A stretch of 64,000 nucleotides of DNA, taken from the NCBI RefSeq assembly GCF_000802235.1, contig NZ_JTDL01000098.1:62001-126000 (forward strand), given 5' to 3'. Positions 1 through 64,000 of the stretch are shown here, piece after piece. Origin of the DNA: Sinomonas humi (GTDB lineage Bacteria; Actinomycetota; Actinomycetes; Actinomycetales; Micrococcaceae). Every line of letters starts with the position of its first letter. The first letter of the stretch is position 1. Position numbers and translations under genes: made by a program. The notes under the pieces are model-generated. The model did no database searches, was not told where the DNA came from, and saw nothing but the letters and a program-made list of their open reading frames with translations.

Positions 1-15
1 GAGCATGCTGGAAGC

Positions 16-1041
16 ATGAGCACACCACGCACATCCGTGCCCATCCTCGACCTCGCCACCGCGAAGGACGAGAAGGGGCAGTTCACGCCAGCCTTCCTCG
101 ATGCCCTGCGCGACGCCGCCCACAACGTCGGCTTCTTCCAAGTGATCGGCTACGGCGGGCGCCCGGGCCAAGACCAGGAACTCCTGAATACCGTTGCGGA
201 GTTCTTCCGGCTCCCCCTCGAGGACCGTCTCGCGCTCGACAACCGTTCCTCCGCCCAGTTCCGTGGGTACACCCGGCTCGGGACCGAGGTGACTCAGGGT
301 CGAGCTGACGCCCGCGAGCAGATCGACTACGGGCCAGACCGGGAGCCGCTCTCCGACGTGCCGAAGGATCAGCCGTACCTGCGGCTGCAGGGCCACAACC
401 AGTGGCCAGCGGCTTACCCCGAACTCGAGAAGGCAGCCATGGAGTGGGCCGAGCTCATGTCCCGCGTTGGAGCCGAGCTGCTCGCCGGGATCTCGGTCGC
501 CATCGGGCTCCCCGAGGACTACTTTGCCGAGAAGTTCTCGGGCAGCCCTGCGTGGATGGGCAAGCTCGTGCACTACGTGGGCAGCGGCCTCGTGCCCGAG
601 GCGGGCGACCAGGGCGTTGGCTCGCACGCGGACTACGGCTTCGTGACCCTGCTGCTCCAAGACTCCGTGGGCGGCCTCGAGGTCAAGCCCTACGGCCAGG
701 ACGAATGGATCGATGTGCCGCCGACCCCCGGCGCGCTCGTCGTCAACCTCGGCGAAATGCTCGAGGTCGCTACTGACGGCTACCTCATGGCGACCATCCA
801 CCGCGTCACCGCGCCGCCCGCCGACGTCGACCGCTACTCGGTGCCGTTCTTCTGGTCGCCGCGCCTCGACGCCGTCATCGACAAGGTCGAACTTCCGGCA
901 GAGCTCGCCGCCGAGGCGAGAGGCGTCTCGGACGACCCCGAGAATCCCATGCTCTCCACCTATGGGGAGAACGTCCTGAAGGGCTGGCTGCGCGCACATC
1001 CAGAGACCGCGCGCCTGCACTACCCGGAGCTGGTCAGCTGA
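16..1041 (+). CDS. Isopenicillin N synthase-like 2-oxoglutarate/Fe(II) oxygenase
   Basis: A 341-residue cytosolic non-haem iron oxygenase of the isopenicillin N synthase-like family. The N-terminal DIOX_N region (about residues 5-120) precedes the double-stranded beta-helix core. The iron facial triad is visible as H204-x-D206 in SHADYG and H262 in TIHRV; R273 and S275 in the RYS motif would hold the 2-oxoglutarate carboxylate. The ATG follows GGAAGC. The gene stands alone ahead of lysC with no pathway context, so the substrate is unknown. Family members act on small metabolites or amino acids; calling it an antibiotic enzyme would be unsupported. Confidence 0.85.
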   Translation: MSTPRTSVPILDLATAKDEKGQFTPAFLDALRDAAHNVGFFQVIGYGGRPGQDQELLNTVAEFFRLPLEDRLALDNRSSAQFRGYTRLGTEVTQGRADAREQIDYGPDREPLSDVPKDQPYLRLQGHNQWPAAYPELEKAAMEWAELMSRVGAELLAGISVAIGLPEDYFAEKFSGSPAWMGKLVHYVGSGLVPEAGDQGVGSHADYGFVTLLLQDSVGGLEVKPYGQDEWIDVPPTPGALVVNLGEMLEVATDGYLMATIHRVTAPPADVDRYSVPFFWSPRLDAVIDKVELPAELAAEARGVSDDPENPMLSTYGENVLKGWLRAHPETARLHYPELVS

Positions 1042-1129
1042 CGTCACAGTAGGCAAGGGCATGCGGGCGTGGCGATAGAATGTTCCGCGAATCTCCGTCG
1101 CTTCCTACATCACCTGTGAGTGTGCCCGC

Positions 1130-2443
1130 ATGTCCTTGCCGCCTGTGCTGCCCGCCAAGCAACTCGTCGTCCAGAAGTTCGGCGGCTCGTCCGTTGCGGA
1201 CGCGGCGGGTGTCAAGCGGGTCGCCAAGCGGGTCGTGGACTATCACGAGGCTGGGCACGAAGTCGTCGTCGTCGTCTCCGCGATGGGCGACACGACCGAC
1301 GAACTCCTCGATCTCGCCGCCGAGATCACCGACAGCGCACCCGCTCGGGAGATGGACATGCTGCTCTCGGCGGGCGAGCGCATGTCAATGGCCCTCCTTG
1401 CGATGGCCATCAACAAGCTCGGCCACAAGGCGCAGTCGTTCACGGGTTCCCAGGCCGGGATGATCACGGACGGCACGCACGGCAAGGCGCGCATCATCGA
1501 CGTCGATCCTCACCGCATCCGCACGTCTCTCGACAAGGGCAACATCGCGATCGTCGCCGGCTTCCAAGGCATGAGCCGGGAGAGCCAGGACATCACGACG
1601 CTCGGCCGCGGCGGCTCGGACACGACGGCGGTCGCGCTCGCCGCTGCGCTCGAGGCCGACGTGTGCGAGATCTACACGGACGTCGACGGCGTCTACACCG
1701 CGGATCCGCGCGTGGTCCCCTCCGCCCGGAAGATCGAGACGATCTCGAGCGAGGAGATGCTCGAGCTCGCAGCTTCGGGCGCCAAGATCCTTCACCTGCG
1801 CTGCGTCGAGTACGCGCGCCGCTTCGGGGTTCCGCTTCACGTGCGGTCCTCGTTCAGCCACAACGAGGGGACGTGGGTGCTGCCCTCCCCCGAGGACAAG
1901 TTCACGATCAGCGAGGGAGTCGCCTTGGAACAGCCCATCATCTCCGGCGTCGCGCACGACCGCTCCGAGGCCAAGGTCACCGTGGTCGGCGTTCCGGACA
2001 TCCCGGGCAAGGCGGCCGCGATCTTCCAGGTCATCGCGAGGGCGAACTCGAACATCGACATGATCGTGCAGAACGTCTCGACCTTCGGGCGCGGCAAGAC
2101 GGACATCTCGTTCACGCTTCCGATCATCGAGGGCGCCAACGCGCTCAACGCGCTCAAGGCCGCGCAGAATGAGATCGGCTTCGAGGACATCGAGTACAAC
2201 GCCGAGATCGGCAAGCTCTCCCTCATCGGCGCCGGAATGCGCTCGCACCCTGGGGTCTCGGCCACGTTCTTCAAGGCTCTCTCAGACGCCGGAATCAACA
2301 TCGACATGATCTCGACGTCGGAGATCCGCATCTCGGTCGTGACCCGCGCGGACCTGCTCGACGCCGCGGTCCGGGCGATCCACACCGCGTTCGACCTCGA
2401 CGTCGACACGCAGGCGACCGTCTACGGCGGCACTGGCCGCTAG
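1130..2443 (+). CDS. lysC: Aspartate kinase (LysC)
   Basis: A 437-residue aspartate kinase, which phosphorylates L-aspartate with ATP in the first step of the lysine/threonine/methionine pathway. The amino-acid-kinase domain opens with [12 protein letters not shown] (about residues 13-24) and carries the [12 protein letters not shown] substrate/ATP loop. Two ACT domains follow from about residue 275 ([12 protein letters not shown] and KLSLIGAGM), so it should be feedback regulated by lysine and/or threonine. Length fits the actinobacterial alpha subunit. The chosen ATG has only a weak Shine-Dalgarno sequence. Unusually for actinobacteria, asd does not follow: a strong terminator lies 23 bp after the stop. 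Confidence 0.96.
1913..1927 (+). promoter_or_regulatory. Possible internal start for the LysC beta subunit
   Basis: An in-frame TTG (1925-1927, codon 266 of lysC) is preceded by AGGGAG five bases upstream. The peptide from here, (M)[17 protein letters not shown], lines up with the start of the separately translated beta subunit known from Corynebacterium LysC, i.e. just before the first ACT domain. The ribosome site and its position are seen; use of the start is inferred. Confidence 0.45.
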
Positions 2444-2465
2444 GCCAAGGCGCCGAGACCCGAGC

Positions 2466-2509
2466 AAACGGACGAGACCGCAGGTGCTCACCTGCGGTCT
2501 CGTCCGTTT
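2466..2509 (+). terminator. Terminator after lysC
   Basis: A perfect 20-bp inverted repeat (arms 2466-2485 and 2490-2509) with a GCTC loop begins 23 bp after the lysC stop. There is no long T run, but the stem is strong enough for intrinsic termination in high-GC DNA. It could also serve the converging small gene at 2551. Confidence 0.8.
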
Positions 2510-2535
2510 ACTGAGGTCTCGTTACTGAGGTCTCG
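2508..2535. repeat. Tandem duplication of 14 bp
   Basis: TTACTGAGGTCTCG occurs twice in direct tandem (2508-2521 and 2522-2535), starting at the foot of the lysC terminator. Its GGTCTCG part repeats the terminator arm, which suggests slippage from the hairpin. Confidence 0.8.
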
Positions 2536-2550
2536 CGGATCAGGAGCGCC

Positions 2551-2808
2551 TCAGTGGTGCTCTTTCCTCACTGCGTAGTGATGGCCCTCTGCGTCCTCGA
2601 CGATTTCGAAACCACGGAGGTCTTCCTCGGACGCGTCCTCGAAGGCGTCGTGCTTGTGGACCACGGGGGAATTGATGTCTCCGCGGTGTGGCTGAACCAG
2701 GATCTTCACCGCGCGGTCGGTCGCATGCATGAACTTGTCGAGAGCGTGGTGCTCATGCACCTTCGGCGTCTCGGCCTTCTTTTCGTGCTTTTCGTGCGAA
2801 TTGGGCAT
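2551..2808 (-). CDS. Small His-rich protein, paralogue of the neighbour
   Basis: An 85-residue soluble protein I do not recognise. The first 22 residues are charged and rich in His and Lys; the acidic middle and C-terminus also hold several His residues. Residues 23-85 align without a gap to residues 7-69 of the next gene (2884-3108): shared positions include FM, T, the HRG triplet, an aromatic followed by E, a G, a Y and a final V-x-K. GGTGAG stands before the ATG. The gene converges on lysC. Histidines could suggest metal binding, but there is no defined motif. Confidence 0.65.
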   Translation of the reverse strand: MPNSHEKHEKKAETPKVHEHHALDKFMHATDRAVKILVQPHRGDINSPVVHKHDAFEDASEEDLRGFEIVEDAEGHHYAVRKEHH

Positions 2809-2883
2809 GTTCTCACCCCCTTCCGCTGCGGGCCATTTTACGCCCGCAGTGATCCGCGTCTCAGGGGTGAACGCACCAAATCA

Positions 2884-3108
2884 TCAGCGCAGGGAGCGGT
2901 CTGTCGGATCCTTCGCGACGACGTAAGTGCTGCCGTCCGGACGGGTCACTGTCTCCCATTGCTGCGCCTCGGCTTCGCGCTGAGCGAGGAGGGCCTTGTT
3001 GGCGGCCGTCATGTCGCCTTGGGTCGTGCCGCGATGGGCGGGACCGAAGAAGTAGCGGAGCTTGCCGGTGACGCGCATGAACCGCTGGGCGAAGTTTTCG
3101 TCGGCCAT
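2884..3108 (-). CDS. Small conserved protein, paralogue of the neighbour
   Basis: A 74-residue soluble protein of unknown function. It carries the same FM-x2-T, HRG, [FW]-E and G-x2-Y-x-V-x-K spacing as the 85-residue protein at 2551-2808, so the two are ancient tandem duplicates. AAGGTAAGGGA gives a good ribosome site before the ATG. No membrane segment, signal peptide or cysteine. It lies divergent from the OhrR-like regulator gene, so the two promoters share the 115-bp gap; control by that regulator is possible but not shown. Confidence 0.65.
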   Translation of the reverse strand: MADENFAQRFMRVTGKLRYFFGPAHRGTTQGDMTAANKALLAQREAEAQQWETVTRPDGSTYVVAKDPTDRSLR

Positions 3109-3173
3109 GGTCCCTTACCTTCCATCCAAAACGCGGGTTCATCCCGAACGAGTAACCATAGTACCCTGATTAT

Positions 3174-3197
3174 TAGCGCACTAACTATCACTAACTA
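3174..3197. promoter_or_regulatory. Candidate operator upstream of the OhrR-like gene
   Basis: An interrupted palindrome TTAGCGCACTAA overlaps two direct copies of CACTAACTA (3179-3187 and 3189-3197) spaced one helical turn apart. It lies between the divergent small gene and the regulator, where an autoregulatory MarR site is expected. Assignment is inference. Confidence 0.4.
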
Positions 3198-3223
3198 CCA
3201 GGAAGTCCCCGCGGGAGGAAGTC

Positions 3224-3742
3224 GTGAGCACATCGACCGAGCAGCACACGAGCGCCACCCCGGAGAGGGCAGAAAACCCCGAACACCAAGACGACCTTCT
3301 CCTCGAACGGCAGCTCTGCTTCGCGTTGAGCGTCGCGAGCCGGAGCGTCGTTGCCGCCTACCGGCCTGTGCTCGAACCGATGGGCCTGACCCACCCCCAG
3401 TACCTCGTGATGCTCGCCCTCTGGGAGCGGAGTCCGCGCACGGTGCGAGACGTGAGCGATGCGCTCCTCCTCGAACCCGCAACCATGACGCCCCTTCTCA
3501 AGCGCCTCGAGGAGGCCGGACTCGTAACTCGCTCGCGCCAGGCAGGCAACGAGCGGGCCCTCGACGTCGCCCTCACCCCGTCCGGCAAGGCGCTGCGCGA
3601 GAAGGCCCTCGCGGTTCCGGGGACGATGATGGCCCGGCTCGGCATCACCCGCGAGGATGCAGAGGATCTGCACCGGTCGATGATGAAGCTCATCGCCGCA
3701 GCGCAGGCGAGCAGGGATGGAGACTCGGCTAAGCGTGGCTGA
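3224..3742 (+). CDS. ohrR: OhrR-type MarR family peroxide-sensing regulator
   Basis: A 172-residue winged-helix repressor. The segment from residue 28 matches OhrR: LLERQLCFALSVASR holds Cys32 at the place of the reactive cysteine of Bacillus OhrR, and MTPLLKRLEEAGLVTRSRQ is the recognition helix and wing entry. OhrR proteins release DNA when this cysteine is oxidised by organic hydroperoxides. The first 25 residues are an unconserved acidic extension. GTG start with a GGGAGGAAG ribosome site. The usual partner, the peroxidase gene ohr, is not adjacent here. No second conserved cysteine is obvious, which fits the one-Cys type. Confidence 0.8.
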   Translation: MSTSTEQHTSATPERAENPEHQDDLLLERQLCFALSVASRSVVAAYRPVLEPMGLTHPQYLVMLALWERSPRTVRDVSDALLLEPATMTPLLKRLEEAGLVTRSRQAGNERALDVALTPSGKALREKALAVPGTMMARLGITREDAEDLHRSMMKLIAAAQASRDGDSAKRG

Positions 3743-3791
3743 GCCCTTCGCGGCCCTCCCCCGAGGCCGGAAGCCCGGGGATAATGGATCG

Positions 3792-4742
3792 GTGCCTTTC
3801 CGCGCCCAGGCTGCTCCCGTCGTCGTCCCGCGCCTTGTCCTCACCGAGGACGAGTGGCTCCCGCGCGCCCGGGCTCACTCGGAGCGGGTGGCGCGTTTCG
3901 CGGAGCCTTTCATAGCGCGCCGGAACGCACGGAAGAAGCACCCCGTCGAGGACTTCCTCTTCACGTACTACACCCACAAGCCAGGCCAACTCGGGCGCTG
4001 GCACCCGGGCGCCGGCGTCGTCCTCGTCGGCGAAGCCGCGGCCGAGCGGCTGGGCTGGAAGCACTACCGCGCGCTCACGGACGCGGAGCGAGAGGCGGCG
4101 GGCGTCGCCGAGGGGCAGCACGCCGTCGTGCTCGACGCCGAAGGCTACCTCCGCGAGCGCGAGGAGACCGTGCGGTTCTGCGCCCTGATCTTGCGCGGAA
4201 CGGCGGAGCGGCCCGCCCAGTTCGGCTGCTTCGGCCTGCACGAGTGGGCGATGGTGTACCACTCGGAAAAGTTCGGGATCCGCCACGAGTACCTCCCGCT
4301 CCGGCTCGGTGCCGAGGGCACGGATCGGGTGGTCGAGGAGAACCGGATCCGGTGCACGCACTTCGACGCGTTCCGCTTCTACACGCCGGACGCCGCGCCG
4401 CGCAACGAGCTGCAGCCCACGCGCGAGACGCAGCGGGTCCTCGAGCAGCCCGGGTGCCTGCACGCGAACATGGACCTCTACAAGTGGGCGTACAAGCTGG
4501 GGCCGGCCGTGCCGGGCGAGCTGCTCATGGACTGCTTCGAGCTGGCGTGGCGTGTGCGGGAGATGGACATGCAGGCCTCGCCGTACGATCTCGCCGAATG
4601 GGGCTACAAGCCCATTCCGATCGAGACGCCGGCGGGCAAGGCGGCGTATGTCGAGAAGCAGCGGGCCTTCGCCGCGGAGGCCGCGGCGCTGCGGGAGCGG
4701 CTGACGACGGCGATCGCCCCTCTCGTGGGCGTCCTCACCTAG
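3792..4742 (+). CDS. Conserved protein usually labelled 3-methyladenine DNA glycosylase
   Basis: About 316 residues from the GTG at 3792. The frame is open back to an ATG at 3717, but that would overlap ohrR by 26 bp and add an unlikely N-terminus. The sequence resembles actinobacterial proteins that carry the label 3-methyladenine DNA glycosylase. I see no helix-hairpin-helix or other clear glycosylase signature, so a repair function is weakly supported. Conserved-looking stretches include EDFLFTYYTHKPGQLGRWHP, HEWAMVYHSEKFGIRHEY and MDCFELAWRVREMDMQASPY. No membrane segment. It ends 29 bp from the converging YchJ gene. The start is uncertain. Confidence 0.65.
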   Translation: MPFRAQAAPVVVPRLVLTEDEWLPRARAHSERVARFAEPFIARRNARKKHPVEDFLFTYYTHKPGQLGRWHPGAGVVLVGEAAAERLGWKHYRALTDAEREAAGVAEGQHAVVLDAEGYLREREETVRFCALILRGTAERPAQFGCFGLHEWAMVYHSEKFGIRHEYLPLRLGAEGTDRVVEENRIRCTHFDAFRFYTPDAAPRNELQPTRETQRVLEQPGCLHANMDLYKWAYKLGPAVPGELLMDCFELAWRVREMDMQASPYDLAEWGYKPIPIETPAGKAAYVEKQRAFAAEAAALRERLTTAIAPLVGVLT

Positions 4743-4771
4743 GTGGGCCGCAGCGCAGACGAACGGCTCGG

Positions 4772-5167
4772 CTAGGCGAGCGGCTCGACGTAGAGCCAGC
4801 GGCCGTCCTCACGCACGAACCGGGACGTCTCGCGCATGACCCCGCGGCCGTCGTCGTCCGTATAGTGGGCCGCGAACTCGACGATCCCGCGGTCGTCGAA
4901 GGGGCCACCGGCCTCAGTGCGGACGACGTCGAGGCGCCGCCAGCGCGTGCTGCCGTCGAGTTCGAGGGTGGTCGGTCGGGTGGACGGATGCCACGTGGCA
5001 AGGAGGTAGCCCTCCATCTCGGGGCCGCCCGTGGCGAAGGCACTGAAACGCGAGCGCATGAGTGCCTCGGCGGTCGGCGCGGCGTCGCCACCGTGGAAGC
5101 GGCCGCAGCAGTCTCCGTAGGTGTCGCCGCTTCCGCAGGGGCAGCGTGCACCGGGATCGGTGGTCAT
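4772..5167 (-). CDS. ychJ: YchJ family SEC-C motif protein
   Basis: A 131-residue protein of the YchJ/UPF0225 family. An N-terminal SEC-C motif, CPCGSGDTYGDCC, would bind zinc; the rest is an NTF2-like fold with the family sequences EALMRSRFSAFA, YLLATWHPSTRP and the tail SRFVREDGRWLYV. E. coli YchJ has a second SEC-C motif at its C-terminus; it is missing here, as in other short actinobacterial forms. Biochemical function is not known. It is transcribed away from purS, sharing an 88-bp gap. Confidence 0.85.
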   Translation of the reverse strand: MTTDPGARCPCGSGDTYGDCCGRFHGGDAAPTAEALMRSRFSAFATGGPEMEGYLLATWHPSTRPTTLELDGSTRWRRLDVVRTEAGGPFDDRGIVEFAAHYTDDDGRGVMRETSRFVREDGRWLYVEPLA

Positions 5168-5192
5168 GGGGCTACACTAGCGCCGCGATTCA

Positions 5193-5219
5193 AGCCCCAT
5201 CGCGGGGCTCCGGTAGAAT
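5193..5219 (+). promoter_or_regulatory. Leader hairpin and -10 element before purS
   Basis: AGCCCC/GGGGCT (5193-5198 with 5204-5209) forms a short hairpin, and TAGAAT (5214-5219) looks like a -10 hexamer 37 bp before the purS ATG. No convincing -35 at the usual distance, so this is a tentative promoter. Confidence 0.35.
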
Positions 5220-5255
5220 CAGGATGCAACTCCCCTCAATCACAGGAGCCCTTTG

Positions 5256-5561
5256 ATGCCCCGGATCGTTGTCGATGTCATGCCGAAACCTGAGATTCTC
5301 GACCCGCAGGGGAAGGCGATCGTCGGGGCGCTCCCTCGGCTCGGGTTCACCGCGTTCGGTGGTGTGCGGCAGGGCAAGCGCTTCGAGCTCACCGTCGAGG
5401 GCCCCGTCACGGACCAGATCCTCGAGCAGGCGCGCGAGGCCGCTGCGACCATGCTCTCGAACCCGGTCATCGAGGACGTCGTGAACGTGGAAGTCCTCGC
5501 CGAGGACGCGGGCAGCGAAGCCGCTGCCGAGGACCTTGCCGCTCCCACCGAGGCGGAGTAG
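5256..5561 (+). CDS. purS: Phosphoribosylformylglycinamidine synthase subunit PurS
   Basis: A 101-residue small subunit of FGAM synthase, which bridges PurQ and PurL in purine biosynthesis. The hallmark start [20 protein letters not shown], the [15 protein letters not shown] strand-loop and a C-terminal [14 protein letters not shown] are all present; an acidic Ala/Glu tail of about 20 residues extends past the usual end. The ATG at 5256 follows AGGAG; the in-frame TTG just before it is not needed. purS, purQ and purL are consecutive with 2-bp and minus 4-bp spacing, so they form one operon. Confidence 0.95.
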
Positions 5562-5563
5562 GC

Positions 5564-6321
5564 ATGAGCGAGACCCCTCTGATCGGCGATCTGGGCGGAA
5601 CGCCCGGCGCACCGCTTTCCGGCGCCCGCATCGGGGTTATCACCTTCCCGGGGACGCTCGATGACCGCGACGCTGCCCGCGCCGTCAAGCTCGCCGGTGC
5701 CACGCCGATCCCGCTGTGGCACGCGGACTCTGACCTAGGCGATGTCGACGCCGTCGTCCTCCCCGGCGGATTCAGCTACGGCGACTACCTGCGCGCGGGT
5801 GCCATCGCCCGGTTCGCGCCGCTCATGGCGAAGATCGTCGATGCGGCGAACTCGGACGCGAAGCTCCCCGTGCTCGGCATCTGCAACGGCTTCCAGATCC
5901 TCACCGAGGCGCACCTTCTGCCCGGCTCGATGATCAAGAACGACCACCTCAAGTTCATCTGCCGGGACCAGACGCTCCGCGTCGAGAACAACCAGACGGC
6001 ATGGACCAACCAGTTCGACGAGGGCCAGGAAATCACCGTGGTCCTCAAGAACCAGGACGGCCAGTACGTCGCGGACGAGAAGACGCTTGACGAGCTCGAG
6101 GGCGAGGGGCGCGTCGCGTTCCGCTACGTCGGCTGGAACCCGAACGGCTCCAGGCGCGGGATCGCGGGGATCACGAACGCGGCGGGCAACGTCGTCGGCC
6201 TCATGCCGCACCCCGAGCACGCCGTCGAGCCCGGCTTCGGCCCCCTCGGCGCCGACGGACACTACAGCACCGATGGGCTCGGCTTCTTCGCGTCCGTCCT
6301 GAGCCGGCTGGTGGAGGCAAA

Positions 6322-6325
<4 letters not shown>
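5564..6325 (+). CDS. purQ: Phosphoribosylformylglycinamidine synthase glutaminase subunit PurQ
   Basis: A 253-residue class I glutamine amidotransferase that supplies ammonia to PurL. The catalytic cysteine sits in the nucleophile elbow [11 protein letters not shown], and the His-Glu pair is in [11 protein letters not shown] near the C-terminus. An oxyanion-region [16 protein letters not shown] is typical of PurQ. The N-terminal extension of about 20 residues ([12 protein letters not shown]...) is longer than in most PurQ. It starts 2 bp after purS and its stop overlaps the purL GTG by 4 bp (GTGA), so translation is probably coupled. Confidence 0.95.
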
Positions 6326-8637
<2,312 letters not shown>

Positions 8638-8655
8638 GCCAGCCACGAGGCCCGG

Positions 8656-8709
8656 TGCCCCGTCCTTCGGACCCACCCCGCGAAAGCGGCGGGTCCGAAG
8701 GACGGGGCA
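8656..8709. terminator. Bidirectional terminator after purL
   Basis: A perfect 19-bp inverted repeat (8656-8674 and 8691-8709) encloses a second small hairpin, CCGCGAAAGCGG. It lies between the converging purL and DUF503 genes and can stop transcription from both sides. Confidence 0.85.
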
Positions 8710-8758
8710 TTCCCCTTTCCGGACGGCGGGGGATGGTGCTCGGCGTCCTGGCGAGGTT

Positions 8759-9052
8759 CTAATCCTCGCTGTGGAGTTCCCTCCGGCGTGCGCTCAAAAG
8801 GTCCACTTCGGGTCGCCCCGCGACGAAACGTTCGACGGCGTCGAGCACCTCGACTGCGTGCGCGCCGTCCGCTGAGACGAGGGCGGCGCCGATCGAGGCC
8901 CGTCGGTGGAGGTCCTGGTTGTCCACCTCCGCGGCCGAGACCTCGAACCGCCGCCTGAGCTCCCCCACGATCGGGCGGACGACGGCGCGTTTCTCCTTGA
9001 GCGAGTGCACGTCGCCGAGCAGGATGTCGAACTCGATCCACGCGATCCACAT
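8759..9052 (-). CDS. DUF503 family (YlxP-like) protein
   Basis: A 97-residue protein of the DUF503/YlxP family, seen by the start MWIAWIEFDILLGDVHSLKEKRAVVRPIVGELR and a following RFEVSAAEVDNQDLHRRASIG. In other bacteria YlxP sits near rbfA and infB and is thought to touch ribosome maturation, but the biochemical role is unproven, and here the gene is alone. Its 5' side abuts a cluster of 31-bp repeats, so its promoter must lie in or beyond them. The start codon is ATG with no strong ribosome site. Confidence 0.8.
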   Translation of the reverse strand: MWIAWIEFDILLGDVHSLKEKRAVVRPIVGELRRRFEVSAAEVDNQDLHRRASIGAALVSADGAHAVEVLDAVERFVAGRPEVDLLSARRRELHSED

Positions 9053-9077
9053 GAGGCTATTCTTCCCGGGCGTCGCG

Positions 9078-9190
9078 AGTTGGCGTACCCGGAACGGCTG
9101 AGGGCGCCAGTTGGCGTACCCGGAACGGCTGAGGGCGCCAGTTGGCGTACCCGAGACGGCTGAGAGCGTCAGTTCGCGTACCCGAGACGC
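9078..9190 (-). repeat. 31-bp tandem repeat cluster 1 (four units)
   Basis: Four units start at 9078, 9109, 9140 and 9171, an exact 31-bp period. Each has the + strand core TTGGCGTACCCG[G/A][G/A]ACGGCTGAG or close to it. Read on the minus strand, the sense of the MpaB-type gene that ends 11 bp away, each unit begins CGTCTCGGGTACGCC or CGTTCCGGGTACGCC. The same family occurs at 51448 and 53330. No unique spacers, so not CRISPR. Confidence 0.9.
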
Positions 9191-9200
9191 GGGTGGGGGG

Positions 9201-10115
9201 TTAGGGGGTGCCTAGGCGGGCCACACGGCGGCGGGCGGCCGCCTCGCTCGGGCCGGTGCTCCCCAGGGCGCGGCCGACGACGGCGAGCGTCGCCCGGGCT
9301 GCGGGGCGGACGGGCAGCTGGAGGGAACCAAGGGACAGGCGATGCAGCCCGAGCAGTTCGAGATGCCGATCGCTCATCGAATCGACAGCTGCTGCGAACA
9401 GCAGCTTGTACCCAGGGGCAAGCATCGGGTCGAGCGGCGGGTGCTTGAGGAAGCCAACCACGTCGTCGACGCGCGGGCCGCCTGCGAGGTGCGCGGCGTC
9501 GTCGTACTCTGCCATCCGCCTACGGAGCGCAGCCACGGAGCGCGGCGGCTCCGGAACGCCCATGAGCTCGCCTGCCCGCGCCCATTCGGCGACGTAAGCG
9601 TCCGCCGCGGAAGGCGGAAGCGGGCCGCGGATGTACTCATAGGAGCCGAGGAAGGCGTCGGTGAAGGCGATGTGAACCCACTCAGCGAGCTCGGCATCAT
9701 TGGCGGCGTAGCTGCGGGGAATGCCACGGCCGTCGACGTACTCGCCGACCACGGCCTCGTGGAGCCGCCGCACATAGGCGCACGCGCGCTCGGCGGTGGC
9801 CGTATCGCCGTACGTCACACTGAAGATCCAGCGGATGGTCCCAGCAAGGCGCCCGAGGGGATCCTCGCGATAGTGCGAGTGGTCTACGACGCCCGCCAGG
9901 ACACCGGGATGCAGCGCCTGCGTCAGGAGGGCGCGGATGCCGCCCATGATGGGCGTCATGCCCCCGTTGACCCGCCAAGTGAGGGAGTCGGGCAGGAAGT
10001 AGCCGGCGTCGTCGCCCTCCTCGAGGGCAAGCTCCCACTCGGGGATGCCTTCGGCCTGACCTGAGAACGTCAGCTGGAGGCGGCGCCGCAAGGGCGAGAG
10101 GACATCGAGGCTCAC
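9201..10115 (-). CDS. MpaB-type (DUF2236) oxygenase domain protein
   Basis: A 304-residue protein of the DUF2236/ER-bound oxygenase MpaB family, a haem-binding group that includes latex-clearing rubber oxygenase relatives. Diagnostic parts are LLTQALHPGVLAGVVDHS (family His in LHP), DPLGRLAGTIRWIFSVTYGD, and WVHIAFTDAFLGSYEYIRGP, which holds a second conserved His. The frame is open upstream to 10523, but the GTG at 10115 has a GGAGG ribosome site and the family homology begins there. No signal peptide. Substrate unknown. A hairpin at 10163 separates it from the flavin reductase gene. Confidence 0.8.
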   Translation of the reverse strand: MSLDVLSPLRRRLQLTFSGQAEGIPEWELALEEGDDAGYFLPDSLTWRVNGGMTPIMGGIRALLTQALHPGVLAGVVDHSHYREDPLGRLAGTIRWIFSVTYGDTATAERACAYVRRLHEAVVGEYVDGRGIPRSYAANDAELAEWVHIAFTDAFLGSYEYIRGPLPPSAADAYVAEWARAGELMGVPEPPRSVAALRRRMAEYDDAAHLAGGPRVDDVVGFLKHPPLDPMLAPGYKLLFAAAVDSMSDRHLELLGLHRLSLGSLQLPVRPAARATLAVVGRALGSTGPSEAAARRRVARLGTP

Positions 10116-10162
10116 GCCTCCAGCGTGGCCCAGTCGGGGGGTGATCGGCAACGCCGTTCCGC

Positions 10163-10190
10163 GCCGGGACGAGGGCGCCCTCGTCCCGGC
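10163..10190. terminator. Perfect palindrome after the flavin reductase gene
   Basis: Two 14-bp arms (10163-10176 and 10177-10190) are perfectly self-complementary with no loop. It lies 15 bp past the stop of the flavin reductase gene (minus strand) and upstream of the MpaB-type gene, so it most likely ends the former. Confidence 0.7.
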
Positions 10191-10204
10191 CACGGGCGGT
10201 GGGG

Positions 10205-10690
10205 CTATTTGCCCCAGTAGACGTGATTGGTCAGGGGACGGAAGCTCTCCGGATCCGAGACGCTGACTGCCTCGCCGATCAGGATCACGTGGTCCCCCGC
10301 GTCCACCCGCTGCCAGAGCCGACACTCGATGCGCGGGACGTCGGCGGCCAGGATCGGCGAACCCAGCACGCCGGGCTTCCAGGCCAGTCCCGCAAACTTC
10401 TCCGTCCCCTTCGCCACGAAACGCTGCACGAGCTCCCGGTCCGACTCGGACAGGATGTGCACGGCGAAGTTGTCGGTCGTGTTCCACACATCGAACGACG
10501 ACGAACGCTTGTCCACAGCCCACGAGACGAGGGCGGGTTCGAGGCTGACCGACGTGAACGAGTTGCTCACGAGGCCGGCCAAGGTGCCCTCACTCTGGGT
10601 CGTGATGACCGAGATCCCCGTGGCCCAATGCCCCATGGCGCGGCGAAGTTCCGCCCCCGTGACGGCCTGATCCACGTATGGGATGGTCAT
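10205..10690 (-). CDS. Flavin reductase family protein
   Basis: A 161-residue FMN-binding split-barrel protein of the flavin reductase domain family. The typical N-terminal ELRRAMGHWATGISVITTQ is followed by the FMN loop GLVSNSFTSVSLEPALVSW, and the C-terminal GDHVILIGEAVSVSD is conserved. Such proteins reduce FMN or FAD with NAD(P)H for a partner monooxygenase. No monooxygenase is adjacent; the window's only flavin monooxygenase is sfnG at 15.7 kb, and pairing is possible but unproven. The start at 10690 has GGAGG; the longer frame to 10780 has no support. Confidence 0.85.
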   Translation of the reverse strand: MTIPYVDQAVTGAELRRAMGHWATGISVITTQSEGTLAGLVSNSFTSVSLEPALVSWAVDKRSSSFDVWNTTDNFAVHILSESDRELVQRFVAKGTEKFAGLAWKPGVLGSPILAADVPRIECRLWQRVDAGDHVILIGEAVSVSDPESFRPLTNHVYWGK

Positions 10691-10928
10691 GGCGTTCCTC
10701 CAGCAATCGGCCGGACACCCGGTTCCGGGCGCCGTACTTGCCGCGGACGTTCGCCGCGACCGGATCCTCATCTGGGGCACCCCACTACGGGAGAGGGTTG
10801 CCGCCCGGCCAGCCAGAGCTTCACGCCGGGACTCTTGATCCTGCTAATGAGCCTACGGAACGCTTCTTTAGGCAGTAAAGCCTGTCCGTAACACGGACAC
10901 ACAACTTGGTGCCCGTCCAGTCATGACT

Positions 10929-10953
10929 TCGCGTGACGTTCTGTTTCACGCGA
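10929..10953. promoter_or_regulatory. Inverted repeat in the divergent gap before acs
   Basis: TCGCGTGA (10929-10936) and TCACGCGA (10946-10953) form perfect 8-bp arms around nine bases. The 329-bp gap from 10691 to 11019 holds the divergent promoters of the flavin reductase and acs; this palindrome, 67 bp before the acs ATG, is the only clear structure in it. Operator or leader hairpin, undecided. Confidence 0.4.
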
Positions 10954-11019
10954 GCCTTTGGCCGCTGGACTCCGGCGGGCGTTTAGTGGAGGCATCCCCA
11001 CCCTCCAAGGAGTTCCCTC

Positions 11020-13011
11020 ATGACCGCTGCAACCCCTGATCGCATCGCCTTCTGGGAGGACGCCGCGCGCCGACTGGAATGGGCAGAGCCTTGGCATACG
11101 GCGCATTCGTGCACTCCCGCGGATCTCGAGGCGGCCACTCCCCCGGAGATTCGTTGGTTCGACGGCGGCAAGCTCAACGCGGCAGTGAACTGCGTGGACC
11201 GCCACGTCGCGGCGGGCCGTGGCGAGAAGGTCGCGCTGCACTTCGAGGGCGAGCGGGGCGACCGCCTCGCCGTCACATACGCCGACCTTGCGCGTCGCGT
11301 CGCTCAGGCAGCCAACGCGCTCGAGGCGCTCGGCGTGCGGAAGGGGGATCGCGTCGTCGTCTATCTGCCGGTGCTCGTCGAGACGGTCGTGATCACGCTC
11401 GCGTGTGCGCGCATCGGCGCGGTGCATTCGCTCGTGTTCGGCGGGTTCTCGGCAGAGGCCTTGCGCTTTCGGGTCGAGGACACGGGGGCGAAGCTCCTCG
11501 TCACCACGGATGGCCAGTTCCGCCGCGGGAAGGCCGTGCCGGTCAAGGAGAACGCGGACGCGGCCGTCCGCGGCGGCGCTGCGGAGGGCGAGAACGCCAT
11601 CGAGCACGTCCTCGTGATCCGGCGCACCGGCTCGGAGATCGCGTGGACGCCCGGGCGGGACGTGTGGTGGCACGAGCTCGTCGACGTGCAGCCCGAGACC
11701 CACGAGGCCGAGGCGTTCGAGGCCGAGACGCCGCTGTTCATCATGTACACGTCCGGCACGACGGGGAAGCCCAAGGGCCTCGTCCACACCACGGGCGGCT
11801 ACCTCACCCAGGCCTCGTGGAGCCATGAGTTCCTCTTCTCGAACCCGGACCCTTCGCTGCGCGAGAGCGACGTCCACTGGTGCACCGCGGACCTCGCCTG
11901 GGTCACCGCCCACACCTACGAGATCTACGGGCCCCTCTCGAACGGCGTCACGCAGGTCATCTTCGAGGGGACGCCCAACACTCCGCACCCTGGGCGGCAC
12001 TTCGAGATCATCCAGCGGTATGGCGTCACCAGCTACTACACGGCGCCGACCTTGGTGCGCTCGCTCATGGGCTGGTTCCCGGACGGGGTGCCGGCGCAGT
12101 ACGACCTCGCCTCGATCCGTCTCCTCGGAACCGTGGGCGAGGCCGTGAACCCGGAGGCGTGGCGGTGGCTGCGTTCGAACCTGGGGCGCGACTCGGGCGG
12201 GGACGCGGGCAGGGGCGTCCCGATGGTCGACACCTGGTGGCAGTCCGAGACTGGCGCAACCGTGCTATCACCGAGGCCGACGGACGCCACGTTCAAGCCC
12301 GGTTGTGCTACAAGGGCGCTGCCGGGGCTCGCCACGGACATCGTGGACGACGACGGCATCCGCGTCGCGCCGGGCATCCAGGGCAACATCGTGGTCACCG
12401 AGAGCGGGCCCGCCATGGCGCGGACCGTTTGGGGCGACCCGCGCCGCTATCTCGACTCGTACTGGCGCAAGTACGCCGCGCAGGGCTGGTTCCTCGCGGG
12501 CGACGGGGCGAAGTTCGACGACGACGGTGACACCTGGATCCTCGGGCGCACCGACGACGTGCTCAACGTCTCGGGCCACCGCATGTCCACGATCGAGATC
12601 GAGTCAGCGCTCGTGTCGCATCCAGCGGTCGTCGAGGCGGGTGTGTGCCCGGTCTCGGACGTGACGACCGGCCACGCCATCGCGGCGTTCGTCGTGCTCA
12701 CGGCGGAGGCTGCGCGAGCGCATCTGGCGCGGGACGCGGAGGACGGCGCAACCTCCGACGGCGGGAGCGTCGCCGACGTGCCGGCCCTCTCAGTCGCGGA
12801 CGCTCTCCGCGCCCACGTCGCGAAGGAGATCGGGCCGATCGCGAAGCCGCGGGAGGTCGTCGTCGTTCCTGACGTGCCCAAGACCCGCTCGGGGAAGATC
12901 ATGCGGCGGCTGCTCACGCAGCTCTTCGAGGGCACCGCGCTCGGCGACACGACGAGCCTCCAGAACGAGCCGTGCATCGCGGAGATCGAGAAGGTCCTAG
13001 GAGCGCGCTGA
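11020..13011 (+). CDS. acs: Acetyl-CoA synthetase
   Basis: A 663-residue AMP-forming acyl-CoA synthetase with the Acs layout: the N-terminal cap WEDAARRLEWAEPWHT, GGKLNAAVNCVDRHV, the P-loop YTSGTTGKPKG near residue 245, the acetate-pocket region VDTWWQSETGATVLSP, and the C-terminal GHRMSTIEIESALVSHPAVV hinge. PKTRSGKIMRR holds the catalytic lysine that protein acetyltransferases modify. It activates acetate to acetyl-CoA. The family usually has TETGG after WWQ; here SETGA, so propionate use cannot be excluded. ATG with an AAGGAG ribosome site. Confidence 0.88.
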   Translation: MTAATPDRIAFWEDAARRLEWAEPWHTAHSCTPADLEAATPPEIRWFDGGKLNAAVNCVDRHVAAGRGEKVALHFEGERGDRLAVTYADLARRVAQAANALEALGVRKGDRVVVYLPVLVETVVITLACARIGAVHSLVFGGFSAEALRFRVEDTGAKLLVTTDGQFRRGKAVPVKENADAAVRGGAAEGENAIEHVLVIRRTGSEIAWTPGRDVWWHELVDVQPETHEAEAFEAETPLFIMYTSGTTGKPKGLVHTTGGYLTQASWSHEFLFSNPDPSLRESDVHWCTADLAWVTAHTYEIYGPLSNGVTQVIFEGTPNTPHPGRHFEIIQRYGVTSYYTAPTLVRSLMGWFPDGVPAQYDLASIRLLGTVGEAVNPEAWRWLRSNLGRDSGGDAGRGVPMVDTWWQSETGATVLSPRPTDATFKPGCATRALPGLATDIVDDDGIRVAPGIQGNIVVTESGPAMARTVWGDPRRYLDSYWRKYAAQGWFLAGDGAKFDDDGDTWILGRTDDVLNVSGHRMSTIEIESALVSHPAVVEAGVCPVSDVTTGHAIAAFVVLTAEAARAHLARDAEDGATSDGGSVADVPALSVADALRAHVAKEIGPIAKPREVVVVPDVPKTRSGKIMRRLLTQLFEGTALGDTTSLQNEPCIAEIEKVLGAR

Positions 13012-13040
13012 CCACTCGTCGCCCCCTCCACGACGAGTGG
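13012..13040. terminator. Terminator after acs
   Basis: CCACTCGTCG (13012-13021) and CGACGAGTGG (13031-13040) form a perfect 10-bp stem that begins one base after the acs stop codon. It lies between converging acs and the ClC gene. Confidence 0.75.
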
Positions 13041-13062
13041 CCACATCTCACCCGGCCCGCCG

Positions 13063-14715
13063 TCAGCGGGGCGCGCTCGGCGAGGAGCTGCCGACGCGGG
13101 CGTGCAGCCGCGCGGGCGCCGCGGGCCGGCTCCTGCGCGTGAGGTACCGGAGGGTGCGGTCTCGGTCTGTGGCCTCGGTGAGGTCGTGCAATCGCGCGAC
13201 CAGCAGGTCGGCCGGACCGATCAGCCCAAGGTACGCGCCGGCGTCGTCCATGACCGCCGCATCTTGTGCGCCGGAACGCGCAAGGACATACGCGGCGTGC
13301 CGCACCGTGTCGCGCGGATGGAGCACGGGTGCGCCCTCGGGGAGCTGGACCGCCGGCGCGCGCATGATGTCCTCGCAGAAGAACGTCTCAAGCGGGTCGG
13401 TCGTGTAGTCGCGGGTCAGGTGGAGCCCGCGGCGAGCGATCTTCTCCGTCAGAACCGAGCGGCGCAGCAGCAGGACGGACGCGCCGTAGGCGACAACAGA
13501 GGTGATGAGCAGCGGAAGCGCGACAGCCCACGCATGGGTCAGCTCGAGCGTGAAGACGACGCCGGTGAGCGGCGAACGCATGACGCCGCCGACGACGGCG
13601 GTCAGCCCGAGCAGCGCCCAGAACCCCGGAATGACGCTCGGGAGCACGAGGCCTGCAGCTGCACCGAGCGCTCCGCCGATCATGAAGATCGGCGCAAGGA
13701 CGCCGCCCGAGGTTCCGCTGCCAAGGGACAGCGACCAGATGAGCGTCTTCACGACCAGGATGCCGACGATGAGGCCGGTCGTCGCCTGGCCGGTGAGCAG
13801 TTGGTCGATCACGTCGTAGCCCACACCGAGGGCGCGCGGCTCGATGAGGCCCCCGGCCCCGATGATCAGCCCGCCGATCGCGGGCCACCACATCCAGTGG
13901 ATCGGCAGGCGGGAGAAGGCGTCCTCCGCGCGGTACACGAGCCAGGTCGCGCCCGCGGCGACGATGGCACCGCTGAGGCCGACGACGGCGGCGAGCGCCT
14001 CGATGCCGGGCGTCAGGTGGAGGCCGGTGGTTGCGACAGGGAAGATCGGGGCGCTCCCGAGGATGACGCTCCGGACGACGGTCGAGACCGCGACGCCCGC
14101 GGCCACCGGGATGAAGCTGCGCGGCCGCCACTCGAACAGGAGCAGCTCGACCGCCAGCAGGATGGCTGCGAGCGGCGAGTTGAATGTGGCCGCCATGCCG
14201 GATGCCGCACCCGCGACCAGAAGGGTCTTGCGCTCGTCGGCGGTCAGGTGAAGGTGCTGGGCGAGAATCGAACCGATCGCCCCGCCCGTCATGATGATCG
14301 GGCCTTCCGCGCCGAACGGGCCGCCCGAGCCGATGCTGATCGCGGCCGAGATCGGCTTGAGCACAGCGACCTTCGGATCGACGCGGCTGCCGCCGATGAG
14401 GATCGACTCGATTGCCTCCGGCATTCCATGGCCCCGGATCTTCTCGGAGCCGAAGCGCGCCATGAGGCCGATCACGAGTCCGCCCGCGACGGGCAGCAGA
14501 AGCACCTGCCACCACGGGTGCCCGCCGCCAACGGCGATGAGGCTCGTCGAGATCCTGCCGTAGAAGAAGAGGTTCGTGGCAAGGCCGATCAGCCGGAGAA
14601 GGGCCCACGCCGCGAGCGCCCCGAATGCGCCGACGGGGAGCGCGAGGGCCGCGACGAGGATCATGCGCTTGTCGACGGCGAAGTCGCTCAACTCGTGGCC
14701 GCGATGCGTCGTCAT
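13063..14715 (-). CDS. ClC family chloride/proton antiporter with C-terminal CBS domains
   Basis: A 550-residue membrane protein with about ten hydrophobic segments. The anion filter motifs are GSGGPFGAEGPI (gating Glu kept, hence an antiporter rather than a channel is likely) and GSGTSGGVLAPIFMIGG later on. Two CBS domains follow, the second seen as VQLPEGAPVLHPRDTVRHAA...GAYLGLIGPADLL, which can bind nucleotides. It starts within the stop of the MarR gene (ATGA overlap), so the pair is one operon and the regulator probably controls the transporter. Role could be acid resistance or halide efflux. Confidence 0.9.
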   Translation of the reverse strand: MTTHRGHELSDFAVDKRMILVAALALPVGAFGALAAWALLRLIGLATNLFFYGRISTSLIAVGGGHPWWQVLLLPVAGGLVIGLMARFGSEKIRGHGMPEAIESILIGGSRVDPKVAVLKPISAAISIGSGGPFGAEGPIIMTGGAIGSILAQHLHLTADERKTLLVAGAASGMAATFNSPLAAILLAVELLLFEWRPRSFIPVAAGVAVSTVVRSVILGSAPIFPVATTGLHLTPGIEALAAVVGLSGAIVAAGATWLVYRAEDAFSRLPIHWMWWPAIGGLIIGAGGLIEPRALGVGYDVIDQLLTGQATTGLIVGILVVKTLIWSLSLGSGTSGGVLAPIFMIGGALGAAAGLVLPSVIPGFWALLGLTAVVGGVMRSPLTGVVFTLELTHAWAVALPLLITSVVAYGASVLLLRRSVLTEKIARRGLHLTRDYTTDPLETFFCEDIMRAPAVQLPEGAPVLHPRDTVRHAAYVLARSGAQDAAVMDDAGAYLGLIGPADLLVARLHDLTEATDRDRTLRYLTRRSRPAAPARLHARVGSSSPSAPR

Positions 14716-15167
14716 GCGACCACCGCCCTGCTCAGCGAGGTAGCCGAAAGATGCTCGTGGAGCGCACCCAGCCCGGCGGCGAGCTGCTCGCGCTGCCCCG
14801 GCTCAAGGTGGTCGAGCGCCTCCCGGAACTCCTCGTCGCGCCGCCGGAGAACCGCCTCGACGGCCGCGTCCCCGGCTTCAGTGAGGGAGAGCAGCACAAG
14901 GCTTCGGTTCTCGGGCGACTGGGTGCGCTGCACGTAGCCTCCTGTACTCAGGCGGTCAGCCAAGCGGGTCACCGAGGAACCTGAGACCTCGAGGATGTGA
15001 GCCAACGCGCCGCTCGGGACCGTTCCGTGGTCGTGGAGGGCGAAGAGCATTCGCATCTGCGGAAGGGAGAGTTCGGTGACCTCGTCGACGCTCCGCATGG
15101 CGACGGCGAGCAGATCGCGCGTGGCTCGCTGGAGGGCGTCGACTTGGGCGTCGAGAGGATTTGTCAT
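14712..15167 (-). CDS. MarR family regulator of the ClC gene
   Basis: A 151-residue winged-helix protein: LSLPQMRMLFALHDHGTVPS, the recognition helix SGSSVTRLADRLSTGGYVQR and the wing RTQSPENRSLVLLSLTEAG. The ATG at 15167 lies inside a palindrome and has no ribosome site, so a leaderless mRNA is likely; a TTG at 15203 is the alternative and would place the operator inside the coding region. It overlaps the antiporter gene by 4 bp. The two palindromes over its start suggest tight autoregulation. Inducer unknown. Confidence 0.8.
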   Translation of the reverse strand: MTNPLDAQVDALQRATRDLLAVAMRSVDEVTELSLPQMRMLFALHDHGTVPSGALAHILEVSGSSVTRLADRLSTGGYVQRTQSPENRSLVLLSLTEAGDAAVEAVLRRRDEEFREALDHLEPGQREQLAAGLGALHEHLSATSLSRAVVA

Positions 15168-15191
15168 ACGACAAGTCTTGCATAGTGCAAG
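15161..15191. promoter_or_regulatory. Two palindromes over the MarR gene start
   Basis: TTGTCATACGACAA (15161-15174) contains the ATG (CAT at 15165-15167 on the + strand). CTTGCATAGTGCAAG (15177-15191) is a perfect 15-bp palindrome whose TTGCA...TGCAA shape is typical of MarR operators. Their centres are about 16-17 bp apart. Confidence 0.65.
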
Positions 15192-15304
15192 GACTGAGTT
15201 CAAAGGCAGCCATTAAGGCGAGTGGACGACGACGGCGCCCGACCGCCGTCGTCCGCTCGCCGCCCCACCCCGCCACCTCGCGGCACCCGCCAGTCCGCTC
15301 CACC

Positions 15305-15395
15305 GATTCCGACCAGGATTGAACCTCTTCCTCGGCGCGCCCCGCCGCGACACGCCGCTCGGGCCTCGATTGCCCCTTCGAAGCCGGTCGGAATC
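15305..15395. other. Long-range inverted repeat in a 550-bp intergenic region
   Basis: GATTCCGACC (15305-15314) and GGTCGGAATC (15386-15395) are perfect arms 71 nt apart. Apart from this and the SAM riboswitch at 15571, I see nothing gene-like in 15204-15722; the open frames there lack ribosome sites and homology. Confidence 0.4.
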
Positions 15396-15570
15396 CGAGG
15401 GGCGGCCCCAACGAACCCCGCAGATGTGACGGCCCAAGCGTGGGGCGCAGCCGGGGACGAGCGGCGGGGCCACCCTCGGCCGAATCGAAGAAGCTTCGGC
15501 AAACGCAAGTCGCCTCCCTCTATGACGAAATAATTTGCATCGTTACAGCCCTCCGCGCAGAATCGCAGTG

Positions 15571-15677
15571 ACCCATCCCGAGCGGCTGAGAGATCTGGAT
15601 CTGTGACGCCGCAGCAACCCTGGCCCGCCGTCAGCACGAAATCGGCCCGCCAAAGGTGCTACTGCCAGAAGCGATGG
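15571..15677 (+). promoter_or_regulatory. SAM-I (S-box) riboswitch before sfnG-metY
   Basis: The leader matches the SAM-I aptamer: closing stem CCATC (15573-15577) with GATGG (15673-15677), then CTGAGAGATCTGG, GACGCCGCAGCAACC and, on the 3' side, AAGGTGCTACTGCC. The GCAACC and AAGGTGC elements are the invariant SAM pocket and pseudoknot partners. It ends 46 bp before the sfnG GTG. S-box RNAs turn genes off when S-adenosylmethionine is plentiful, which fits the methionine-forming metY downstream. Confidence 0.85.
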
Positions 15678-15722
15678 TGAGTGCCCCCCGCTCTCGTCGC
15701 GCCCGAGTTAAGGAGCGCAGCC

Positions 15723-16934
15723 GTGTCCAACCACGTCATTGATTTCGAGACCCCCCTCAAGTTCGCGTACTGGGTGCCCAACGTCTCGGGAGGCCTCGTG
15801 GTCTCCACGATCGAGCAGCGCACCAACTGGGAGTTCGACTACAACCGCACCCTCGCACGGATCGCGGAGAACTCCGGCTTCGAATACGCCCTCACCCAGA
15901 CCCGCTACGCCGCGAGCTACGGTGCGGACAAGCAGCACGAGGCCACGTCCTTCTCGCTCGCGCTCCTCGGTGCGACCGAGCGCCTCAAGGTCATCGCCGC
16001 GGTGCACCCTGGCATGTGGCACCCGGGCGTGCTCGCGAAGTTCATCATCACGGCAGACCACCTCTCAGGCGGCCGCGCCGCCGTGAACATCGTCTCCGGC
16101 TGGCTCAAGGACGAGTTCGTGAACTTCGGCCTCGAGTGGCTCGAGCATGACGAGCGCTACGTCCGCACCGAGGAGTTCATCAACGTGCTCCGCGGCCTCT
16201 GGACCGAGCAGGGCTACTCGCAGTCCGGCAAGTACTACAACATCAAGGACTTCACGCTGAACCCGGCACCGGTGAGCGTCGAAGGCCGTCCGCACCCCGA
16301 GATCTTCTTCGGCGGCAACTCGACGGCAGCGCAGGCCGCCGCCGGACGCACCGCCGACTGGTACTTCTCGAACGGGCGCGACATCGAGGGCTTCAAGGCC
16401 AACATCGCAGGCGTCCTCGCCGCAGCACAGGAGGGCCGTACAGCCCCCGCCGCCCCGCGCTTCGGGCTCAACGGCTTCGTCATCGCGCGGGATACCGAGA
16501 AGGAAGCGCACGAGACCCTCCGCGAGATCGTCGCCAAGGCGCACCGCCCCGCCGTCGAGGGCTTCGCCGCCGCCGTCAAGGAGGCCGGCCAGTCCACGAA
16601 GGACGGCAAGGGCATGTGGGAGGACTCGACGTTCGAGGACCTCATCCAGTACAACGACGGCTTCCGCACGAAGCTCATCGGCACGCCCGAGCAGATCGCC
16701 GAACGGATCGTCGAGTACAAGAAGATCGGCGTGAACCTGCTCCTCACCTGCTACCTGCACTTCCAGGAGGAGGTCGAGGCGTTCGGCCGCGACGTGCTCC
16801 CGATCGTGCGCGAGCTCGAGGCCGATCTGGCCCGCAAGAACGGCACCGAGCTCAACACCGAGCTGCTCCCGGTGACCAACTTCGACGCGGTACGCGAGCT
16901 CAACGCTGCGAACCTCGCTGGGGCGGGCGCCTGA
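15723..16934 (+). CDS. sfnG: FMNH2-dependent dimethylsulfone monooxygenase SfnG
   Basis: A 403-residue luciferase-like (LLM class) flavin monooxygenase. It matches SfnG closely: KFAYWVPNVSGGLVVSTIEQ, DYNRTLARIAENSGFEYALTQ, GGRAAVNIVSGWLKDEF, EWLEHDERYVRTEEFI, and TFEDLIQYNDGFRTKLIGTP. SfnG oxidises dimethylsulfone to methanesulfinate, feeding sulfur assimilation. The GTG at 15723 has AAGGAG in front; an upstream GTG at 15681 lies only 3 bp past the riboswitch and lacks a ribosome site. Its stop overlaps the metY ATG (TGATG). An FMN reductase partner is not in the operon. Confidence 0.88.
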   Translation: MSNHVIDFETPLKFAYWVPNVSGGLVVSTIEQRTNWEFDYNRTLARIAENSGFEYALTQTRYAASYGADKQHEATSFSLALLGATERLKVIAAVHPGMWHPGVLAKFIITADHLSGGRAAVNIVSGWLKDEFVNFGLEWLEHDERYVRTEEFINVLRGLWTEQGYSQSGKYYNIKDFTLNPAPVSVEGRPHPEIFFGGNSTAAQAAAGRTADWYFSNGRDIEGFKANIAGVLAAAQEGRTAPAAPRFGLNGFVIARDTEKEAHETLREIVAKAHRPAVEGFAAAVKEAGQSTKDGKGMWEDSTFEDLIQYNDGFRTKLIGTPEQIAERIVEYKKIGVNLLLTCYLHFQEEVEAFGRDVLPIVRELEADLARKNGTELNTELLPVTNFDAVRELNAANLAGAGA

Positions 16935-18325
16935 TGGCAGAGCGCCAGTTCGGCTTCCGCACCCGGGCCCTGCACGCCGGCGGCACGCCGGACGCCGAGC
17001 ACGGGGCGCGGGCCGTCCCGATCTACCAGTCGACGTCGTTTGTCTTCAAGGACACGGACGACGCCGCGAACCTCTTCGCGCTCCAGAAGTACGGCAACAT
17101 CTACTCGCGCATCGGCAACCCGACGGTCGCGGCCTTCGAGGAGCGCATCGCGTCCCTCGAGGGCGGCATCGGCGCGGTCGCGACGTCGTCGGGCATGGCC
17201 GCCGAGTTCATCACGTTCGCCGCGCTCGCCCAGGCGGGCGACCACATCGTGGCGTCCTCGAAGCTCTACGGCGGCACGATCACCCAGCTCGACGTGACGC
17301 TGCGGCGCTTCGGCGTCGACACGACGTTCGTGGACAGCACGGAGGCGGCGGACTTCAAGGCCGCGCTCCGGGAGAACACGAAGGCGATCTACACCGAGGT
17401 CGTCGCGAACCCGTCCGGCGACATCGCGGACCTCCCCGGGCTGGCCGCCGTCGCCCACGAGCACGGCATCCCGCTCGTCGTCGATTCGACGCTCACTCCC
17501 CCGTACCTCCTGCGGCCGATCGAGCACGGCGCGGACATCGTGATCCACTCCGCGACCAAGTTCCTCGGGGGCCACGGCACGACGCTCGGCGGCGTCGTCG
17601 TCGAAAGCGGGACGTTCAACTGGGGCAACGGCAAGTTCCCCTCCATGACGGAGCCCGTGCCGAGCTACGGCAACGTCTCGTGGTGGGGCAACTTCGGCGA
17701 GTACGGCTTCCTCACGAAGCTGCGCTCCGAGCAGCTCCGGGACATCGGGCCCTCGCTCCCGGCGCAGTCCGCGTTCCAGCTCCTGCAGGGCGTCGAGACG
17801 CTCCCCCAGCGCATGGACGCGCACCTCGCGAACGCCAAGCGCGTCGCCGAGTGGCTCGCGGCGGACCCGCGCGTCACGCATGTGAACTTCGCTGGGCTCC
17901 CTTCGCATCCGCAGCACGAGCGCGCGAAGGAGCTCCTGCCGCTCGGCGTCGGCTCGGTGTTCAGCTTCGGGGTCAAGGGCGGCCGCGAGGCAGGCGCGCG
18001 CTTCATCGAGGCGCTCCAGATTGCGAGCCATCTCGCGAACATCGGCGACGCACGCACACTCGTCCTCCACCCGGGTTCGACGACGCATCAGCAGCTCTCC
18101 TCCGAGCAGCTCGTCGCGGCGGGTGTCCCGGAGGACCTCATCCGGCTCTCGGTCGGGCTCGAGGACGTCGACGACATCATCTGGGATCTCGACCAGGCCC
18201 TGGAGGCTTCGCAGTTCGCGGACCTCGAAGCGGAATTCGAGGCTCCAACGTACGACGGCGAGGCGTGCTCCCTGCCTAGTGTCGCCGGATCCGGGGCGGC
18301 CGTTTCGAAGGGAGGCGCCGAATGA
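16934..18325 (+). CDS. metY: O-acetylhomoserine sulfhydrylase
   Basis: A 463-residue PLP enzyme of the Cys/Met metabolism family. It makes homocysteine from O-acetylhomoserine and sulfide (or methionine from methanethiol). Signatures: TRALHAGGTPDAEHGARAVP, YSRIGNPTVAAFEERIASLEG, the PLP lysine in HSATKFLGGHGTTLGG, and LVLHPGSTTHQQLSSEQL. A 30-residue tail after DLEAEFE is unconserved. It begins at the sfnG stop and its own stop overlaps the next gene by 4 bp. Placement behind an S-box confirms a methionine role. Confidence 0.93.
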   Translation: MAERQFGFRTRALHAGGTPDAEHGARAVPIYQSTSFVFKDTDDAANLFALQKYGNIYSRIGNPTVAAFEERIASLEGGIGAVATSSGMAAEFITFAALAQAGDHIVASSKLYGGTITQLDVTLRRFGVDTTFVDSTEAADFKAALRENTKAIYTEVVANPSGDIADLPGLAAVAHEHGIPLVVDSTLTPPYLLRPIEHGADIVIHSATKFLGGHGTTLGGVVVESGTFNWGNGKFPSMTEPVPSYGNVSWWGNFGEYGFLTKLRSEQLRDIGPSLPAQSAFQLLQGVETLPQRMDAHLANAKRVAEWLAADPRVTHVNFAGLPSHPQHERAKELLPLGVGSVFSFGVKGGREAGARFIEALQIASHLANIGDARTLVLHPGSTTHQQLSSEQLVAAGVPEDLIRLSVGLEDVDDIIWDLDQALEASQFADLEAEFEAPTYDGEACSLPSVAGSGAAVSKGGAE

Positions 18326-18822
18326 GCGCCGCAGTCAGCCAGCGCACGTGGGTTGGGCCCTCGGCTCAGGAGCGCCTGAGGATCCTGCGGGAGACGAAGG
18401 TCATCGCGATCGTCGGGGCCTCGGACAAGCCGAGCCGGGCGAGCTATTTCGTCGCGACGTACCTGCTCTCCTCGACGAAGTACCGCGTGTACTTCGTGAA
18501 TCCGGTCGTGAAGACGATCCTCGGCCAGCCCGTCTACCCTTCGCTCGCCGAGCTTCCCGAGACGCCGGACCTCGTCGAGGTGTTCCGCAAGCACGACGAC
18601 CTCCCCGGCGTCCTCGACGAGGCCAAGTCGGTAGGGGCGAAGACGATCTGGCTCCAGCTCGGCTCCTGGCACGAGGGGGTCGCGGCGGACGCTGAGGCGG
18701 CGGGGATGAATGTCGTCATGGACCGCTGCGTGAAGATCGAGCATGCGCGTTTCCACGGGGGCCTGCACCTTGCGGGCTTCAACACGGGTGTCATTTCGAG
18801 CAAGCGCCAGGTGCTCGCCTAG
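18322..18822 (+). CDS. CoA-binding domain protein (YccU-like)
   Basis: A 166-residue CoA_binding_2 (Rossmann-type) protein. The nucleotide motif is VIAIVGASDKPSRASYFVATYL near residue 30; LVEVFRKHDDLPGVLDEAK and KTIWLQLGSWHEG follow. The protein resembles the CoA-binding half of succinyl-CoA synthetase but lacks catalytic parts. Function unknown; co-transcription with metY suggests a sulfur or acyl-CoA role. The ATG overlaps the metY stop (ATGA). A second member of the family is at 44011-44457. Confidence 0.85.
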   Translation: MSAAVSQRTWVGPSAQERLRILRETKVIAIVGASDKPSRASYFVATYLLSSTKYRVYFVNPVVKTILGQPVYPSLAELPETPDLVEVFRKHDDLPGVLDEAKSVGAKTIWLQLGSWHEGVAADAEAAGMNVVMDRCVKIEHARFHGGLHLAGFNTGVISSKRQVLA

Positions 18823-18832
18823 CCTTTGCAGC

Positions 18833-18884
18833 GTACGACGACGGCCGGCCGCCTCCGCGGGGAGGCGACCGGCCGTCGTCGTAC
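18833..18884. terminator. Terminator between the metY operon and the GH6 gene
   Basis: GTACGACGACGGCCGG at 18833-18848 pairs with 18869-18884, and inner arms CGCCTCC/GGAGGCG continue the stem. It lies between two converging operons. Confidence 0.85.
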
Positions 18885-18910
18885 GGGATCAGGGCCAGCG
18901 CAGGTGACGG

Positions 18911-20230
18911 CTACAGGGCCGGCACCGCGTTCTGTGCGAGCTCGAGTGCCTGCTGCGGGAACCAGGCACCTGCTGCTGGATCGGTGATGCCGCCCCACTC
19001 GGGGTCAGTCGTGCTTCCGGGAACACTCCGGTTGCACTGGCCGTCCGACTGGCCCGGCGTCTTCACCCACAGGTAGGCGTCCAGCAGGGGGAAGGCCGAT
19101 GGGTCCGGGGCTGCGGTCGGGCGAGCGCCGAGGCCGGCACCCGGCGGGTTGCACCAGGTCTGGGGGTCGCCGGCGTACTTCCCCGCCGGCGGGGTCCAGG
19201 GGCCTTGGCCGTTGCGGCTCGTATCGATCACGAAGTGGGCCGCGGGCGCAGTGCCGCCGAGCTCTTGGGCGTAGCGGCTGTTGATGCCCGCCGTGTTCGC
19301 GTCGGCGTCGGGCGCGGTGTCGCTCCACTGCTTCGCAGCGCTGAGGGCAGTGCCCTGCCACTGGTTGGCTGGCCCCCCGCTCCAGTACTGGTCGCCGCAG
19401 CTGCCGAAATCGCCGGGAGCCACCTTCGTGGTGTAGGCGATGCAGTCCGAGATCCAGGTGCCGTACTGCGAGAGGTTCGGGGTCCACTGGTAGTTCGACG
19501 TGTTGAGGGAGAAGCCCTGTACGGCGCCGACGCCAGCGTCCTCGAGCCGCCTCGTGATGTCCCCGGCGCTGTGCCACGCGCTGTGACCGGCATCGAGATA
19601 GACGAGCGCCGAGGGGTCGGCGGCCGCGACGGCCTGGGCCGCGTACTTGATGTCCGCGATGCGGCCCGCTGTGGCCGTTCCGGGCGCCGGGTTCGGGTAG
19701 CTTCCGGGGTTCGGGTAGGCGGAGGGGCAGTCGGCGGGCAGATTGGCGAGGCCGTCGGGCTCGACGACGACGATCACCTTCTGGTCCTTCGTCAACCCGG
19801 CCGCAAAGCCGTCCGCCCAGGCCTGGTACGCCGCGTCGCTGCCGGCCCCTCCCGCTGAATACTGGGAGCAGTCGCGGCCGGGCACGTTGTAGGCCACGAG
19901 CGTGGGCACGGTCTTCTTGCCCGCCGCCTCCTGTGCGACCTGCCGGACTTGCTGCTGCACCTCGCTCGGGGTGCCGCCGGTGAACCAGGCGGCCTGCGGG
20001 GTGTTCACCTCATCGCGGATGAGAGCCGCGTCCGCTTTGTCGCCGCTGCTCGTGAGCTGGGCGATCTGCGCCTGTGCGCCGTCAGGGATGGGCGGCGTGT
20101 AGAACTGGGTCCCTGCGGGCAGCGCTCCGCTCGTGCTCGCGAGCGCGGGCGACGCCACGGCAAGGGGAATAGCAAGGGCGGCGGCCGCACCGACCACGGC
20201 TGCGCCGTGCCTAACCAACCTGTTGATCAT
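18911..20230 (-). CDS. Secreted glycoside hydrolase family 6 cellulase
   Basis: A 439-residue secreted protein. A Sec signal peptide (AAVVGAAAALAIPLAVASPALA, here given as a hydrophobic stretch at residues 10-31) precedes the GH6 catalytic domain: VVVEPDGLANL (catalytic-loop Asp), YLDAGHSAWHS, HFVIDTSRNGQGPW, WCNPPGAGLG and DAYLWVKTPGQSDG. GH6 enzymes cut beta-1,4-glucan with inversion. The loops and length fit an endoglucanase as well as an exo-acting form, so I do not choose. No carbohydrate-binding module. ATG at 20230 with AGGAG, 19 bp after the xylanase gene: same operon. Confidence 0.88.
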   Translation of the reverse strand: MINRLVRHGAAVVGAAAALAIPLAVASPALASTSGALPAGTQFYTPPIPDGAQAQIAQLTSSGDKADAALIRDEVNTPQAAWFTGGTPSEVQQQVRQVAQEAAGKKTVPTLVAYNVPGRDCSQYSAGGAGSDAAYQAWADGFAAGLTKDQKVIVVVEPDGLANLPADCPSAYPNPGSYPNPAPGTATAGRIADIKYAAQAVAAADPSALVYLDAGHSAWHSAGDITRRLEDAGVGAVQGFSLNTSNYQWTPNLSQYGTWISDCIAYTTKVAPGDFGSCGDQYWSGGPANQWQGTALSAAKQWSDTAPDADANTAGINSRYAQELGGTAPAAHFVIDTSRNGQGPWTPPAGKYAGDPQTWCNPPGAGLGARPTAAPDPSAFPLLDAYLWVKTPGQSDGQCNRSVPGSTTDPEWGGITDPAAGAWFPQQALELAQNAVPAL

Positions 20231-20249
20231 CGTGCTCCTGTCTCGATTG

Positions 20250-21368
20250 TCAGTCTCGGCCGGCACCCCGGCCGGTCCTGTGCGATGCGCCGGTTGCCTG
20301 GGCGAGGTCCTGCTGGAGGGCGTAGTACTCAGGCTTGGGCTGGAGATTCTCGTCATAGATGTCGGCGGCGCCCTCCCCCTGGAAGACTCCGGGAACCCAC
20401 GAGTACGCGTCGCCGAAGCCCCAGACGGTGTAGGAGATGCAGGCTCTCACCGCAATGCAGGCCTGCAGGGTCTGGGAGTACGCGGCCACCTGGGCCGACT
20501 GTTCGGTGGCTGTGACGGGAAGCGTGGTGCGCACGTCGACTTCGGTCTCGGCTACGTCGAGGCCCAGGTCGGCGAATCGCTGGAGGTTGTTCTGGAGATC
20601 CGGGAGGGGGTACTGCGTGTCCAAGTGGGTCTGGAAACCTACGCCATCGATGGGCACGCCCTGCGCTTGCAGGTTCTTGACGAACGCGTAGACGGCGTTG
20701 CTCTTCGCGCCGGTGAATTCGATGTTGTAGTCGTTGTAGAAGAGTTTGGCTTGGGGGTCAGCTTCATGGGCCCAGCGGAAGGCATCAGCAATGTAGCTGG
20801 GGCCGAGCTTCTGGAGCCAGATTGTATTGCGGAGGGTTCCGTCGTCATTGAATGCTTCGTTGACAACGTCCCATTGCCAAATCTTTCCCTTGAAATGGCT
20901 CACTTCATCGGTGATGTGCTTGTGGAGGATGTCCCTCAGCTGATCAGCGCTCATGCTCGGAGCTGCGGCCGTGAGCCAATCGGGAAGCTGGTTGTACCAG
21001 ACGAGGGTGTGCCCGCGAACGAGTTGATGGTTGGCCTCTGCGGACGCCACCAGCCGGTCTGCTGCGCTCCAATCGTAGGTGCCCTGCGTGGGTTCGACCA
21101 GCTGCCATTTCATGACGTTCTCCGGCGTAACCGTCGAGAACTGGCTGTTGGTGATGCTCGTGTAGGCCGCGTTGCTTCCCAGTTGGTCCGTGTTGACAGC
21201 CGTTCCGATGCGCAAGCCGATGTTCGCGCCGAGTGCGCGCAGCGAGCCTCCCTGCTGCGAGGCACCAGGAACGTCGGAAGGCCCAGAGGCTGCCACGGCG
21301 GCTGCGGGAGTCGCGAGTGCGGCTGAAAGGCCGAGCGCGCCGATGAGAAGGGAACGTCGAATAGCCAA
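20250..21368 (-). CDS. Secreted GH10 endo-1,4-beta-xylanase
   Basis: A 372-residue secreted xylanase. The start is a TTG at 21368, six bases after AAAGGAG; the longer open frame to 21464 lacks a ribosome site. A signal peptide covers about residues 1-27. Catalytic residues are E171 (acid/base) in WDVVNEAFND and E276 (nucleophile) in ETEVDVR. Substrate-cleft markers TPENVMKWQLVEP and RGHTLVWYNQLPDWL are present. Catalytic domain only. It leads an operon with the GH6 gene and faces a LacI regulator gene across an operator-like palindrome, so it is probably induced by xylo- or cello-oligosaccharides. Confidence 0.92.
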   Translation of the reverse strand: MAIRRSLLIGALGLSAALATPAAAVAASGPSDVPGASQQGGSLRALGANIGLRIGTAVNTDQLGSNAAYTSITNSQFSTVTPENVMKWQLVEPTQGTYDWSAADRLVASAEANHQLVRGHTLVWYNQLPDWLTAAAPSMSADQLRDILHKHITDEVSHFKGKIWQWDVVNEAFNDDGTLRNTIWLQKLGPSYIADAFRWAHEADPQAKLFYNDYNIEFTGAKSNAVYAFVKNLQAQGVPIDGVGFQTHLDTQYPLPDLQNNLQRFADLGLDVAETEVDVRTTLPVTATEQSAQVAAYSQTLQACIAVRACISYTVWGFGDAYSWVPGVFQGEGAADIYDENLQPKPEYYALQQDLAQATGASHRTGRGAGRD

Positions 21369-21484
21369 TGAATACTCCTTTGTGTTCGAGAAGTGCTCGG
21401 TGCCTCGGTGAAGAATGGCGCAGTCGCGACCAAAAGGGATTGAACTGAGGCCTGAGCTTCCCAAGCACGACGGGACTCGTCAAA

Positions 21485-21498
21485 CGTTTTCGAAAACG
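21485..21498. promoter_or_regulatory. LacI-type operator between xylanase and regulator genes
   Basis: CGTTTTCGAAAACG is a perfect 14-bp palindrome with a central CG, the symmetry LacI proteins use. It overlaps a second palindrome, AAACGTTT (21482-21489). It lies 27 bp before the lacI ATG and 117 bp before the xylanase TTG. Confidence 0.7.
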
Positions 21499-21524
21499 GT
21501 TTCTTTCCCGTAGGCTCCGGGCAT

Positions 21525-22532
21525 ATGAAAGCGCGTCCGACCATCCACGACGTGGCCAAAGCAGCTGGAGTCTCGGTCTCCACTGTCTCCAAAGCTGTCA
21601 ATGGGCGGTATGGAGTCGGTGTCGAGACAACGGAACGCGTCCTGGAAGTTGCGCGAGCGCTCGGCTATGAGTCGAGCCTGGTGGCCAGCAGCATGCGCTC
21701 TAGGAAGACCGGCGTCATCGGAGTCCTGGTGGCTGGCTTCGAACCGTTCAGCGCCGAGATCCTGAAAGGCGTCGGCGCCGCGCTCAGCTGCTCCGGCTAC
21801 GATCTTCTTGCCTACAGCGGGTCCCACCAGCTCTCGGCCGAAGGCTGGGAGCGCCGCTCGCTCAGCCGGTTGAGCGGCACGCTCATCGACGGCGCGATCA
21901 TGGTGACACCGACAGTCGTGAACGTCCACGCCGACGTGCCAGTCGTCGCCGTCGACCCTCATACGGGCCATGTCGATCTACCCACCGTCGAGACCGACAA
22001 CTTCGGCGGTGCGCGGAATGCCGCGCACTTCCTCATCCGCCTCGGCCACCGGCGGATCGGCTTCGTTGCGGGGCGTTCCGATCTCCGTTCAGCCGCCGCA
22101 AGGGAGGGCGGCTACCGGAAGGCGCTCACCGAGGCCGGGCTCCCCTTCGACCCGGCATGCGTCGTCGTCGGAAATTACGAACGGGAGTGCTCCCGAGAAG
22201 CCGCCCGGCGACTGCTCACCCAACCTGACCGTCCGACGGCGGTCTTCGCAGCCAACGATCTCTCCGCCATCGTGGTCATTGAAGTCGCGCGGGAACTTGG
22301 GCTGGAGGTTCCGTGTGACCTTTCGGTCGTGGGGTTCGACGATGTCCCGGAAGCCTCGCGCTACCACCTTCCGCTCACGACCGTGCGCCAGCCCATGGGC
22401 CAGATCGGGGCGGCCGCAGCCGATCTTGTGGTCGCCCTCATGAACGGTGAGACCCCCGAGGCGACTCATCTCAGGATGCCAACCCGGCTCATTGCCCGCG
22501 CGACCACCGCCCCGCCCACGGCTGGTTGTTGA
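21525..22532 (+). CDS. LacI family regulator of the xylanase/cellulase operon
   Basis: A 335-residue repressor. The N-terminal helix-turn-helix and hinge read TIHDVAKAAGVSVSTVSKAVNGRYGV...LGYESSLVASSMRS; the periplasmic-binding-like effector domain runs from TGVIGVLVAG to GFDDVPEASRYHLPLTTVRQP. Divergent from the GH10-GH6 operon with a palindrome in the gap, so it probably represses that operon and itself. The inducer is not readable from sequence; xylobiose or cellobiose are reasonable guesses. Confidence 0.88.
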   Translation: MKARPTIHDVAKAAGVSVSTVSKAVNGRYGVGVETTERVLEVARALGYESSLVASSMRSRKTGVIGVLVAGFEPFSAEILKGVGAALSCSGYDLLAYSGSHQLSAEGWERRSLSRLSGTLIDGAIMVTPTVVNVHADVPVVAVDPHTGHVDLPTVETDNFGGARNAAHFLIRLGHRRIGFVAGRSDLRSAAAREGGYRKALTEAGLPFDPACVVVGNYERECSREAARRLLTQPDRPTAVFAANDLSAIVVIEVARELGLEVPCDLSVVGFDDVPEASRYHLPLTTVRQPMGQIGAAAADLVVALMNGETPEATHLRMPTRLIARATTAPPTAGC

Positions 22533-22583
22533 ACTCTCATCCCGCAAAACCCAATCCGGCCACGTCCTTGTTCCGAAGAGTCT

Positions 22584-22907
22584 GTGCGGGCACCCCGCAC
22601 CGGCAGCCTTCAAACCCAACTGCCGGACGACGAGCGAGTCTCGGTTCTGCACAACGTTGTCCATCTTCTGTTCGGCATCGCCGGCCTGGCCCTCGGCCGG
22701 TCGAGGGCAACGGCCAAGTCCTACCTCACGTGGGGCGGCGCCATCTACCTCGTGTTGTTTGTCTACGGCGTCATCTTCACGGGAGACACCGGGGCGAACT
22801 TCGTCCCGGTCAACGTGGCCGACAACTTCCTGCACCTAATCCTCGGCGTCGGAATGCTCGTTCTCGGGCTCGCACTCGGCCGCAGGGCGGCTCTGGGCCG
22901 CCGCTGA
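22584..22907 (+). pseudogene. DUF4383 membrane protein lacking its N-terminal part
   Basis: About 107 codons. The core VSVLHNVVHLLFGIAGLALG, two further membrane segments and the motif NVADNFLHLILGVGMLVLG identify DUF4383. Family members normally carry 50 or more residues before the VLHN motif, including a first membrane segment; here only 18 unrelated residues precede it and the upstream DNA is the end of the lacI gene and a short spacer. There is no ribosome site before the GTG. It looks like the 3' remnant of a gene cut off at its 5' end. Confidence 0.6.
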
Positions 22908-22936
22908 GTGGCGGCCGTCACCAAGAGGCGGACCGA

Positions 22937-23398
22937 TTGCACGCCACCTACAGCCGCCCGGGGATGCTCTTCCTCGGCCCAGCGGCAGTCGGCCTTGGTC
23001 TCGCAGCGCATCTCATTTCAGGCGGAGCAGTCCCACCGCTCTCCGTCGTCGTTGCCCTCACCGCCGTGGCGAGCCTGCTGGCGACGGCGGCGGTCCACGC
23101 GAGGCGGCCCCCGGCGTGGGCCCTGGGCCTAGGCAGTGGTGTCCTGCAGCAAGCGCTGCATCTCCTCTTCACTGCGTTGGCGGGGCCGGACGGCCCGCTC
23201 TTCCCGTCGTCCGGCCACGCCCATCATGGATCCCCCACCCCGCTTCCCGTCCCGGTCCAGGAAGGAACTTCGGCGGCGATGGATCCCCACCTGCTGGTGG
23301 TCGCTCATGTTGCGGCGGCGCTACTCACTGCACTCTTGGCTATCAGGGCCACCCGCACCCGCCCTACGCCGCCCCCTGCTCTGCCACGACCACGGTGA
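22937..23398 (+). CDS. Small membrane protein of unknown function
   Basis: About 153 residues from a TTG at 22937 (or 144 from the ATG at 22964). Four hydrophobic stretches are seen: MLFLGPAAVGLGLAAHLI, PLSVVVALTAVASLLATAA, LGLGSGVLQQALHLLFTAL, and HLLVVAHVAAALLTALLAI. A hydrophilic loop between the third and fourth holds SSGHAHHG, a small His cluster. I recall similar short actinobacterial membrane proteins near copper or DUF4383-type genes, but assign no function. Its 3' end overlaps the converging DeoR gene by 35 bp. Confidence 0.5.
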   Translation: MHATYSRPGMLFLGPAAVGLGLAAHLISGGAVPPLSVVVALTAVASLLATAAVHARRPPAWALGLGSGVLQQALHLLFTALAGPDGPLFPSSGHAHHGSPTPLPVPVQEGTSAAMDPHLLVVAHVAAALLTALLAIRATRTRPTPPPALPRPR

Positions 23399-24137
23399 CG
23401 TAGGGGCTGGCCCGGAAAGGCTCGAGCTGCCGCTCTGAGGCCGAGGCGTCGGTGATGAGGGTCCAGGGCCGCTCGATCGGCGTCCACCAGTGCGCCGAGC
23501 TGGCGGCGAGCTTGCTGGAATCGGCGAGGACGTAGAGCTCCGCGGCCGCCCGGATCATCGCACGCTTGAGGGACGCCTGCTGGTCAGTCTGTTCGCTGAG
23601 CCCGCGCTCGGCACTCACTCCGTCCGCGCCGAGGAACGCGGCATCGGCCGTCAGGGTGGAGAGGGCCGCCTCGGCCAGGGGCCCCACTGTTCCGGAACTG
23701 ATGTGCCGGAGGCGCCCTCCGAGGATCACGAGCTCCACGTCTTCGGCGTGTTCGAGGGTCCTCGCGGTGGTCATTCCGTTGGTGATCACGGTGATGTCCG
23801 AGCGCGAGCAGAGGCAGCGGGCGAGCATCCCCACGGTAGTGCCAGCATCGAGGATGTTGACCGAGCCGGGGGCCACGAGGGAGGCCGCGTGGCGCCCGAT
23901 GGCCTGTTTCGCTTCGCCGGCGACCATCTCCCGTTCCCTCAGGCTCTGTTCCCTCCCGCTCCCTGCGGGAGCGGCTCCTCCGTAGGTACGGAGGATCCGC
24001 CCGCTCGCGACGAGCCGGTCCAGGTCGCGCCGGATAGTGGAGGGTGAGACCGCGAATTCGTCCGCGAGTTCCTCGACAGTCGCGGGGCGGGCCTCAAGGG
24101 TCTCGGCGATCCGAGAGCGCCGTCCACTGGCATTCAT
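23364..24137 (-). CDS. DeoR/GlpR family regulator of the D-threonate-type operon
   Basis: A 257-residue DeoR protein: helix-turn-helix TVEELADEFAVSPSTIRRDLDRL at the N-terminus, then the phosphosugar-sensing domain with NILDAGTTVGMLARCL and FLGADGVSAERGLSEQTDQQ. It is the last gene of an operon with a DUF1537 kinase and a PdxA-like dehydrogenase (8-bp gap). DeoR regulators commonly sense phosphorylated intermediates, so the tetronate 4-phosphate is a plausible ligand. Confidence 0.85.
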   Translation of the reverse strand: MNASGRRSRIAETLEARPATVEELADEFAVSPSTIRRDLDRLVASGRILRTYGGAAPAGSGREQSLREREMVAGEAKQAIGRHAASLVAPGSVNILDAGTTVGMLARCLCSRSDITVITNGMTTARTLEHAEDVELVILGGRLRHISSGTVGPLAEAALSTLTADAAFLGADGVSAERGLSEQTDQQASLKRAMIRAAAELYVLADSSKLAASSAHWWTPIERPWTLITDASASERQLEPFRASPYVTVVVAEQGAA

Positions 24138-24145
24138 CGGCTGGA

Positions 24146-25156
24146 CTACCCTTCTGTGGACGCCGCCCGCTCTCCGGCGAGGTCGACGGCGGCCTTGAGC
24201 GCCTCGAGCATCGACGCATGGTCCGCGAGATTCTTCCCGGCGATGTCGAAGGCGGTGCCGTGGTCCACAGACGTGCGCACGACGGGGAGGCCGACCGTGA
24301 TGTTCACCCCGTTCTCCAGGCCGAGAACCTTCACCGGGCCGTGGCCCTGATCGTGGTACATCGCCACAACGAGGTCGTAGTCGCCGCGGCCCGCCTTGAA
24401 GAAGAGTGTGTCGGCGGGAAGCGGTCCTTGGGCGTCGATCCCCTCTGCCTGGGCCTGAGCGATGCCCGGGGCGATCTTCTCTGCCTCCTCACCGTGGCCG
24501 AAGAGCCCGTTCTCCCCGGCGTGGGGGTTGATCGCGGCGACGGCGATGCGGGGGTTTTCGATGCCGGCCCGCACGAGCAGGTCGTAGCCCCGGCGGATCG
24601 TGCGGTAGACGAGCGGCCCGTCGATCTTGGCGATAGCATCCACGAGCCCGATGTGCGTGGTGACGTGGATGACGCGCATGCGGGGCGCCGTCAGCATCAT
24701 CGAAACCTCGGGGGTTCCGGTGAGCTCGGCCAGGAGCTCGGTGTGGCCGGGATAGTTGTGGCCAGCCGCGTGGAGTGCGGCCTTGTTCAGGGGGGCCGTG
24801 CAGATCGCATCGATTTCGCCTGCGAGCGCGAGCTCGACGGCCTTCTCGACGTAGAGGTACGCGGCGTGGCCGGCCTCCGGCGAAAGCTGCCCCCACGGGA
24901 GGTCGGGGTCGAGGCCGGGGATGTCGAGGACGTCGATCGTCGAGGGCTCGAACCCGGCGTCAGCGACGGTGGCGATGGCGCGCGCGGAGAGCGTGCTCCC
25001 GACGATCTCCATCGCCTTGCGGATCCTGTCGAGACTGCCGATGACGAGCACACGGGCGTGCTCGTGGACGCCTGGGTCTGCCATCGCCTTGGCGATGACC
25101 TCGGGGCCGACGCCGGCGGGGTCGCCCATGGTGACTGCGACGATGGGAAGGCTCAT
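24146..25156 (-). CDS. pdxA2: PdxA2-like tetronate 4-phosphate dehydrogenase
   Basis: A 336-residue metal- and NAD-dependent dehydrogenase/decarboxylase of the PdxA family: AVTMGDPAGVGPEVIAKAM, CTAPLNKAALHAAGHNYPGHTE (metal-binding His), TTHIGLVDAIAKI, NPHAGENGLFG, AMYHDQGHGPVKVLG. Biosynthetic PdxA acts on 4-phosphohydroxy-threonine in vitamin B6 synthesis; the paralogue PdxA2 oxidises D-threonate or D-erythronate 4-phosphate to dihydroxyacetone phosphate and CO2. Overlap with a DUF1537 kinase gene (ATGA) and no other B6 genes point to the catabolic form. Confidence 0.85.
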   Translation of the reverse strand: MSLPIVAVTMGDPAGVGPEVIAKAMADPGVHEHARVLVIGSLDRIRKAMEIVGSTLSARAIATVADAGFEPSTIDVLDIPGLDPDLPWGQLSPEAGHAAYLYVEKAVELALAGEIDAICTAPLNKAALHAAGHNYPGHTELLAELTGTPEVSMMLTAPRMRVIHVTTHIGLVDAIAKIDGPLVYRTIRRGYDLLVRAGIENPRIAVAAINPHAGENGLFGHGEEAEKIAPGIAQAQAEGIDAQGPLPADTLFFKAGRGDYDLVVAMYHDQGHGPVKVLGLENGVNITVGLPVVRTSVDHGTAFDIAGKNLADHASMLEALKAAVDLAGERAASTEG

Positions 25157-26388
25157 GAGTTCTGCTCCTTGTTGGCGTGGGTGGGAACGGCTGTTTGCGG
25201 GTGCGAGAGGCGCCCGACGACGGCGGAGAGCGTCTGGGCGTCTCCAAAACTTCCCGACTTGAGGACGAAGGGGATGGGGTTGCCAGGCAGGTCGGCGAGG
25301 ACCACCCCGGGAAGGAGTTCCGCGCGAAGCCAGAAATGCGGGGCACCGATGGCTTCAAGCACGGCGGCCGCGGTCTCGCCTCCCGAGACGACGAGGGCAG
25401 AGGCGGTGTCCGTCGCCGCTGCGGCGGTGGTTGCGAGGGCGGCGCAGACGCGTGCGGCCTGGGACTTGTCGAGGGGATCGGCGAGGGAGGGGGTGAGGAC
25501 CGCTCCGCCGACGGCGAGGGCCTGCTGCAGGGCGGCGCGCGCGTCCCGCCCGTCGTCGTCCGCCGCCAGCGGCGGAAGCTCGACATGCTGGACGCCGTTC
25601 GCGATGAGGTTCTGCAGCTGGCCTCGGCCAATCTGCGAATAGCTGCCGATCACGACGAGCGGCCCGGCGGCGTCTGAACGACCGCCAGTACGCTGCAGCG
25701 GCAGCCCCTCGGCCGCCTTGGACGCCGCGGAGTCGCGCGAGGTGGTGCCAATGTGCGCCGCGACTCCTCCGGTTCCGACGAGGATGCCTTCTTGCCCGAG
25801 CGTTTCTGCGGCTGACGCGATCGCAGCAAGGTCTTCTTCCTCGGTTGCGTCGACCACGGCGGCCTGGATTCCGGCCTCCGCAATCGCTCGGAAGAGTCCG
25901 GCCAAGGCATTCCCATCCTGCCAATCGCCCCGGCTGATGAGGCGAGTGGTGAGGCCTGCAGCGCCAAGCGCCCTGACGACGTCGCCCTCCACGGCGAGAG
26001 GCGCACCTTCCACGTGAACTACGCCTCCGACGGTTGTCCGTCCGGTGCGCGGGAAGGCGGGGGCGACGACGGCCAGAGTCGGCTTGGCCGACGAGACAGC
26101 CTCGAGGACCCCCGCGACTTCGGCCCCGACGTTGCCCCGCATGAGCGAGTCGATCTTCTTGAAGACGCGGGCCCCCGAGAGCATGGCCTGCTCGGCCACT
26201 GCCCGAGCGCGGTCCTGCGCCTTGCCGCCAGGGAGGTAACGACTCTCGGTAGAGACGGCGAGAACATCCGCCTCAGGCCACGCGGCCTCGGGGTTGGTGA
26301 TCACAGCTGTGCGTGAATGCGCGGCGAACGCGACGGCGGAATCTGCAGCGCCGGTCAGATCGTCGGCAACGATGACGAGATTGGGCAT
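25153..26388 (-). CDS. dtnK: Four-carbon acid sugar kinase (DUF1537), DtnK type
   Basis: A 411-residue kinase of the four-carbon acid sugar kinase family. The N-terminal domain has the conserved VIVADDLTGAADSAVAFA and FKKIDSLMRGNVGAEVAGVL; the C-terminal ATP-binding domain holds VSGGETAAAVLEAIGAPHF and GNPIPFVLKSGSFGDAQTL. It would phosphorylate D-threonate (or D-erythronate) at O4 for the adjacent PdxA2-like enzyme. It leads the three-gene operon. The ATG has no clear ribosome site. A second family member is at 30154. Confidence 0.85.
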   Translation of the reverse strand: MPNLVIVADDLTGAADSAVAFAAHSRTAVITNPEAAWPEADVLAVSTESRYLPGGKAQDRARAVAEQAMLSGARVFKKIDSLMRGNVGAEVAGVLEAVSSAKPTLAVVAPAFPRTGRTTVGGVVHVEGAPLAVEGDVVRALGAAGLTTRLISRGDWQDGNALAGLFRAIAEAGIQAAVVDATEEEDLAAIASAAETLGQEGILVGTGGVAAHIGTTSRDSAASKAAEGLPLQRTGGRSDAAGPLVVIGSYSQIGRGQLQNLIANGVQHVELPPLAADDDGRDARAALQQALAVGGAVLTPSLADPLDKSQAARVCAALATTAAAATDTASALVVSGGETAAAVLEAIGAPHFWLRAELLPGVVLADLPGNPIPFVLKSGSFGDAQTLSAVVGRLSHPQTAVPTHANKEQNS

Positions 26389-26447
26389 CAGAGGCTACGC
26401 TCTGGCTTCATTCTCGGCGACATGGTCTGACCTCTCCTGTCGACATT

Positions 26448-26477
26448 CTTGCGTTTTGTACGCAAGTAAATGCTTAC
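26448..26477. promoter_or_regulatory. Candidate operator before the dtnK-pdxA2-deoR operon
   Basis: CTTGCG (26448-26453) and CGCAAG (26461-26466) are perfect arms around seven bases; the adjoining GTAAATGCTTAC (26466-26477) is a second, shorter inverted repeat. They lie 60-90 bp before the kinase ATG, a likely site for the operon's own DeoR protein. Confidence 0.45.
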
Positions 26478-26573
26478 ACAGCGCAGGAGCGAGGTCAATT
26501 CAGGCTAACACCGGGCTTCTTGGGGCCTCGCATTGCGCGTTCATTGCACTTTCGGCCAACCCGGGAAGCACGA

Positions 26574-26603
26574 CGGCGCCCAGAAGTTGCCTTCTGGGCG
26601 CCG
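26574..26603. terminator. Terminator after the MFS gene
   Basis: CGGCGCCCAGAAG (26574-26586) and its perfect complement (26591-26603) close a TTGC tetraloop, 40 bp past the stop of the MFS transporter gene. Confidence 0.85.
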
Positions 26604-26642
26604 CATTCGGCTCTTGCAGGGAGGACTGATCCCGCTCGGCTC

Positions 26643-27962
26643 CTAGCCCTCGGCGAGGGTGGCCGGCGCCGGAACCTCGGGAGAGTCTCCGTAGTGGATG
26701 CCAATCGAGGACAGGGCCATGATGACCCCGGCGACCGCGAAGACGACGAAGACGACGGCGAAGCTCGAGGTCGCCTGCACGATGAGGCCGATGAGGATCG
26801 GCATCAGGATGCCCGCGACGTTGCCCGAGAAGTTCATCGCGCCGCTGATCTTCCCGACGTCGCCCGGGTGCGCGATCCGAGCGGGGACTGCCCAGTAGAG
26901 GCCGCCCCAGCGCAGGAAGAAGTTGGCCGCGCTGATCAGGATCAGTGCCGCGATGGGAGACCCGACGACGTTGACCAGGAGGATGGCGACGGCGACGCCG
27001 AACCCGGCGATCCCGAGCATCCAGCGCAGGACCCGGTTGGGCTTGGCGCCTCGGCGGATCAGGCGGTCGGCGAGCTGGCCGGCGAAGATCTCGCCGACGA
27101 AGCCGACGCCGAAGATCACGAAGGTCCACGCGCCGATCAGGGCGGTCGAGACGTGCTGCTGCTGGCTGACATAGCTCGGGGCCCAGGTGAGCAGGCCGTA
27201 GACGACGGCGTCGTAGCCGAAGAACGCGGCGAGCAGCAGCCAGGTGCTGCGCGAGCGCAGGTAGTCAGCTGCCGTCCGCTTCTCGGCGGGGGCCACCTCG
27301 GTGTCGATCGCGGCGAGGTATTCGCGTTCCTTGTCGCGGATGAGAGGGTGTGCGGCGGGATTGTCCCGCATGAACAGCCACGCAATGACCCCGATGAGCA
27401 CGGTGATGAGGCCGACGACCCCGAAGGCCAGCCGCCAGGTGCCCAGACCGATGATCAGTCCGGTGATCAGGAGGCCTCCGAGAGCGGTGCCGAGGGGACC
27501 ACCACCGTCGACGAGGGTGCTGCCGCGGGCACGTTCACTGCGCCGGAGCCAGCGGGTGAGGGAAGTGTTGGCACCGTTCTGGACCGGGCCCTCGAAGACG
27601 CCGAGGAGCATACGCATGCCGAACAGCGCGGTGACGCCGGTCGCGAGGCCGGTGAGGGCTTCGGCGATGCCCCACCCGATGAGGCTGCCCGTGACGATCT
27701 TGCGGGGCTTGATCTTGTCCACGAGCCAGCCGCCCGGAAGCTGCATGAGCGTATAGGTCCAGCCGAAGGCGCTCAGGAGCAGGCCTTCGACGGCCGGGGT
27801 GAGGTGGAACTCCTTGCCGATGAGCGGCATCGCGATCGAGAGCGACGCCCTGTCGATGTAGTTGATAACCATGACGAGGACGAAGAACCCGAACATCCAC
27901 CACCGCAGCGACGGCAGAGTGAATCTGCGGGTCTTGGTTCCTCGTTGAGCCGTTTCTGTCAT
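26643..27962 (-). CDS. MFS transporter, anion:cation symporter (sugar acid) type
   Basis: A 439-residue carrier with about twelve membrane segments. VMVINYIDRASLSIAMPLIG after the first helix is the signature of the ACS family (hexuronate, glucarate, tartrate and phthalate carriers). ARGSTLVDGGGPLGTALGG and GKISGAMNFSGNVAG are also typical. The ATG at 27962 has AGGA; upstream codons lack homology. Its place in a tetronate island suggests uptake of threonate, erythronate or a related acid. It follows the DeoR gene by 187 bp that contain an inverted repeat, so it may have its own promoter. Confidence 0.85.
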   Translation of the reverse strand: MTETAQRGTKTRRFTLPSLRWWMFGFFVLVMVINYIDRASLSIAMPLIGKEFHLTPAVEGLLLSAFGWTYTLMQLPGGWLVDKIKPRKIVTGSLIGWGIAEALTGLATGVTALFGMRMLLGVFEGPVQNGANTSLTRWLRRSERARGSTLVDGGGPLGTALGGLLITGLIIGLGTWRLAFGVVGLITVLIGVIAWLFMRDNPAAHPLIRDKEREYLAAIDTEVAPAEKRTAADYLRSRSTWLLLAAFFGYDAVVYGLLTWAPSYVSQQQHVSTALIGAWTFVIFGVGFVGEIFAGQLADRLIRRGAKPNRVLRWMLGIAGFGVAVAILLVNVVGSPIAALILISAANFFLRWGGLYWAVPARIAHPGDVGKISGAMNFSGNVAGILMPILIGLIVQATSSFAVVFVVFAVAGVIMALSSIGIHYGDSPEVPAPATLAEG

Positions 27963-27989
27963 GACGTCCTGTTCTGGTTGTGCAGGTGT

Positions 27990-28017
27990 CTCCTGCAGAT
28001 CCTGATGTCTGCAGGAG
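27990..28017. promoter_or_regulatory. Inverted repeat upstream of the MFS gene
   Basis: CTCCTGCAGA (27990-27999) and TCTGCAGGAG (28008-28017) are perfect 10-bp arms around eight bases, 28 bp before the MFS ATG. It could be a terminator of the upstream DeoR gene or an operator for MFS expression. Confidence 0.5.
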
Positions 28018-28149
28018 AGCCCTGCAGGGCCTTCGGACTCCCGCCTTTGGCTGGACGCGAGCAGGGCCGGGCGGCGCGTTCGGCGCCGTCGGTCCAAGGG
28101 CATGGGTGCTGCGGTGGTGCTGTCCCTGATCGAGCCGCGAGGGGTGGCT

Positions 28150-28995
28150 TTACGCCCCGTGCGGCTGGGAGGTCACGGCCTCCCCCGGCCCTTCAGAGGA
28201 CGAGGGGAGGTCGAGGGCGACCCCGAGGTCCCGGATGCCGTCCGCTGCCGCATGCGGCAGCCGGGCATCGGTGATGATGCGGTCAAAGCGCTCGAGCGGA
28301 AAGACGTCGTACATCCCGAAGGTCCCGAACTTGGTGCTCGTGGCCATGAGGACGGCGGTGGAGGCGGATTCGACGGCCGCTGTCTTGACAGGGACCTTCG
28401 ACTCGGTAGGCGTGGTGACCCCACGGCGAAGGTCCCAGGAGCTCGCGCTGATGAACGCGATGTCCGTATTGATGCGGCGGAGGATTTCGCCTGCCAGACT
28501 GCCGACGGCGGAACGGTTCGAGTGTTCGAGCCGGCCCCCCGTGTGGATGGTCTCCACGTGGGGGGCGTCGGTCAGCTGCTCGACGATCGCGAAGTCGTTG
28601 GTCACGACCGTCATGCCGTGCCGCTGCCGGATTGCGGGAACGAGGGCACCGGTGGTGGTGCCTGCGTCCAGGTAGAGCACCATGCCGTCGGAGAGGAGCC
28701 CGGCGGCGGCCCCTGCGATGGCGGCTTTCTCGTCCCGCTCCGATGCCGTCTTGTCCCCGAACGCCGGCTCGAGGCGCATGCCGCTCGCCAAACGCACGCC
28801 TCCAGGCACCGATACCGCGCGTCCTTCCCGCTCGAGCACGGCGATGTCGCGCCGAACGGTCATGTGGGACACGCAGAGGAGCTCGGTGAGCTGGGCGACG
28901 CTGAGAACGTGGTCGCGTCGCAGGGCCCGCATGAGCTTCTCTCGCCGCTGATCGGGGATGAGGATCCCCTCTTCGGGCATCGGCGCTTCGGTCAT
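28150..28995 (-). CDS. DeoR/GlpR family regulator of the tetronate oxidation genes
   Basis: A 281-residue DeoR protein. Helix-turn-helix: LSVAQLTELLCVSHMTVRRDIAVLE; effector domain: LYLDAGTTTGALVPAIRQ, VETIHTGGRLEHSNRSAVGSL. It sits between a dehydrogenase gene (19 bp upstream) and the MFS gene, both on the same strand. It probably controls the divergent operons that meet at 29984-30153. Confidence 0.85.
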   Translation of the reverse strand: MTEAPMPEEGILIPDQRREKLMRALRRDHVLSVAQLTELLCVSHMTVRRDIAVLEREGRAVSVPGGVRLASGMRLEPAFGDKTASERDEKAAIAGAAAGLLSDGMVLYLDAGTTTGALVPAIRQRHGMTVVTNDFAIVEQLTDAPHVETIHTGGRLEHSNRSAVGSLAGEILRRINTDIAFISASSWDLRRGVTTPTESKVPVKTAAVESASTAVLMATSTKFGTFGMYDVFPLERFDRIITDARLPHAAADGIRDLGVALDLPSSSEGPGEAVTSQPHGA

Positions 28996-29014
28996 CGTCG
29001 GTCTCCGCTCGTCT

Positions 29015-29983
29015 CTAGAGTGCCGGGGCCGGCCCGAGCTCGCTGCGCAGGGCGCTCAGAGCGGCGTAGGCCTTGTCCCGATATGCAACCAGATCCGGGG
29101 CCTCGTCGGCCGGGATGTCGAGGAATCCGCCCCCGGACTTGAGGCCCAAACGCCCCTTCTCGACCATCGAGTGGAGCATCTGGGGCGACGTGAAACGCTC
29201 GCCATATTCCGCCTCGAGGCTCGCGTACGACATGTCGTAGACATCCAGCCCCGCCATGTCGGCGATCGCGAACGGGCCGAAGAGCGCCAGGCGGAAGCCG
29301 AAGGCGTTGCTGACCACGGTATCGATCTGTGCCGGGGTCGCGAGCCCCTCTTCCACCATCCGCACCGCCTCTTTGAAGAGGGCGAACTGGAGACGGTTGG
29401 CGACGAAGCCCGGCGAATCTGCGACCTGCCCCGGCTGCTTGCCGGCCTCCCGAATGAGGGCTTCCGAGGATGAGACTGCCCACTCGACGGTTCCCGGGTG
29501 AGGGATGAGCTCGACGCCGGGGATGAACGGGGCCGGGTTCATCCAGTGGACTCCCAGGAAGCGCTCGGGCCCGACGACGGACTGCGCCAGTTCGGCGATC
29601 GGGATCGCCGAGGTGTTGGAGCCGATGACGGCGTCGGCAGGAGCCGCGGCGGAGATCCGGGAGAGGGCCTCGGCCTTGACGTCGCGGCGCTCGAAAACAG
29701 CTTCCGTCACGTAGTCCGCGCCCTCGACGGCAGCCTCGACGCTCTCCGCCGAGCTGAGGCGCGCGGCGATCTCCTCTGCAGCCCCCGCGCGGAACAGGCC
29801 GTCTTCTTCAAAACGGCTTGCCTGCGTCACGAGGCGTTCGCGCGCCTGAGCGGCACGCTCACCATCCACGTCGCCGAGCACGACGTCGCGGCCCGCCAGG
29901 GCGAGCACCTGAGCGATGCCCCCTCCCATGTAGCCGGAGCCGACGACGGCGACCCGCTGGATGGCCTTCTCTGATGCGTTCAT
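29015..29983 (-). CDS. 3-hydroxyacyl-CoA dehydrogenase-family protein in a tetronate cluster
   Basis: A 322-residue NAD-dependent dehydrogenase. The Rossmann motif is VAVVGSGYMGGGIAQVLALAG; SNTSAIPIAELAQ, GVHWMNPAPFIPGVELIPH (catalytic His) and DSPGFVANRLQFALFKEAVRMVEEG are family hallmarks; the C-terminal KGRLGLKSGGGFLD is the tail motif. The fold includes 3-hydroxybutyryl-CoA dehydrogenase but also L-gulonate 3-dehydrogenase and carnitine dehydrogenase, which do not need CoA. No beta-oxidation gene is near; the neighbours are tetronate genes. I therefore infer a tetronate (sugar-acid) dehydrogenase in the slot usually held by the LtnD/DenD family. Confidence 0.7.
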   Translation of the reverse strand: MNASEKAIQRVAVVGSGYMGGGIAQVLALAGRDVVLGDVDGERAAQARERLVTQASRFEEDGLFRAGAAEEIAARLSSAESVEAAVEGADYVTEAVFERRDVKAEALSRISAAAPADAVIGSNTSAIPIAELAQSVVGPERFLGVHWMNPAPFIPGVELIPHPGTVEWAVSSSEALIREAGKQPGQVADSPGFVANRLQFALFKEAVRMVEEGLATPAQIDTVVSNAFGFRLALFGPFAIADMAGLDVYDMSYASLEAEYGERFTSPQMLHSMVEKGRLGLKSGGGFLDIPADEAPDLVAYRDKAYAALSALRSELGPAPAL

Positions 29984-30052
29984 GGATTCCTCTCAGCGGC
30001 CCTCGTGACCGCCAGCCAAGCTTCGTCTGTGATGTGCAGCACGCTATGCCTG

Positions 30053-30091
30053 TTTCACACAAGCGTCAAGTTTCGTTCCACAGATTCACAC
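30053..30091. promoter_or_regulatory. Repeated TTCACAC-like boxes in a divergent promoter
   Basis: TTCACAC occurs at 30054-30060 and again at 30085-30091, exactly 31 bp apart, with the related TTCCACA at 30076-30082. They lie in the 170-bp gap between the dehydrogenase and kinase operons and may be DeoR half-sites. Tentative. Confidence 0.35.
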
Positions 30092-30153
30092 GTGACAACA
30101 TGGGGTGAACCATCTCCGACCAGATGGACCGTCCCGAACAAAGGAGCCAGCCG

Positions 30154-31446
30154 ATGAGATGGGGCTGCATTGCCGACGACGTCACCGGCGCCACTGACCT
30201 TGCCACGGCCTTCGTCAGCCGTGGCCTCACGGCCGCGGTGCATTTCGGCGTCCCAAGCCCCGGAGACATCGCCGAGTTCGAGGATTTGGAGGTGCTCGTC
30301 GTCGCGCTCAAGTCACGGACCGCGCCTCCCGCGGATGCCGTGAGGGAGTCTCTCGCCGCGCTCGATGCGCTCGCGGAGGCTGGCGCGGAGCGCTTCTATG
30401 TGAAGTACTGTTCCACTTTCGACTCCACACCATCTGGGAACATCGGCCCAGTCATCGACGCCGTGGTGGGCCGGCTCGGGGAGCCAGGCACCGTCGTCGT
30501 GCCCAGCTTCCCGGACACCGGGAGGACCGTGTACCAGGGCCGCCTGTTCGTTGGAAGCGACCCGCTCGACGAGAGCCCGATGCGCGACCACCCGCTCACT
30601 CCGATGCGCGATTCGAGCCTCATGCGCCTTCTGGAGCCGCAGACGGAGAGCGATGTCTCGCTCGTCCCGCTCCAGACCGTGCATCAAGGAGCCGAGGCCG
30701 TGCGCGAGGAGTTGCTCCGCCTCATCGGCTCAGACCGAGAGCGGCCCATGCTCGCCGTCGTGGACGCCCTCGAGAGGGAGGATCTCGCCGTCATCATGGA
30801 AGCCGCAGCGGGCCTGAAAGTCGTCACGGGCGGCTCGGGCCTGGCTCTTGGCATCCCTGCCGGGGACGAGGCCGAGGCCCGACGCATACCCCTCACGCCG
30901 GGCCGCAGGGCCGTCCTGTGCGGAAGCGCCTCGGCACGGACGCGAGAGCAGATCGCGTCCGGCAAGGCCCTCCTCCCCTTCCGGAAGCTCGACCTCGATG
31001 CGCTCCGCAGCGACGTCGTGGCCGAGGCGGGGCGGATCATCGACTGGGCGCGGGACCTCTGGTCGAAGGATTCCTCAGCAGTTCCTCTCGTTTTCTCTGC
31101 GGAGAGCATCGAGGACCTGGCCGAGGACAGGGACAACGTGAGCTCGCTCGTCGAACAGGCCCTGGCCGCGATCGCCGCAGGCATGATCGGCGAGGGCGTC
31201 CGCGAACTCGTCGTCGCCGGGGGCGAGAGCTCAGGGCGGGTTGTGCAGGAACTCGGCGTCAAGGCCCTGCGGATAGGGCCCGCCATCAGCCCGGGCGTCG
31301 CGTGGGCCAACGCCACCGCCGCCGATGGCACTAGCCTCAGTCTCGCCCTCAAGTCCGGGAACTTCGGCGAGCGCGATATGTTCACCACAGCATGGTCGGC
31401 CCTTGAGGGCGCAGCACACCTCGGGGAAGGAACCGAAGAGAAGTGA
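30154..31446 (+). CDS. otnK: Four-carbon acid sugar kinase (DUF1537), OtnK type
   Basis: A 430-residue kinase: WGCIADDVTGATDLATAFVS at the start, FYVKYCSTFDSTPSGNIGPV, and a C-terminal VVAGGESSGRVVQELGVKAL and LKSGNFGERDMF. The YCSTFDST form is the one seen in 3-oxo-tetronate kinases, whereas the paralogue at 25153 has FKKIDSLMRG, so the two likely act at different steps. It should phosphorylate 3-oxo-tetronate at O4. The ATG at 30154 has AAGGAG. It overlaps the aldolase gene by 4 bp (GTGA). Confidence 0.85.
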   Translation: MRWGCIADDVTGATDLATAFVSRGLTAAVHFGVPSPGDIAEFEDLEVLVVALKSRTAPPADAVRESLAALDALAEAGAERFYVKYCSTFDSTPSGNIGPVIDAVVGRLGEPGTVVVPSFPDTGRTVYQGRLFVGSDPLDESPMRDHPLTPMRDSSLMRLLEPQTESDVSLVPLQTVHQGAEAVREELLRLIGSDRERPMLAVVDALEREDLAVIMEAAAGLKVVTGGSGLALGIPAGDEAEARRIPLTPGRRAVLCGSASARTREQIASGKALLPFRKLDLDALRSDVVAEAGRIIDWARDLWSKDSSAVPLVFSAESIEDLAEDRDNVSSLVEQALAAIAAGMIGEGVRELVVAGGESSGRVVQELGVKALRIGPAISPGVAWANATAADGTSLSLALKSGNFGERDMFTTAWSALEGAAHLGEGTEEK

Positions 31447-32132
31447 CGAGCACAGAAGCTACGGCAGGGCCTCGGGAAGAGCTCGTGCTCGCCGGCAGGA
31501 GCCTGACCGCGAACGGCCTCAGCCGCGGATCTGCCGGCAACCTCAGCGTGCGTGAGGGCGACCATCTCCTCATGTCGCCCACCGGATCGGACCTCGGCAG
31601 CCTCGTGGCAGCCTCCCTCTCGGTCCTCGACTTCGAGGGGAATCTGCTGGAAGGACCGCGTCCGTCCAAAGAATTCCCCTTCCACCGCGCCTTCTACCGC
31701 CGGGACCGCAGCACGAACGCCGTCGTGCACGTCCATTCCCCCGCAGCCATGGCCGTATCCTGCCTTGAGCCGTGGACGGAGTGGAGCGCCATTCCGCCGC
31801 TGACCCCCTATTTCGTCATGCGGGTCGGACAGACTCCGCTGGTCCCCTACGCCGACCCCGGAGATCCGAGCCAAGCCGACTGGATCGAGGCGATCCCCTT
31901 TCCCCTGCACGCCGTCCTCCTGCAGAACCACGGAGCCATCACGGTCGGGCGCGACCTCGCGGAAGCCGTGGACACCGCCGTCGAACTCGAACAGGTCTGC
32001 GACACGCTCCTGCGCACCGCGGGCCTCCCCAAGCGGCTGCTCAGCCAGGAGACCGCGGTCCGCCTCGCCGGGAAGTACGGGCGGCACTGGACGCTCGGCC
32101 AACCAGCCGCGGTTCCTCCCGCCCACAGCTGA
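31443..32132 (+). CDS. otnC: Class II aldolase-like 3-oxo-tetronate 4-phosphate decarboxylase
   Basis: A 229-residue zinc protein of the class II aldolase/adducin family: GRSLTANGLSRGSAGNLSVR, the Gly-Asn loop, HVHSPAAMAVSCLEPW (two zinc His), and VLLQNHGAITVGRDLAEAVD (third His). With OtnK upstream and OtnI downstream, it fits OtnC, which decarboxylates 3-oxo-tetronate 4-phosphate to dihydroxyacetone phosphate. A fuculose-phosphate-type aldolase has the same fold; context decides. GTG start inside the otnK stop. Confidence 0.85.
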   Translation: MTSTEATAGPREELVLAGRSLTANGLSRGSAGNLSVREGDHLLMSPTGSDLGSLVAASLSVLDFEGNLLEGPRPSKEFPFHRAFYRRDRSTNAVVHVHSPAAMAVSCLEPWTEWSAIPPLTPYFVMRVGQTPLVPYADPGDPSQADWIEAIPFPLHAVLLQNHGAITVGRDLAEAVDTAVELEQVCDTLLRTAGLPKRLLSQETAVRLAGKYGRHWTLGQPAAVPPAHS

Positions 32133-32172
32133 CGCAACCGATCCGGCTGACATCCAAAGGAAGCGAATAAGC

Positions 32173-32976
32173 GTGGCTGTCAAAAGCGATGGAATGGGCC
32201 TGGCCCTGAATACCTCAAGCGTCCTCGCCCATCTGCCCTTGCTGCAGCAGCCCGCGGCGGCCGCGGCGGCGGGGTTCGACGAGATCGAGCTGTGGTGGCC
32301 CTATCCCGGCTCCGAACCCAGCACGCAAGAGGCAGACGAGCTCGTTGCAGCCGTCGAGGAAGCCGGAGTGCGGGTGGGACTGCTCAACTTCCATGGAGGG
32401 GACCTCGCTTCAGGCGAGCGCGGCTTCGCCTGCCAACCGGGCCGCGAGCGGGAGTTCTCCGCCGCCATGGAAGGCGCCCTCCGTCTCGGCAAGCGGCTCG
32501 GGGTAGGGGCCTTCAACCCCATGTATGGGCTCGCGGTCGCGGAGGCGAGCCCCGACGAGCAGGAGCGCGCCGCCGTCGCGAACCTCGCGCTCGCGGCGAA
32601 AAAGGCGGCTGAGATCGGTGCACAAATTGCGCTCGAACCCCTCAGCGGTATTCCCGACTACCCCCTCACCACGGCAGCAGCGACCATGCGGATCGTGGAG
32701 AGAGTGCGCGAAGCTGGGAGCCCGGCCATCGGGATGCTCGCCGACTTCTACCATCTGAGCCACAGCGACGAGGATCTGCTCGACGTCATCCGTCGGTACG
32801 GCCAGGACTTCGTCCGCATCCAGATCGCCGATGCGCCCGGACGCGGACATCCCGGCAGCGGCGGCCTGCCCCTCTGCTCCTGGCTCGCCGCCTCCCGGGA
32901 AGCAGGCTACGAAGGGACGGTCGGCCTCGAGTACTTCCCCGACGACCCTGCGCTCGCCTTCGAATGGCTCGCCTAG
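32173..32976 (+). CDS. otnI: 2-oxo-tetronate isomerase (hydroxypyruvate isomerase-like)
   Basis: A 267-residue TIM-barrel protein of the xylose-isomerase-like/hydroxypyruvate isomerase family. ALNTSSVLAHLPLLQQPAAAA, GFDEIELWWPYPG, LLNFHGGDLASGERGFA, IALEPLSGIPDYPL (metal Glu), GMLADFYHLSHSDED (metal Asp/His) and TVGLEYFPDDP are all in place. The 2-oxo to 3-oxo-tetronate step of the threonate pathway suits it. GTG start with AAAGGAAG. Third gene of the kinase-decarboxylase-isomerase operon. Confidence 0.83.
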   Translation: MAVKSDGMGLALNTSSVLAHLPLLQQPAAAAAAGFDEIELWWPYPGSEPSTQEADELVAAVEEAGVRVGLLNFHGGDLASGERGFACQPGREREFSAAMEGALRLGKRLGVGAFNPMYGLAVAEASPDEQERAAVANLALAAKKAAEIGAQIALEPLSGIPDYPLTTAAATMRIVERVREAGSPAIGMLADFYHLSHSDEDLLDVIRRYGQDFVRIQIADAPGRGHPGSGGLPLCSWLAASREAGYEGTVGLEYFPDDPALAFEWLA

Positions 32977-33054
32977 CCGTCCGGCGAACGTTCGGGTCTT
33001 CGCTGACATAGCATCCTCGCGTGAACGCAAGGCGCTTGCAGCCCCGAGGTCGAC

Positions 33055-33768
33055 TCACCCAGACCTGCTGACGGTGAGCTCGAAGTCGTACCTGTCCGCA
33101 CGATAGAAGCTTCTGGCATATTCGGCGATTCGTCCCTTCTCGTCGAACCCTCTTCGGACGACGAGGAGGGCAGCAGAGCCGTGGGGCACATTCAGCAGGT
33201 CGGCGATGCGGCCTTGGAGAATCTGGGCCGAGATCTTCTGCTCAGCTCGCTCGATGCGCATGTTGTAGCTGGAGGCGAAGATGCCGTAGAGGGGCCGCTC
33301 AAGGTCCTGGTGCAGGAGGCCGGGGTACAGGTGCGCGGGAAGCCGGATGTCCTCGAAGCACATGGGGAAACCGTCGGCGAGCCTCAGCCGCTCGAGATGG
33401 AGCACGGCACTGCCGGGGGCGAGCTCGAGCCGTTCGGTCGCCTCGGCGTCCGCTGGGCCTTGATCGACGTGCAACAGGCGGGTTCCGGGTCGCAGCCCCC
33501 TTGCCTGCATGTCCTCGGAGAACGACGTCAGGCGGCTGTCCTTGGAGATCCGTTGGGCGGCGACGAAGGTGCCGCGGCCCCGTACTGAGTAGATCCGCCC
33601 TTCGTCGGCGAGGCCCTTCAGGGCCTGCCGGACGGTGGAACGGCTGACCTCATAGCGTTCGGCCAGCTCGCGTTCCTGGGGCAGAGGGGCGTCCGGGGCG
33701 AGCCCCGACATGTGCTGAAGGATTTCCTCCCTCACCCATTCGTGCTTGACGCGAGTCGTCGTCACCAT
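33055..33768 (-). CDS. GntR/HutC family regulator, NagR/DasR-like
   Basis: A 237-residue regulator: winged helix with PLPQERELAERYEVSRSTVRQALKGLADEGRIYSVRGRGTFVA, then a UTRA effector domain (LHLERLRLADGFPMCFEDIRLP, AEYARSFYRADRYDFEL). UTRA regulators of this kind include YvoA/NagR and DasR, which sense glucosamine- or GlcNAc-6-phosphate. It is divergent from an amino-sugar import and degradation operon, and two GGT-N4-ACC palindromes like DasR sites lie in the gap, so it should repress that operon. Confidence 0.85.
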   Translation of the reverse strand: MVTTTRVKHEWVREEILQHMSGLAPDAPLPQERELAERYEVSRSTVRQALKGLADEGRIYSVRGRGTFVAAQRISKDSRLTSFSEDMQARGLRPGTRLLHVDQGPADAEATERLELAPGSAVLHLERLRLADGFPMCFEDIRLPAHLYPGLLHQDLERPLYGIFASSYNMRIERAEQKISAQILQGRIADLLNVPHGSAALLVVRRGFDEKGRIAEYARSFYRADRYDFELTVSRSG

Positions 33769-33845
33769 CGCCCCTTCCTCTCTGCCGGCGCCTCCGCGCC
33801 CTAGCGCACCGGCGTGGGCTCCGCGAACCTATCTTCCCGGATCCA

Positions 33846-33919
33846 TTGACCACGTGCGAAGTACACTGCTACGGTAACACCACAGGTCCGGACCTAGGAC
33901 CTTTTGGTACGAACCAAAA
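33846..33919 (+). promoter_or_regulatory. Promoter with two DasR-like operator sites
   Basis: TTGACC (33846-33851) and TACGGT (33870-33875) with an 18-bp spacer make a plausible promoter. Downstream are AGGTCCGGACCT (33884-33895, perfect palindrome) and TTTTGGTACGAACCAAAA (33902-33919, 7-bp arms). Both have the GGT-N4-ACC geometry of the DasR/NagR operator, whose core is TGGT-CTAG-ACCA. Their centres are 21 bp apart, two helical turns. The second site ends 24 bp before the lipoprotein ATG. Confidence 0.65.
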
Positions 33920-33943
33920 ATGCCTCTCGATGAGGAGAAGACC

Positions 33944-35272
33944 ATGATTCGAAAGTCCCTCCCCCGGCACGCCGCACTCGCCTCGATCGCCGTCGCAGCA
34001 CTGGGCATGTCACTTGCCGGATGCGGTGTTTCCGGCTCCACCTCCGGCAGCGCCAACGGCACGACCACCGTGAAGATGATCATGGAGCCGGGGCCGGAGG
34101 CGGACTCGATGTCTAAGCTGGTGAACTCCTTCAACTCTGGGCAGGGCTCGAAGGACAAGATCCATGTCGAAATCGATCAGCTCAGCCGCACGGACACCTT
34201 CGCGAAGGAAGCAGCGTTGATGTCCACTAACTCCTCGGACTACGACATCTACCGCACCACCAGCTATCTGATCGCTCAGCATGCTCCTTATCTGGAACCG
34301 CTGACCCTCAATGGAGACAACTACTTCAAGGTCGCCCTCGACTCGCTCCAAGTGGACGGCAAGCAGTACGGGATCCCATTGGATCCCAGCGTGAATCTCG
34401 TCTACTACCGCACTGACCTGATCGACCAGATGCTCAAGGACGCCCCGACGTTCGAGAAGATCAGCCAGGAGGTCCTCGGCAAGACGCTCCAGCCCAAGAG
34501 CCCGGACCAGTGGAACTGGGACGATTACATCGCGTCCGCGGCCTACTTCACCAAGAAGTACAACCCCAACTCCCCCACCGCCTATGGCACGGAACTGCAG
34601 GCGAAGAACCTGCTCTACAACGCCATGGTCTGGGACGACGTCCTCTGGGGCTCTGGCGGGAACTGGCTGAACTCCTCCGGCCAGCCGGACCTAACCAGCC
34701 CTGCAGCGCAGAATGCGGTCAACATCTACCGCACCATCTACACCAAAGGTCTCACTTCGCCTGACTCAGATCAGGCGGAGTTCCCGGAGACCGAGGCGGC
34801 GCTCGGCAGCGGCAACGCAGCATTCGCGATCCAGTGGAACGCGGGCTACGACCAACTCAACGACCCGTCCAAGTCCCCCAAGACCGCTGGGAAGATCGGC
34901 ATCGCCCCAGTCCCCGGCAACAAGTCCCACACGCACGTCCTCTCTCTGGGAATCAATAAGGACAGCAAGCACAAGGCCCAGGCAGAGGAGTTCATCAAGT
35001 ACCTCGACGACGAGGCGACCATGGCCGCCTACGTGGGGGACGGCGGCATCGCATCAATGCCGAAGGCCCTGGCCAGCAAGAGTGACCCGAACACCGCCGC
35101 ACTGAACAAGGTCCTCTCGGATGGCAGCTTCTCCGAGCCCGCGCTGCCGAAGGCATTCGACATCTATACCGCGCTCGCCAACGACCTCTCCGGAGCCTGG
35201 GTCGGGCAGGGCGACGTCACCTCGGCCTTGCAGAAGGCCAACGCCGACGTGGCGAAGCTGGCGGGGAAGTAA
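33944..35272 (+). CDS. Amino-sugar ABC importer substrate-binding lipoprotein
   Basis: A 442-residue extracellular solute-binding protein of the CUT1 (sugar) type. Signal peptide and lipobox SLAGC, with the lipidated Cys at residue 27. A Ser/Gly linker leads into the binding domain (TVKMIMEPGPEADSMSKLVN, YGIPLDPSVNLVYYRTDL, AAFAIQWNAGYDQLND-type sequence). ATG after GAGGAG. It is followed by two permease genes, a kinase, nanE and nagB, so the ligand is probably an N-acetylated amino sugar such as ManNAc or GlcNAc. No ATPase gene in the operon. Confidence 0.87.
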   Translation: MIRKSLPRHAALASIAVAALGMSLAGCGVSGSTSGSANGTTTVKMIMEPGPEADSMSKLVNSFNSGQGSKDKIHVEIDQLSRTDTFAKEAALMSTNSSDYDIYRTTSYLIAQHAPYLEPLTLNGDNYFKVALDSLQVDGKQYGIPLDPSVNLVYYRTDLIDQMLKDAPTFEKISQEVLGKTLQPKSPDQWNWDDYIASAAYFTKKYNPNSPTAYGTELQAKNLLYNAMVWDDVLWGSGGNWLNSSGQPDLTSPAAQNAVNIYRTIYTKGLTSPDSDQAEFPETEAALGSGNAAFAIQWNAGYDQLNDPSKSPKTAGKIGIAPVPGNKSHTHVLSLGINKDSKHKAQAEEFIKYLDDEATMAAYVGDGGIASMPKALASKSDPNTAALNKVLSDGSFSEPALPKAFDIYTALANDLSGAWVGQGDVTSALQKANADVAKLAGK

Positions 35273-35279
35273 CCGAACT

Positions 35280-36209
35280 ATGACGTCTCCCTCGTCTGTG
35301 GCGACCCGCTCCGCGGATGTGGCAGCGAAGGGGAGCCGCCGCCGGCGCCCCGGCCTCGGCCGGGGCCCGGTGCGGTGGGTCCTGGCTGCGCCCCTGCTGG
35401 TCTTCCTCGCGTTGCTGGTGGTGTTCCCGATCATCTACGGGATCCAGTCCTCACTTACCTCCAGGACCCTGCTGGACCCAACGCCCGCGTGGGTCGGGCT
35501 CGGGAACTACGCCACTGTCCTGACCGACACCGGATTCTGGCACTCGGTGCTGTTCACCCTCGTGTACACGGTGGTCGTAACCGCTGTCGAGCTAGTCCTC
35601 GGATTCGGGCTGGCGCTACTGTTCGACAAGGAGTTCCCGGGCAAGAAGTTTCTCCTCAGCTCGGTTATCCTCCCGATCATGATCGCCCCGGCTCTGATGG
35701 GCATCATGTTCAGGCTCCTCCTCAACGCGAACATCGGTCTCGTCCCGGGCTTCCTGCACGCCGTAGGCATCAACACCCCGCTGCTGAGCGCCGGAGTCGT
35801 CATCCCCATGCTCATGGCGCTGGACGTAGTGCAGTGGACTCCGTTCACCTTCCTGCTCTTCCATGCGGCCCTCCAGTCGGTCCCAGGCGAACTTCACGAA
35901 GCCGCCCAGCTCGATCGGGCCAGCTACCCCCGGTTCGTCAGCTCGATCTTGCTTCCGCTCATGACGCCGACGATCTTCATCGCCGGATTCCTGCGTGCCA
36001 TCGACGCGTTCAGGACCTTCGACACCATCAACGTCCTCACCTCAGGAGGCCCAGGGGACAACACCACAACGCTGAGCATCTATATCTACAAGATTCTCTC
36101 GGCAGGCAACTTCGGCACGGCGTCGGCCGCAGCACTGCTCGTGGCGCTGATCATGCTGCCGTTGGTACCTATCGTCGTCCGCCGCATTACCCGAGGAGCA
36201 GTCTCATGA
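35280..36209 (+). CDS. Sugar ABC importer permease (MalF type)
   Basis: A 309-residue inner-membrane permease with six membrane segments after a basic N-terminus. The ATPase-docking EAA loop reads EAAQLDRASYPRFVSSILLP. The first periplasmic region SSLTSRTLLDPTPAWVGLGNY is typical of MalF-like CUT1 permeases. ATG 7 bp after the lipoprotein stop; its stop overlaps the next permease gene (ATGA). Confidence 0.88.
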   Translation: MTSPSSVATRSADVAAKGSRRRRPGLGRGPVRWVLAAPLLVFLALLVVFPIIYGIQSSLTSRTLLDPTPAWVGLGNYATVLTDTGFWHSVLFTLVYTVVVTAVELVLGFGLALLFDKEFPGKKFLLSSVILPIMIAPALMGIMFRLLLNANIGLVPGFLHAVGINTPLLSAGVVIPMLMALDVVQWTPFTFLLFHAALQSVPGELHEAAQLDRASYPRFVSSILLPLMTPTIFIAGFLRAIDAFRTFDTINVLTSGGPGDNTTTLSIYIYKILSAGNFGTASAAALLVALIMLPLVPIVVRRITRGAVS

Positions 36210-37051
36210 GCCAAGCACCTGCCTTGCCGAGGCAGCGCAAGCCGGCACCCTGGTGGCGGACGGCTGTGATTGGACTGATCGCCCTGCTGATCAACCTGCC
36301 GCTCATCAACGCTCTCATCACGTCTTTCAAGACCGACGCCGCGATCGGCCTCTCCCCGTTCTCTTTCAGTGGGGGCCTGACGCTGGACCACTTCAGCGCG
36401 ATTCTCGGCGGCACCAAGTACAACTTCATCGGGTTCTTGGCGAACTCCGCCCAGATCTCCCTCGGATCAGTCCTGCTCATCATGGTCGTCGCTGTGCCTG
36501 CTAGCTACGCGATCGTTCGTATGGGGTTCGGAGGCAGCTGGCTCCTGCAGATCATCACCAGCCTGCGACTGGTGCCTGCAATGTTCTTCGCCATCCCCTT
36601 CTTCCTGATCTTCTCCTCGCTTGGGGTCTACGACACGATCGTGGGTCTGGTCCTAGCGAACGCCTTCATCAACCTTCCTCTGGCCCTGCTCATCATTTGC
36701 GGCACGCTCAGGGAACTCCCCGTCGAGATCGAGGAAGCTTCTAAAATCGACGGCGCTGGCCCCTTCCGGAGCCTGTTCTCGATCGTGCTCCCGCTCCTCG
36801 CGCCGGGACTGGTCGCCGTAGGCATCCTGGTCTTCGTCTTCTCTTGGTCCGATTACCTCTTCGCGGTCATCCTTTCGGCCTCCAACGCAGTACCCGTAAC
36901 TGTTGGCGCGGCCTTCTTCGTCACCAGCGCAGGAATCGCCTGGGGCAATCTCGCCGCTGTGACCGTCGTGTCGGTGATCATCCCGCTCTGCTTCGCCTTC
37001 TTCGCGCAGCGCTACCTCGTCCGCGGCCTTTCCGCGGGCGCGATCAAGTAG
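36206..37051 (+). CDS. Sugar ABC importer permease (MalG type)
   Basis: A 281-residue partner permease, six membrane segments, EAA loop EEASKIDGAGPFRSLFSIVLP. The N-terminal PWWRTAVIGLIALLINLPLI and the C-terminal AQRYLVRGLSAGAIK ending are CUT1/MalG typical. The operon has no ATP-binding protein, so a shared ATPase of MsiK type encoded elsewhere must energise it, as is common in actinobacteria. A kinase gene starts 5 bp later. Confidence 0.88.
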   Translation: MSQAPALPRQRKPAPWWRTAVIGLIALLINLPLINALITSFKTDAAIGLSPFSFSGGLTLDHFSAILGGTKYNFIGFLANSAQISLGSVLLIMVVAVPASYAIVRMGFGGSWLLQIITSLRLVPAMFFAIPFFLIFSSLGVYDTIVGLVLANAFINLPLALLIICGTLRELPVEIEEASKIDGAGPFRSLFSIVLPLLAPGLVAVGILVFVFSWSDYLFAVILSASNAVPVTVGAAFFVTSAGIAWGNLAAVTVVSVIIPLCFAFFAQRYLVRGLSAGAIK

Positions 37052-37056
37052 ACGCC

Positions 37057-38040
37057 ATGACACGGGACAGAGACCCGGACCGCGCGACGGAAGGCGCCAG
37101 CGCGTCATCGAGGATCCTCACATTCGACCTCGGGCAGGGAGGACTGCGAGCGCGCCTGCGCTCGGGTTCCGACCTCGAATGCGAGTTCACGGGCCCCGGC
37201 TACCTGCCCGGGCAGCCGATCGCTCAGTTCCTGCTAGATCTCGCAGAGCGCGCAGCCCAAGCATCCGGAAGCCGGCGATTCGATACGCTCGCGGGCGGCC
37301 TGACTGGGGTTCACGGCCATCCCCCTGACCCCCATGACTTTCTGCCACCCCTCAAGGAACGATTCGGGACCCGGCGGCTCGTCCTCGCCGACGACGCCCT
37401 CACCTCCTACCTCGGTGCGCGAGGCAACCATGAAGGCGTCATCGCCGCTGTCGGCACGGGCCTTGTCGCCCTCGGTTATGCCCCGAGAAAGCGAGCCGCC
37501 CGTGTCGACGGCGCCGGGGCGATGGTCGGGGACGAGGGCTCCGGCTGGTGGGTCGGACGCCAAGGGCTCATCGCGGCCATCAGCGCCTCCGACGGACGCC
37601 GCCCCAGCTCGAAAGCCCTTCTCGCCGCAGTTGAAGAGCTTTACGGCCCAGTCGGAGCCCTGCCGACCCTCATTGCCGCCGCGCCCTCTCCTATAGCCCT
37701 CGTTGCCAGTTTCGCCCCCGCGGTAGCCCAAGCAGCACGTGAAGGCGACGACGTCGCCCGGCGAATTTGGGCGCGGGCCGGAGAGCACATCGCCGCAGCT
37801 ATCTCCGCCGCCGCGCGCGGAGCGGGCTTGGGCCCGCGCTGCGACTACACGCTGCTCGGAGGAATCGCAGCGGCAATCGACCTCCTCGAACCAACACTTA
37901 GCCGACGCCTGCAAGACGACCTCCCCGGCGCCACGCGCACAGCCCCCGTTGGCACATCCCTCGACGGCGCCGAGAGGCTCGTCGCCCTTGACACCCTCGA
38001 ACCTCTGTCTCCTCTCGCTACCGAGACAACACAGGCCTAA
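37057..38040 (+). CDS. BadF/BadG-type amino-sugar kinase
   Basis: A 327-residue ASKHA-fold kinase of the BadF/BadG/BcrA/NAGK group. Phosphate-1 region: RILTFDLGQGGLRARL; adenosine/phosphate loops: VIAAVGTGLVALGY and MVGDEGSGWWVGRQGLI; C-terminal TLLGGIAAAIDLLEP. This group includes GlcNAc kinase. Being followed by nanE, it would phosphorylate ManNAc or GlcNAc taken up by the ABC importer. No ribosome site as strong as its neighbours; ATG 5 bp after the permease stop. Sugar specificity cannot be read. Confidence 0.78.
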   Translation: MTRDRDPDRATEGASASSRILTFDLGQGGLRARLRSGSDLECEFTGPGYLPGQPIAQFLLDLAERAAQASGSRRFDTLAGGLTGVHGHPPDPHDFLPPLKERFGTRRLVLADDALTSYLGARGNHEGVIAAVGTGLVALGYAPRKRAARVDGAGAMVGDEGSGWWVGRQGLIAAISASDGRRPSSKALLAAVEELYGPVGALPTLIAAAPSPIALVASFAPAVAQAAREGDDVARRIWARAGEHIAAAISAAARGAGLGPRCDYTLLGGIAAAIDLLEPTLSRRLQDDLPGATRTAPVGTSLDGAERLVALDTLEPLSPLATETTQA

Positions 38041-38054
38041 CGGAAGGAATCCAC

Positions 38055-38747
38055 TTGGACAAGGAATTCGGCCTCCGCCGCGGAGTCATCATCTCCTGCC
38101 AGGCCCCCGAAGACAGCCCTCTGCGCGACCCCCACGTGATGGCGCGCATGGCCCAGGCAGCAGAGAAGGCAGGTGCCGTCGCGATCCGAGCCGAGGGAGC
38201 GCTCGATATCGCCGCCATCAGAGCTTCCTGCAGCCTTCCCATCATCGGGATCAGGAAGCACCACTATCCCGACAGCGAGGTCTACATCACCGCCACTAGG
38301 CATGATGTTGACCTTGTCGCCGATGCTGGCGCGGAGATCGTGGCCCTTGACGCCACCGACCGTCCGCGACCGGGCGGCGAGAGCCTGACCGACGTCATCG
38401 CCCATGCCAAAGCCCGAGGACTCACGGTCATGGCCGACCTGAGCCACCCTCACCAAGGGGCAAGCGCGCTCGAGGCCGGGGCGGACATCCTCGCCACTAC
38501 CCTCGTGCCCGAGTCTGGCGAGGACGTCCGGCCACACGGGCCGAACTTGGCAGCGCTCAAGGCGCTGGTCGAAGCCCATCCCGGTTACCTCGTCATCGGC
38601 GAGGGCCGCTATGCGACCCCATCCGACATCGCCGACGGACTGGGCACCGGAGCGTTGGCAATCGTGGTCGGCCGAGCTGTCACCGACACATACGCCCTCA
38701 CAACCGACCTCGTCCGCGCGGCCGAGCGCGCGCACATCGTCGGCTGA
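38055..38747 (+). CDS. nanE: N-acetylmannosamine-6-phosphate 2-epimerase
   Basis: A 230-residue TIM-barrel epimerase converting ManNAc-6-phosphate to GlcNAc-6-phosphate. RRGVIISCQAPEDSPLRDPH, AGAVAIRAEGALDIAAIR, PIIGIRKHHYPDSEVYITAT (catalytic Lys), VMADLSHPHQGASALEAGAD and VIGEGRYATPSDIADGL are family sequences. TTG start with GGAAGGAA. Sialic-acid lyase (nanA) is absent from the cluster, so the pathway likely starts at ManNAc or its phosphate rather than sialic acid, or nanA is elsewhere. Confidence 0.92.
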   Translation: MDKEFGLRRGVIISCQAPEDSPLRDPHVMARMAQAAEKAGAVAIRAEGALDIAAIRASCSLPIIGIRKHHYPDSEVYITATRHDVDLVADAGAEIVALDATDRPRPGGESLTDVIAHAKARGLTVMADLSHPHQGASALEAGADILATTLVPESGEDVRPHGPNLAALKALVEAHPGYLVIGEGRYATPSDIADGLGTGALAIVVGRAVTDTYALTTDLVRAAERAHIVG

Positions 38748-38765
38748 CCCAGCAGAAAGGCCCCC

Positions 38766-39572
38766 GTGGAGATCGTGATCCTGCCTGATACCGACGCTGT
38801 GGCCCGAACAGCTGCTGACGTCGTCCAAGGATGCATCGAGCGGACAGGAGCCGGGAGGGCCGACGACGGACCCGGGGCGGTCCTGGGCCTCGCGACCGGC
38901 TCGACCCCCTTGGGCGCCTACCGTGAGCTGATCCGCCGCCACCGTCAGGAGGGCCTCTCCTTCGCCCGCGCGCAGGCCTTCACCCTCGACGAGTACCTCG
39001 GCCTCCCACCGGACCACCCCGAGTCCTACCGCTCCGTGATCCGGCGCGAGTTCACCGACAGCGTCGACTTCCCCGACGGCGCCGTCCACAGCCTCGACGG
39101 CCACGCCCCCGACCCGGTGGCCGAAGCAGCCCGCTACGATGCCGCCATCGCCGACGCCGGCGGCATCGACGTCCAGATCCTGGGCATCGGCACCGACGGG
39201 CACATCGGCTTCAACGAGCCGATGTCCTCGCTCGCCTCCCGCACCCGCATCAAGACCCTCACCGAGCAGACCCGGCGCGACAACGCCCGCTTCTTCCCCT
39301 CAGAGGAGGACGTCCCACACCACGTCCTCACCCAGGGCCTGGCCACCATCCGCGACGCCCGCCATCTCCTGCTCATCGGCCTCGGCGAGGCCAAGGCCGA
39401 GGCGATCGCCGCCGCCGTCGAGGGCCCCCTCGCCGCCGCCTGCCCGGCGTCGTCCCTCCAGCTCCACCCCCACACGACCGTTCTGGTCGACGAAGCCGCA
39501 GCCTCCCGTCTCCAGCACCGCGAGTACTACGAGTACACCCTCGCCCAGAAACCTGACTGGCAGGCCTACTGA
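38766..39572 (+). CDS. nagB: Glucosamine-6-phosphate deaminase
   Basis: A 268-residue deaminase giving fructose-6-phosphate and ammonia. [40 protein letters not shown] (catalytic Asp), [23 protein letters not shown] (catalytic His) and the C-terminal [16 protein letters not shown] are diagnostic. GTG start with AGAAAGG. The deacetylase nagA, needed between NanE and NagB, is not in this window. Confidence 0.94.
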
Positions 39573-39604
39573 AGGATCGGCGGCCTGTATTTCCCTTTCC
39601 GGGC

Positions 39605-40609
39605 TCAGGCCACCCGGCTGGCCGGGGACTGGGTCTGAGCCGGGTCGGTCTCGGCCACGGAGCCGATGACCTCGTCGATCTTCGCCAGCACTGAAGCCTC
39701 GAGCTTGACGCCCGCGGCGGCCGCATTCGACGCGATCTGCTCGGGACGGCTCGCTCCGACGATGGCGCCGGCCACGTTGGGGTTCTGCAGCACCCACGCC
39801 ACGGCGAGCTGCGCCAGGGTGAGGTCGAGCTCGTCGGCGATGGGCTTGAGGTTCTGCACGGCGGAGAGGATGTCGTCTCGCATCCACCGCGAGATCATGT
39901 TCTTGCCGCCCTTCTCATCCGTCGCCCGCGATCCCTCCGGCACGGGCTGGCCTGGCACGTACTTGCCTGTCAGGACGCCCTGGGCAATCGGCGAGAACAC
40001 GATCTGCGAAAGGCCGAGTTCCTCGGAAGTGGGAACGACCTCGCGCTCGATGACGCGCCACAGCATGTTGTACTGAGGCTGGTTTGAGATGAGCTGGAAC
40101 CCGAGCTCCGTGGCGAGCTTGTGCCCGGCGCGGATCTGCTCCGCGTTCCACTCGCTCACCCCGATGTAGAGCGCCTTGCCCTGACGGACGATGTCGGCGA
40201 AGGCCTGCATCGTCTCCTCGATCGGCGTCTCGTAGTCGAAGCGGTGCGCCTGGTACAGGTCGACGTAGTCGGTGCCGAGCCGCTTGAGCGAACCGTTGAT
40301 GGACTCCATGATGTGCTTGCGCGAGAGGCCGGTGTCGTTCTTGCCGCCGGGGCCCGTGGGCCAATACACCTTCGTGAAGATCTCGATGCTCTCGCGGCGC
40401 TCGCCCTTGAGAGCGTCACCGAGCACGACCTCAGCGGCCGTGTTGGCGTAGGCGTCGGCGGTGTCGAAGCTCGAGATGCCCGCGTCGAGGGCCGCGTGGA
40501 TGCTCTTGCCCGCGGTGGCGTCGTCGACTTGGGACGCGTGGGTGAGCCAGTTTCCGTAGATGATCTCGGAGATCTTGAAGCCGGAGTTGCCGAGGTACCT
40601 GAATTCCAT
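39605..40609 (-). CDS. Aldo/keto reductase, probable XylR regulon member
   Basis: A 334-residue NADPH-dependent (beta/alpha)8 reductase of the Kv-beta/YghZ-like group. MEFRYLGNSGFKISEIIYGN at the start, SFDTADAYANTAAEVVLGDAL (catalytic Asp/Tyr), FTKVYWPTGP (Lys), YVDLYQAHRFD (His), and the cofactor loop GLSQIVFSPIAQGVLTGKY. Its promoter region carries a 25-nt block almost identical to that of xylA, 17 kb away, so it is likely co-regulated with xylose use. ATG at 40609 follows AGAGGAAG. Confidence 0.85.
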   Translation of the reverse strand: MEFRYLGNSGFKISEIIYGNWLTHASQVDDATAGKSIHAALDAGISSFDTADAYANTAAEVVLGDALKGERRESIEIFTKVYWPTGPGGKNDTGLSRKHIMESINGSLKRLGTDYVDLYQAHRFDYETPIEETMQAFADIVRQGKALYIGVSEWNAEQIRAGHKLATELGFQLISNQPQYNMLWRVIEREVVPTSEELGLSQIVFSPIAQGVLTGKYVPGQPVPEGSRATDEKGGKNMISRWMRDDILSAVQNLKPIADELDLTLAQLAVAWVLQNPNVAGAIVGASRPEQIASNAAAAGVKLEASVLAKIDEVIGSVAETDPAQTQSPASRVA

Positions 40610-40644
40610 GGTCTTCCTCTCTCGCACCCAGATCGAGTGAAAGC

Positions 40645-40692
40645 GAATTAGTATACTTTCTGAACTATAGGGCTCTGGCAGGGCATGATCAA
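40645..40692 (-). promoter_or_regulatory. Promoter/operator of the aldo/keto reductase gene, shared with xylA
   Basis: Minus strand: TTGATC (40687-40692), 17-bp spacer, TATAGT (40664-40669), then an operator-like element down to 40645. The 25-nt block 40645-40669 matches 57461-57485 at 22 positions, beginning GAATTAGTAT and ending TTCTGAACTATA in both (+ strand). The TTAGT...ACTA arms recall ROK/XylR operators. Confidence 0.75.
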
Positions 40693-40717
40693 GGCTCCCC
40701 ACGACGAGGGGCCCCTG

Positions 40718-41485
40718 CTAGAAGACGCTGTACCCGCCGTCGACCGTGAGTACGGAACCCGTCATGAAGCTCGACGCCGCGCTGGCCAGGAAGACGATTG
40801 CCCCGCCCAGCTCTTCCGGCTCGCCGGCCCGCTGCTGAGGCGTGTCCTCGATCCAGTACCGATGGAACTGGGGGTCATCGATAGGCGACATGTCCGTGCG
40901 CATGTAGCCGGGAGCGAGCGCATTGACGCGGACGTTGTGCGGCGCCCATTCCGCGGCCAGGCTGCGGGTGAGGTGATGCACCGCCGCCTTTGACGCGTTG
41001 TACGCAGGCTGCCATTGCGGTCGGTTCACGATCGACGCGGACATCGACCCGATGTTGATGATCGATCCGCCCCCACGGCTGATCATGTGCCGCCCGAACA
41101 CCTGGCTTGCCATCCAGAGCCCGTCGACGTTCACGCCCATGACGTGGCGCCATTCCTCGTCGGTGACATCGACCGCCGGCTTGTGGATGCACACGCCGGC
41201 GTTGTTGACCAGGATGTCAGCCCGGTCGAACTCCGCGGTGGTCCGTTCGAGCAGTCGCTCGATGTCCTCGCGCGAAGTCACGTCGGCGGCGACCCCGATG
41301 GATCGGGCGCCCTGAGCCGAGAGCTCTGCGCTGACCGCTTCCGCCTCGGGCGCACTGCGGCCGACGACGACGACGTTCGCGCCCGCTTCGGAGAGCGCTT
41401 GGGCGAAGGCGCGACCGAGGCCGCGCGTCGAACCAGTGACGACGGCTGTGCGTCCGGAGAGGTCGAATCGGTCAAGAACCTTCAT
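40718..41485 (-). CDS. SDR family oxidoreductase
   Basis: A 255-residue short-chain dehydrogenase. Cofactor motif TAVVTGSTRGLGRAFAQALS, NNAGVCIHKPAVDVTD, catalytic Ser in NIGSMSASIVNR and Tyr-x3-Lys in YNASKAAVHHLTRSLAAEW. Sequence features resemble gluconate 5-dehydrogenase and related polyol/sugar-acid SDRs. ATG at 41485; AAGGAG lies 13 bases upstream, a little far. It precedes the aldo/keto reductase gene on the same strand, but that gene has its own promoter. Substrate unknown. Confidence 0.85.
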   Translation of the reverse strand: MKVLDRFDLSGRTAVVTGSTRGLGRAFAQALSEAGANVVVVGRSAPEAEAVSAELSAQGARSIGVAADVTSREDIERLLERTTAEFDRADILVNNAGVCIHKPAVDVTDEEWRHVMGVNVDGLWMASQVFGRHMISRGGGSIINIGSMSASIVNRPQWQPAYNASKAAVHHLTRSLAAEWAPHNVRVNALAPGYMRTDMSPIDDPQFHRYWIEDTPQQRAGEPEELGGAIVFLASAASSFMTGSVLTVDGGYSVF

Positions 41486-41573
41486 GGCTGTGGATCGTCT
41501 CCTTGGTTCTGGGGATTTAGGCGGCAGGGTGGCCAGTGTATTTGAAGCCAGCCCTGCCGCCACCAGAGAAGCC

Positions 41574-41927
41574 TCAGCCCTCGAATCGCTCCGGCCGGAA
41601 TGTGGCCAGCATCGGATGGCGAACGCCTGTAGCGACCTCGTGCGAGATCAATTCGCCGGCGATGAGCGCAAGGGTCGCGCCCGAATGGGTGAAAGCCACG
41701 TAACAGCCCGGAACCTTCGCGAGTTCCCCGAAGACGGGCTCGCCGTCGCCGGGGATGGGCTTGAGGCCGATCTTCCACGAGTCGGCTTTGAGGCGCGGCA
41801 TTCCCTCCAGGAGCCGGGAGGCCTCTCCGAGGAGCTCGTCGACGACCGGTTCCGGAATCGAGTACTGGCCCGAGGCATCGCGCACAATGTGCTCCTCGTA
41901 CCAGTCGTGATCCCGGCTCGCTCCGTG
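41574..41927 (-). pseudogene. C-terminal remnant of a DAO-type FAD oxidoreductase
   Basis: About 116 codons that read as the end of a D-amino-acid-oxidase-like enzyme: LKADSWKIGLKPIPGDGEPV, VAFTHSGATLALIAGELISH, then HPMLATFRPERF and the stop. The FAD-binding GxGxxG half and some 250-300 further residues are missing; the upstream DNA is the ALDH promoter and the antisense strand of the ALDH gene. No start codon or ribosome site fits. The gene has been truncated, probably by a deletion that brought the ALDH gene next to it. Confidence 0.75.
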
Positions 41928-42041
41928 AATTCTGCTACGAGGTATCGGTGGCCGCACCCACGCCGCTGCTGACAGAAGCCGCCAAAGCTGATAGAGCGTA
42001 AGGACCACGTCGACCCGTCGGGGACAAGAAGGAGCGAGCCC

Positions 42042-43442
42042 ATGACCACGAACAGCAACTCCGCTGAGCCCGGCTACCGAGTCCTGAATCCTGCGACCGG
42101 GGAGCTGGTCGAGACCTTCCCCTCCGCGTCCGACGACGACGTCGAGAGCGCGCTCACGGCGGCCACGGCGGCGTACCAGAGTTGGAAGGACGTCCCGATC
42201 GAGGAGCGGGGCAAGATTGTTTCCCGCGCAGCGCACCTGTTCGCCGAACGCGCCGACGAGCTCGCCAAGATCATCACCACCGAGATGGGCAAACCACTCT
42301 CCCAAGCCAAGGCTGAGGCCGAGTTCGCTGCGGACATCTTCCGCTACTTCGCCACCGAAGGCCCCACCCTCGCCGCCGACCAGGAGATCAAGACCTTCTC
42401 CGGAGGCCGCGCCGTCGTCCAGAAGCTGCCCATCGGCCCGCTTCTGGGCATCATGCCTTGGAACTACCCCTACTACCAGGTCGCCCGCTTCGCCGCCCCG
42501 AACCTCATGCTCGGCAACACCATCATCCTCAAGCACGCCGAGACGTGTCCCCGCTCGGCCCTGGCCATCGCCGAGATCCTCGAAGACGCGGGCCTGCCCC
42601 ACGGCGCCTACACGAACCTCTTCGCAACCCACGCCCAGATCGCCACGATCATCGCCGACCCCCGCATCCAAGGCGTCTCCCTCACCGGCTCTGAGCGCGC
42701 AGGTGCCATCATCGGCGAACTCGCAGGCAAGAACCTCAAGAAGGCCGTCCTCGAACTCGGCGGTTCCGACCCCTTCGTCGTCCTCGACGCCGAAGATCCC
42801 AGGACCATTGCCGACACGGCGTGGGAGACCCGCATGGAGAACACCGGACAAGCCTGCAACTCCAACAAGCGCATGATCGTCGCCGAGGGCATCTTCGAGG
42901 ACTTCGTCGCCCAGCTCACCGCCCGCGCCCAGGGCCTCAAGCCCGGTGACCCCAGCAACGACGAACAGGGCGCCTACGCCCCGCTCTCTTCGCGAGCCGC
43001 GGCCGAAACCCTCGCCGAACAGGTTCAGGACGCCGTCGCCAAGGGCGCGACGCTTCACGCCGGGGGGCAGCTCGTCGAAGGCGAGGCGGCCTACTACTCC
43101 CCCGCGGTCCTCACGGGCGTGACCCCCGAGATGCGCGCCTACCGCGAAGAGCTCTTCGGCCCGGTCGCCGTCGTCTACAAGGCAGCGGACGACGACGAAG
43201 CCCTCCGCCTCGCCAACGACACCCCCTACGGCCTCGGCGGTGCGGTCTTCTCCACCGATCGGGACCGGGCAGCCCGCCTCGCCCAACATCTCGAGGTCGG
43301 CATGGCCAACGTCAACACCCCCGCGGGCGAGGGCGCAGAGATCCCCTTCGGCGGCGTCAAGCGCTCCGGCTTCGGCCGCGAACTCGGCCCCCTCGGCATG
43401 GACGAATTCGTCAACAAGCGCCTGTTCTACGTGGCCGACTGA
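42042..43442 (+). CDS. NAD(P)-dependent aldehyde dehydrogenase (succinate-semialdehyde type)
   Basis: A 466-residue aldehyde dehydrogenase. GIMPWNYPYYQVARFAAPNL (cofactor loop), SLTGSERAGAIIGELAGKNL, the Glu motif VLELGGSDPFVVLD, catalytic Cys272 in NTGQACNSNKRM, and FGGVKRSGFGRELGPLGMDEF at the C-terminus. The short N-terminus and RMIVAEGI form match the GabD2/succinate-semialdehyde group, but specificity is not certain. ATG after AAGGAG. The neighbouring DAO remnant hints at a former amine-oxidase plus aldehyde-dehydrogenase pair. Confidence 0.87.
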   Translation: MTTNSNSAEPGYRVLNPATGELVETFPSASDDDVESALTAATAAYQSWKDVPIEERGKIVSRAAHLFAERADELAKIITTEMGKPLSQAKAEAEFAADIFRYFATEGPTLAADQEIKTFSGGRAVVQKLPIGPLLGIMPWNYPYYQVARFAAPNLMLGNTIILKHAETCPRSALAIAEILEDAGLPHGAYTNLFATHAQIATIIADPRIQGVSLTGSERAGAIIGELAGKNLKKAVLELGGSDPFVVLDAEDPRTIADTAWETRMENTGQACNSNKRMIVAEGIFEDFVAQLTARAQGLKPGDPSNDEQGAYAPLSSRAAAETLAEQVQDAVAKGATLHAGGQLVEGEAAYYSPAVLTGVTPEMRAYREELFGPVAVVYKAADDDEALRLANDTPYGLGGAVFSTDRDRAARLAQHLEVGMANVNTPAGEGAEIPFGGVKRSGFGRELGPLGMDEFVNKRLFYVAD

Positions 43443-43524
43443 GGGTTGCCAGCTGACGGGCCTACGACCTAGGGGGCGGCGTACGACGACGCGCATCCCC
43501 GGGGAAGGGGGCTGGCCGGAAAGG

Positions 43525-43599
43525 CGGGGGTTGTTCCCGGCGGAAAGGGGCCCAAGCGGCGGAAATCGGACTAACCGACCGAACGGGCCCCAACCCCCG
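43525..43599. terminator. Long composite hairpin between converging genes
   Basis: CGGGGGTTG (43525-43533) pairs with CAACCCCCG (43591-43599), and GGGGCCC (43547-43553) with GGGCCCC (43585-43591). The 160-bp gap between the ALDH and yjbR genes holds nothing else I can name. Confidence 0.45.
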
Positions 43600-43603
43600 A
43601 GCG

Positions 43604-44001
43604 TCAGCGCACGAGCCCGGCCCAGCCGAGCGCCTCGCGCTGCCCTCTGGGAAGCGAAGCGACCACGAGGTCGTACGAATCCTCGATCATGTCCCGCACG
43701 GTCTCGTCGGCCAGGTCCCCGTCGAGCCGCACGCCGTTCCAGTGCTTCTTGTTCATGTGCCAAGCGCCGGTGATCTCGGGGTGTGCGGCACGGAGCTGGA
43801 CGGCGAGGGCGGGCTCGCACTTGAGCGAGAGGGTGAGCGGACGCGCGTCGGGCGGGAGCGCCGCGAACATCCTGCCCTCTACGACGGAGCCGCCTGAGGC
43901 CGGCGGCCGCACCTTGTACACGGCGATCCCAGGCCCGAACGGGTAGTCCTCGTACGCCCCGGGAACGAAAGGCAGACCTCTCTCACAGACTCGGCGTCCA
44001 T
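43604..44001 (-). pseudogene. YjbR/MmcQ family protein gene with a frameshift
   Basis: A small DNA-binding-fold (CyaY-like) protein of the MmcQ/YjbR family. The 5' part from the ATG at 44001 reads MDAESVREVCLSFPG; the homology then continues in the next frame as AYEDYPFGPGIAVYKVRPP and on to the stop at 43604 (EPALAVQLRAAHPEITGAWH, NKKHWNGVRLDG). The frames switch at the C run 43957-43960, where one base is missing relative to an intact gene. Repairing it gives about 132 codons, near the family length. Sequencing error and real mutation are both possible. Family function is uncertain. Confidence 0.8.
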
Positions 44002-44010
44002 CGCCTCAGC

Positions 44011-44457
44011 CTAGCGGCGTGAGGCGCGCTGACCGTGGGTGCGGCGCCAGGCCTCCTGCGCGGGGCAGGCATTCATGACGACGTCGAGCCCCGCGGCTTT
44101 CGCACGCGCCGCTGCAGACTCGTCTATCACCCCGAGCTGGAGCCAGACGGCCTTTGCACCGACGGCGATCGCCTGGTCCACCACATCGCCCACACGCTGG
44201 GAGTTCACGAAGCAGTCGACGGCGTCGATCGGGTGCAGTTCCGCGGGGATGTCGGCGAGCTTTGCGTAGCCCTTCTCCCCGTGGACTTCTTCCGCACGGA
44301 GGTTCACAGGGATGATCTGCTGGCCGAGCTCGTCCCGCAGGAACTCGGAAACCGAGTAGGCGGCGCGCCATTGGTTCTGGGTGAGTCCGACGACGGCCCA
44401 GCGGCCGGGCGTGTCCATGAGTCGCTCGATGACGGCGGGATCGTTGACATGTCCCAT
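44011..44457 (-). CDS. CoA-binding domain protein (YccU-like)
   Basis: A 148-residue CoA_binding_2 protein: RWAVVGLTQNQWRAAYSVSEFL (Rossmann loop), IIPVNLRAEEVHGEKGY, AVDCFVNSQRVGDVVDQAIA, AVWLQLGVIDESAAARAKAAG and a C-terminal VVMNACPAQEAWR. It is a distant relative of the protein at 18322-18822, which has GAS in the loop where this one has GLT. Unknown function. Nine bases separate it from the yjbR start. Confidence 0.83.
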   Translation of the reverse strand: MGHVNDPAVIERLMDTPGRWAVVGLTQNQWRAAYSVSEFLRDELGQQIIPVNLRAEEVHGEKGYAKLADIPAELHPIDAVDCFVNSQRVGDVVDQAIAVGAKAVWLQLGVIDESAAARAKAAGLDVVMNACPAQEAWRRTHGQRASRR

Positions 44458-44480
44458 AAAGCCACTCTACGCCGGAACGC

Positions 44481-44518
44481 CGACGGCGGCGTGGCCGCTG
44501 GGAGCCACACCGCCGTCG
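44481..44518. terminator. Terminator after the MFS gene at 44544
   Basis: GACGGCGGCGTGGC (44482-44495) pairs with 44504-44517 with one G-U step, around an 8-base loop; outer C-G adds one pair. It lies 26 bp past the stop of the MFS gene (minus strand) and just ahead of the CoA-binding protein gene. Confidence 0.75.
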
Positions 44519-44543
44519 TCGAACTGCTGCTGAAGCCTTTGGC

Positions 44544-45956
44544 TTAGACCTCCGCGACAGCCTTCCCTTCCTGATCCACGTAGCCGTAGAGCTCCGGGAG
44601 GATGAACTTGGCCGAGAGGAAGCCGATGAGGGAGAGGACGGCAACGGCGAGCGTCGCGCCCACCTTGCCCCACGAGGCGGTCATGATCGGGAACACGAAC
44701 GCGCCGAAGAACGAGGCACCCTTCACGAACACGTAGCCGAAGCCGGAGGCCGTGCCACGGAACCGCGCGGGGGCGACCATCGAGGTGATGGTCATGCCGT
44801 TCGAGGCATCCCAGTAGTGGCCCCACATGAGGGTGCACGCGCCGAGGACGATGAGCCACTGGATGTTGGCACCGAGGGCGAACGCGCCGAGCACGAGGCC
44901 AGCGAACGCGAGGCCGTAGCCCCACATCGCCACGCCGCGGTGACCGATCTTCGAGATCATGATTGGGGCGGTCAGGCCGGAGATCGTCGCAAGGACGTAG
45001 ATCGCGGCCGTGACGAAGTTGGTGCCCGTGATGTTGGTCGTGTGGCCGCTGCCCGCCACGCCGACGCCGGCGGTGACGAGGATGACCGGGAGGTAGAAGC
45101 CGAACGCCGTGAACTCGGCGCCCTGGCAGGCGTTGGAGATCCAGCCGAAGATCGTGGCCCGACGCTTGGTCTTGTCAGCCCAGATGACCTTGAGGAAGTC
45201 GCCGACCTTGGGCTTCTCCATGACGACGTTCTGGTTCGGGAGCATCTCGAGCGGATCGTTGAAGAGACGCTGGGAAACTTCCTTGGCCTTGACGAACTGG
45301 CCGCGCTGGATGAGCGAGAGCGGGGTCTCCGGCAGGTCGAGGCGCGCGAGCAGGAGGATGAAGGCAGGGATCGCGCCGACGGCGAGGGCGACGCGCCACA
45401 GGATGGCGTGGTCCATGCCGGTCATGTACATGATCGTGATGACCACGATCGAGAAGACCTCGCCGAGGCCGAACATGAACTGCCAGCGGCTGCCCATGAC
45501 CTCGCGGGCGCCCTTGGACATCGACTCCATGATGTAGGCGTAGCCGTTGGAGATGTCGCTTCCGAGCGGAATGCCGATGAGGAACCGGACGATGATCAGG
45601 TCCCAGATGTTCGTCGAGAAGCCTTGGACCAGCGCGAGCACGATGAACAGGACCATCGTGAGGATGAACACGCGCTTGCGGCCCAACCTGTCGGCGACGA
45701 AGCCGCCGATCAGCGCGCCGATGAGGGCGCCGCCCTGCACACCGGCCGTGACCAGGCCGAGCTCAACCGCGGTCGGGTGGTACTCGGCCGTGATGAAGAC
45801 GAGGACGAAGGAGATCGCGTAGAGATCCCAAGCCTCGATGAGGATCGTGGCGATCATCATCCAGCCGCCGCGGCGGCTGGACGTGGTGCCGTCCTTGTTC
45901 AGAAGGACCTCGGTTGCCTCGTCGGACAACCGTCGGATGGTGGTCTGATCCATCAT
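44544..45956 (-). CDS. MFS transporter, sugar/organic-acid porter type
   Basis: A 470-residue carrier with about twelve membrane segments. GGFVADRLGRKRVFILTMVL after the second helix, GSRWQFMFGLGEVFSIVVI, and LDLPETPLSLIQRGQFVKA before the central loop are MFS sugar-porter motifs. Transcribed divergently from a FadR-type GntR gene, which presumably controls it. The substrate cannot be read; sequence form suggests a sugar acid or aromatic acid rather than a hexose. ATG at 45956 (or 45953) after AAAGG. Confidence 0.82.
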   Translation of the reverse strand: MMDQTTIRRLSDEATEVLLNKDGTTSSRRGGWMMIATILIEAWDLYAISFVLVFITAEYHPTAVELGLVTAGVQGGALIGALIGGFVADRLGRKRVFILTMVLFIVLALVQGFSTNIWDLIIVRFLIGIPLGSDISNGYAYIMESMSKGAREVMGSRWQFMFGLGEVFSIVVITIMYMTGMDHAILWRVALAVGAIPAFILLLARLDLPETPLSLIQRGQFVKAKEVSQRLFNDPLEMLPNQNVVMEKPKVGDFLKVIWADKTKRRATIFGWISNACQGAEFTAFGFYLPVILVTAGVGVAGSGHTTNITGTNFVTAAIYVLATISGLTAPIMISKIGHRGVAMWGYGLAFAGLVLGAFALGANIQWLIVLGACTLMWGHYWDASNGMTITSMVAPARFRGTASGFGYVFVKGASFFGAFVFPIMTASWGKVGATLAVAVLSLIGFLSAKFILPELYGYVDQEGKAVAEV

Positions 45957-46076
45957 CGCCTTTCTTGCTGGCAACCGGCGCACGCTGCACCAGCCGGCGA
46001 GGCGGTGTGAGTTGACGCCATAGTCACTCCTTGATGGGGGTGGTTTACATCTGCTTCTCGTGTCCCAGATGCGTCA

Positions 46077-46089
46077 TAGATCATATCTA
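46077..46089. promoter_or_regulatory. Candidate GntR operator between MFS and FadR-type genes
   Basis: TAGATCATATCTA is a 13-bp palindrome (TAGAT/ATCTA). It lies 66 bp before the GntR gene start and 121 bp before the MFS gene start; a related half site TATGATGTAGA follows at about 46112. Confidence 0.5.
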
Positions 46090-46154
46090 AAAGCGTGACT
46101 TATGCAACAGCTATGATGTAGACACGCGATCGTCGCTGATCTACAGGAGTTTCC

Positions 46155-46940
46155 ATGCCGGTAGCAGGCCCTCTTAAGACCACCGGCGCAGTTCTCAGCG
46201 GGCTGCACGGAAAGGTCCTCGACGGCATGGGTTCCGCAATCGCGGACGGCACCCTCGCCGAGGGCAGCGTCCTGCAGATCGAGGAACTGGAAGAGCGTTA
46301 CGCCGTTTCGCGGTCCGTCGTGAGAGAGGCCGTACGGGTTCTGGCGTCAATGGGACTCGTGGCGATGCGCCGCCGCATCGGCGTTCAGATCCTGCCCAAG
46401 AGCGATTGGAACGTCTTCGACCCGCAAGTGATCCGCTGGCGGCTCGACTCCTCGAATCGCTTCGCCCAACTGCGTTCGCTCATCGAGCTTCGGAGCGCCG
46501 TCGAGCCTGCGGCCGCCCGCCTCGCCGCCCTCCGCGCGCCGCAGGAGCGCGCCGCGGAGATCGTAGCGCTCGCCGGCGAACTGTGGGCGGCCGGGCAGGA
46601 CACCGACAGCGAACGCTTCCTGCGGCTCGACATCGAGTTCCACCGACGGGTGCTCGCCGCCTCCGGCAACGAGATGTTCGCAGCCCTGTACCCGCTCGTC
46701 GAAGAGGTCCTCGCGGGCCGGACGCACCACGGGCTCATGCCCGAGCGCCCGCACGAGGAAGCCCTCGAGCACCACATGAACGTGGCCGTCGCGATCCAAC
46801 GCTCGGATCCGGACGGCGCCCACGAGGCCATGCTCGCGTTGATGAGCCGCACCATGACCGAAGTCAGCGAGCGGTTCGGGGCGCCGGAGAGCCTGCAGGT
46901 CGACGAGCCGCAGCAGCCCGAACAGGCCGCCCAGCCCTAG
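46155..46940 (+). CDS. FadR-subfamily GntR regulator
   Basis: A 261-residue regulator: winged helix with LQIEELEERYAVSRSVVREAVRVLASMGLV, then a helical FCD domain (RLDIEFHRRVLAASGNEMFAAL holds the metal-binding Asp/His pattern). LIELRSAVEPAAARLAALRA resembles sugar-acid regulators such as DgoR. It faces the MFS gene across a palindrome. ATG after CAGGAG. The stop codon lies in a short tandem repeat. Confidence 0.85.
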   Translation: MPVAGPLKTTGAVLSGLHGKVLDGMGSAIADGTLAEGSVLQIEELEERYAVSRSVVREAVRVLASMGLVAMRRRIGVQILPKSDWNVFDPQVIRWRLDSSNRFAQLRSLIELRSAVEPAAARLAALRAPQERAAEIVALAGELWAAGQDTDSERFLRLDIEFHRRVLAASGNEMFAALYPLVEEVLAGRTHHGLMPERPHEEALEHHMNVAVAIQRSDPDGAHEAMLALMSRTMTEVSERFGAPESLQVDEPQQPEQAAQP

Positions 46941-46971
46941 GCCGCGCAGACCCTAGGCCGCGCAGACCTAG
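46936..46971 (+). repeat. Short tandem repeat over the FadR-type gene stop
   Basis: CCTAGGCCGCGCAGAC starts at 46936 and again at 46952; CCTAG recurs at 46967. Each copy contains the TAG that ends the gene, so the stop is duplicated downstream. Confidence 0.65.
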
Positions 46972-47003
46972 CCGGCCAGCCCGAGCCGCCTAGCCCTAGT
47001 TCG

Positions 47004-47366
47004 TCAGCTCATGCACAGACAGAACGGGTGGCCAGCGGGGTCGAGGAAGACACGGAACGTTGCCCCTGGCTGATGCTCGTGCTTCCTGGCGCCGAGTTCG
47101 ACGACGGCGGATTCGGCGGCGTCGAGATCGTCGACCACCACGTCGAGATGCATCTGCTGGGGCAGTTCTTGGCTCGGCCAGCGGGGAGGCTGGTAGTCCT
47201 CGACCTTCTGGAAGCAGATGCAGTCCCCGTAATCGGCCCGCACCTCGGCCCAGCGGAGATCGCTGTCCACGTCCACTTTCCAGTCCAAGAGGGCGCCGTA
47301 GAACCTCGCTAGCGCGCCGGGGTCTGGACAGTCGATGACAAGGCTGGGAAGTCGCGCGATCGCCAT
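47004..47366 (-). CDS. VOC (glyoxalase-fold) family protein
   Basis: A 120-residue two-module VOC protein. LPSLVIDCPDPGALARFYGALLDWK opens the fold, QQMHLDVVVDDLDAAESAVVELG starts the second half, and VFLDPAGHPFCLCMS ends it. Such proteins include antibiotic-binding and isomerase types; no metal set is decisive here. Gene lies between the FadR-type and sigma-factor blocks, 9 bp after the anti-sigma gene's stop but facing the same way, so read-through is possible. Confidence 0.83.
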   Translation of the reverse strand: MAIARLPSLVIDCPDPGALARFYGALLDWKVDVDSDLRWAEVRADYGDCICFQKVEDYQPPRWPSQELPQQMHLDVVVDDLDAAESAVVELGARKHEHQPGATFRVFLDPAGHPFCLCMS

Positions 47367-47375
47367 GGCGACACT

Positions 47376-48347
47376 CTAGTGCCGGGTGCCGAGCGCGGCG
47401 AGGGCTCGCCCGCTGCTATTGCCGTGCTGCTGCCCGAGGGCACCGGCGGCGGCCGAGGCGGCATGCTGCCCCGCTCCCGATGCCACGGCCACAGCTTCCT
47501 TGACAGGCGGGGAGGCTACGGCCGTGGACTCTGGCGCCGGGGCGAAGGTGGCCGCAATGGCCTGAGCCGTCGCAGCCGCTTCCTGGGCGATGTGCCGGCC
47601 CCGGTTCACAACCGGCTCTGCCCGGTGCCGCGGGGCCGGACGCTGCGAGAGCGCCGCACCGGCGTCCTGCGCGACGGCGGAGGGGTCCTCGACGCGGGCG
47701 GCGGCGGGAGCGATCGCAGCCTCGGCGGGGGCCTCGTGCGCGGGCGGCGCCGAGGGGAAGACGACGCCGGAGCTCGCCGGAGCGTCTTTCCCCCCGCTGG
47801 TGGGCGCCGGGCTGCGATCCGCGTGAGCCACAGGGCTTCCGCCTGCCGCGGCGGCGAAGGCCTGCGCCTCGCGCACAACGGGATCCGGAGCCTCGGATGT
47901 CTCGCCCTGAGCCGCGGCGTCAGCCCCCGCTTGGGGGGCAACGATCGCGCTGCGGGCGCCGGCCTGTGGTGGGTTCGCCGAGTAGTCCACGCCGCCGAGA
48001 GCCGCCACTCCAGTGGCGCTGAGCCCGACGCCGGCGATCACCGCCGCACTGATGGCGGCCCCCCGGTGCCGCTTCCGTAGGGTGAAGGGAACAACGGGGG
48101 CCACTTGCGGCGAGAGCTTCCCGATGGCTGCCTCGGCAGCCCGGGTAGCGGCGCGGCTCGGGGCGACGCCGCCCGAAGCAGCAGTCCCCTGTGCGAGTAG
48201 CTCGGCGAGGGCGCCTGTTGGCGCGGGCGCCTCAGCCGGGCACATCGTTTGGAGGGATTCAAGCGTACGGGTGAGCGCGCCGTCGTCCGCCAGACCGGCA
48301 TCGGAGAGGATTTCCGCCACCATCTCCCGCATCGAATCGCTGCTCAC
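47376..48347 (-). CDS. Putative anti-sigma factor with a long Ala/Pro-rich outer domain
   Basis: A 323-residue single-pass membrane protein. Residues 1-90 form a cytosolic part with no clear zinc anti-sigma motif; a membrane segment AAISAAVIAGVGLSATGVAALGG follows near residue 95-117; the remaining 200 residues are low-complexity Ala, Pro, Gly and Glu, outside the cell. It starts within the stop of an ECF-type sigma gene (ATGA), the usual arrangement for a sigma and its anti-sigma. I infer the role from that pairing; the sequence alone would only say membrane protein. Confidence 0.65.
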   Translation of the reverse strand: MSSDSMREMVAEILSDAGLADDGALTRTLESLQTMCPAEAPAPTGALAELLAQGTAASGGVAPSRAATRAAEAAIGKLSPQVAPVVPFTLRKRHRGAAISAAVIAGVGLSATGVAALGGVDYSANPPQAGARSAIVAPQAGADAAAQGETSEAPDPVVREAQAFAAAAGGSPVAHADRSPAPTSGGKDAPASSGVVFPSAPPAHEAPAEAAIAPAAARVEDPSAVAQDAGAALSQRPAPRHRAEPVVNRGRHIAQEAAATAQAIAATFAPAPESTAVASPPVKEAVAVASGAGQHAASAAAGALGQQHGNSSGRALAALGTRH

Positions 48348-48925
48348 TGTGCCATCACCCCTTCCGAAACTATCTCGCGTAGCGCTTTGAGGCCCCGCCT
48401 TTGAAGCTGTTTGACCGCGCCCGGCGTCTTGCCGAGCACACTGGCGACGTCCTCGACGCTGAGTTCACCCACGATCCGGAGCATCAGGACATCCCTCTGC
48501 TCAGGCTTGAGCGCCCCGATCAGCAGATGCGCGTCCGTCTGCCCTGTCCGGACGAGCGCCTCCGCCTCCGCTGACGGAACGGCGCGCAGGTCCAGGAGCG
48601 GGTCGTAGTCCACGCTCCGTGGCCGTCGCTCGACTCGGCGGTAGTAGTCGACCACCCGCGCGTGCGCGACCGAGAAGACGAAGGTCCGAAGGCCGGCAAC
48701 GCCTCCCGTGATTTCGCCGATGCGAGGCAGGACGCTCAGGAAGACATCCTGCATGAGCGCCTCGGGGTCATCTACGCCGCGGGCGCCGAAGTAGCCGAGG
48801 ACCGCGGGGGCGAGGCTTTCGTAGACACGCGCGAAGAGGTCCGTCTCCGGCAGAACGCCCGCGATCAAGTCGCGATCCGTGAGCGAATCCGGCACTGATC
48901 CCCGCTCTCGTCGAGAACTCCCCAT
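48344..48925 (-). CDS. ECF-type RNA polymerase sigma factor
   Basis: A 193-residue sigma factor from the ATG at 48925. Region 2: LAPAVLGYFGARGVDDPEALMQDVFLSVLPRI and FVFSVAHARVVDYYRR; region 4: LKPEQRDVLMLRIVGELSVEDVASVLGKTPGAVKQLQRRGL. The frame is open to 49237, but the extra stretch spans a terminator and has no homology; a GTG at 48895 is an alternative start. Stimulus unknown. Confidence 0.85.
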   Translation of the reverse strand: MGSSRRERGSVPDSLTDRDLIAGVLPETDLFARVYESLAPAVLGYFGARGVDDPEALMQDVFLSVLPRIGEITGGVAGLRTFVFSVAHARVVDYYRRVERRPRSVDYDPLLDLRAVPSAEAEALVRTGQTDAHLLIGALKPEQRDVLMLRIVGELSVEDVASVLGKTPGAVKQLQRRGLKALREIVSEGVMAQ

Positions 48926-48984
48926 TGGCCGTCCCAGTGTACGGGCAAGGAGGCGTTCTCGTCCCGACTGCTGGAGACATGAAA

Positions 48985-49030
48985 GAAGCCGGGCTGGAAC
49001 ATGATGGGGGACAGATTCCAGCCCGGCTTC
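48985..49030. terminator. Terminator after purA
   Basis: GAAGCCGGGCTGGAA (48985-48999) and its perfect complement (49016-49030) form a 15-bp stem with a 16-base loop. On the minus strand it follows purA by 95 bp; A/T-rich tracts lie between (about 49078-49100). Confidence 0.8.
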
Positions 49031-49124
49031 CACATATGTCATCGTTCCGGGAGGCCCGGGGGTTACGCGGGTACGAGATTTTTTGAGAATTTTTCGAAAT
49101 GCAGCTCGGGCGCGTCGCGCCGCG

Positions 49125-50411
49125 TCAGTCGATGAGGTCCCGGACCACGATCGTCTGCTCCCGGTCGGGGCCGACGCCGATCGCCGAGAAGCGCGTGCCC
49201 GAAAGCTTTTCGAGGGCCAAGACGTAGTCGCGTGCATTTGCCGGTAGGTCGTCGAGGGTCCGGGCGCCAGAGATGTCCTCGGTCCAGCCGTCGAAGTACT
49301 CGAAGATCGGCTTGGCGTGGTGGAACTCGGTCTGCGTCATGGGCATTTCGTCGTGCCGGACGCCGTCGACGTCGTACGCGACGCACACCGGGATCTTCTC
49401 GATGCCGGTGAGCACGTCGAGCTTCGTCAGGAAGTAGTCAGTGAAGCCGTTCACGCGCGAGGCATGCCGCGCGAGGACCGAGTCGTACCAGCCGCAGCGG
49501 CGCGGGCGCCCGGTGTTGACGCCGAACTCGCCGCCGGTCTTCTGGAGGTACTCGCCCATCTCGTCGAAGAGCTCGGTCGGGAAGGGACCGGCGCCTACGC
49601 GGGTCGTGTACGCCTTGATGATCCCGATGGCCCTGGAGATGCGCGTGGGGCCGATCCCCGAGCCGACCGAGGCCCCGCCCGCGGTCGGGTTCGACGACGT
49701 CACAAACGGGTACGTGCCGTGGTCGACGTCGAGGAATGTTGCCTGGCCGCCTTCCATGAGGACGACCTTGCCGTCGTCGAGCGCCTTGTTGAGCTCGTAG
49801 GTCGAGTCGATCATGAGCGGGCGCAGGCGGTCCGCGAAGCCGAGGAAGTAGTCGACCGTCTCGTCGACGCTCACGGCGCGGCGGTTGTAGACCTTGACGA
49901 GAAGCTCGTTCTTCTGGTGCAGGGAACCCTCGACCTTCTGACGCAGGATCGACTCGTCGAAGACGTCCTGCACGCGGATGCCGAGACGCGCGACCTTGTC
50001 CATATAGGCCGGCCCGATTCCGCGCCCAGTGGTCCCGATCGCGCGCTTGCCGAGGAAACGTTCCGTCACCTTGTCCAGCGTCTGGTGGTACGGGGCGACC
50101 AGGTGGGCGTTCGCCGAGACACGGAGGCGGGACGTGTCGCCTCCGCGGGCCTCGAGGCCCTCGATCTCGTCGAAGAGCGCCTCGAGGTTCACGACGCAGC
50201 CGTTGCCGATGATCGGGATCGCGTTGGGGCTCAGGATGCCAGCGGGAAGGAGCTTGAGCTCGTACTTCTCGCCGCCGACGACCACCGTGTGCCCGGCATT
50301 GTTGCCGCCGTTCGGCTTCACCACGTAATCCACGCGGCCCCCGAGCAGATCCGTAGCCTTGCCCTTGCCCTCATCGCCCCACTGGGCTCCGACGATCACG
50401 ATTGCTGGCAT
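49125..50411 (-). CDS. purA: Adenylosuccinate synthetase
   Basis: A 428-residue GTP-dependent ligase joining IMP and aspartate in AMP synthesis. P-loop-like [16 protein letters not shown] at the start, [39 protein letters not shown], the switch loop [20 protein letters not shown] and the base-recognition end [15 protein letters not shown]. Full family length. Single gene, well away from purSQL. Confidence 0.97.
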
Positions 50412-50583
50412 GGATTCCTCCCCGGGTACGCCTACGGTCCCTCTGGCCGACAGCCTTCATGCGAAAGCCCCGTCTCTTACGCGCACCTCTCAATGAAGCT
50501 GCGCGGCAAGATTGCCGGGGCTCTTGCCACCCAAGTCTACCGAAGCGCGGCATGAAGTGCCGAAGACGGGGGAACCATCACGC

Positions 50584-51447
50584 ATGGGAAAATCGGTGGA
50601 AGATCATCGGAGCCCGGGCGACAAGTCCCGCAACGCAGCGGAGGACGGCGCCCGCACAGTAGAGCGCGGGGCTGAGGAAGCCTCGCGCTCCCCTTGGGCC
50701 ACGGGGGTGGCGCGCGTCGGATTCGTGTTCGTCGGGCTCCTCCACGTGCTTATCGCGTGGCTCGCCGTCCGGGTGGCGCTGGGCGGGAGCAACAACAACG
50801 CCGACGAGTCGGGGGCCGTCGCACAGATCGCCTCGGCCCCCGGCGGCCCATTGATCCTCGGAGGAGGGACGCTCTGCTGCGCGGCACTCGCCCTGTGGAT
50901 GTTCTTCGAGTTCTTCGCCGAATGGCGCCGCCACGGAAAGCCGACGAAGGGCCTCGGGCCGGGAGGGACCGGCGTCGCCTACGCCGCCCTCGCCGTGCTG
51001 TTCGCGACGTTCGCGCTCGGCAATCGGAAGAATTCGAGCCAGCAGTCCAGCGAGATCACCGCCACGCTCCTCGCGGCGCCGCTCGGCGTCGTCGTCCTCA
51101 TCATCGCGGGGCTGGTGCTGCTCGGGGCGGCAGGCTACTTCGGCTTCCGCGGGTTCACACAGTCCTTCTTGGGGAAGGACGCCCAGCCTCAGCCCTCGGT
51201 GCCCGGCTGGGTGAAGATCGTCGGTAGCGTCGGGTATGTCGCGAAGGGAGTGGCGCTTGCCGTCCTCGGGGTCTTGGTCCTTGTCGCGACCGCGCGGCAC
51301 GATCCACAACAGCAGACCGGCCTCGACGGCGCCCTCAAGAGCCTCGCGGGGCAGCCGTTCGGCGGGTGGATCCTGGGCGCCGTCGCAATCGGCTTGGCCT
51401 GCTACGGCGTGTACTCGGCGGCAAGGGCAAAGTACGCCCACTTCTGA
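50584..51447 (+). CDS. DUF1206 membrane protein
   Basis: A 287-residue membrane protein. After a charged tail of about 38 residues there are six membrane segments in three two-helix repeats (VARVGFVFVGLLHVLIAWLA; GVAYAALAVLFATFALG; VGYVAKGVALAVLGVLVLVA mark the first helix of each). This is the DUF1206 layout; function unknown. The ATG at 50584 is favoured because the upstream 24 codons have no homology. The stop is followed at once by the second 31-bp repeat cluster. Confidence 0.83.
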   Translation: MGKSVEDHRSPGDKSRNAAEDGARTVERGAEEASRSPWATGVARVGFVFVGLLHVLIAWLAVRVALGGSNNNADESGAVAQIASAPGGPLILGGGTLCCAALALWMFFEFFAEWRRHGKPTKGLGPGGTGVAYAALAVLFATFALGNRKNSSQQSSEITATLLAAPLGVVVLIIAGLVLLGAAGYFGFRGFTQSFLGKDAQPQPSVPGWVKIVGSVGYVAKGVALAVLGVLVLVATARHDPQQQTGLDGALKSLAGQPFGGWILGAVAIGLACYGVYSAARAKYAHF

Positions 51448-51600
51448 CCGTCTCGGGTACAGATACTCCCCCTCTTTCGCCGTCTCGGGTACAGATACTC
51501 CCCCCTCTCGCCGTCTCAGGTACAGATACTCCCCCTCTTTCACCGTCTCAGGTACAGATACTTTCCGTCTACGTCACCTCGGGTACGCGAACTGGCGAGC
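51448..51600 (+). repeat. 31/32-bp tandem repeat cluster 2 (five units)
   Basis: Units start at 51448, 51480, 51511, 51543 and 51574. The first four read CCGTCTC[G/A]GGTACAGATACT plus a C/T-rich tail; the fifth ends CTCGGGTACGCGAACTGGCGAG, the other arm type. They begin directly after the DUF1206 stop, in the sense of that gene. The remaining gap to 51724 shows nothing else. Confidence 0.9.
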
Positions 51601-51724
51601 TCCCCAAGCGGCCGACGACGACGCGGGGCCAACCGGCGTCGTCGTCGACCCCTTTGGACTTTCTCTCCTAGGCTGACGAGGGGACGAGAGGGGCGTCTCG
51701 AATCGATCAAGCGAAGGAGCAGTC

Positions 51725-52825
51725 ATGACCAGGACCCACCGCATCGCCGTGATTGCAGGAGACGGCATAGGCCAAGAGGTCATGCCCGAAGGCCTGCGAG
51801 CACTGGAATCGGCGTCGGAAGCCTTTGACTTCGCCCTTCAAACGACCGAATTCGACTATGCGAACGTCGAGTATTTCCGCAAGCACGGGCGGATGCTCCC
51901 CGAAGACTGGTTCGACGAACTGAGCACCTTCGACGCGATCTTCTTCGGTGCAGTGGGCTGGCCAGAGGTCGTCCCAGACCACGTGTCCCTATGGGGCAGC
52001 CTTCTTCAATTCCGCCGCCACTTCGACCAATACATCAACCTCCGACCGGTGAAACTGCTGGCCGGAATGAAGAGCCCGCTCGCCGACCGCGCACCCGGGG
52101 ACGTCGATTTCTATGTGGTCCGCGAGAATACCGAGGGCGAGTATTCGAGCATCGGCGGAAAGATCTTCGAAGGCACCGATCGGGAGACCGTCATCCAAGA
52201 GACCGTCATGACCCGCACGGGCGTAGACCGGGTCCTCAAATACGCCTTCGAACTGGCCCAGAACCGCCCGCGGAAGCACCTGACCTCCGCAACGAAGAGC
52301 AACGGGATCTCTATCACGATGCCGTATTGGGACGAACGCGTCGAAGAAATGGCGAAGCGCTACCCCGAAGTGAATGTCGACAAGTTCCACATCGACATCC
52401 TCACCGCCAATTTCGTCATGCACCCGGACTGGTTCGATGTCGTCGTCGCGAGCAATCTCTTCGGCGACATCCTCTCCGATTTGGGCCCGGCGTGCACCGG
52501 AACCATCGGCATCGCCCCCAGCGCCAACATCAACCCTGAACGCCGCTTCCCCAGCCTATTCGAGCCCGTGCACGGCTCGGCACCCGACATTGCAGGGAAA
52601 GGCATTGCCAATCCGGTGGGCCAGATTTGGAGTGCTGCCCTCATGCTCGAGCACCTGGGCGAGCGCAATGCGGGCGCTGCCGTGCAGCGCGCTTTCGAAA
52701 ACGTGCTGGCCGAGGCGCAGCAAGGCATCGTCACTCCCGACCTGGGCGGCCAGGGAAGCACGCAGACCCTGGGGACTGCCGTGGCCGCCGAGATCAAGGC
52801 GGTGGCCGGCGCTTCCGGAAAGTGA
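51725..52825 (+). CDS. Tartrate/D-malate dehydrogenase (decarboxylating) family
   Basis: A 366-residue NAD-dependent enzyme of the isopropylmalate/isocitrate dehydrogenase fold. HRIAVIAGDGIGQEVMPEGL; the substrate loop VSLWGSLLQFRRHFDQYINLRPVKLL, whose LWGSLL form separates tartrate/D-malate enzymes from LeuB; YVVRENTEGEYSSIGG; SNLFGDILSDLGPACTGTIG (metal Asp); PVHGSAPDIAGKGIANP. It likely oxidises tartrate or D-malate. ATG after AAGGAG. Single gene; fits the sugar-acid theme of the window. Confidence 0.87.
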   Translation: MTRTHRIAVIAGDGIGQEVMPEGLRALESASEAFDFALQTTEFDYANVEYFRKHGRMLPEDWFDELSTFDAIFFGAVGWPEVVPDHVSLWGSLLQFRRHFDQYINLRPVKLLAGMKSPLADRAPGDVDFYVVRENTEGEYSSIGGKIFEGTDRETVIQETVMTRTGVDRVLKYAFELAQNRPRKHLTSATKSNGISITMPYWDERVEEMAKRYPEVNVDKFHIDILTANFVMHPDWFDVVVASNLFGDILSDLGPACTGTIGIAPSANINPERRFPSLFEPVHGSAPDIAGKGIANPVGQIWSAALMLEHLGERNAGAAVQRAFENVLAEAQQGIVTPDLGGQGSTQTLGTAVAAEIKAVAGASGK

Positions 52826-52836
52826 ATGGGCCGAGT

Positions 52837-53271
52837 TCAGGCTTCCAGCAGTTCCTTCAAGCTATCGAGGACCAGGCGCCAGGTTTTCTCAGACTCGGCA
52901 GCCTCCTCTTCGCTCGTATTGTTTCCCTGAGTGATTGTTACAGAAGAAGTATTATTGTCGCCATCATTGATCCGATATTCGACAGTATGGTAATTCTCTG
53001 GCACATCCGGCTTGCCACTCAAGGGGCTGTAATGGCTCACGCGCAAAATCTCCGGAGGCTCGAAGACGAGGACGACGCCGTGGTCCTCGTACGGCTTTCC
53101 GTGCCATTCCCCACTGAAATAGATCGGGCTCCCCACCTCCCACGTGGTTTTGACCTGGGTGCCCAAAAAGTACTTCTTGATCTCTTCGGGAGTCGTCAGC
53201 GCGCTCCAGATCGCTTCGCGGCTCGCCGCGATCTTCACGGAGGCCACAGCGTCCCTAGCTTTGCCCGTCAT
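52837..53271 (-). CDS. SRPBCC (AHSA1-like) domain protein
   Basis: A 144-residue START/Bet v1-fold protein: VKIAASREAIWSALTTPEEIKKYFLGTQVKTTWEVG, PIYFSGEWHGKPYEDHGVVL and KTWRLVLDSLKELLEA are typical of AHSA1/activator-of-Hsp90-like bacterial proteins, whose ligands are mostly unknown. The DNA here (about 52.8-53.3 kb) is visibly lower in G+C than its surroundings, which may mean recent acquisition. Its 5' side meets the third 31-bp repeat cluster. Confidence 0.82.
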   Translation of the reverse strand: MTGKARDAVASVKIAASREAIWSALTTPEEIKKYFLGTQVKTTWEVGSPIYFSGEWHGKPYEDHGVVLVFEPPEILRVSHYSPLSGKPDVPENYHTVEYRINDGDNNTSSVTITQGNNTSEEEAAESEKTWRLVLDSLKELLEA

Positions 53272-53329
53272 ATCACCCTCCTCGGAGCCATAAAGTACTC
53301 CGCCCGAGGAGGAAGTCCAATGGCTGAGG

Positions 53330-53443
53330 AGTTGGCGTACCCGAGACGCCTAGGGAGGGAAGTTGGCGTACCCGAGACGGCTAGGGAGGGGAGTATCCGT
53401 ACCCGAGACGCCTAGGGAGGGGAGTATCCGTACCCGAAACGAA
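53330..53443 (-). repeat. 31-bp tandem repeat cluster 3 (four units)
   Basis: Units start at 53330, 53361, 53392 and 53423, exactly 31 bp apart. On the + strand the first two read AGTTGGCGTACCCGAGACG, the last two AGTATCCGTACCCGA[G/A]ACG, each followed by CTAGGGAGG-type sequence. The cluster touches the stop of the alditol oxidase gene and, as at the other two loci, reads CGTCTCGGGTAC in the sense of that gene. Confidence 0.9.
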
Positions 53444-54688
53444 TTAGGGGAGGAGGCGGTCAAGGTACCGATTGCGGAACTTGCCCTCCGGGTCGCGCTT
53501 CGCGACGAGCTCCCGGAAGTCGGCGAACCGCGGATACAGGGCAGCGATATCGGCGGGCGCCACCGAGAACACCTTCCCCCAGTGCGGCCGCGCGCCGAAC
53601 GGAGCCAGCGCCGCCTCGAGCTCGGGCAGGAACGCCTCGACCTCTGCCTGCATGAGCCGCCACGTGAAGTGAAGCGCCACGCTGTCCTGGCGGTACGCGG
53701 GGCTGAGCCAGAACTCGTCCGCCGCGACGGTCCGCACCTCGGAGACAAAGAGGAGCGGCGCAAACTTCCCCGCGAGGGCGCGTACGGCCTCGAACGCCGA
53801 GGCGGCGTGAGCACGCGGGAGCAGGTACTCGGTCTGCAGCTCATCGCCGGCGCTCGGCGTGAACTCGTGCCGGAAATGCGGGAGGCGATCAAGCCATGGC
53901 CCCGGGACGTCGAGCTGCTGCGTGCAGTTCACGGCGTCCATCTCGGGCAAGGGGTGCCGCGGCCGCATTGCAGGCTTGGCACCGTGGAATGACGACGGCG
54001 CGGGCCCGGATTCGACGTCGAGGCGCACCTTGCGCCAGACCTGGGGCACAGCGTCACCGGCATAGTCGGTGAACAGCGAAACGCTGTAGCCGTCACCGGC
54101 CACCGCGTCGTAGTCGGCCAGCACGGTGTCCCACGGCAGATCCTCGTAGACCTGCTGCCGAACCTTGTACGTCGGTTCCACCGCGAGCTCGAGCGCCGTC
54201 ACGATCCCGAGCGCACCGAGGCCCACAATGCTGCCGAAGAATTCGTCGCCGTCGCCCTCCTCGAGCCGGTCCACCTCCCCAGACGCGCGAACGAACTCGA
54301 CGGCCTTCACGGCCGAGGACAGCGCCCGGTTCGAGATGCCCGAGCCATGTGTGCCCGTCTGCACCGCGCCTGCCACGGAGATGTGCGGGAGCGAGGCCAT
54401 GTTGTGCAGCGCCCAACCCTGGGACTCGAGCGCGAGACCGAGATCCCCGTAGGTGATTCCTCCTGAAACCCTGGCCACGCGCCGCTCCGAGTCGACCTCG
54501 ACGCCGCCCGGCAGCCGGTCCAGAACGACCTGCACGCCCTCCGTGTCAGCGACGTCATTGAAGCAGTGCCGCGAGCCCAGCGCCTTGACGCGCTCGGCAG
54601 AGCCCACTAGCGCCGAAAGCTCATCCACGGACTCCGGCCGCTCCACCGAGCCCGACGAGTACTCCAGATTCCCAGCCCAGTTCTTCAC
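53444..54688 (-). CDS. aldO: Alditol (xylitol) oxidase, AldO type
   Basis: A 414-residue VAO-type flavoprotein very close in layout to Streptomyces Ald[21 protein letters not shown] at the start, H41 in [12 protein letters not shown] at the covalent-FAD position, [20 protein letters not shown], and the C-terminal substrate domain with [35 protein letters not shown] and [11 protein letters not shown]. It oxidises terminal alcohols of xylitol or sorbitol to aldoses with O2. GTG start within the xylB stop, so xylitol would give xylose for XylA and XylB of the same operon. Confidence 0.88.
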
Positions 54689-56148
54689 TGCAGTCCCTTC
54701 GGATAAACGGTCGCGGTGGCCGCGCGGTAGCGAACCAGAACGGCTTCGTGAGCGGCAGAACCGCCGTCATCGATCGTCGTCGTGCCGGAATTCTCCCACT
54801 GGGGGAACGCGCCTAGGAGGACGCCAGCCGCCTGCCGCGCGGCGCCGTCGGCCACGTACTCCCCCGGCTCGGGTACGAGCACAGGCAGCCCGAAGATCCC
54901 GGCAATCGCCTGCTGAATCGCTTCGGAGCGAGCGGCCCCACCCACCAGAATGACGCGCTCGGCGGCGACGCCGAGCGAGGTGAGCGCCGCGAGGCCGTCG
55001 GCAAGGGAGCACACGATCCCCTCGACTGCCGCCCGCGCAAGGTTGGCGGGCGTGTAGTTCCGGAGCGTGATCCCGTGCAGCGAGCCGGTCGCGTCCGGGA
55101 GGTTGGGGGTGCGTTCGCCCTCGAAGTACGGCACAAGGGTGAGTCCGTCGGCCCCGATGGGAGCCGAGAGCGCGAGCGCCGTGAGTTCGGGCAGCGTCAC
55201 GCCGAGGAGCACGGCGGTCGCGTCGAGCACCCGGGATGCGTTGAGCGTGCAGGCTAGCGGGAGGTAGTGGCCGGTCGCGTCCGCGAAGCCGGCAACGAGC
55301 CCGGTGGCGTCCGACGTCGGGCGGTCGGCGACCGCGAAAACGGTCCCCGAGGTGCCGATCGAGACGACGACGTCGCCTACCGAGGCGCCGACGCCCAGCC
55401 CGGCTCCGGCGTTGTCGCCGGCGCCGGGAGCGATGATCGCGCCGCCGGGGGTCTTGCCCGCCGCCTCGAGCGGGCCGAGGACCCTCGGAAGCACCGGAAC
55501 GTGGCCGAGCGTCCGCTCGAGGACCTCCGGAAGGTACTCGCCGGTTATGGGCGAGAAGTAGCCGGTGCCCGATGCGTCCGAGCGGTCGGTCGCGAGGGCG
55601 CTCAGGCCAGGGTCGAATCCCTCGCTCCTGGGCCCATACCCGCCGAGGCGCCACATGAGCCAGTCGTGCGGGAGGCACACCGCTGCCGTTCGAGCCGCCT
55701 TCTCCGGCTCGTTCTCTGCGAGCCAGCGCAGCTTGGTCGCAGTGATCGAGGCGACCGGAACCGTTCCCGTGGTCTCGGCCCACCAGCGGGCGCCGGCTGC
55801 GGAGTCCCCGGCCGCGGTCTCCCCTGCGCCTGCCTCCTTGATCAGTGCAGCCGCAGCGGCCGCCGAGCGCGTGTCGTTCCAGAGCAGCGCGGGGCGCACC
55901 ACCTCGCCGTCCGCATCGAGGCAGACCATGCCGTGCTGCTGGCCTCCGACGGAGATCGCGGCGACGTCCTCAATCCCCCCCGCAGCCGTAATGGCCGCTG
56001 TGAGGGCTTCCCACCATGCGTCCGGGTGGACCTCGGTTCCCGCGGGGTGCGGCGCCGAGCCGAAGCGCACGAGCGCTCCGGTCTCGGCGTCGCGGACCAC
56101 GACCTTGCAGGATTGCGTGGAGCTGTCGACTCCAGCTACGAGTGGCAT
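54685..56148 (-). CDS. xylB: Xylulokinase
   Basis: A 487-residue FGGY kinase converting D-xylulose to xylulose 5-phosphate. [20 protein letters not shown] (phosphate 1), [20 protein letters not shown] (substrate loop), [33 protein letters not shown], and the C-terminal [20 protein letters not shown] plus [21 protein letters not shown] at 56148; the much longer open frame upstream is antisense-like shadow of xylA. It lies 85 bp after xylA and overlaps the oxidase gene. Confidence 0.93.
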
Positions 56149-56233
56149 GTTCGCGTCCTCCAAGGCGGCGGTGTAGGTCCGGCGGTGAGTTTGTCCGGCG
56201 GGGTGGTGGGGCGAGCGGGTCAGCTCAGTCGGG

Positions 56234-57421
56234 TCAGCGCGCGCCCGTGAGGTGCTCGAGCGCGAGCTGGTTGAGCCGGATGAACGCGTACGAGCGCTCG
56301 GCGGCCTTCTGGGTGTCGAAGGACTCGAACGCCGACGCATCGGCGAGCAGGTCCGCCGTCGTCTCTCCAGCGGCGAGGGTCGGCTCGCCCAGCTCGAAGA
56401 CGCCGGAGGTGCGCAGGGCCTCCTGGACCTCGGGATCGGCGCGGAATGCAGTCGCCCGCTCCTTGAGGATGAGGTACATGCGCATGTTCGCCTTCGCGGA
56501 CTCCCACACGCCGTCGTACCCGTCGGTGCGGGACGGCTTGTAGTCGAAGTGGCGCGGGCCCTCGTAACGGGGGCCGCCGTTCGGGAAGCCGTTCTCGAGC
56601 AGGTCGACCGTGAAGAACGCGCTCGTGAGGTCGCCGTGGCCGAAGACGAGGTCCTGATCGTACTTGATGCTGCGCTGGCCGTTGAGGTCGATGTGGAACA
56701 GCTTGCCTGCCCACAGCGCCTGCGCGATGCCGTGCGTGAAGTTGAGGCCGGCCATCTGCTCGTGGCCCACCTCGGGGTTGAGGCCGACGATGTCGCCGTT
56801 CTCGAGCTGCGCGATGAACGCGAGGCCGTGTCCGACGGTCGGGAGGAGGATGTCGCCGCGCGGCTCGTTGGGCTTGGGCTCGAGGGCGATGCGGAGGCCG
56901 TAGCCCTTGTCCTTGATGTACGCGGCGGCGGTGTCCACGCCCTCGCGGTAGCGGTCGAGAGCCGCGTTGATGTCCTTCGAGCCGTCGTACTCCGCACCTT
57001 CGCGGCCGCCCCACATGACGAAGGTCTCGGCGCCGAGCTCGGCGGCCAGGTCGATGTTGTGGAGGACCTTCGCGAGGGCGAAGCGGCGCACCGAGCGGTC
57101 GTTGGACGTGAAGCCGCCGTCCTTGAAGACAGGGTGGCTGAAGAGGTTGGTCGTGACCATGGGGACCTTGAGGCCCGTCTCCTCGAGGGCGGAGCGGAAG
57201 CGCTTGAGGATGAGGTCGCGCTCGTTGGCGCTCGCACCGAACGGGATGAGGTCGTTGTCGTGGAACGTGATGCCGTAGGCGCCGAACTCGGAGAGCTTGT
57301 GGACGGCTTCGACCGGGTCGACGTCCGAGCGCGTGGGAACGCCGAACGGATCGTTTCCGGTCCAGCCGACGGTCCAGAGACCGAAGGTGAACTTGTCAGC
57401 GGGGGTGGGGGTGAACGTCAT
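56234..57421 (-). CDS. xylA: Xylose isomerase
   Basis: A 395-residue actinobacterial-type xylose isomerase (D-xylose to D-xylulose). [20 protein letters not shown] at the start; [15 protein letters not shown] holds the catalytic His; [37 protein letters not shown] holds the bridging metal Glu; [38 protein letters not shown] has metal Asp/His. ATG at 57421 with GAGGTG is preferred to the GTG at 57430. First gene of xylA-xylB-aldO, facing a ROK regulator. Confidence 0.96.
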
Positions 57422-57460
57422 GTCAGGCACCTCATTGGACTAGGTTTCGGGGCGGAAGAA

Positions 57461-57508
57461 GAATTAGTATGTGTTCTGAACTATATGGGTCGTGGTGAAC
57501 TTGGTCAA
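57461..57508 (-). promoter_or_regulatory. xylA promoter and ROK-type operator
   Basis: Minus strand: TTGACC (57503-57508), 17-bp spacer, TATAGT (57480-57485), followed by the operator-like part down to 57461. The block 57461-57485 is nearly the same as 40645-40669 before the aldo/keto reductase gene. Binding just after the -10 would block RNA polymerase, fitting a xylose-responsive repressor. Confidence 0.75.
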
Positions 57509-57530
57509 TGGTTTTCGATGAAGGAGGAGC

Positions 57531-58748
57531 ATGCGCGAGCATGACGGCGGGGCAACCATGGCGCCGGGTCGCGTCGGCGACGTCCGGCGCCGCAATCTCG
57601 CGCTGGTTCTCGGCAGCATCGGCCCCGAGAGCCTCGCGACGCGCGCCGACATCGCTGCCTCGACCGGTCTGACCAAGGCTTCTGTCTCAAGCCTCGTCTC
57701 CGAACTCCTCGAGACAGGTCTCGTCGCGGAAGTCGGCCTCACCCGTGCCGGCGAGCGCGGACGTCCCGGCGTCGGCCTCGCACTCGACGCCCAGCGTGGG
57801 GCCCTCGGCGCGGAGGTCAACGTCGATTACCTCGCGGTCGGCGTCGTCGACCTCCACGGCGCGCTTCGCTTCCACGAGGTTGCGGAAGCCGTGAATCGCG
57901 GGAGGGAGCCGGAAGCTGTCGTCGCGGAACTCTCTCGGCTCGTCGGCCGCTGCGTCTCCGCGGCCGCCGACGCCGGGGTGACGCTCCTCGGCGGGGGCCT
58001 CGCCGTGCCGGGCCTCGTGGACCCTTCAAGGGGCGTAGTCCTCAGTGCTCCGAATCTGGGCTGGCGCGACGCGGACCTCTCCGCCGCACTGGCCGAGCTG
58101 GTCCCCGAGGCACCGTTCGGCGTCGTTCTCTCCAACGAGGCGGACAGCGCGGCCCTCGCCGAACTCTGGTACGGCCACGGGGCAGCCCTCGGCTCGTACC
58201 TCTACGTCTCAGGTGAGGTTGGCGTGGGCGGCGGGCTCGTGATGGGATCCGAGTTGTTCGCCGGCCCGGGCGGACACGCGGGCGAGGTAGGGCACGTCGT
58301 CGTCGAACCCACCGGAAGTCAGTGCTCCTGCGGTGGGCGCGGGTGCCTTGAGACAGTCGCGGGCCAAGAAGCGATTCTCGCCGCCGCGGGCATCACGAAC
58401 GGCGGAAGCACGACGGCGGCGCGCATGGCGGCGCTGCAAGCGGCCCTTGAGGCGGGGGACGCCCAGGCGATCAGCGCCGTCGAACGCGCAGGGCACTACC
58501 TCGGCATCGCCGTCGTCTCCGCGGCCCGACTCATCGATCTCTCTGCCGTGGTGCTCGGTGGTCATTTCGCGGCCCTGGCGACCTGGATTCGGCCAGCCCT
58601 GCTCGCGAGCCTCCGGTCCTTTGCCCCTGGGGCCGTTGCCTCCGATGCCGTCGCCTTCTCCGAGCTGGGCACGACGGCGGCCCTCCGCGGCGCCGCCGGG
58701 GCGGCGGTGCGGCGCGCACTCGCGGCACCATACGCGCTGCTGGGGTAG
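57531..58748 (+). CDS. xylR: ROK family regulator (XylR)
   Basis: A 405-residue ROK repressor. N-terminal winged helix SLATRADIAASTGLTKASVSSLVSELLETGLVAEVG; C-terminal sugar-kinase-like domain with LGAEVNVDYLAVGVVDLHG, GGLAVPGLVDPSRG, VGVGGGLVMGSELFAGPGGH and the zinc motif QCSCGGRGCLETVAG. Divergent from xylA. ATG after AAGGAGGA. Expected to release xylA-xylB-aldO, and by the shared operator the aldo/keto reductase gene, when xylose is present. Confidence 0.9.
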   Translation: MREHDGGATMAPGRVGDVRRRNLALVLGSIGPESLATRADIAASTGLTKASVSSLVSELLETGLVAEVGLTRAGERGRPGVGLALDAQRGALGAEVNVDYLAVGVVDLHGALRFHEVAEAVNRGREPEAVVAELSRLVGRCVSAAADAGVTLLGGGLAVPGLVDPSRGVVLSAPNLGWRDADLSAALAELVPEAPFGVVLSNEADSAALAELWYGHGAALGSYLYVSGEVGVGGGLVMGSELFAGPGGHAGEVGHVVVEPTGSQCSCGGRGCLETVAGQEAILAAAGITNGGSTTAARMAALQAALEAGDAQAISAVERAGHYLGIAVVSAARLIDLSAVVLGGHFAALATWIRPALLASLRSFAPGAVASDAVAFSELGTTAALRGAAGAAVRRALAAPYALLG

Positions 58749-58775
58749 GGCCGCCTCGCTTCGCTATATGCGCGG

Positions 58776-58821
58776 CTTCCCCGCTTATGCGCGGTCGGGC
58801 AGCCGCGTATCAGCGGGGAAG
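58776..58821. terminator. Bidirectional hairpin between xylR and tetR genes
   Basis: Arms 58776-58794 and 58803-58821 (19 bp, two mismatches) around an 8-base loop; CGGGGAAGGGCG is also repeated at 58814 and 58833. It lies between converging genes. Confidence 0.7.
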
Positions 58822-58846
58822 GGCGCCGATTGCGGGGAAGGGCGTC

Positions 58847-59524
58847 TCAGGAGCCATCCGGCCGGTCGAGGGAGAGGCGCGCGACCAGACGATCGAGAAA
58901 GGCCGCGAAGGAGCGCTCGAGGTCGAAGGACGGGTTGAGGAGGAACTGAATCTCGAGGCCATCCATAGTCGCGAGCAGGCACTCGGCTTCACCCTCGATC
59001 TCGTCCTCGGCCATCGGACGGAAGTATCGGTCCTCGATCGCATCGCGGAAGAGTTGGCGCATCGTGTCGAGGGTTGCCGCGTAGCGCCGGGTCATGAACT
59101 CGTGGGCCGGATGGTCTGCGGAAGTGGCCTCTGCCGCCATCGTCGTGTAGAGCTCGAGGAGCCCGCGGTGTTGGGTGTGGTAGCGCATGAGCTTCTTGAA
59201 AGCCTCCAAGAACTCGTAGCCGCGGTTTGGGGAACCCATGACCTCCGAGGTCACCACATCCCAATGCTCGAGGACGGCGATAAGCAACCCCTCCTTGCTG
59301 CCGAACAGCTTGATGATCGCAGCCGGGGTCAGGCCCACGCGCTCGGCCACCTGCTGGAGGGTGCCGCCCTTGAAGCCGTGCTGCCCGAAGACCTCCATCG
59401 CCTCCGCGACAACCTCGCGGCGGCGCTCGATTCCCTTCTTATAAGGGCCCCGGGGGCTGCGCTTGCGGGGGTCCGGAGGGCTGAGCTCAGAAGGGCCCCC
59501 GGGCTTCGGGGAGGGCGACGTCAT
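58847..59524 (-). CDS. TetR family regulator
   Basis: A 225-residue TetR protein. A basic, proline-rich leader of about 25 residues precedes the helix-turn-helix VFGQHGFKGGTLQQVAERVGLTPAAIIKLFGSKEGLLIAVLEHWD; the C-terminal ligand domain is of the common actinobacterial type (EFMTRRYAATLDTMRQLFRDAIE). Divergent from a Gfo/Idh gene, with an inverted repeat in the gap, so it probably controls that gene pair. Ligand unknown. Confidence 0.86.
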   Translation of the reverse strand: MTSPSPKPGGPSELSPPDPRKRSPRGPYKKGIERRREVVAEAMEVFGQHGFKGGTLQQVAERVGLTPAAIIKLFGSKEGLLIAVLEHWDVVTSEVMGSPNRGYEFLEAFKKLMRYHTQHRGLLELYTTMAAEATSADHPAHEFMTRRYAATLDTMRQLFRDAIEDRYFRPMAEDEIEGEAECLLATMDGLEIQFLLNPSFDLERSFAAFLDRLVARLSLDRPDGS

Positions 59525-59574
59525 GCCTTGGAGCCTACCTCCGGAGGGAGAGCTGGAAGCCGACCCCTTGTGCT

Positions 59575-59598
59575 AAAGGTAAATTCCTACATACCTTT
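59575..59598. promoter_or_regulatory. Candidate TetR operator at the Gfo/Idh gene start
   Basis: AAAGGTA (59575-59581) and TACCTTT (59592-59598) are perfect arms around ten bases. The right arm ends 6 bp before the Gfo/Idh ATG; no ribosome site is seen there, so the gene may be read from a leaderless mRNA and directly blocked by the regulator. Confidence 0.55.
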
Positions 59599-59604
59599 TA
59601 GAAC

Positions 59605-60696
59605 ATGGAAAACTCTAGCACTTCCACGTTGGGCGTCGGCATCCTCGGTGCCGGGCCAGTCACGCAGGCCATCCACCTCCCAACCCTCTCCCGGATCCGC
59701 GATGTCTTCCACGTCGCGAAGGTCATGGACGTCGATCCCAAGATCGCAGAGTCCGTGGCCGGAAGGGTGGGAGCCGGTTGGACCACGAGCATGGACGAAC
59801 TGCTCGCAGACGAGTCAGTACAGATCGTCGTGGTCTGCAGCCCCCACCAGTTCCATGCTGAGCAGGTGATTGCAGCCTGCCGTGCAGGGAAGCAGGCAAT
59901 CCTCTGCGAGAAGCCCTTCGCAATGAGCCAAGCGGAAGCGGAGCAGATCGCGGCCGTCTCACAGGAGACCGGCGTGCCGATCATCGTGGGCGCGATGCAC
60001 ACGTTCGATCCGGGATGGCTAGCCGCGAAGGAGCACTGGGGCGATCTGGTCCAGACAGCTCACACCATCCGCTATTCGATCGTCCTCCCGCCCAATCCGC
60101 GCTTCGAAGACTTCGCTACGGAAGTCATCACGCGCCCCGAATCGCAGCCGCGGGATCGGCGCGACCCGGAGGTGGCGGCGGGGATGGTTCGGGGCGGCAT
60201 CATGGGCCTGGCAATCCACGACCTGCCCCTCGTACGCGCTTTCTGCCCGGACTTCACGGACCTCCACGTCCTTTCGTGCGAGGTCCCCGACCCCTCTGGG
60301 TACCTCCTCAACCTCCGGATCGGCGACCGGAATGTGCAGGTCTTCGGCATCAACACCCAAAGCTGGGAGCCCGAGTGGATCTTCGAGGCGATCGGTGACG
60401 ATGCAGCACTCCGCATCGACTTCACGCCCTCCTACGTGCAAGCAGGTTCGGCAACGGCGACGATCAGCCGCGGCGGCAAATCCGAGGTGTACGGCCCGTA
60501 CCCCTTCAACGGCTATGAAGCGGAGTGGCGCTTTCTCGCCGATCTGGCCAAGGGGAAAGCGCAGCCCCTGGACGTGACCGAACTCATCCACGACCTCACC
60601 TTCGCCCTCGAAGTGGCGGACACGGCCTCCGCTGCCGTCCGCGCCACCACAGCTCCCAAGGCCACCACAGCTCCCCAGAAAGAGGCATCCGTATGA
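59605..60696 (+). CDS. Gfo/Idh/MocA family oxidoreductase
   Basis: A 363-residue NAD(P)-dependent sugar or polyol dehydrogenase. Rossmann motif GVGILGAGPVTQAIHLPTL, VVCSPHQFHAEQVIAACRAG, the EKP motif CEKPFAMSQAEAEQIAA, then the beta-sheet substrate domain. MGLAIHDLPLVRAFCPDF has the conserved His/Asp pair. Substrate unknown; the converging sugar importer at 61.6-64 kb and the xylose block are neighbours. Stop overlaps the next gene by 4 bp. Confidence 0.86.
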   Translation: MENSSTSTLGVGILGAGPVTQAIHLPTLSRIRDVFHVAKVMDVDPKIAESVAGRVGAGWTTSMDELLADESVQIVVVCSPHQFHAEQVIAACRAGKQAILCEKPFAMSQAEAEQIAAVSQETGVPIIVGAMHTFDPGWLAAKEHWGDLVQTAHTIRYSIVLPPNPRFEDFATEVITRPESQPRDRRDPEVAAGMVRGGIMGLAIHDLPLVRAFCPDFTDLHVLSCEVPDPSGYLLNLRIGDRNVQVFGINTQSWEPEWIFEAIGDDAALRIDFTPSYVQAGSATATISRGGKSEVYGPYPFNGYEAEWRFLADLAKGKAQPLDVTELIHDLTFALEVADTASAAVRATTAPKATTAPQKEASV

Positions 60697-61487
60697 CCCA
60701 GCAGCTCACCGTCACGTCCTCGCCCGAAGCGGACGCCAAGGGCGATGTTCATCAGGTCGTAGCTTCCCTGCCGGTTTCGCTCCACCTTTCCGATGCCGAG
60801 GCTTCGGCGTTGGTAGCGATCGCGGGCACACCGGGCTGGACCGAGTCCGCCCTTGGAGCCATTGCCTCCGGTGCGCGAGGTCTCATGATCATCGAGCCTT
60901 GCGCAGCCGACGTTGCCAGCCTGAAGAAGCGGGCGGACACCTTGGGAGTGCCCGTCGTCATCGACACGGAATGGGCGCACAACCCGGCAGTTGCCGCCGC
61001 GGCGCCGCACTTCGCCTCGCTCGACGACGAGAACAGCCTCCTCGAGGCGCGCGTCAACGCCCGCGTGGGAGCGGACCTCGAGCAAGTGCTGCTCGCGCAG
61101 CTCGCCCTGATTCGCGCGGCTGTCGGTCCAGTGGCAAGCCTCACTTACGCGAGGCGGAACCGCCATGGCTACGACGCGCTCGCGACGCTCGTCAGCGGCG
61201 CCCGGGCAAGCCTCGCGGCGATCCTCACGGATGCGATTCCTGGATCGGCAGCCCTGCGCATGATCAAGCCCAAGACGGCAGTGACGCTCACGCTGCCCGG
61301 CGCCGGGACGGCGGCCCCGGGCAAAGTCACGGTCTCCGGGCCGGAAGGAGCGACCCTCCTGCCGACCCTGTGGGAGACCTCGCATCGCGCGGCATGGCGA
61401 CGGCTTCATACCCTCGCCGACGCTGGGCAGGCCTGCGAAGACCTTGCCGCCTTCGCCGACGACGCCGCTCTCGCCGTCGAACGCTAG
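60693..61487 (+). CDS. Unrecognised partner protein of the Gfo/Idh dehydrogenase
   Basis: A 264-residue soluble protein. I recognise no domain signature: no GxGxxG, no membrane segment, no signal peptide. Segments such as GARGLMIIEPCAADVASLKK, TLGVPVVIDTEWAHNPAVAA and ASLTYARRNRHGYDALATLV suggest an alpha/beta fold resembling the C-terminal half of a Gfo/Idh protein or a subunit of one. ATG inside the dehydrogenase stop (ATGA), so the two are translated together. Its last codons run into a 19-bp tandem repeat. Confidence 0.7.
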   Translation: MTQQLTVTSSPEADAKGDVHQVVASLPVSLHLSDAEASALVAIAGTPGWTESALGAIASGARGLMIIEPCAADVASLKKRADTLGVPVVIDTEWAHNPAVAAAAPHFASLDDENSLLEARVNARVGADLEQVLLAQLALIRAAVGPVASLTYARRNRHGYDALATLVSGARASLAAILTDAIPGSAALRMIKPKTAVTLTLPGAGTAAPGKVTVSGPEGATLLPTLWETSHRAAWRRLHTLADAGQACEDLAAFADDAALAVER

Positions 61488-61548
61488 CTGCGCCGTCGAA
61501 CGCTAGCTGCGCCGTCGAACGCTAGCTGCACGGTCGAGCGCTAGCCCG
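61473..61548 (+). repeat. 19-bp tandem repeat over a stop codon
   Basis: GCCGTCGAACGCTAGCTGC is repeated from 61473, 61492 and 61511, with a diverged fourth copy from 61530. Each copy carries the TAG that ends the preceding gene; 19 is not a multiple of three, so copies fall in different frames. Confidence 0.85.
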
Positions 61549-61565
61549 CCAGACCTCGGCAGAAA

Positions 61566-61615
61566 GCACATGAGAGCGGCTCCCCGCCTTCCAGCGGGGA
61601 GCCGCTCTCTTGTGC
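61566..61615. terminator. Bidirectional terminator between converging operons
   Basis: Outer arms GCACA/TGTGC and inner arms 61572-61587 with 61594-61609 (16 bp perfect) form a very stable stem with a 6-base loop. Confidence 0.9.
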
Positions 61616-61642
61616 GTACCTAAAGCGTCTGGCGTGACGGCG

Positions 61643-62530
61643 TCACCGCCCGGCGAGCGACCCGCCAATGCCGCCCACGCTGAAGTACTTGTTCAGCACG
61701 GAGAACAGGATGATCGGCGGGAGCATCATGACCACCGCGCAAGCGGAGACTGGGCCCCAGTCGGTGGCGTTCTGCTGGAAGAACGTCTCGAGGCCGACAG
61801 GGAACGTGTAGTTCGCGTCGGAGCGCAGGAACACGAGTGCCACGAGGTAGTCGTTCCAGGCGAGCAGGAAGGCGAACACCGCCGTCGAGAGGATCCCGGG
61901 GAGCGAGTTGCGCAGCACCACTCGGGTGAAGCCGCCGAACACCGAGGCGCCGTCGATCCAGGCGGCCTCCTCGAGTGCGATCGGAATGGAGTCGTAGTAG
62001 GCCGCCATCATCCAGATCGCGACGGACATCGTGGAACCGACGTAGATGATCATGACGCCGGTCAGGTTGTCTACGAGTCCGAGCTGGGCGAACAGGATGA
62101 ACAGCGGGATGACGGCGGTGACCACCGGCAGCGACTGCACGATGAACAGCACGAGGGAGAATCCGGAGACCAGCTTGTTGCGGCCCCGAGAGAGGACGTA
62201 CCCCGCCGGTGCGGCGACCACGACCGAGACGATGACGGTCACGACGGTCACCAGCAGGCTGTTGTCCAGCCACGTCAGCACGCCCGTCTGGGTGAACACG
62301 TTCGTGAAGTTCTCGAACGTGAACGCCGAGGTGCTCGTGCTGCCGAGCGAGGGCTGCAGTGAGAGGAAGAAGATGGCCACGATCGGCACGAGGACGACGG
62401 CGGTGATGATCAGGATGAGCAGGAAGCGCCACCAGCGCCCGCGCATCCCGGCTTCCTCGAGCCGGCGCCTTGAGGCGTTGCGCCCGCGTGGGGTCGACTG
62501 AGCCGACGCGCGTACGGTTTCGACTGTCAT
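61643..62530 (-). CDS. Sugar ABC importer permease (MalG type)
   Basis: A 295-residue permease with six membrane segments; EAA loop EEAAWIDGASVFGGFTRVVL. The long first periplasmic loop and C-terminal NKYFSVGGIGGSLAGR fit CUT1 MalG proteins. Third gene of a lipoprotein-permease-permease operon; ATG overlaps the stop of the upstream permease gene. No ATPase in the visible part. Confidence 0.88.
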   Translation of the reverse strand: MTVETVRASAQSTPRGRNASRRRLEEAGMRGRWWRFLLILIITAVVLVPIVAIFFLSLQPSLGSTSTSAFTFENFTNVFTQTGVLTWLDNSLLVTVVTVIVSVVVAAPAGYVLSRGRNKLVSGFSLVLFIVQSLPVVTAVIPLFILFAQLGLVDNLTGVMIIYVGSTMSVAIWMMAAYYDSIPIALEEAAWIDGASVFGGFTRVVLRNSLPGILSTAVFAFLLAWNDYLVALVFLRSDANYTFPVGLETFFQQNATDWGPVSACAVVMMLPPIILFSVLNKYFSVGGIGGSLAGR

Positions 62531-63504
62531 TCGACGCTCGCCTTTCGAATCTGACGATAGAGAATCACGGAGACCACGATCAGGACGATGGTGGTCATGA
62601 AGGCGATCGCGACGCCCGGCCCAACCTGGAAGTTCTCGAACACCGTGCGGTAGGCGAGGACGACAAGCGACGTCGTGGAGCCCACGGGGCCGCCGCCGGT
62701 CAGCAGGAAGATGGTCGGGAAGTCGTTGACGCAGAAGATGGTCATCAGGATCCAGCTGATGTAGGTCGAGCGTGAGATCAGCGGAAGCGTGATCTGGCTG
62801 AACGTCTGCCAGCTCCCAGCCCCGTCGACTCTGGCGGCCTCGTAGACGTTGTTGTCAACGGAGGCGAGCGCGGAGCTCATCATCATCATCATGAAGGGGA
62901 AGCTGATCCAGACCTTGAAGACGCAGACCGTGATCTTGGCGAGGGTCGGGTTCGCCAGGAAGAGCACGTTGCCGAGTCCGAGGGCCTGGGCGAGCATCGG
63001 GAAGGGGCTCTGCGGAGTCGCCACGAGCCAGTTCCAGGAGAAGGCCGAGACCACGACGGGGACGATCCACGGCAGCAGCAGAAGGACCTTGAACACGCCG
63101 CCCGCGGGGATCCGCGTTCTGAGCAGCAGCGCCAGTACAAGGCCGATCACCCAGCTGCCGAACACACCGACCAGGGTGAAGATGAGCGTGAACAGTGCCG
63201 CCTGCCAGAAGGCGGGAGTCAGGTTCCCCGAGATGAGGGTATTGATGTAATTGGCGAAGCCGACGAAATCCCCGCCTTGGATGAGGGTGCCGTTTCGCAG
63301 CGACTGGTAGGCCGCGTAGATCACCGGGTAAAGGTTGATCAGCAGCAGGAGAATAAGGGCCGGGGCCGTGAAGATAATATAGGTCCAGGCTTTAGCGCGA
63401 ACTCGCGTATTCTTCTTTCTTGGCCCGGCCGAGCGGCCGCTGCCGGCGACACCGACACCGCGCTTTGCGGGGCCCATTTGGTCGGCGATGGAGTCTGTCG
63501 ACAT
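62527..63504 (-). CDS. Sugar ABC importer permease (MalF type)
   Basis: A 325-residue permease. Basic N-terminal tail, then six membrane segments starting TYIIFTAPALILLLLINLYP; EAA loop YEAARVDGAGSWQTFSQITLP. It pairs with the permease at 61643. A hairpin lies between it and the binding-protein gene, which would keep permease levels below those of the binding protein. Confidence 0.88.
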   Translation of the reverse strand: MSTDSIADQMGPAKRGVGVAGSGRSAGPRKKNTRVRAKAWTYIIFTAPALILLLLINLYPVIYAAYQSLRNGTLIQGGDFVGFANYINTLISGNLTPAFWQAALFTLIFTLVGVFGSWVIGLVLALLLRTRIPAGGVFKVLLLLPWIVPVVVSAFSWNWLVATPQSPFPMLAQALGLGNVLFLANPTLAKITVCVFKVWISFPFMMMMMSSALASVDNNVYEAARVDGAGSWQTFSQITLPLISRSTYISWILMTIFCVNDFPTIFLLTGGGPVGSTTSLVVLAYRTVFENFQVGPGVAIAFMTTIVLIVVSVILYRQIRKASVE

Positions 63505-63536
63505 TGCTTCTCTCTTTTCTGGCGACGGTGGGCCGG

Positions 63537-63569
63537 GCGGGTTCCCCGAGAAATTCCCGGGGAACCCGC
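63537..63569. terminator. Attenuating hairpin between binding-protein and permease genes
   Basis: GCGGGTTCCCCG (63537-63548) and CGGGGAACCCGC (63558-63569) form a perfect 12-bp stem ten bases past the binding-protein stop. Such hairpins commonly stabilise or partly terminate the message after a binding-protein gene. Confidence 0.7.
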
Positions 63570-63578
63570 TCCTTCGGG

Positions 63579-64000
63579 CTACGACTTCATGTTCGCCTTG
63601 ATGGTGTTCTGGAGAGTCGTCAGCGCCGTCTTGGCGTCGGTCTTGCCACCCAGGATGGACTGGGTGAACGTGTCCATTGCCGGGGTACCGTCAACGGTCG
63701 TGACGCCGAGGAACAGCGCCGTGCCGCCCGGTGCCGCCCACGTCTTCGAGATCGGCTGCCACTCATTGATGACCTTGACGTTGTTGGCGTTCGCCTGAAA
63801 CTCCTTCGTCTGGGTGATCGACTTGAGCGGCGGCAGCCCGATGCCGGTGGCCTGCGTCCACAGCGGGCTCATGTTCTGGTAGTAGTACGTGAGGAACGCC
63901 TCGGAGCCCTGCTGGCTCGGGGTGTTCTTGTACATCATGATGTTGTTCGGGAAGTACAGGGCACCCTTCTTCCCGTTGGGGCTCGTGAGCGGGCTGCCGA
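63579..64000 (-). CDS. Sugar ABC importer substrate-binding protein (C-terminal part only)
   Basis: The last 140 codons of an extracellular solute-binding protein; the 5' part lies beyond the window. The frame is open to base 64000. The sequence reads LTSPNGKKGALYFPNNIMMY, GSEAFLTYYYQNMSPLWTQA, and ends LGGKTDAKTALTTLQNTIKA, the usual C-terminal helix of CUT1 binding proteins. Operon with the two permease genes. Ligand cannot be judged from this part. Confidence 0.8.
   Translation of the reverse strand, partial: GSPLTSPNGKKGALYFPNNIMMYKNTPSQQGSEAFLTYYYQNMSPLWTQATGIGLPPLKSITQTKEFQANANNVKVINEWQPISKTWAAPGGTALFLGVTTVDGTPAMDTFTQSILGGKTDAKTALTTLQNTIKANMKS

Follow-up and report, generated by a model that had tools for sequence, protein, structure and literature searches.

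The 64-kb stretch of Sinomonas humi DNA that we analyzed (64,000 nucleotides; hereafter, the window) contains a divergent cluster of genes resembling those of known tetronate pathways (Table 1). The target of our analysis is the gene for a dehydrogenase with a 3-hydroxyacyl-CoA dehydrogenase (3HCDH) fold. An earlier note on this DNA had described this gene as divergent from the tetronate operon, and indeed otnK starts 140 bp away and is transcribed in the opposite direction. The gene for a YgbI-like regulator of the DeoR family lies 19 bp behind the target gene and is followed by that for an MFS transporter; the next three genes, past a gap of 254 bp, encode another DUF1537 kinase, a PdxA2-like dehydrogenase, and another DeoR-family regulator. 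The plus strand carries otnK, otnC, and an OtnI-like gene in close succession, the last of them starting 40 bp after otnC.

The genes of the window differed in how well they matched the families for which they are named. Of the products expected for a 3-oxo-tetronate cluster, OtnK scored above its family cut-off, and the OtnC-like and OtnI-like proteins scored below theirs. The OtnI-like protein reached 141 bits against a cut-off of 325 for OtnI and 209 bits against 353 for hydroxypyruvate isomerase. The PdxA2-like protein reached 353.6 bits against 583 for PRK03371 (D-threonate 4-phosphate dehydrogenase).

Table 1. Genes and putative regulatory sequence of the divergent cluster, with positions in the window.
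Feature	Position	Strand	Remarks
Second DeoR-family regulator	23364-24137	minus	-
PdxA2-like 4-phosphotetronate dehydrogenase	24146-25156	minus	TIGR00557, above cut-off
Second DUF1537 kinase, D-threonate-kinase-like	25153-26388	minus	Below cut-off
MFS transporter, D-galactonate-transporter type	26643-28103	minus	Below cut-off
DeoR-family regulator, YgbI-like	28150-28995	minus	234.8 bits (cut-off 400), below cut-off; probably reads the operator
3HCDH-fold dehydrogenase (target), 322 aa	29015-29983	minus	ATG start; proposed NAD-dependent tetronate 3-dehydrogenase
Putative promoter/operator word, TGTGAA..TTGAC-N5-TGTGAA	30054-30090	minus	Divergent promoter region between target gene and otnK
OtnK, 3-oxo-tetronate kinase	30124-31446	plus	NF043035, 443 bits (cut-off 350)
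OtnC-like protein	31443-32132	plus	NF043034, 204 bits (cut-off 250), below cut-off; best match is the OtnC family
OtnI/hydroxypyruvate-isomerase-like TIM barrel	32173-32976	plus	30% identical to E. coli YgbM

The target protein is a member of the 3-hydroxyacyl-CoA dehydrogenase superfamily, as had been claimed from the letters of the window. The open reading frame matched positions 29015-29983 exactly, and its product contained the Pfam domains 3HCDH_N (PF02737, 161.9 bits) and 3HCDH (PF00725, 90.3 bits), both above the gathering cut-off, together with the catalytic Ser, His, Glu, and Asn of the superfamily. Ser125, His146, Glu158, and Asn196 were invariant. With an offset of 12, Ser125, Glu158, and Asn196 correspond to Ser137, Glu170, and Asn208, which were mutated in solved human enzymes according to the titles of the structures, and His146 corresponds to the catalytic histidine.

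The target protein did not fall into any curated family. None of the NCBIfam models reached its cut-off for the target or for three relatives that were scanned. The best score with the curated models specific for 3-hydroxyacyl-CoA dehydrogenases was 223.6 bits (cut-off 427), and the score with the family of 5-formyl-3-hydroxy-2-methylpyridine 4-carboxylate 5-dehydrogenase (FHMPC dehydrogenase) was 217 bits (cut-off 500). We ruled out that the target is LtnD by another name: there was no match to the LtnD model NF043037 at E ≤ 0.001, and NAD_binding_11 was absent. NAD_binding_2 was marginal (21.2 bits against 21), and the DenD model NF043036 did not match the target protein.

The substrate half of the target protein most resembled that of enzymes acting on free acids. 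We compared residues 150-250 with PDB chains. The best match was L-gulonate 3-dehydrogenase (3ado, 73.0 bits), the sugar-acid precedent that the earlier note had named; FHMPC dehydrogenase, an enzyme of vitamin B6 breakdown, was practically tied (72.7 bits), and CoA enzymes reached at most 53.8 bits. The segment GFRLALFGP aligned without gaps with the free-acid enzymes 3ado and 4om8 (FHMPC dehydrogenase), and residues 233-235 were missing in the CoA enzymes 3mog and 1zcj and in two enzymes from the same genome that were aligned. A shorter C-domain segment, without these three residues, would be a hallmark of the CoA enzymes; the target has them. Arg231 was present in 58 of 58 sequences of the clade and is shared with 3ado and 3f3s, and 4om8 has Lys at this place. 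Among the CoA-type enzymes, 3mog and the two from the same genome have Pro here and 1zcj has Lys, so that Arg231 is not a clean marker. Judging from the alignment, and with the exception of 1zcj in mind, the free carboxylate may be bound by Arg231.

When full-length sequences were compared, 4om8 scored highest among PDB entries (164 bits), and lambda-crystallin reached 124 bits. The structure predicted for the target protein (pLDDT 91.3) had the fold of the family. The 50 matches listed in a comparison of folds were mostly 3-hydroxyacyl- or 3-hydroxybutyryl-CoA dehydrogenases (Z of 29-34); lambda-crystallin was not among the matches listed, which excludes nothing. Because the closest folds listed are CoA enzymes and the free-acid type is not set apart from them, the predicted fold does not decide the substrate.

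Relatives of the target gene were repeatedly found next to otnK and otnC. We scanned named genomes with the target protein family alone, and not by way of otnK, and kept the best 80 of 405 loci. Thirty-two of these (L106-L138, all but L137) were of the type found in the window, and 10 of the 32 had both otnK and otnC in the flanks examined, some of which end early at contig ends. These ten relatives were 62-73% identical to the target protein and came from Streptomyces sulfonofaciens (L106), Prauserella (L107), an Actinomycetales metagenome-assembled genome (MAG; L108), Pseudonocardia (L109 and L113), Pseudomonas kuykendallii (L110), Nakamurella (L116), Compostimonas (L119), Arthrobacter (L133), and Actinomycetales JB111 (L136). 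Seven of the ten loci also had a relative of the YgbI-like regulator (66-73% identity) and an eighth had one at 61%; none was found at L116 or L136. PdxA2 and a DUF1537-like gene were present at L108, as in the window. The remaining window-type loci had a histidinol-dehydrogenase-type (HisD-type) gene and an SDR gene (15 of 32), were from Pseudomonas and had the same type of regulator with an MHS-type transporter (five), or were of neither kind (L111 and L125). Leaving aside the fifteen HisD-type loci and L125, we examined 16 relatives' genomes for OtnK and found it above the cut-off in 15.

The association with otnK is limited to the window-type subgroup; the wider clade is not linked to otnK. 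OtnK was present in 27 of 394 genomes in an even sample of the class, compared to the 10 of 32 window-type loci with otnK and otnC. Members of the clade were present in 15 of the 394 genomes, and the co-occurrence with otnK that might have been expected was not seen beyond the window, the one genome with both. Among 197 genomes of the family, there were 57 members of the clade, and otnK was beside the member in the window only. The earlier note had proposed checking co-occurrence with otnK, otnC, and otnI across genomes: the association with otnK and otnC held for the window-type subgroup, and it did not extend to otnI (see below) or to the wider clade. The otnK-linked proteins were not recovered as one clade in either tree that we built, the rebuilt tree leaving out the outgroup row own_L002 and the long rows L142 and L073.

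A sequence word is shared by the divergent promoter regions of the window and several of the linked loci. We derived the word from an alignment of six divergent promoters, those of L107 and L133 not among them. The core, TTGAC-N5-TGTGAA, occurred once in the genome of 4,416,081 bases, at 30054-30069 of the window, and the same pattern read backward, as a control, had no match in that genome. The core recurred at L107, L108, L109, L113, L119, and L133, each time in the stretch that separates otnK from the 3HCDH transcription unit, and was absent at L106, L110, L116, and L136 (4 of the 10 relatives). In the fetched loci (3.39 Mb, repeats counted), it was found nowhere besides these six relatives and the copies from the genome of the window. 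The word in the window overlies the -35-like sequence TTGACG, with TAGCGT 17 bases further. By analogy with ygbI of E. coli, the adjoining YgbI-like DeoR regulator is likely the natural reader of this word.

We found no other candidate for the dehydrogenase in the cluster. A search of the whole genome for the LtnD family gave ten matches at E ≤ 0.001, none above the cut-off (350 bits) and none on the contig of the window. The best (258.5 bits, with NAD_binding_2 and NAD_binding_11) belongs to another cluster, located on contig C88, alongside a paralogue that is 59% identical to the target protein. DenD had no match in the genome at E ≤ 1e-30. The earlier statement that LtnD and DenD are missing from the cluster was thus borne out, although DenD had been wrongly assigned to the 3-hydroxyisobutyrate dehydrogenase family: the one DenD tested is an NAD-dependent epimerase-family protein. 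We also looked for an ltnD or denD homologue regulated together with the cluster, and none was found by sequence; because the core of the promoter word is present in a single copy in the genome, the LtnD-like gene on C88 is without it. Since DenD is unmatched and the matches to the LtnD family are below the cut-off and on other contigs, the proposal that the target fills the dehydrogenase slot of the tetronate pathway stands, and it is supported by the linkage to otnK and otnC (ten genomes), the promoter word (six), and the free-acid-like substrate half.

Based on these observations, we believe, with moderate confidence, that the target protein is an NAD-dependent tetronate 3-dehydrogenase that makes 3-oxo-tetronate for OtnK. 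A free tetronate, most likely L-threonate or L-erythronate, would be oxidized at the C3 hydroxyl to 3-oxo-tetronate, which would be phosphorylated by OtnK and then decarboxylated by OtnC to give dihydroxyacetone phosphate (DHAP). LtnD, and the isomerase OtnI that converts the 2-oxo to the 3-oxo compound, would be dispensable for this substrate, and the OtnI-like protein of the window would either be a leftover or act on a 2-oxo compound that enters separately. Transcription in both directions would be under the control of the YgbI-like repressor, acting at the promoter region that the two units share, and the second kinase (below its family cut-off) together with PdxA2 would handle D-threonate by a kinase-first route. 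The choice of substrate follows from stereochemistry: the beta-hydroxyl groups that are oxidized in L-3-hydroxyacyl-CoA, L-carnitine, and L-gulonate are all on the left side of the Fischer projection, which among the tetronates points to L-threonate and L-erythronate. We infer the activity, the position of oxidation, the stereochemistry, the cofactor, and the binding of the repressor alike.

The genes around related proteins raise the possibility of a different sugar acid. The target could be a free-acid 3-dehydrogenase for a C5 acid or for a branched or methylated tetronate, with a product that enters OtnK and OtnC or decarboxylates by itself. Sister proteins are encoded with HisD-type and SDR genes at the 15 window-type loci described above, and others are in clusters with dihydroxyacetone kinase (48 of the 57 loci of the family sample), a triose-phosphate-isomerase-like protein (48 of 57), and RpiB (33 of 57); in addition, OtnC of the window is below its family cut-off. 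We consider this unlikely, given that OtnK exceeds its cut-off both here and in nearly all of the relatives' genomes examined, and that the best NCBIfam match of the regulator, even if below the cut-off, is YgbI.

The position of oxidation was addressed by the distribution of OtnI. If the proposed tetronate 3-dehydrogenase instead oxidized C2, yielding a 2-oxo product, OtnI would be expected to stay with the enzyme. OtnI above the cut-off was beside otnK in 0 of 11 clusters with the genes for 3HCDH, OtnK, and OtnC (the ten relatives and the window). The window alone had an OtnI-like gene beside otnK; none was detected in the flanks of the other ten by tblastn at 1e-8. In comparison, OtnI was nearby in 9 of 9 clusters with LtnD and otnK (from E. 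coli, three actinobacteria, and five pseudomonads). The difference gives a Fisher p of 6e-6, a figure that is overstated because the clusters are not independent: the five from pseudomonads are closely related, and Nakamurella can be counted on either side. Searches of genome G600 for OtnI, LtnD, and DenD gave no match within the limits applied. Characterized members of the 3HCDH family mostly oxidize a beta-hydroxyl, an exception being the aldehyde-oxidizing FHMPC dehydrogenase. The absence of OtnI beside otnK in the relatives and this preference of the family are why we favor C3.

Several observations are nonetheless consistent with oxidation at C2, in which case the target would take the place of LtnD without being homologous to it, and its product would be isomerized by the OtnI-like protein or, in relatives, by an unlinked isomerase. 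The window keeps its OtnI-like gene directly behind otnC. Neither OtnI nor LtnD was above the cut-off anywhere in the genomes of the ten relatives, several of which are drafts or MAGs, but 8 of the 10 had unlinked OtnI-family matches below the cut-off (61-248 bits, several above the 141 bits of the window), so that an unlinked isomerase in the relatives is possible; LtnD-family matches below the cut-off were also present in 8 of the 10. At the Nakamurella locus, genes for 3HCDH, an LtnD-like protein (264 bits), DenD, OtnK, and OtnC are side by side, and OtnI had no match in that genome at E ≤ 1e-15; OtnI can thus be absent where oxidation at C2 is likely. With ten clusters lacking OtnI beside otnK and a family that mostly acts on the beta carbon, we regard oxidation at C2 as quite improbable.

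Clusters with 3HCDH are not alone in lacking OtnI. Eleven of 27 other otnK loci from the class (L214-L240) encoded a DRL-like oxidoreductase and had no OtnI in the flanks, and a twelfth match was weak. Because these clusters also lack OtnI, its absence is no proof that the 3HCDH protein oxidizes C3. There was no LtnD in the flanks of the DRL-like clusters either, and by sequence the DRL-like protein appears to be yet another enzyme type that fills the dehydrogenase slot of otnK-otnC clusters. The protein has about 460 amino acids and is encoded near otnK in actinobacteria (L219, L220, L221, L222, L223, L226, L228, L229, L230, L232, and L239; weak in L224); PF21135 (DRL catalytic domain) was tested on the L220 protein. 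Other arrangements were also found. Two DenD genes of S. sulfonofaciens, located on contigs other than that of the cluster, speak against the proposed role of the target. The five pseudomonads of the comparison with LtnD clusters have ltnD, otnK, and otnI together and the target-type dehydrogenase with its regulator elsewhere in the genome, as if the 3HCDH protein fed another tetronate into the same OtnK.

It is highly improbable that the target is an ordinary 3-hydroxyacyl-CoA dehydrogenase of beta-oxidation that neighbors otnK by chance, and we rejected this: the target shares the fold and catalytic tetrad of the CoA enzymes, which are its best fold matches among those listed, but neither it nor the three relatives scanned reached an NCBIfam cut-off, its substrate half is nearest to free-acid enzymes, and both the linkage to otnK and the promoter word recur.

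The proposed tetronate 3-dehydrogenase would make the pathway a variant of known ones. L-threonate from the breakdown of ascorbate is a carbon source for bacteria, and four-step and three-step routes based on LtnD have been described (PMC12540250), as have LtnD and DenD of Brucella (PMC10580937). The oxidative pathway for L-threonate and D-erythronate (LtnD or DenD, OtnI, OtnK, and OtnC; ygbJKLM in E. coli, and Brucella) shares OtnK, OtnC, and a YgbI-like DeoR regulator with the window, and presumably the end product, DHAP. It differs in the family of the dehydrogenase, in the relatives' lack of OtnI beside otnK, and in the carbon oxidized, which we propose to be C3 and not C2. The three-step bypass for L-threonate (LtnD, 2-OtnK, and 2-OtnC; attributed in PMC12540250 to Guo et al. 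2024) also dispenses with OtnI, but it keeps LtnD and oxidation at C2, and its decarboxylase is of the F_bP_aldolase type, compared to Aldolase_II here. What is new is a different dehydrogenase and probably a different carbon oxidized; the downstream pathway of OtnK and OtnC is known.

Two characterized enzymes are informative for the target. L-gulonate 3-dehydrogenase (CRYL1/lambda-crystallin; 3ado and 3f3s) shares with it the superfamily, the Arg, the three extra residues, a substrate half that is the closest by sequence in the PDB, and, as proposed for the target, a free sugar acid as substrate. It is an animal enzyme, whereas the target is linked to a kinase and a decarboxylase, and over the whole chain it matched the target less well than did FHMPC dehydrogenase and several CoA enzymes. 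FHMPC dehydrogenase is the best whole-length PDB match, acts on a free acid, and has the same three residues, but it has Lys in place of Arg231 and the target is far below the cut-off of its family. The action of L-gulonate 3-dehydrogenase is followed by decarboxylation to L-xylulose (PMC12435205).

With L-threonate as substrate, the reaction proposed for the target would be that of L-threonate 3-dehydrogenase (EC 1.1.1.129). To our knowledge, this is an activity of Pseudomonas without an assigned gene. The open-licence literature that we searched contained nothing relevant on EC 1.1.1.129 and no link between the 3HCDH family of the target and tetronates, and the words 'threonate 3-dehydrogenase' occur in three articles (PMC10476524, PMC4756382, PMC9810264). 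We tentatively suggest, as a possibility that goes well beyond the single locus, that the target is the missing gene for this enzyme and that its clade comprises bacterial free-aldonate 3-dehydrogenases. Their 3-oxo acids would feed OtnK and OtnC (C4 acids) or, after decarboxylation as in the conversion of L-gulonate to L-xylulose, kinases of the erythrulose or dihydroxyacetone type. If so, the gene-less activity would gain a candidate gene, there would be a variant of the tetronate pathway that saves one step over the LtnD-OtnI route, and soil actinobacteria and pseudomonads would have a clade in need of a new name, its nearest curated models being those for 3-hydroxyacyl-CoA dehydrogenases.

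Other gene clusters came to light during the analysis. The series of a HisD-family gene, an SDR gene, and 3HCDH was found at L114, L115, L120-L123, L126-L128, L130-L132, L134, L135, and L138; none of these loci had a kinase of the reference set, and the series is perhaps for the oxidation of a polyol to a 3-oxo acid. In Lacisediminihabitans (L111, 10001-11794), the gene after 3HCDH encodes an OtnI-like TIM barrel that is 38% identical to that of the window, and OtnK had no match in that genome at E ≤ 1e-50. The sister clade (L047, which is C88:38000-57000 of the genome of the window, together with most of the 57 loci of the family sample, L047-L104) has a TIM-barrel epimerase-like protein and an SDR in addition to its dihydroxyacetone-kinase-family, triose-phosphate-isomerase-like, and RpiB neighbors, and the cluster looks like a route from a 3-oxo acid to a ketose (erythrulose or dihydroxyacetone). 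In the window, past the OtnI-like gene (33055-38040), are a GntR/UTRA regulator on the opposite strand (by Pfam) and, beyond it in the list of open reading frames, an extracellular sugar-binding-like protein, two permease-like ORFs, and a kinase-like ORF, which are probably a separate cluster for sugar uptake.
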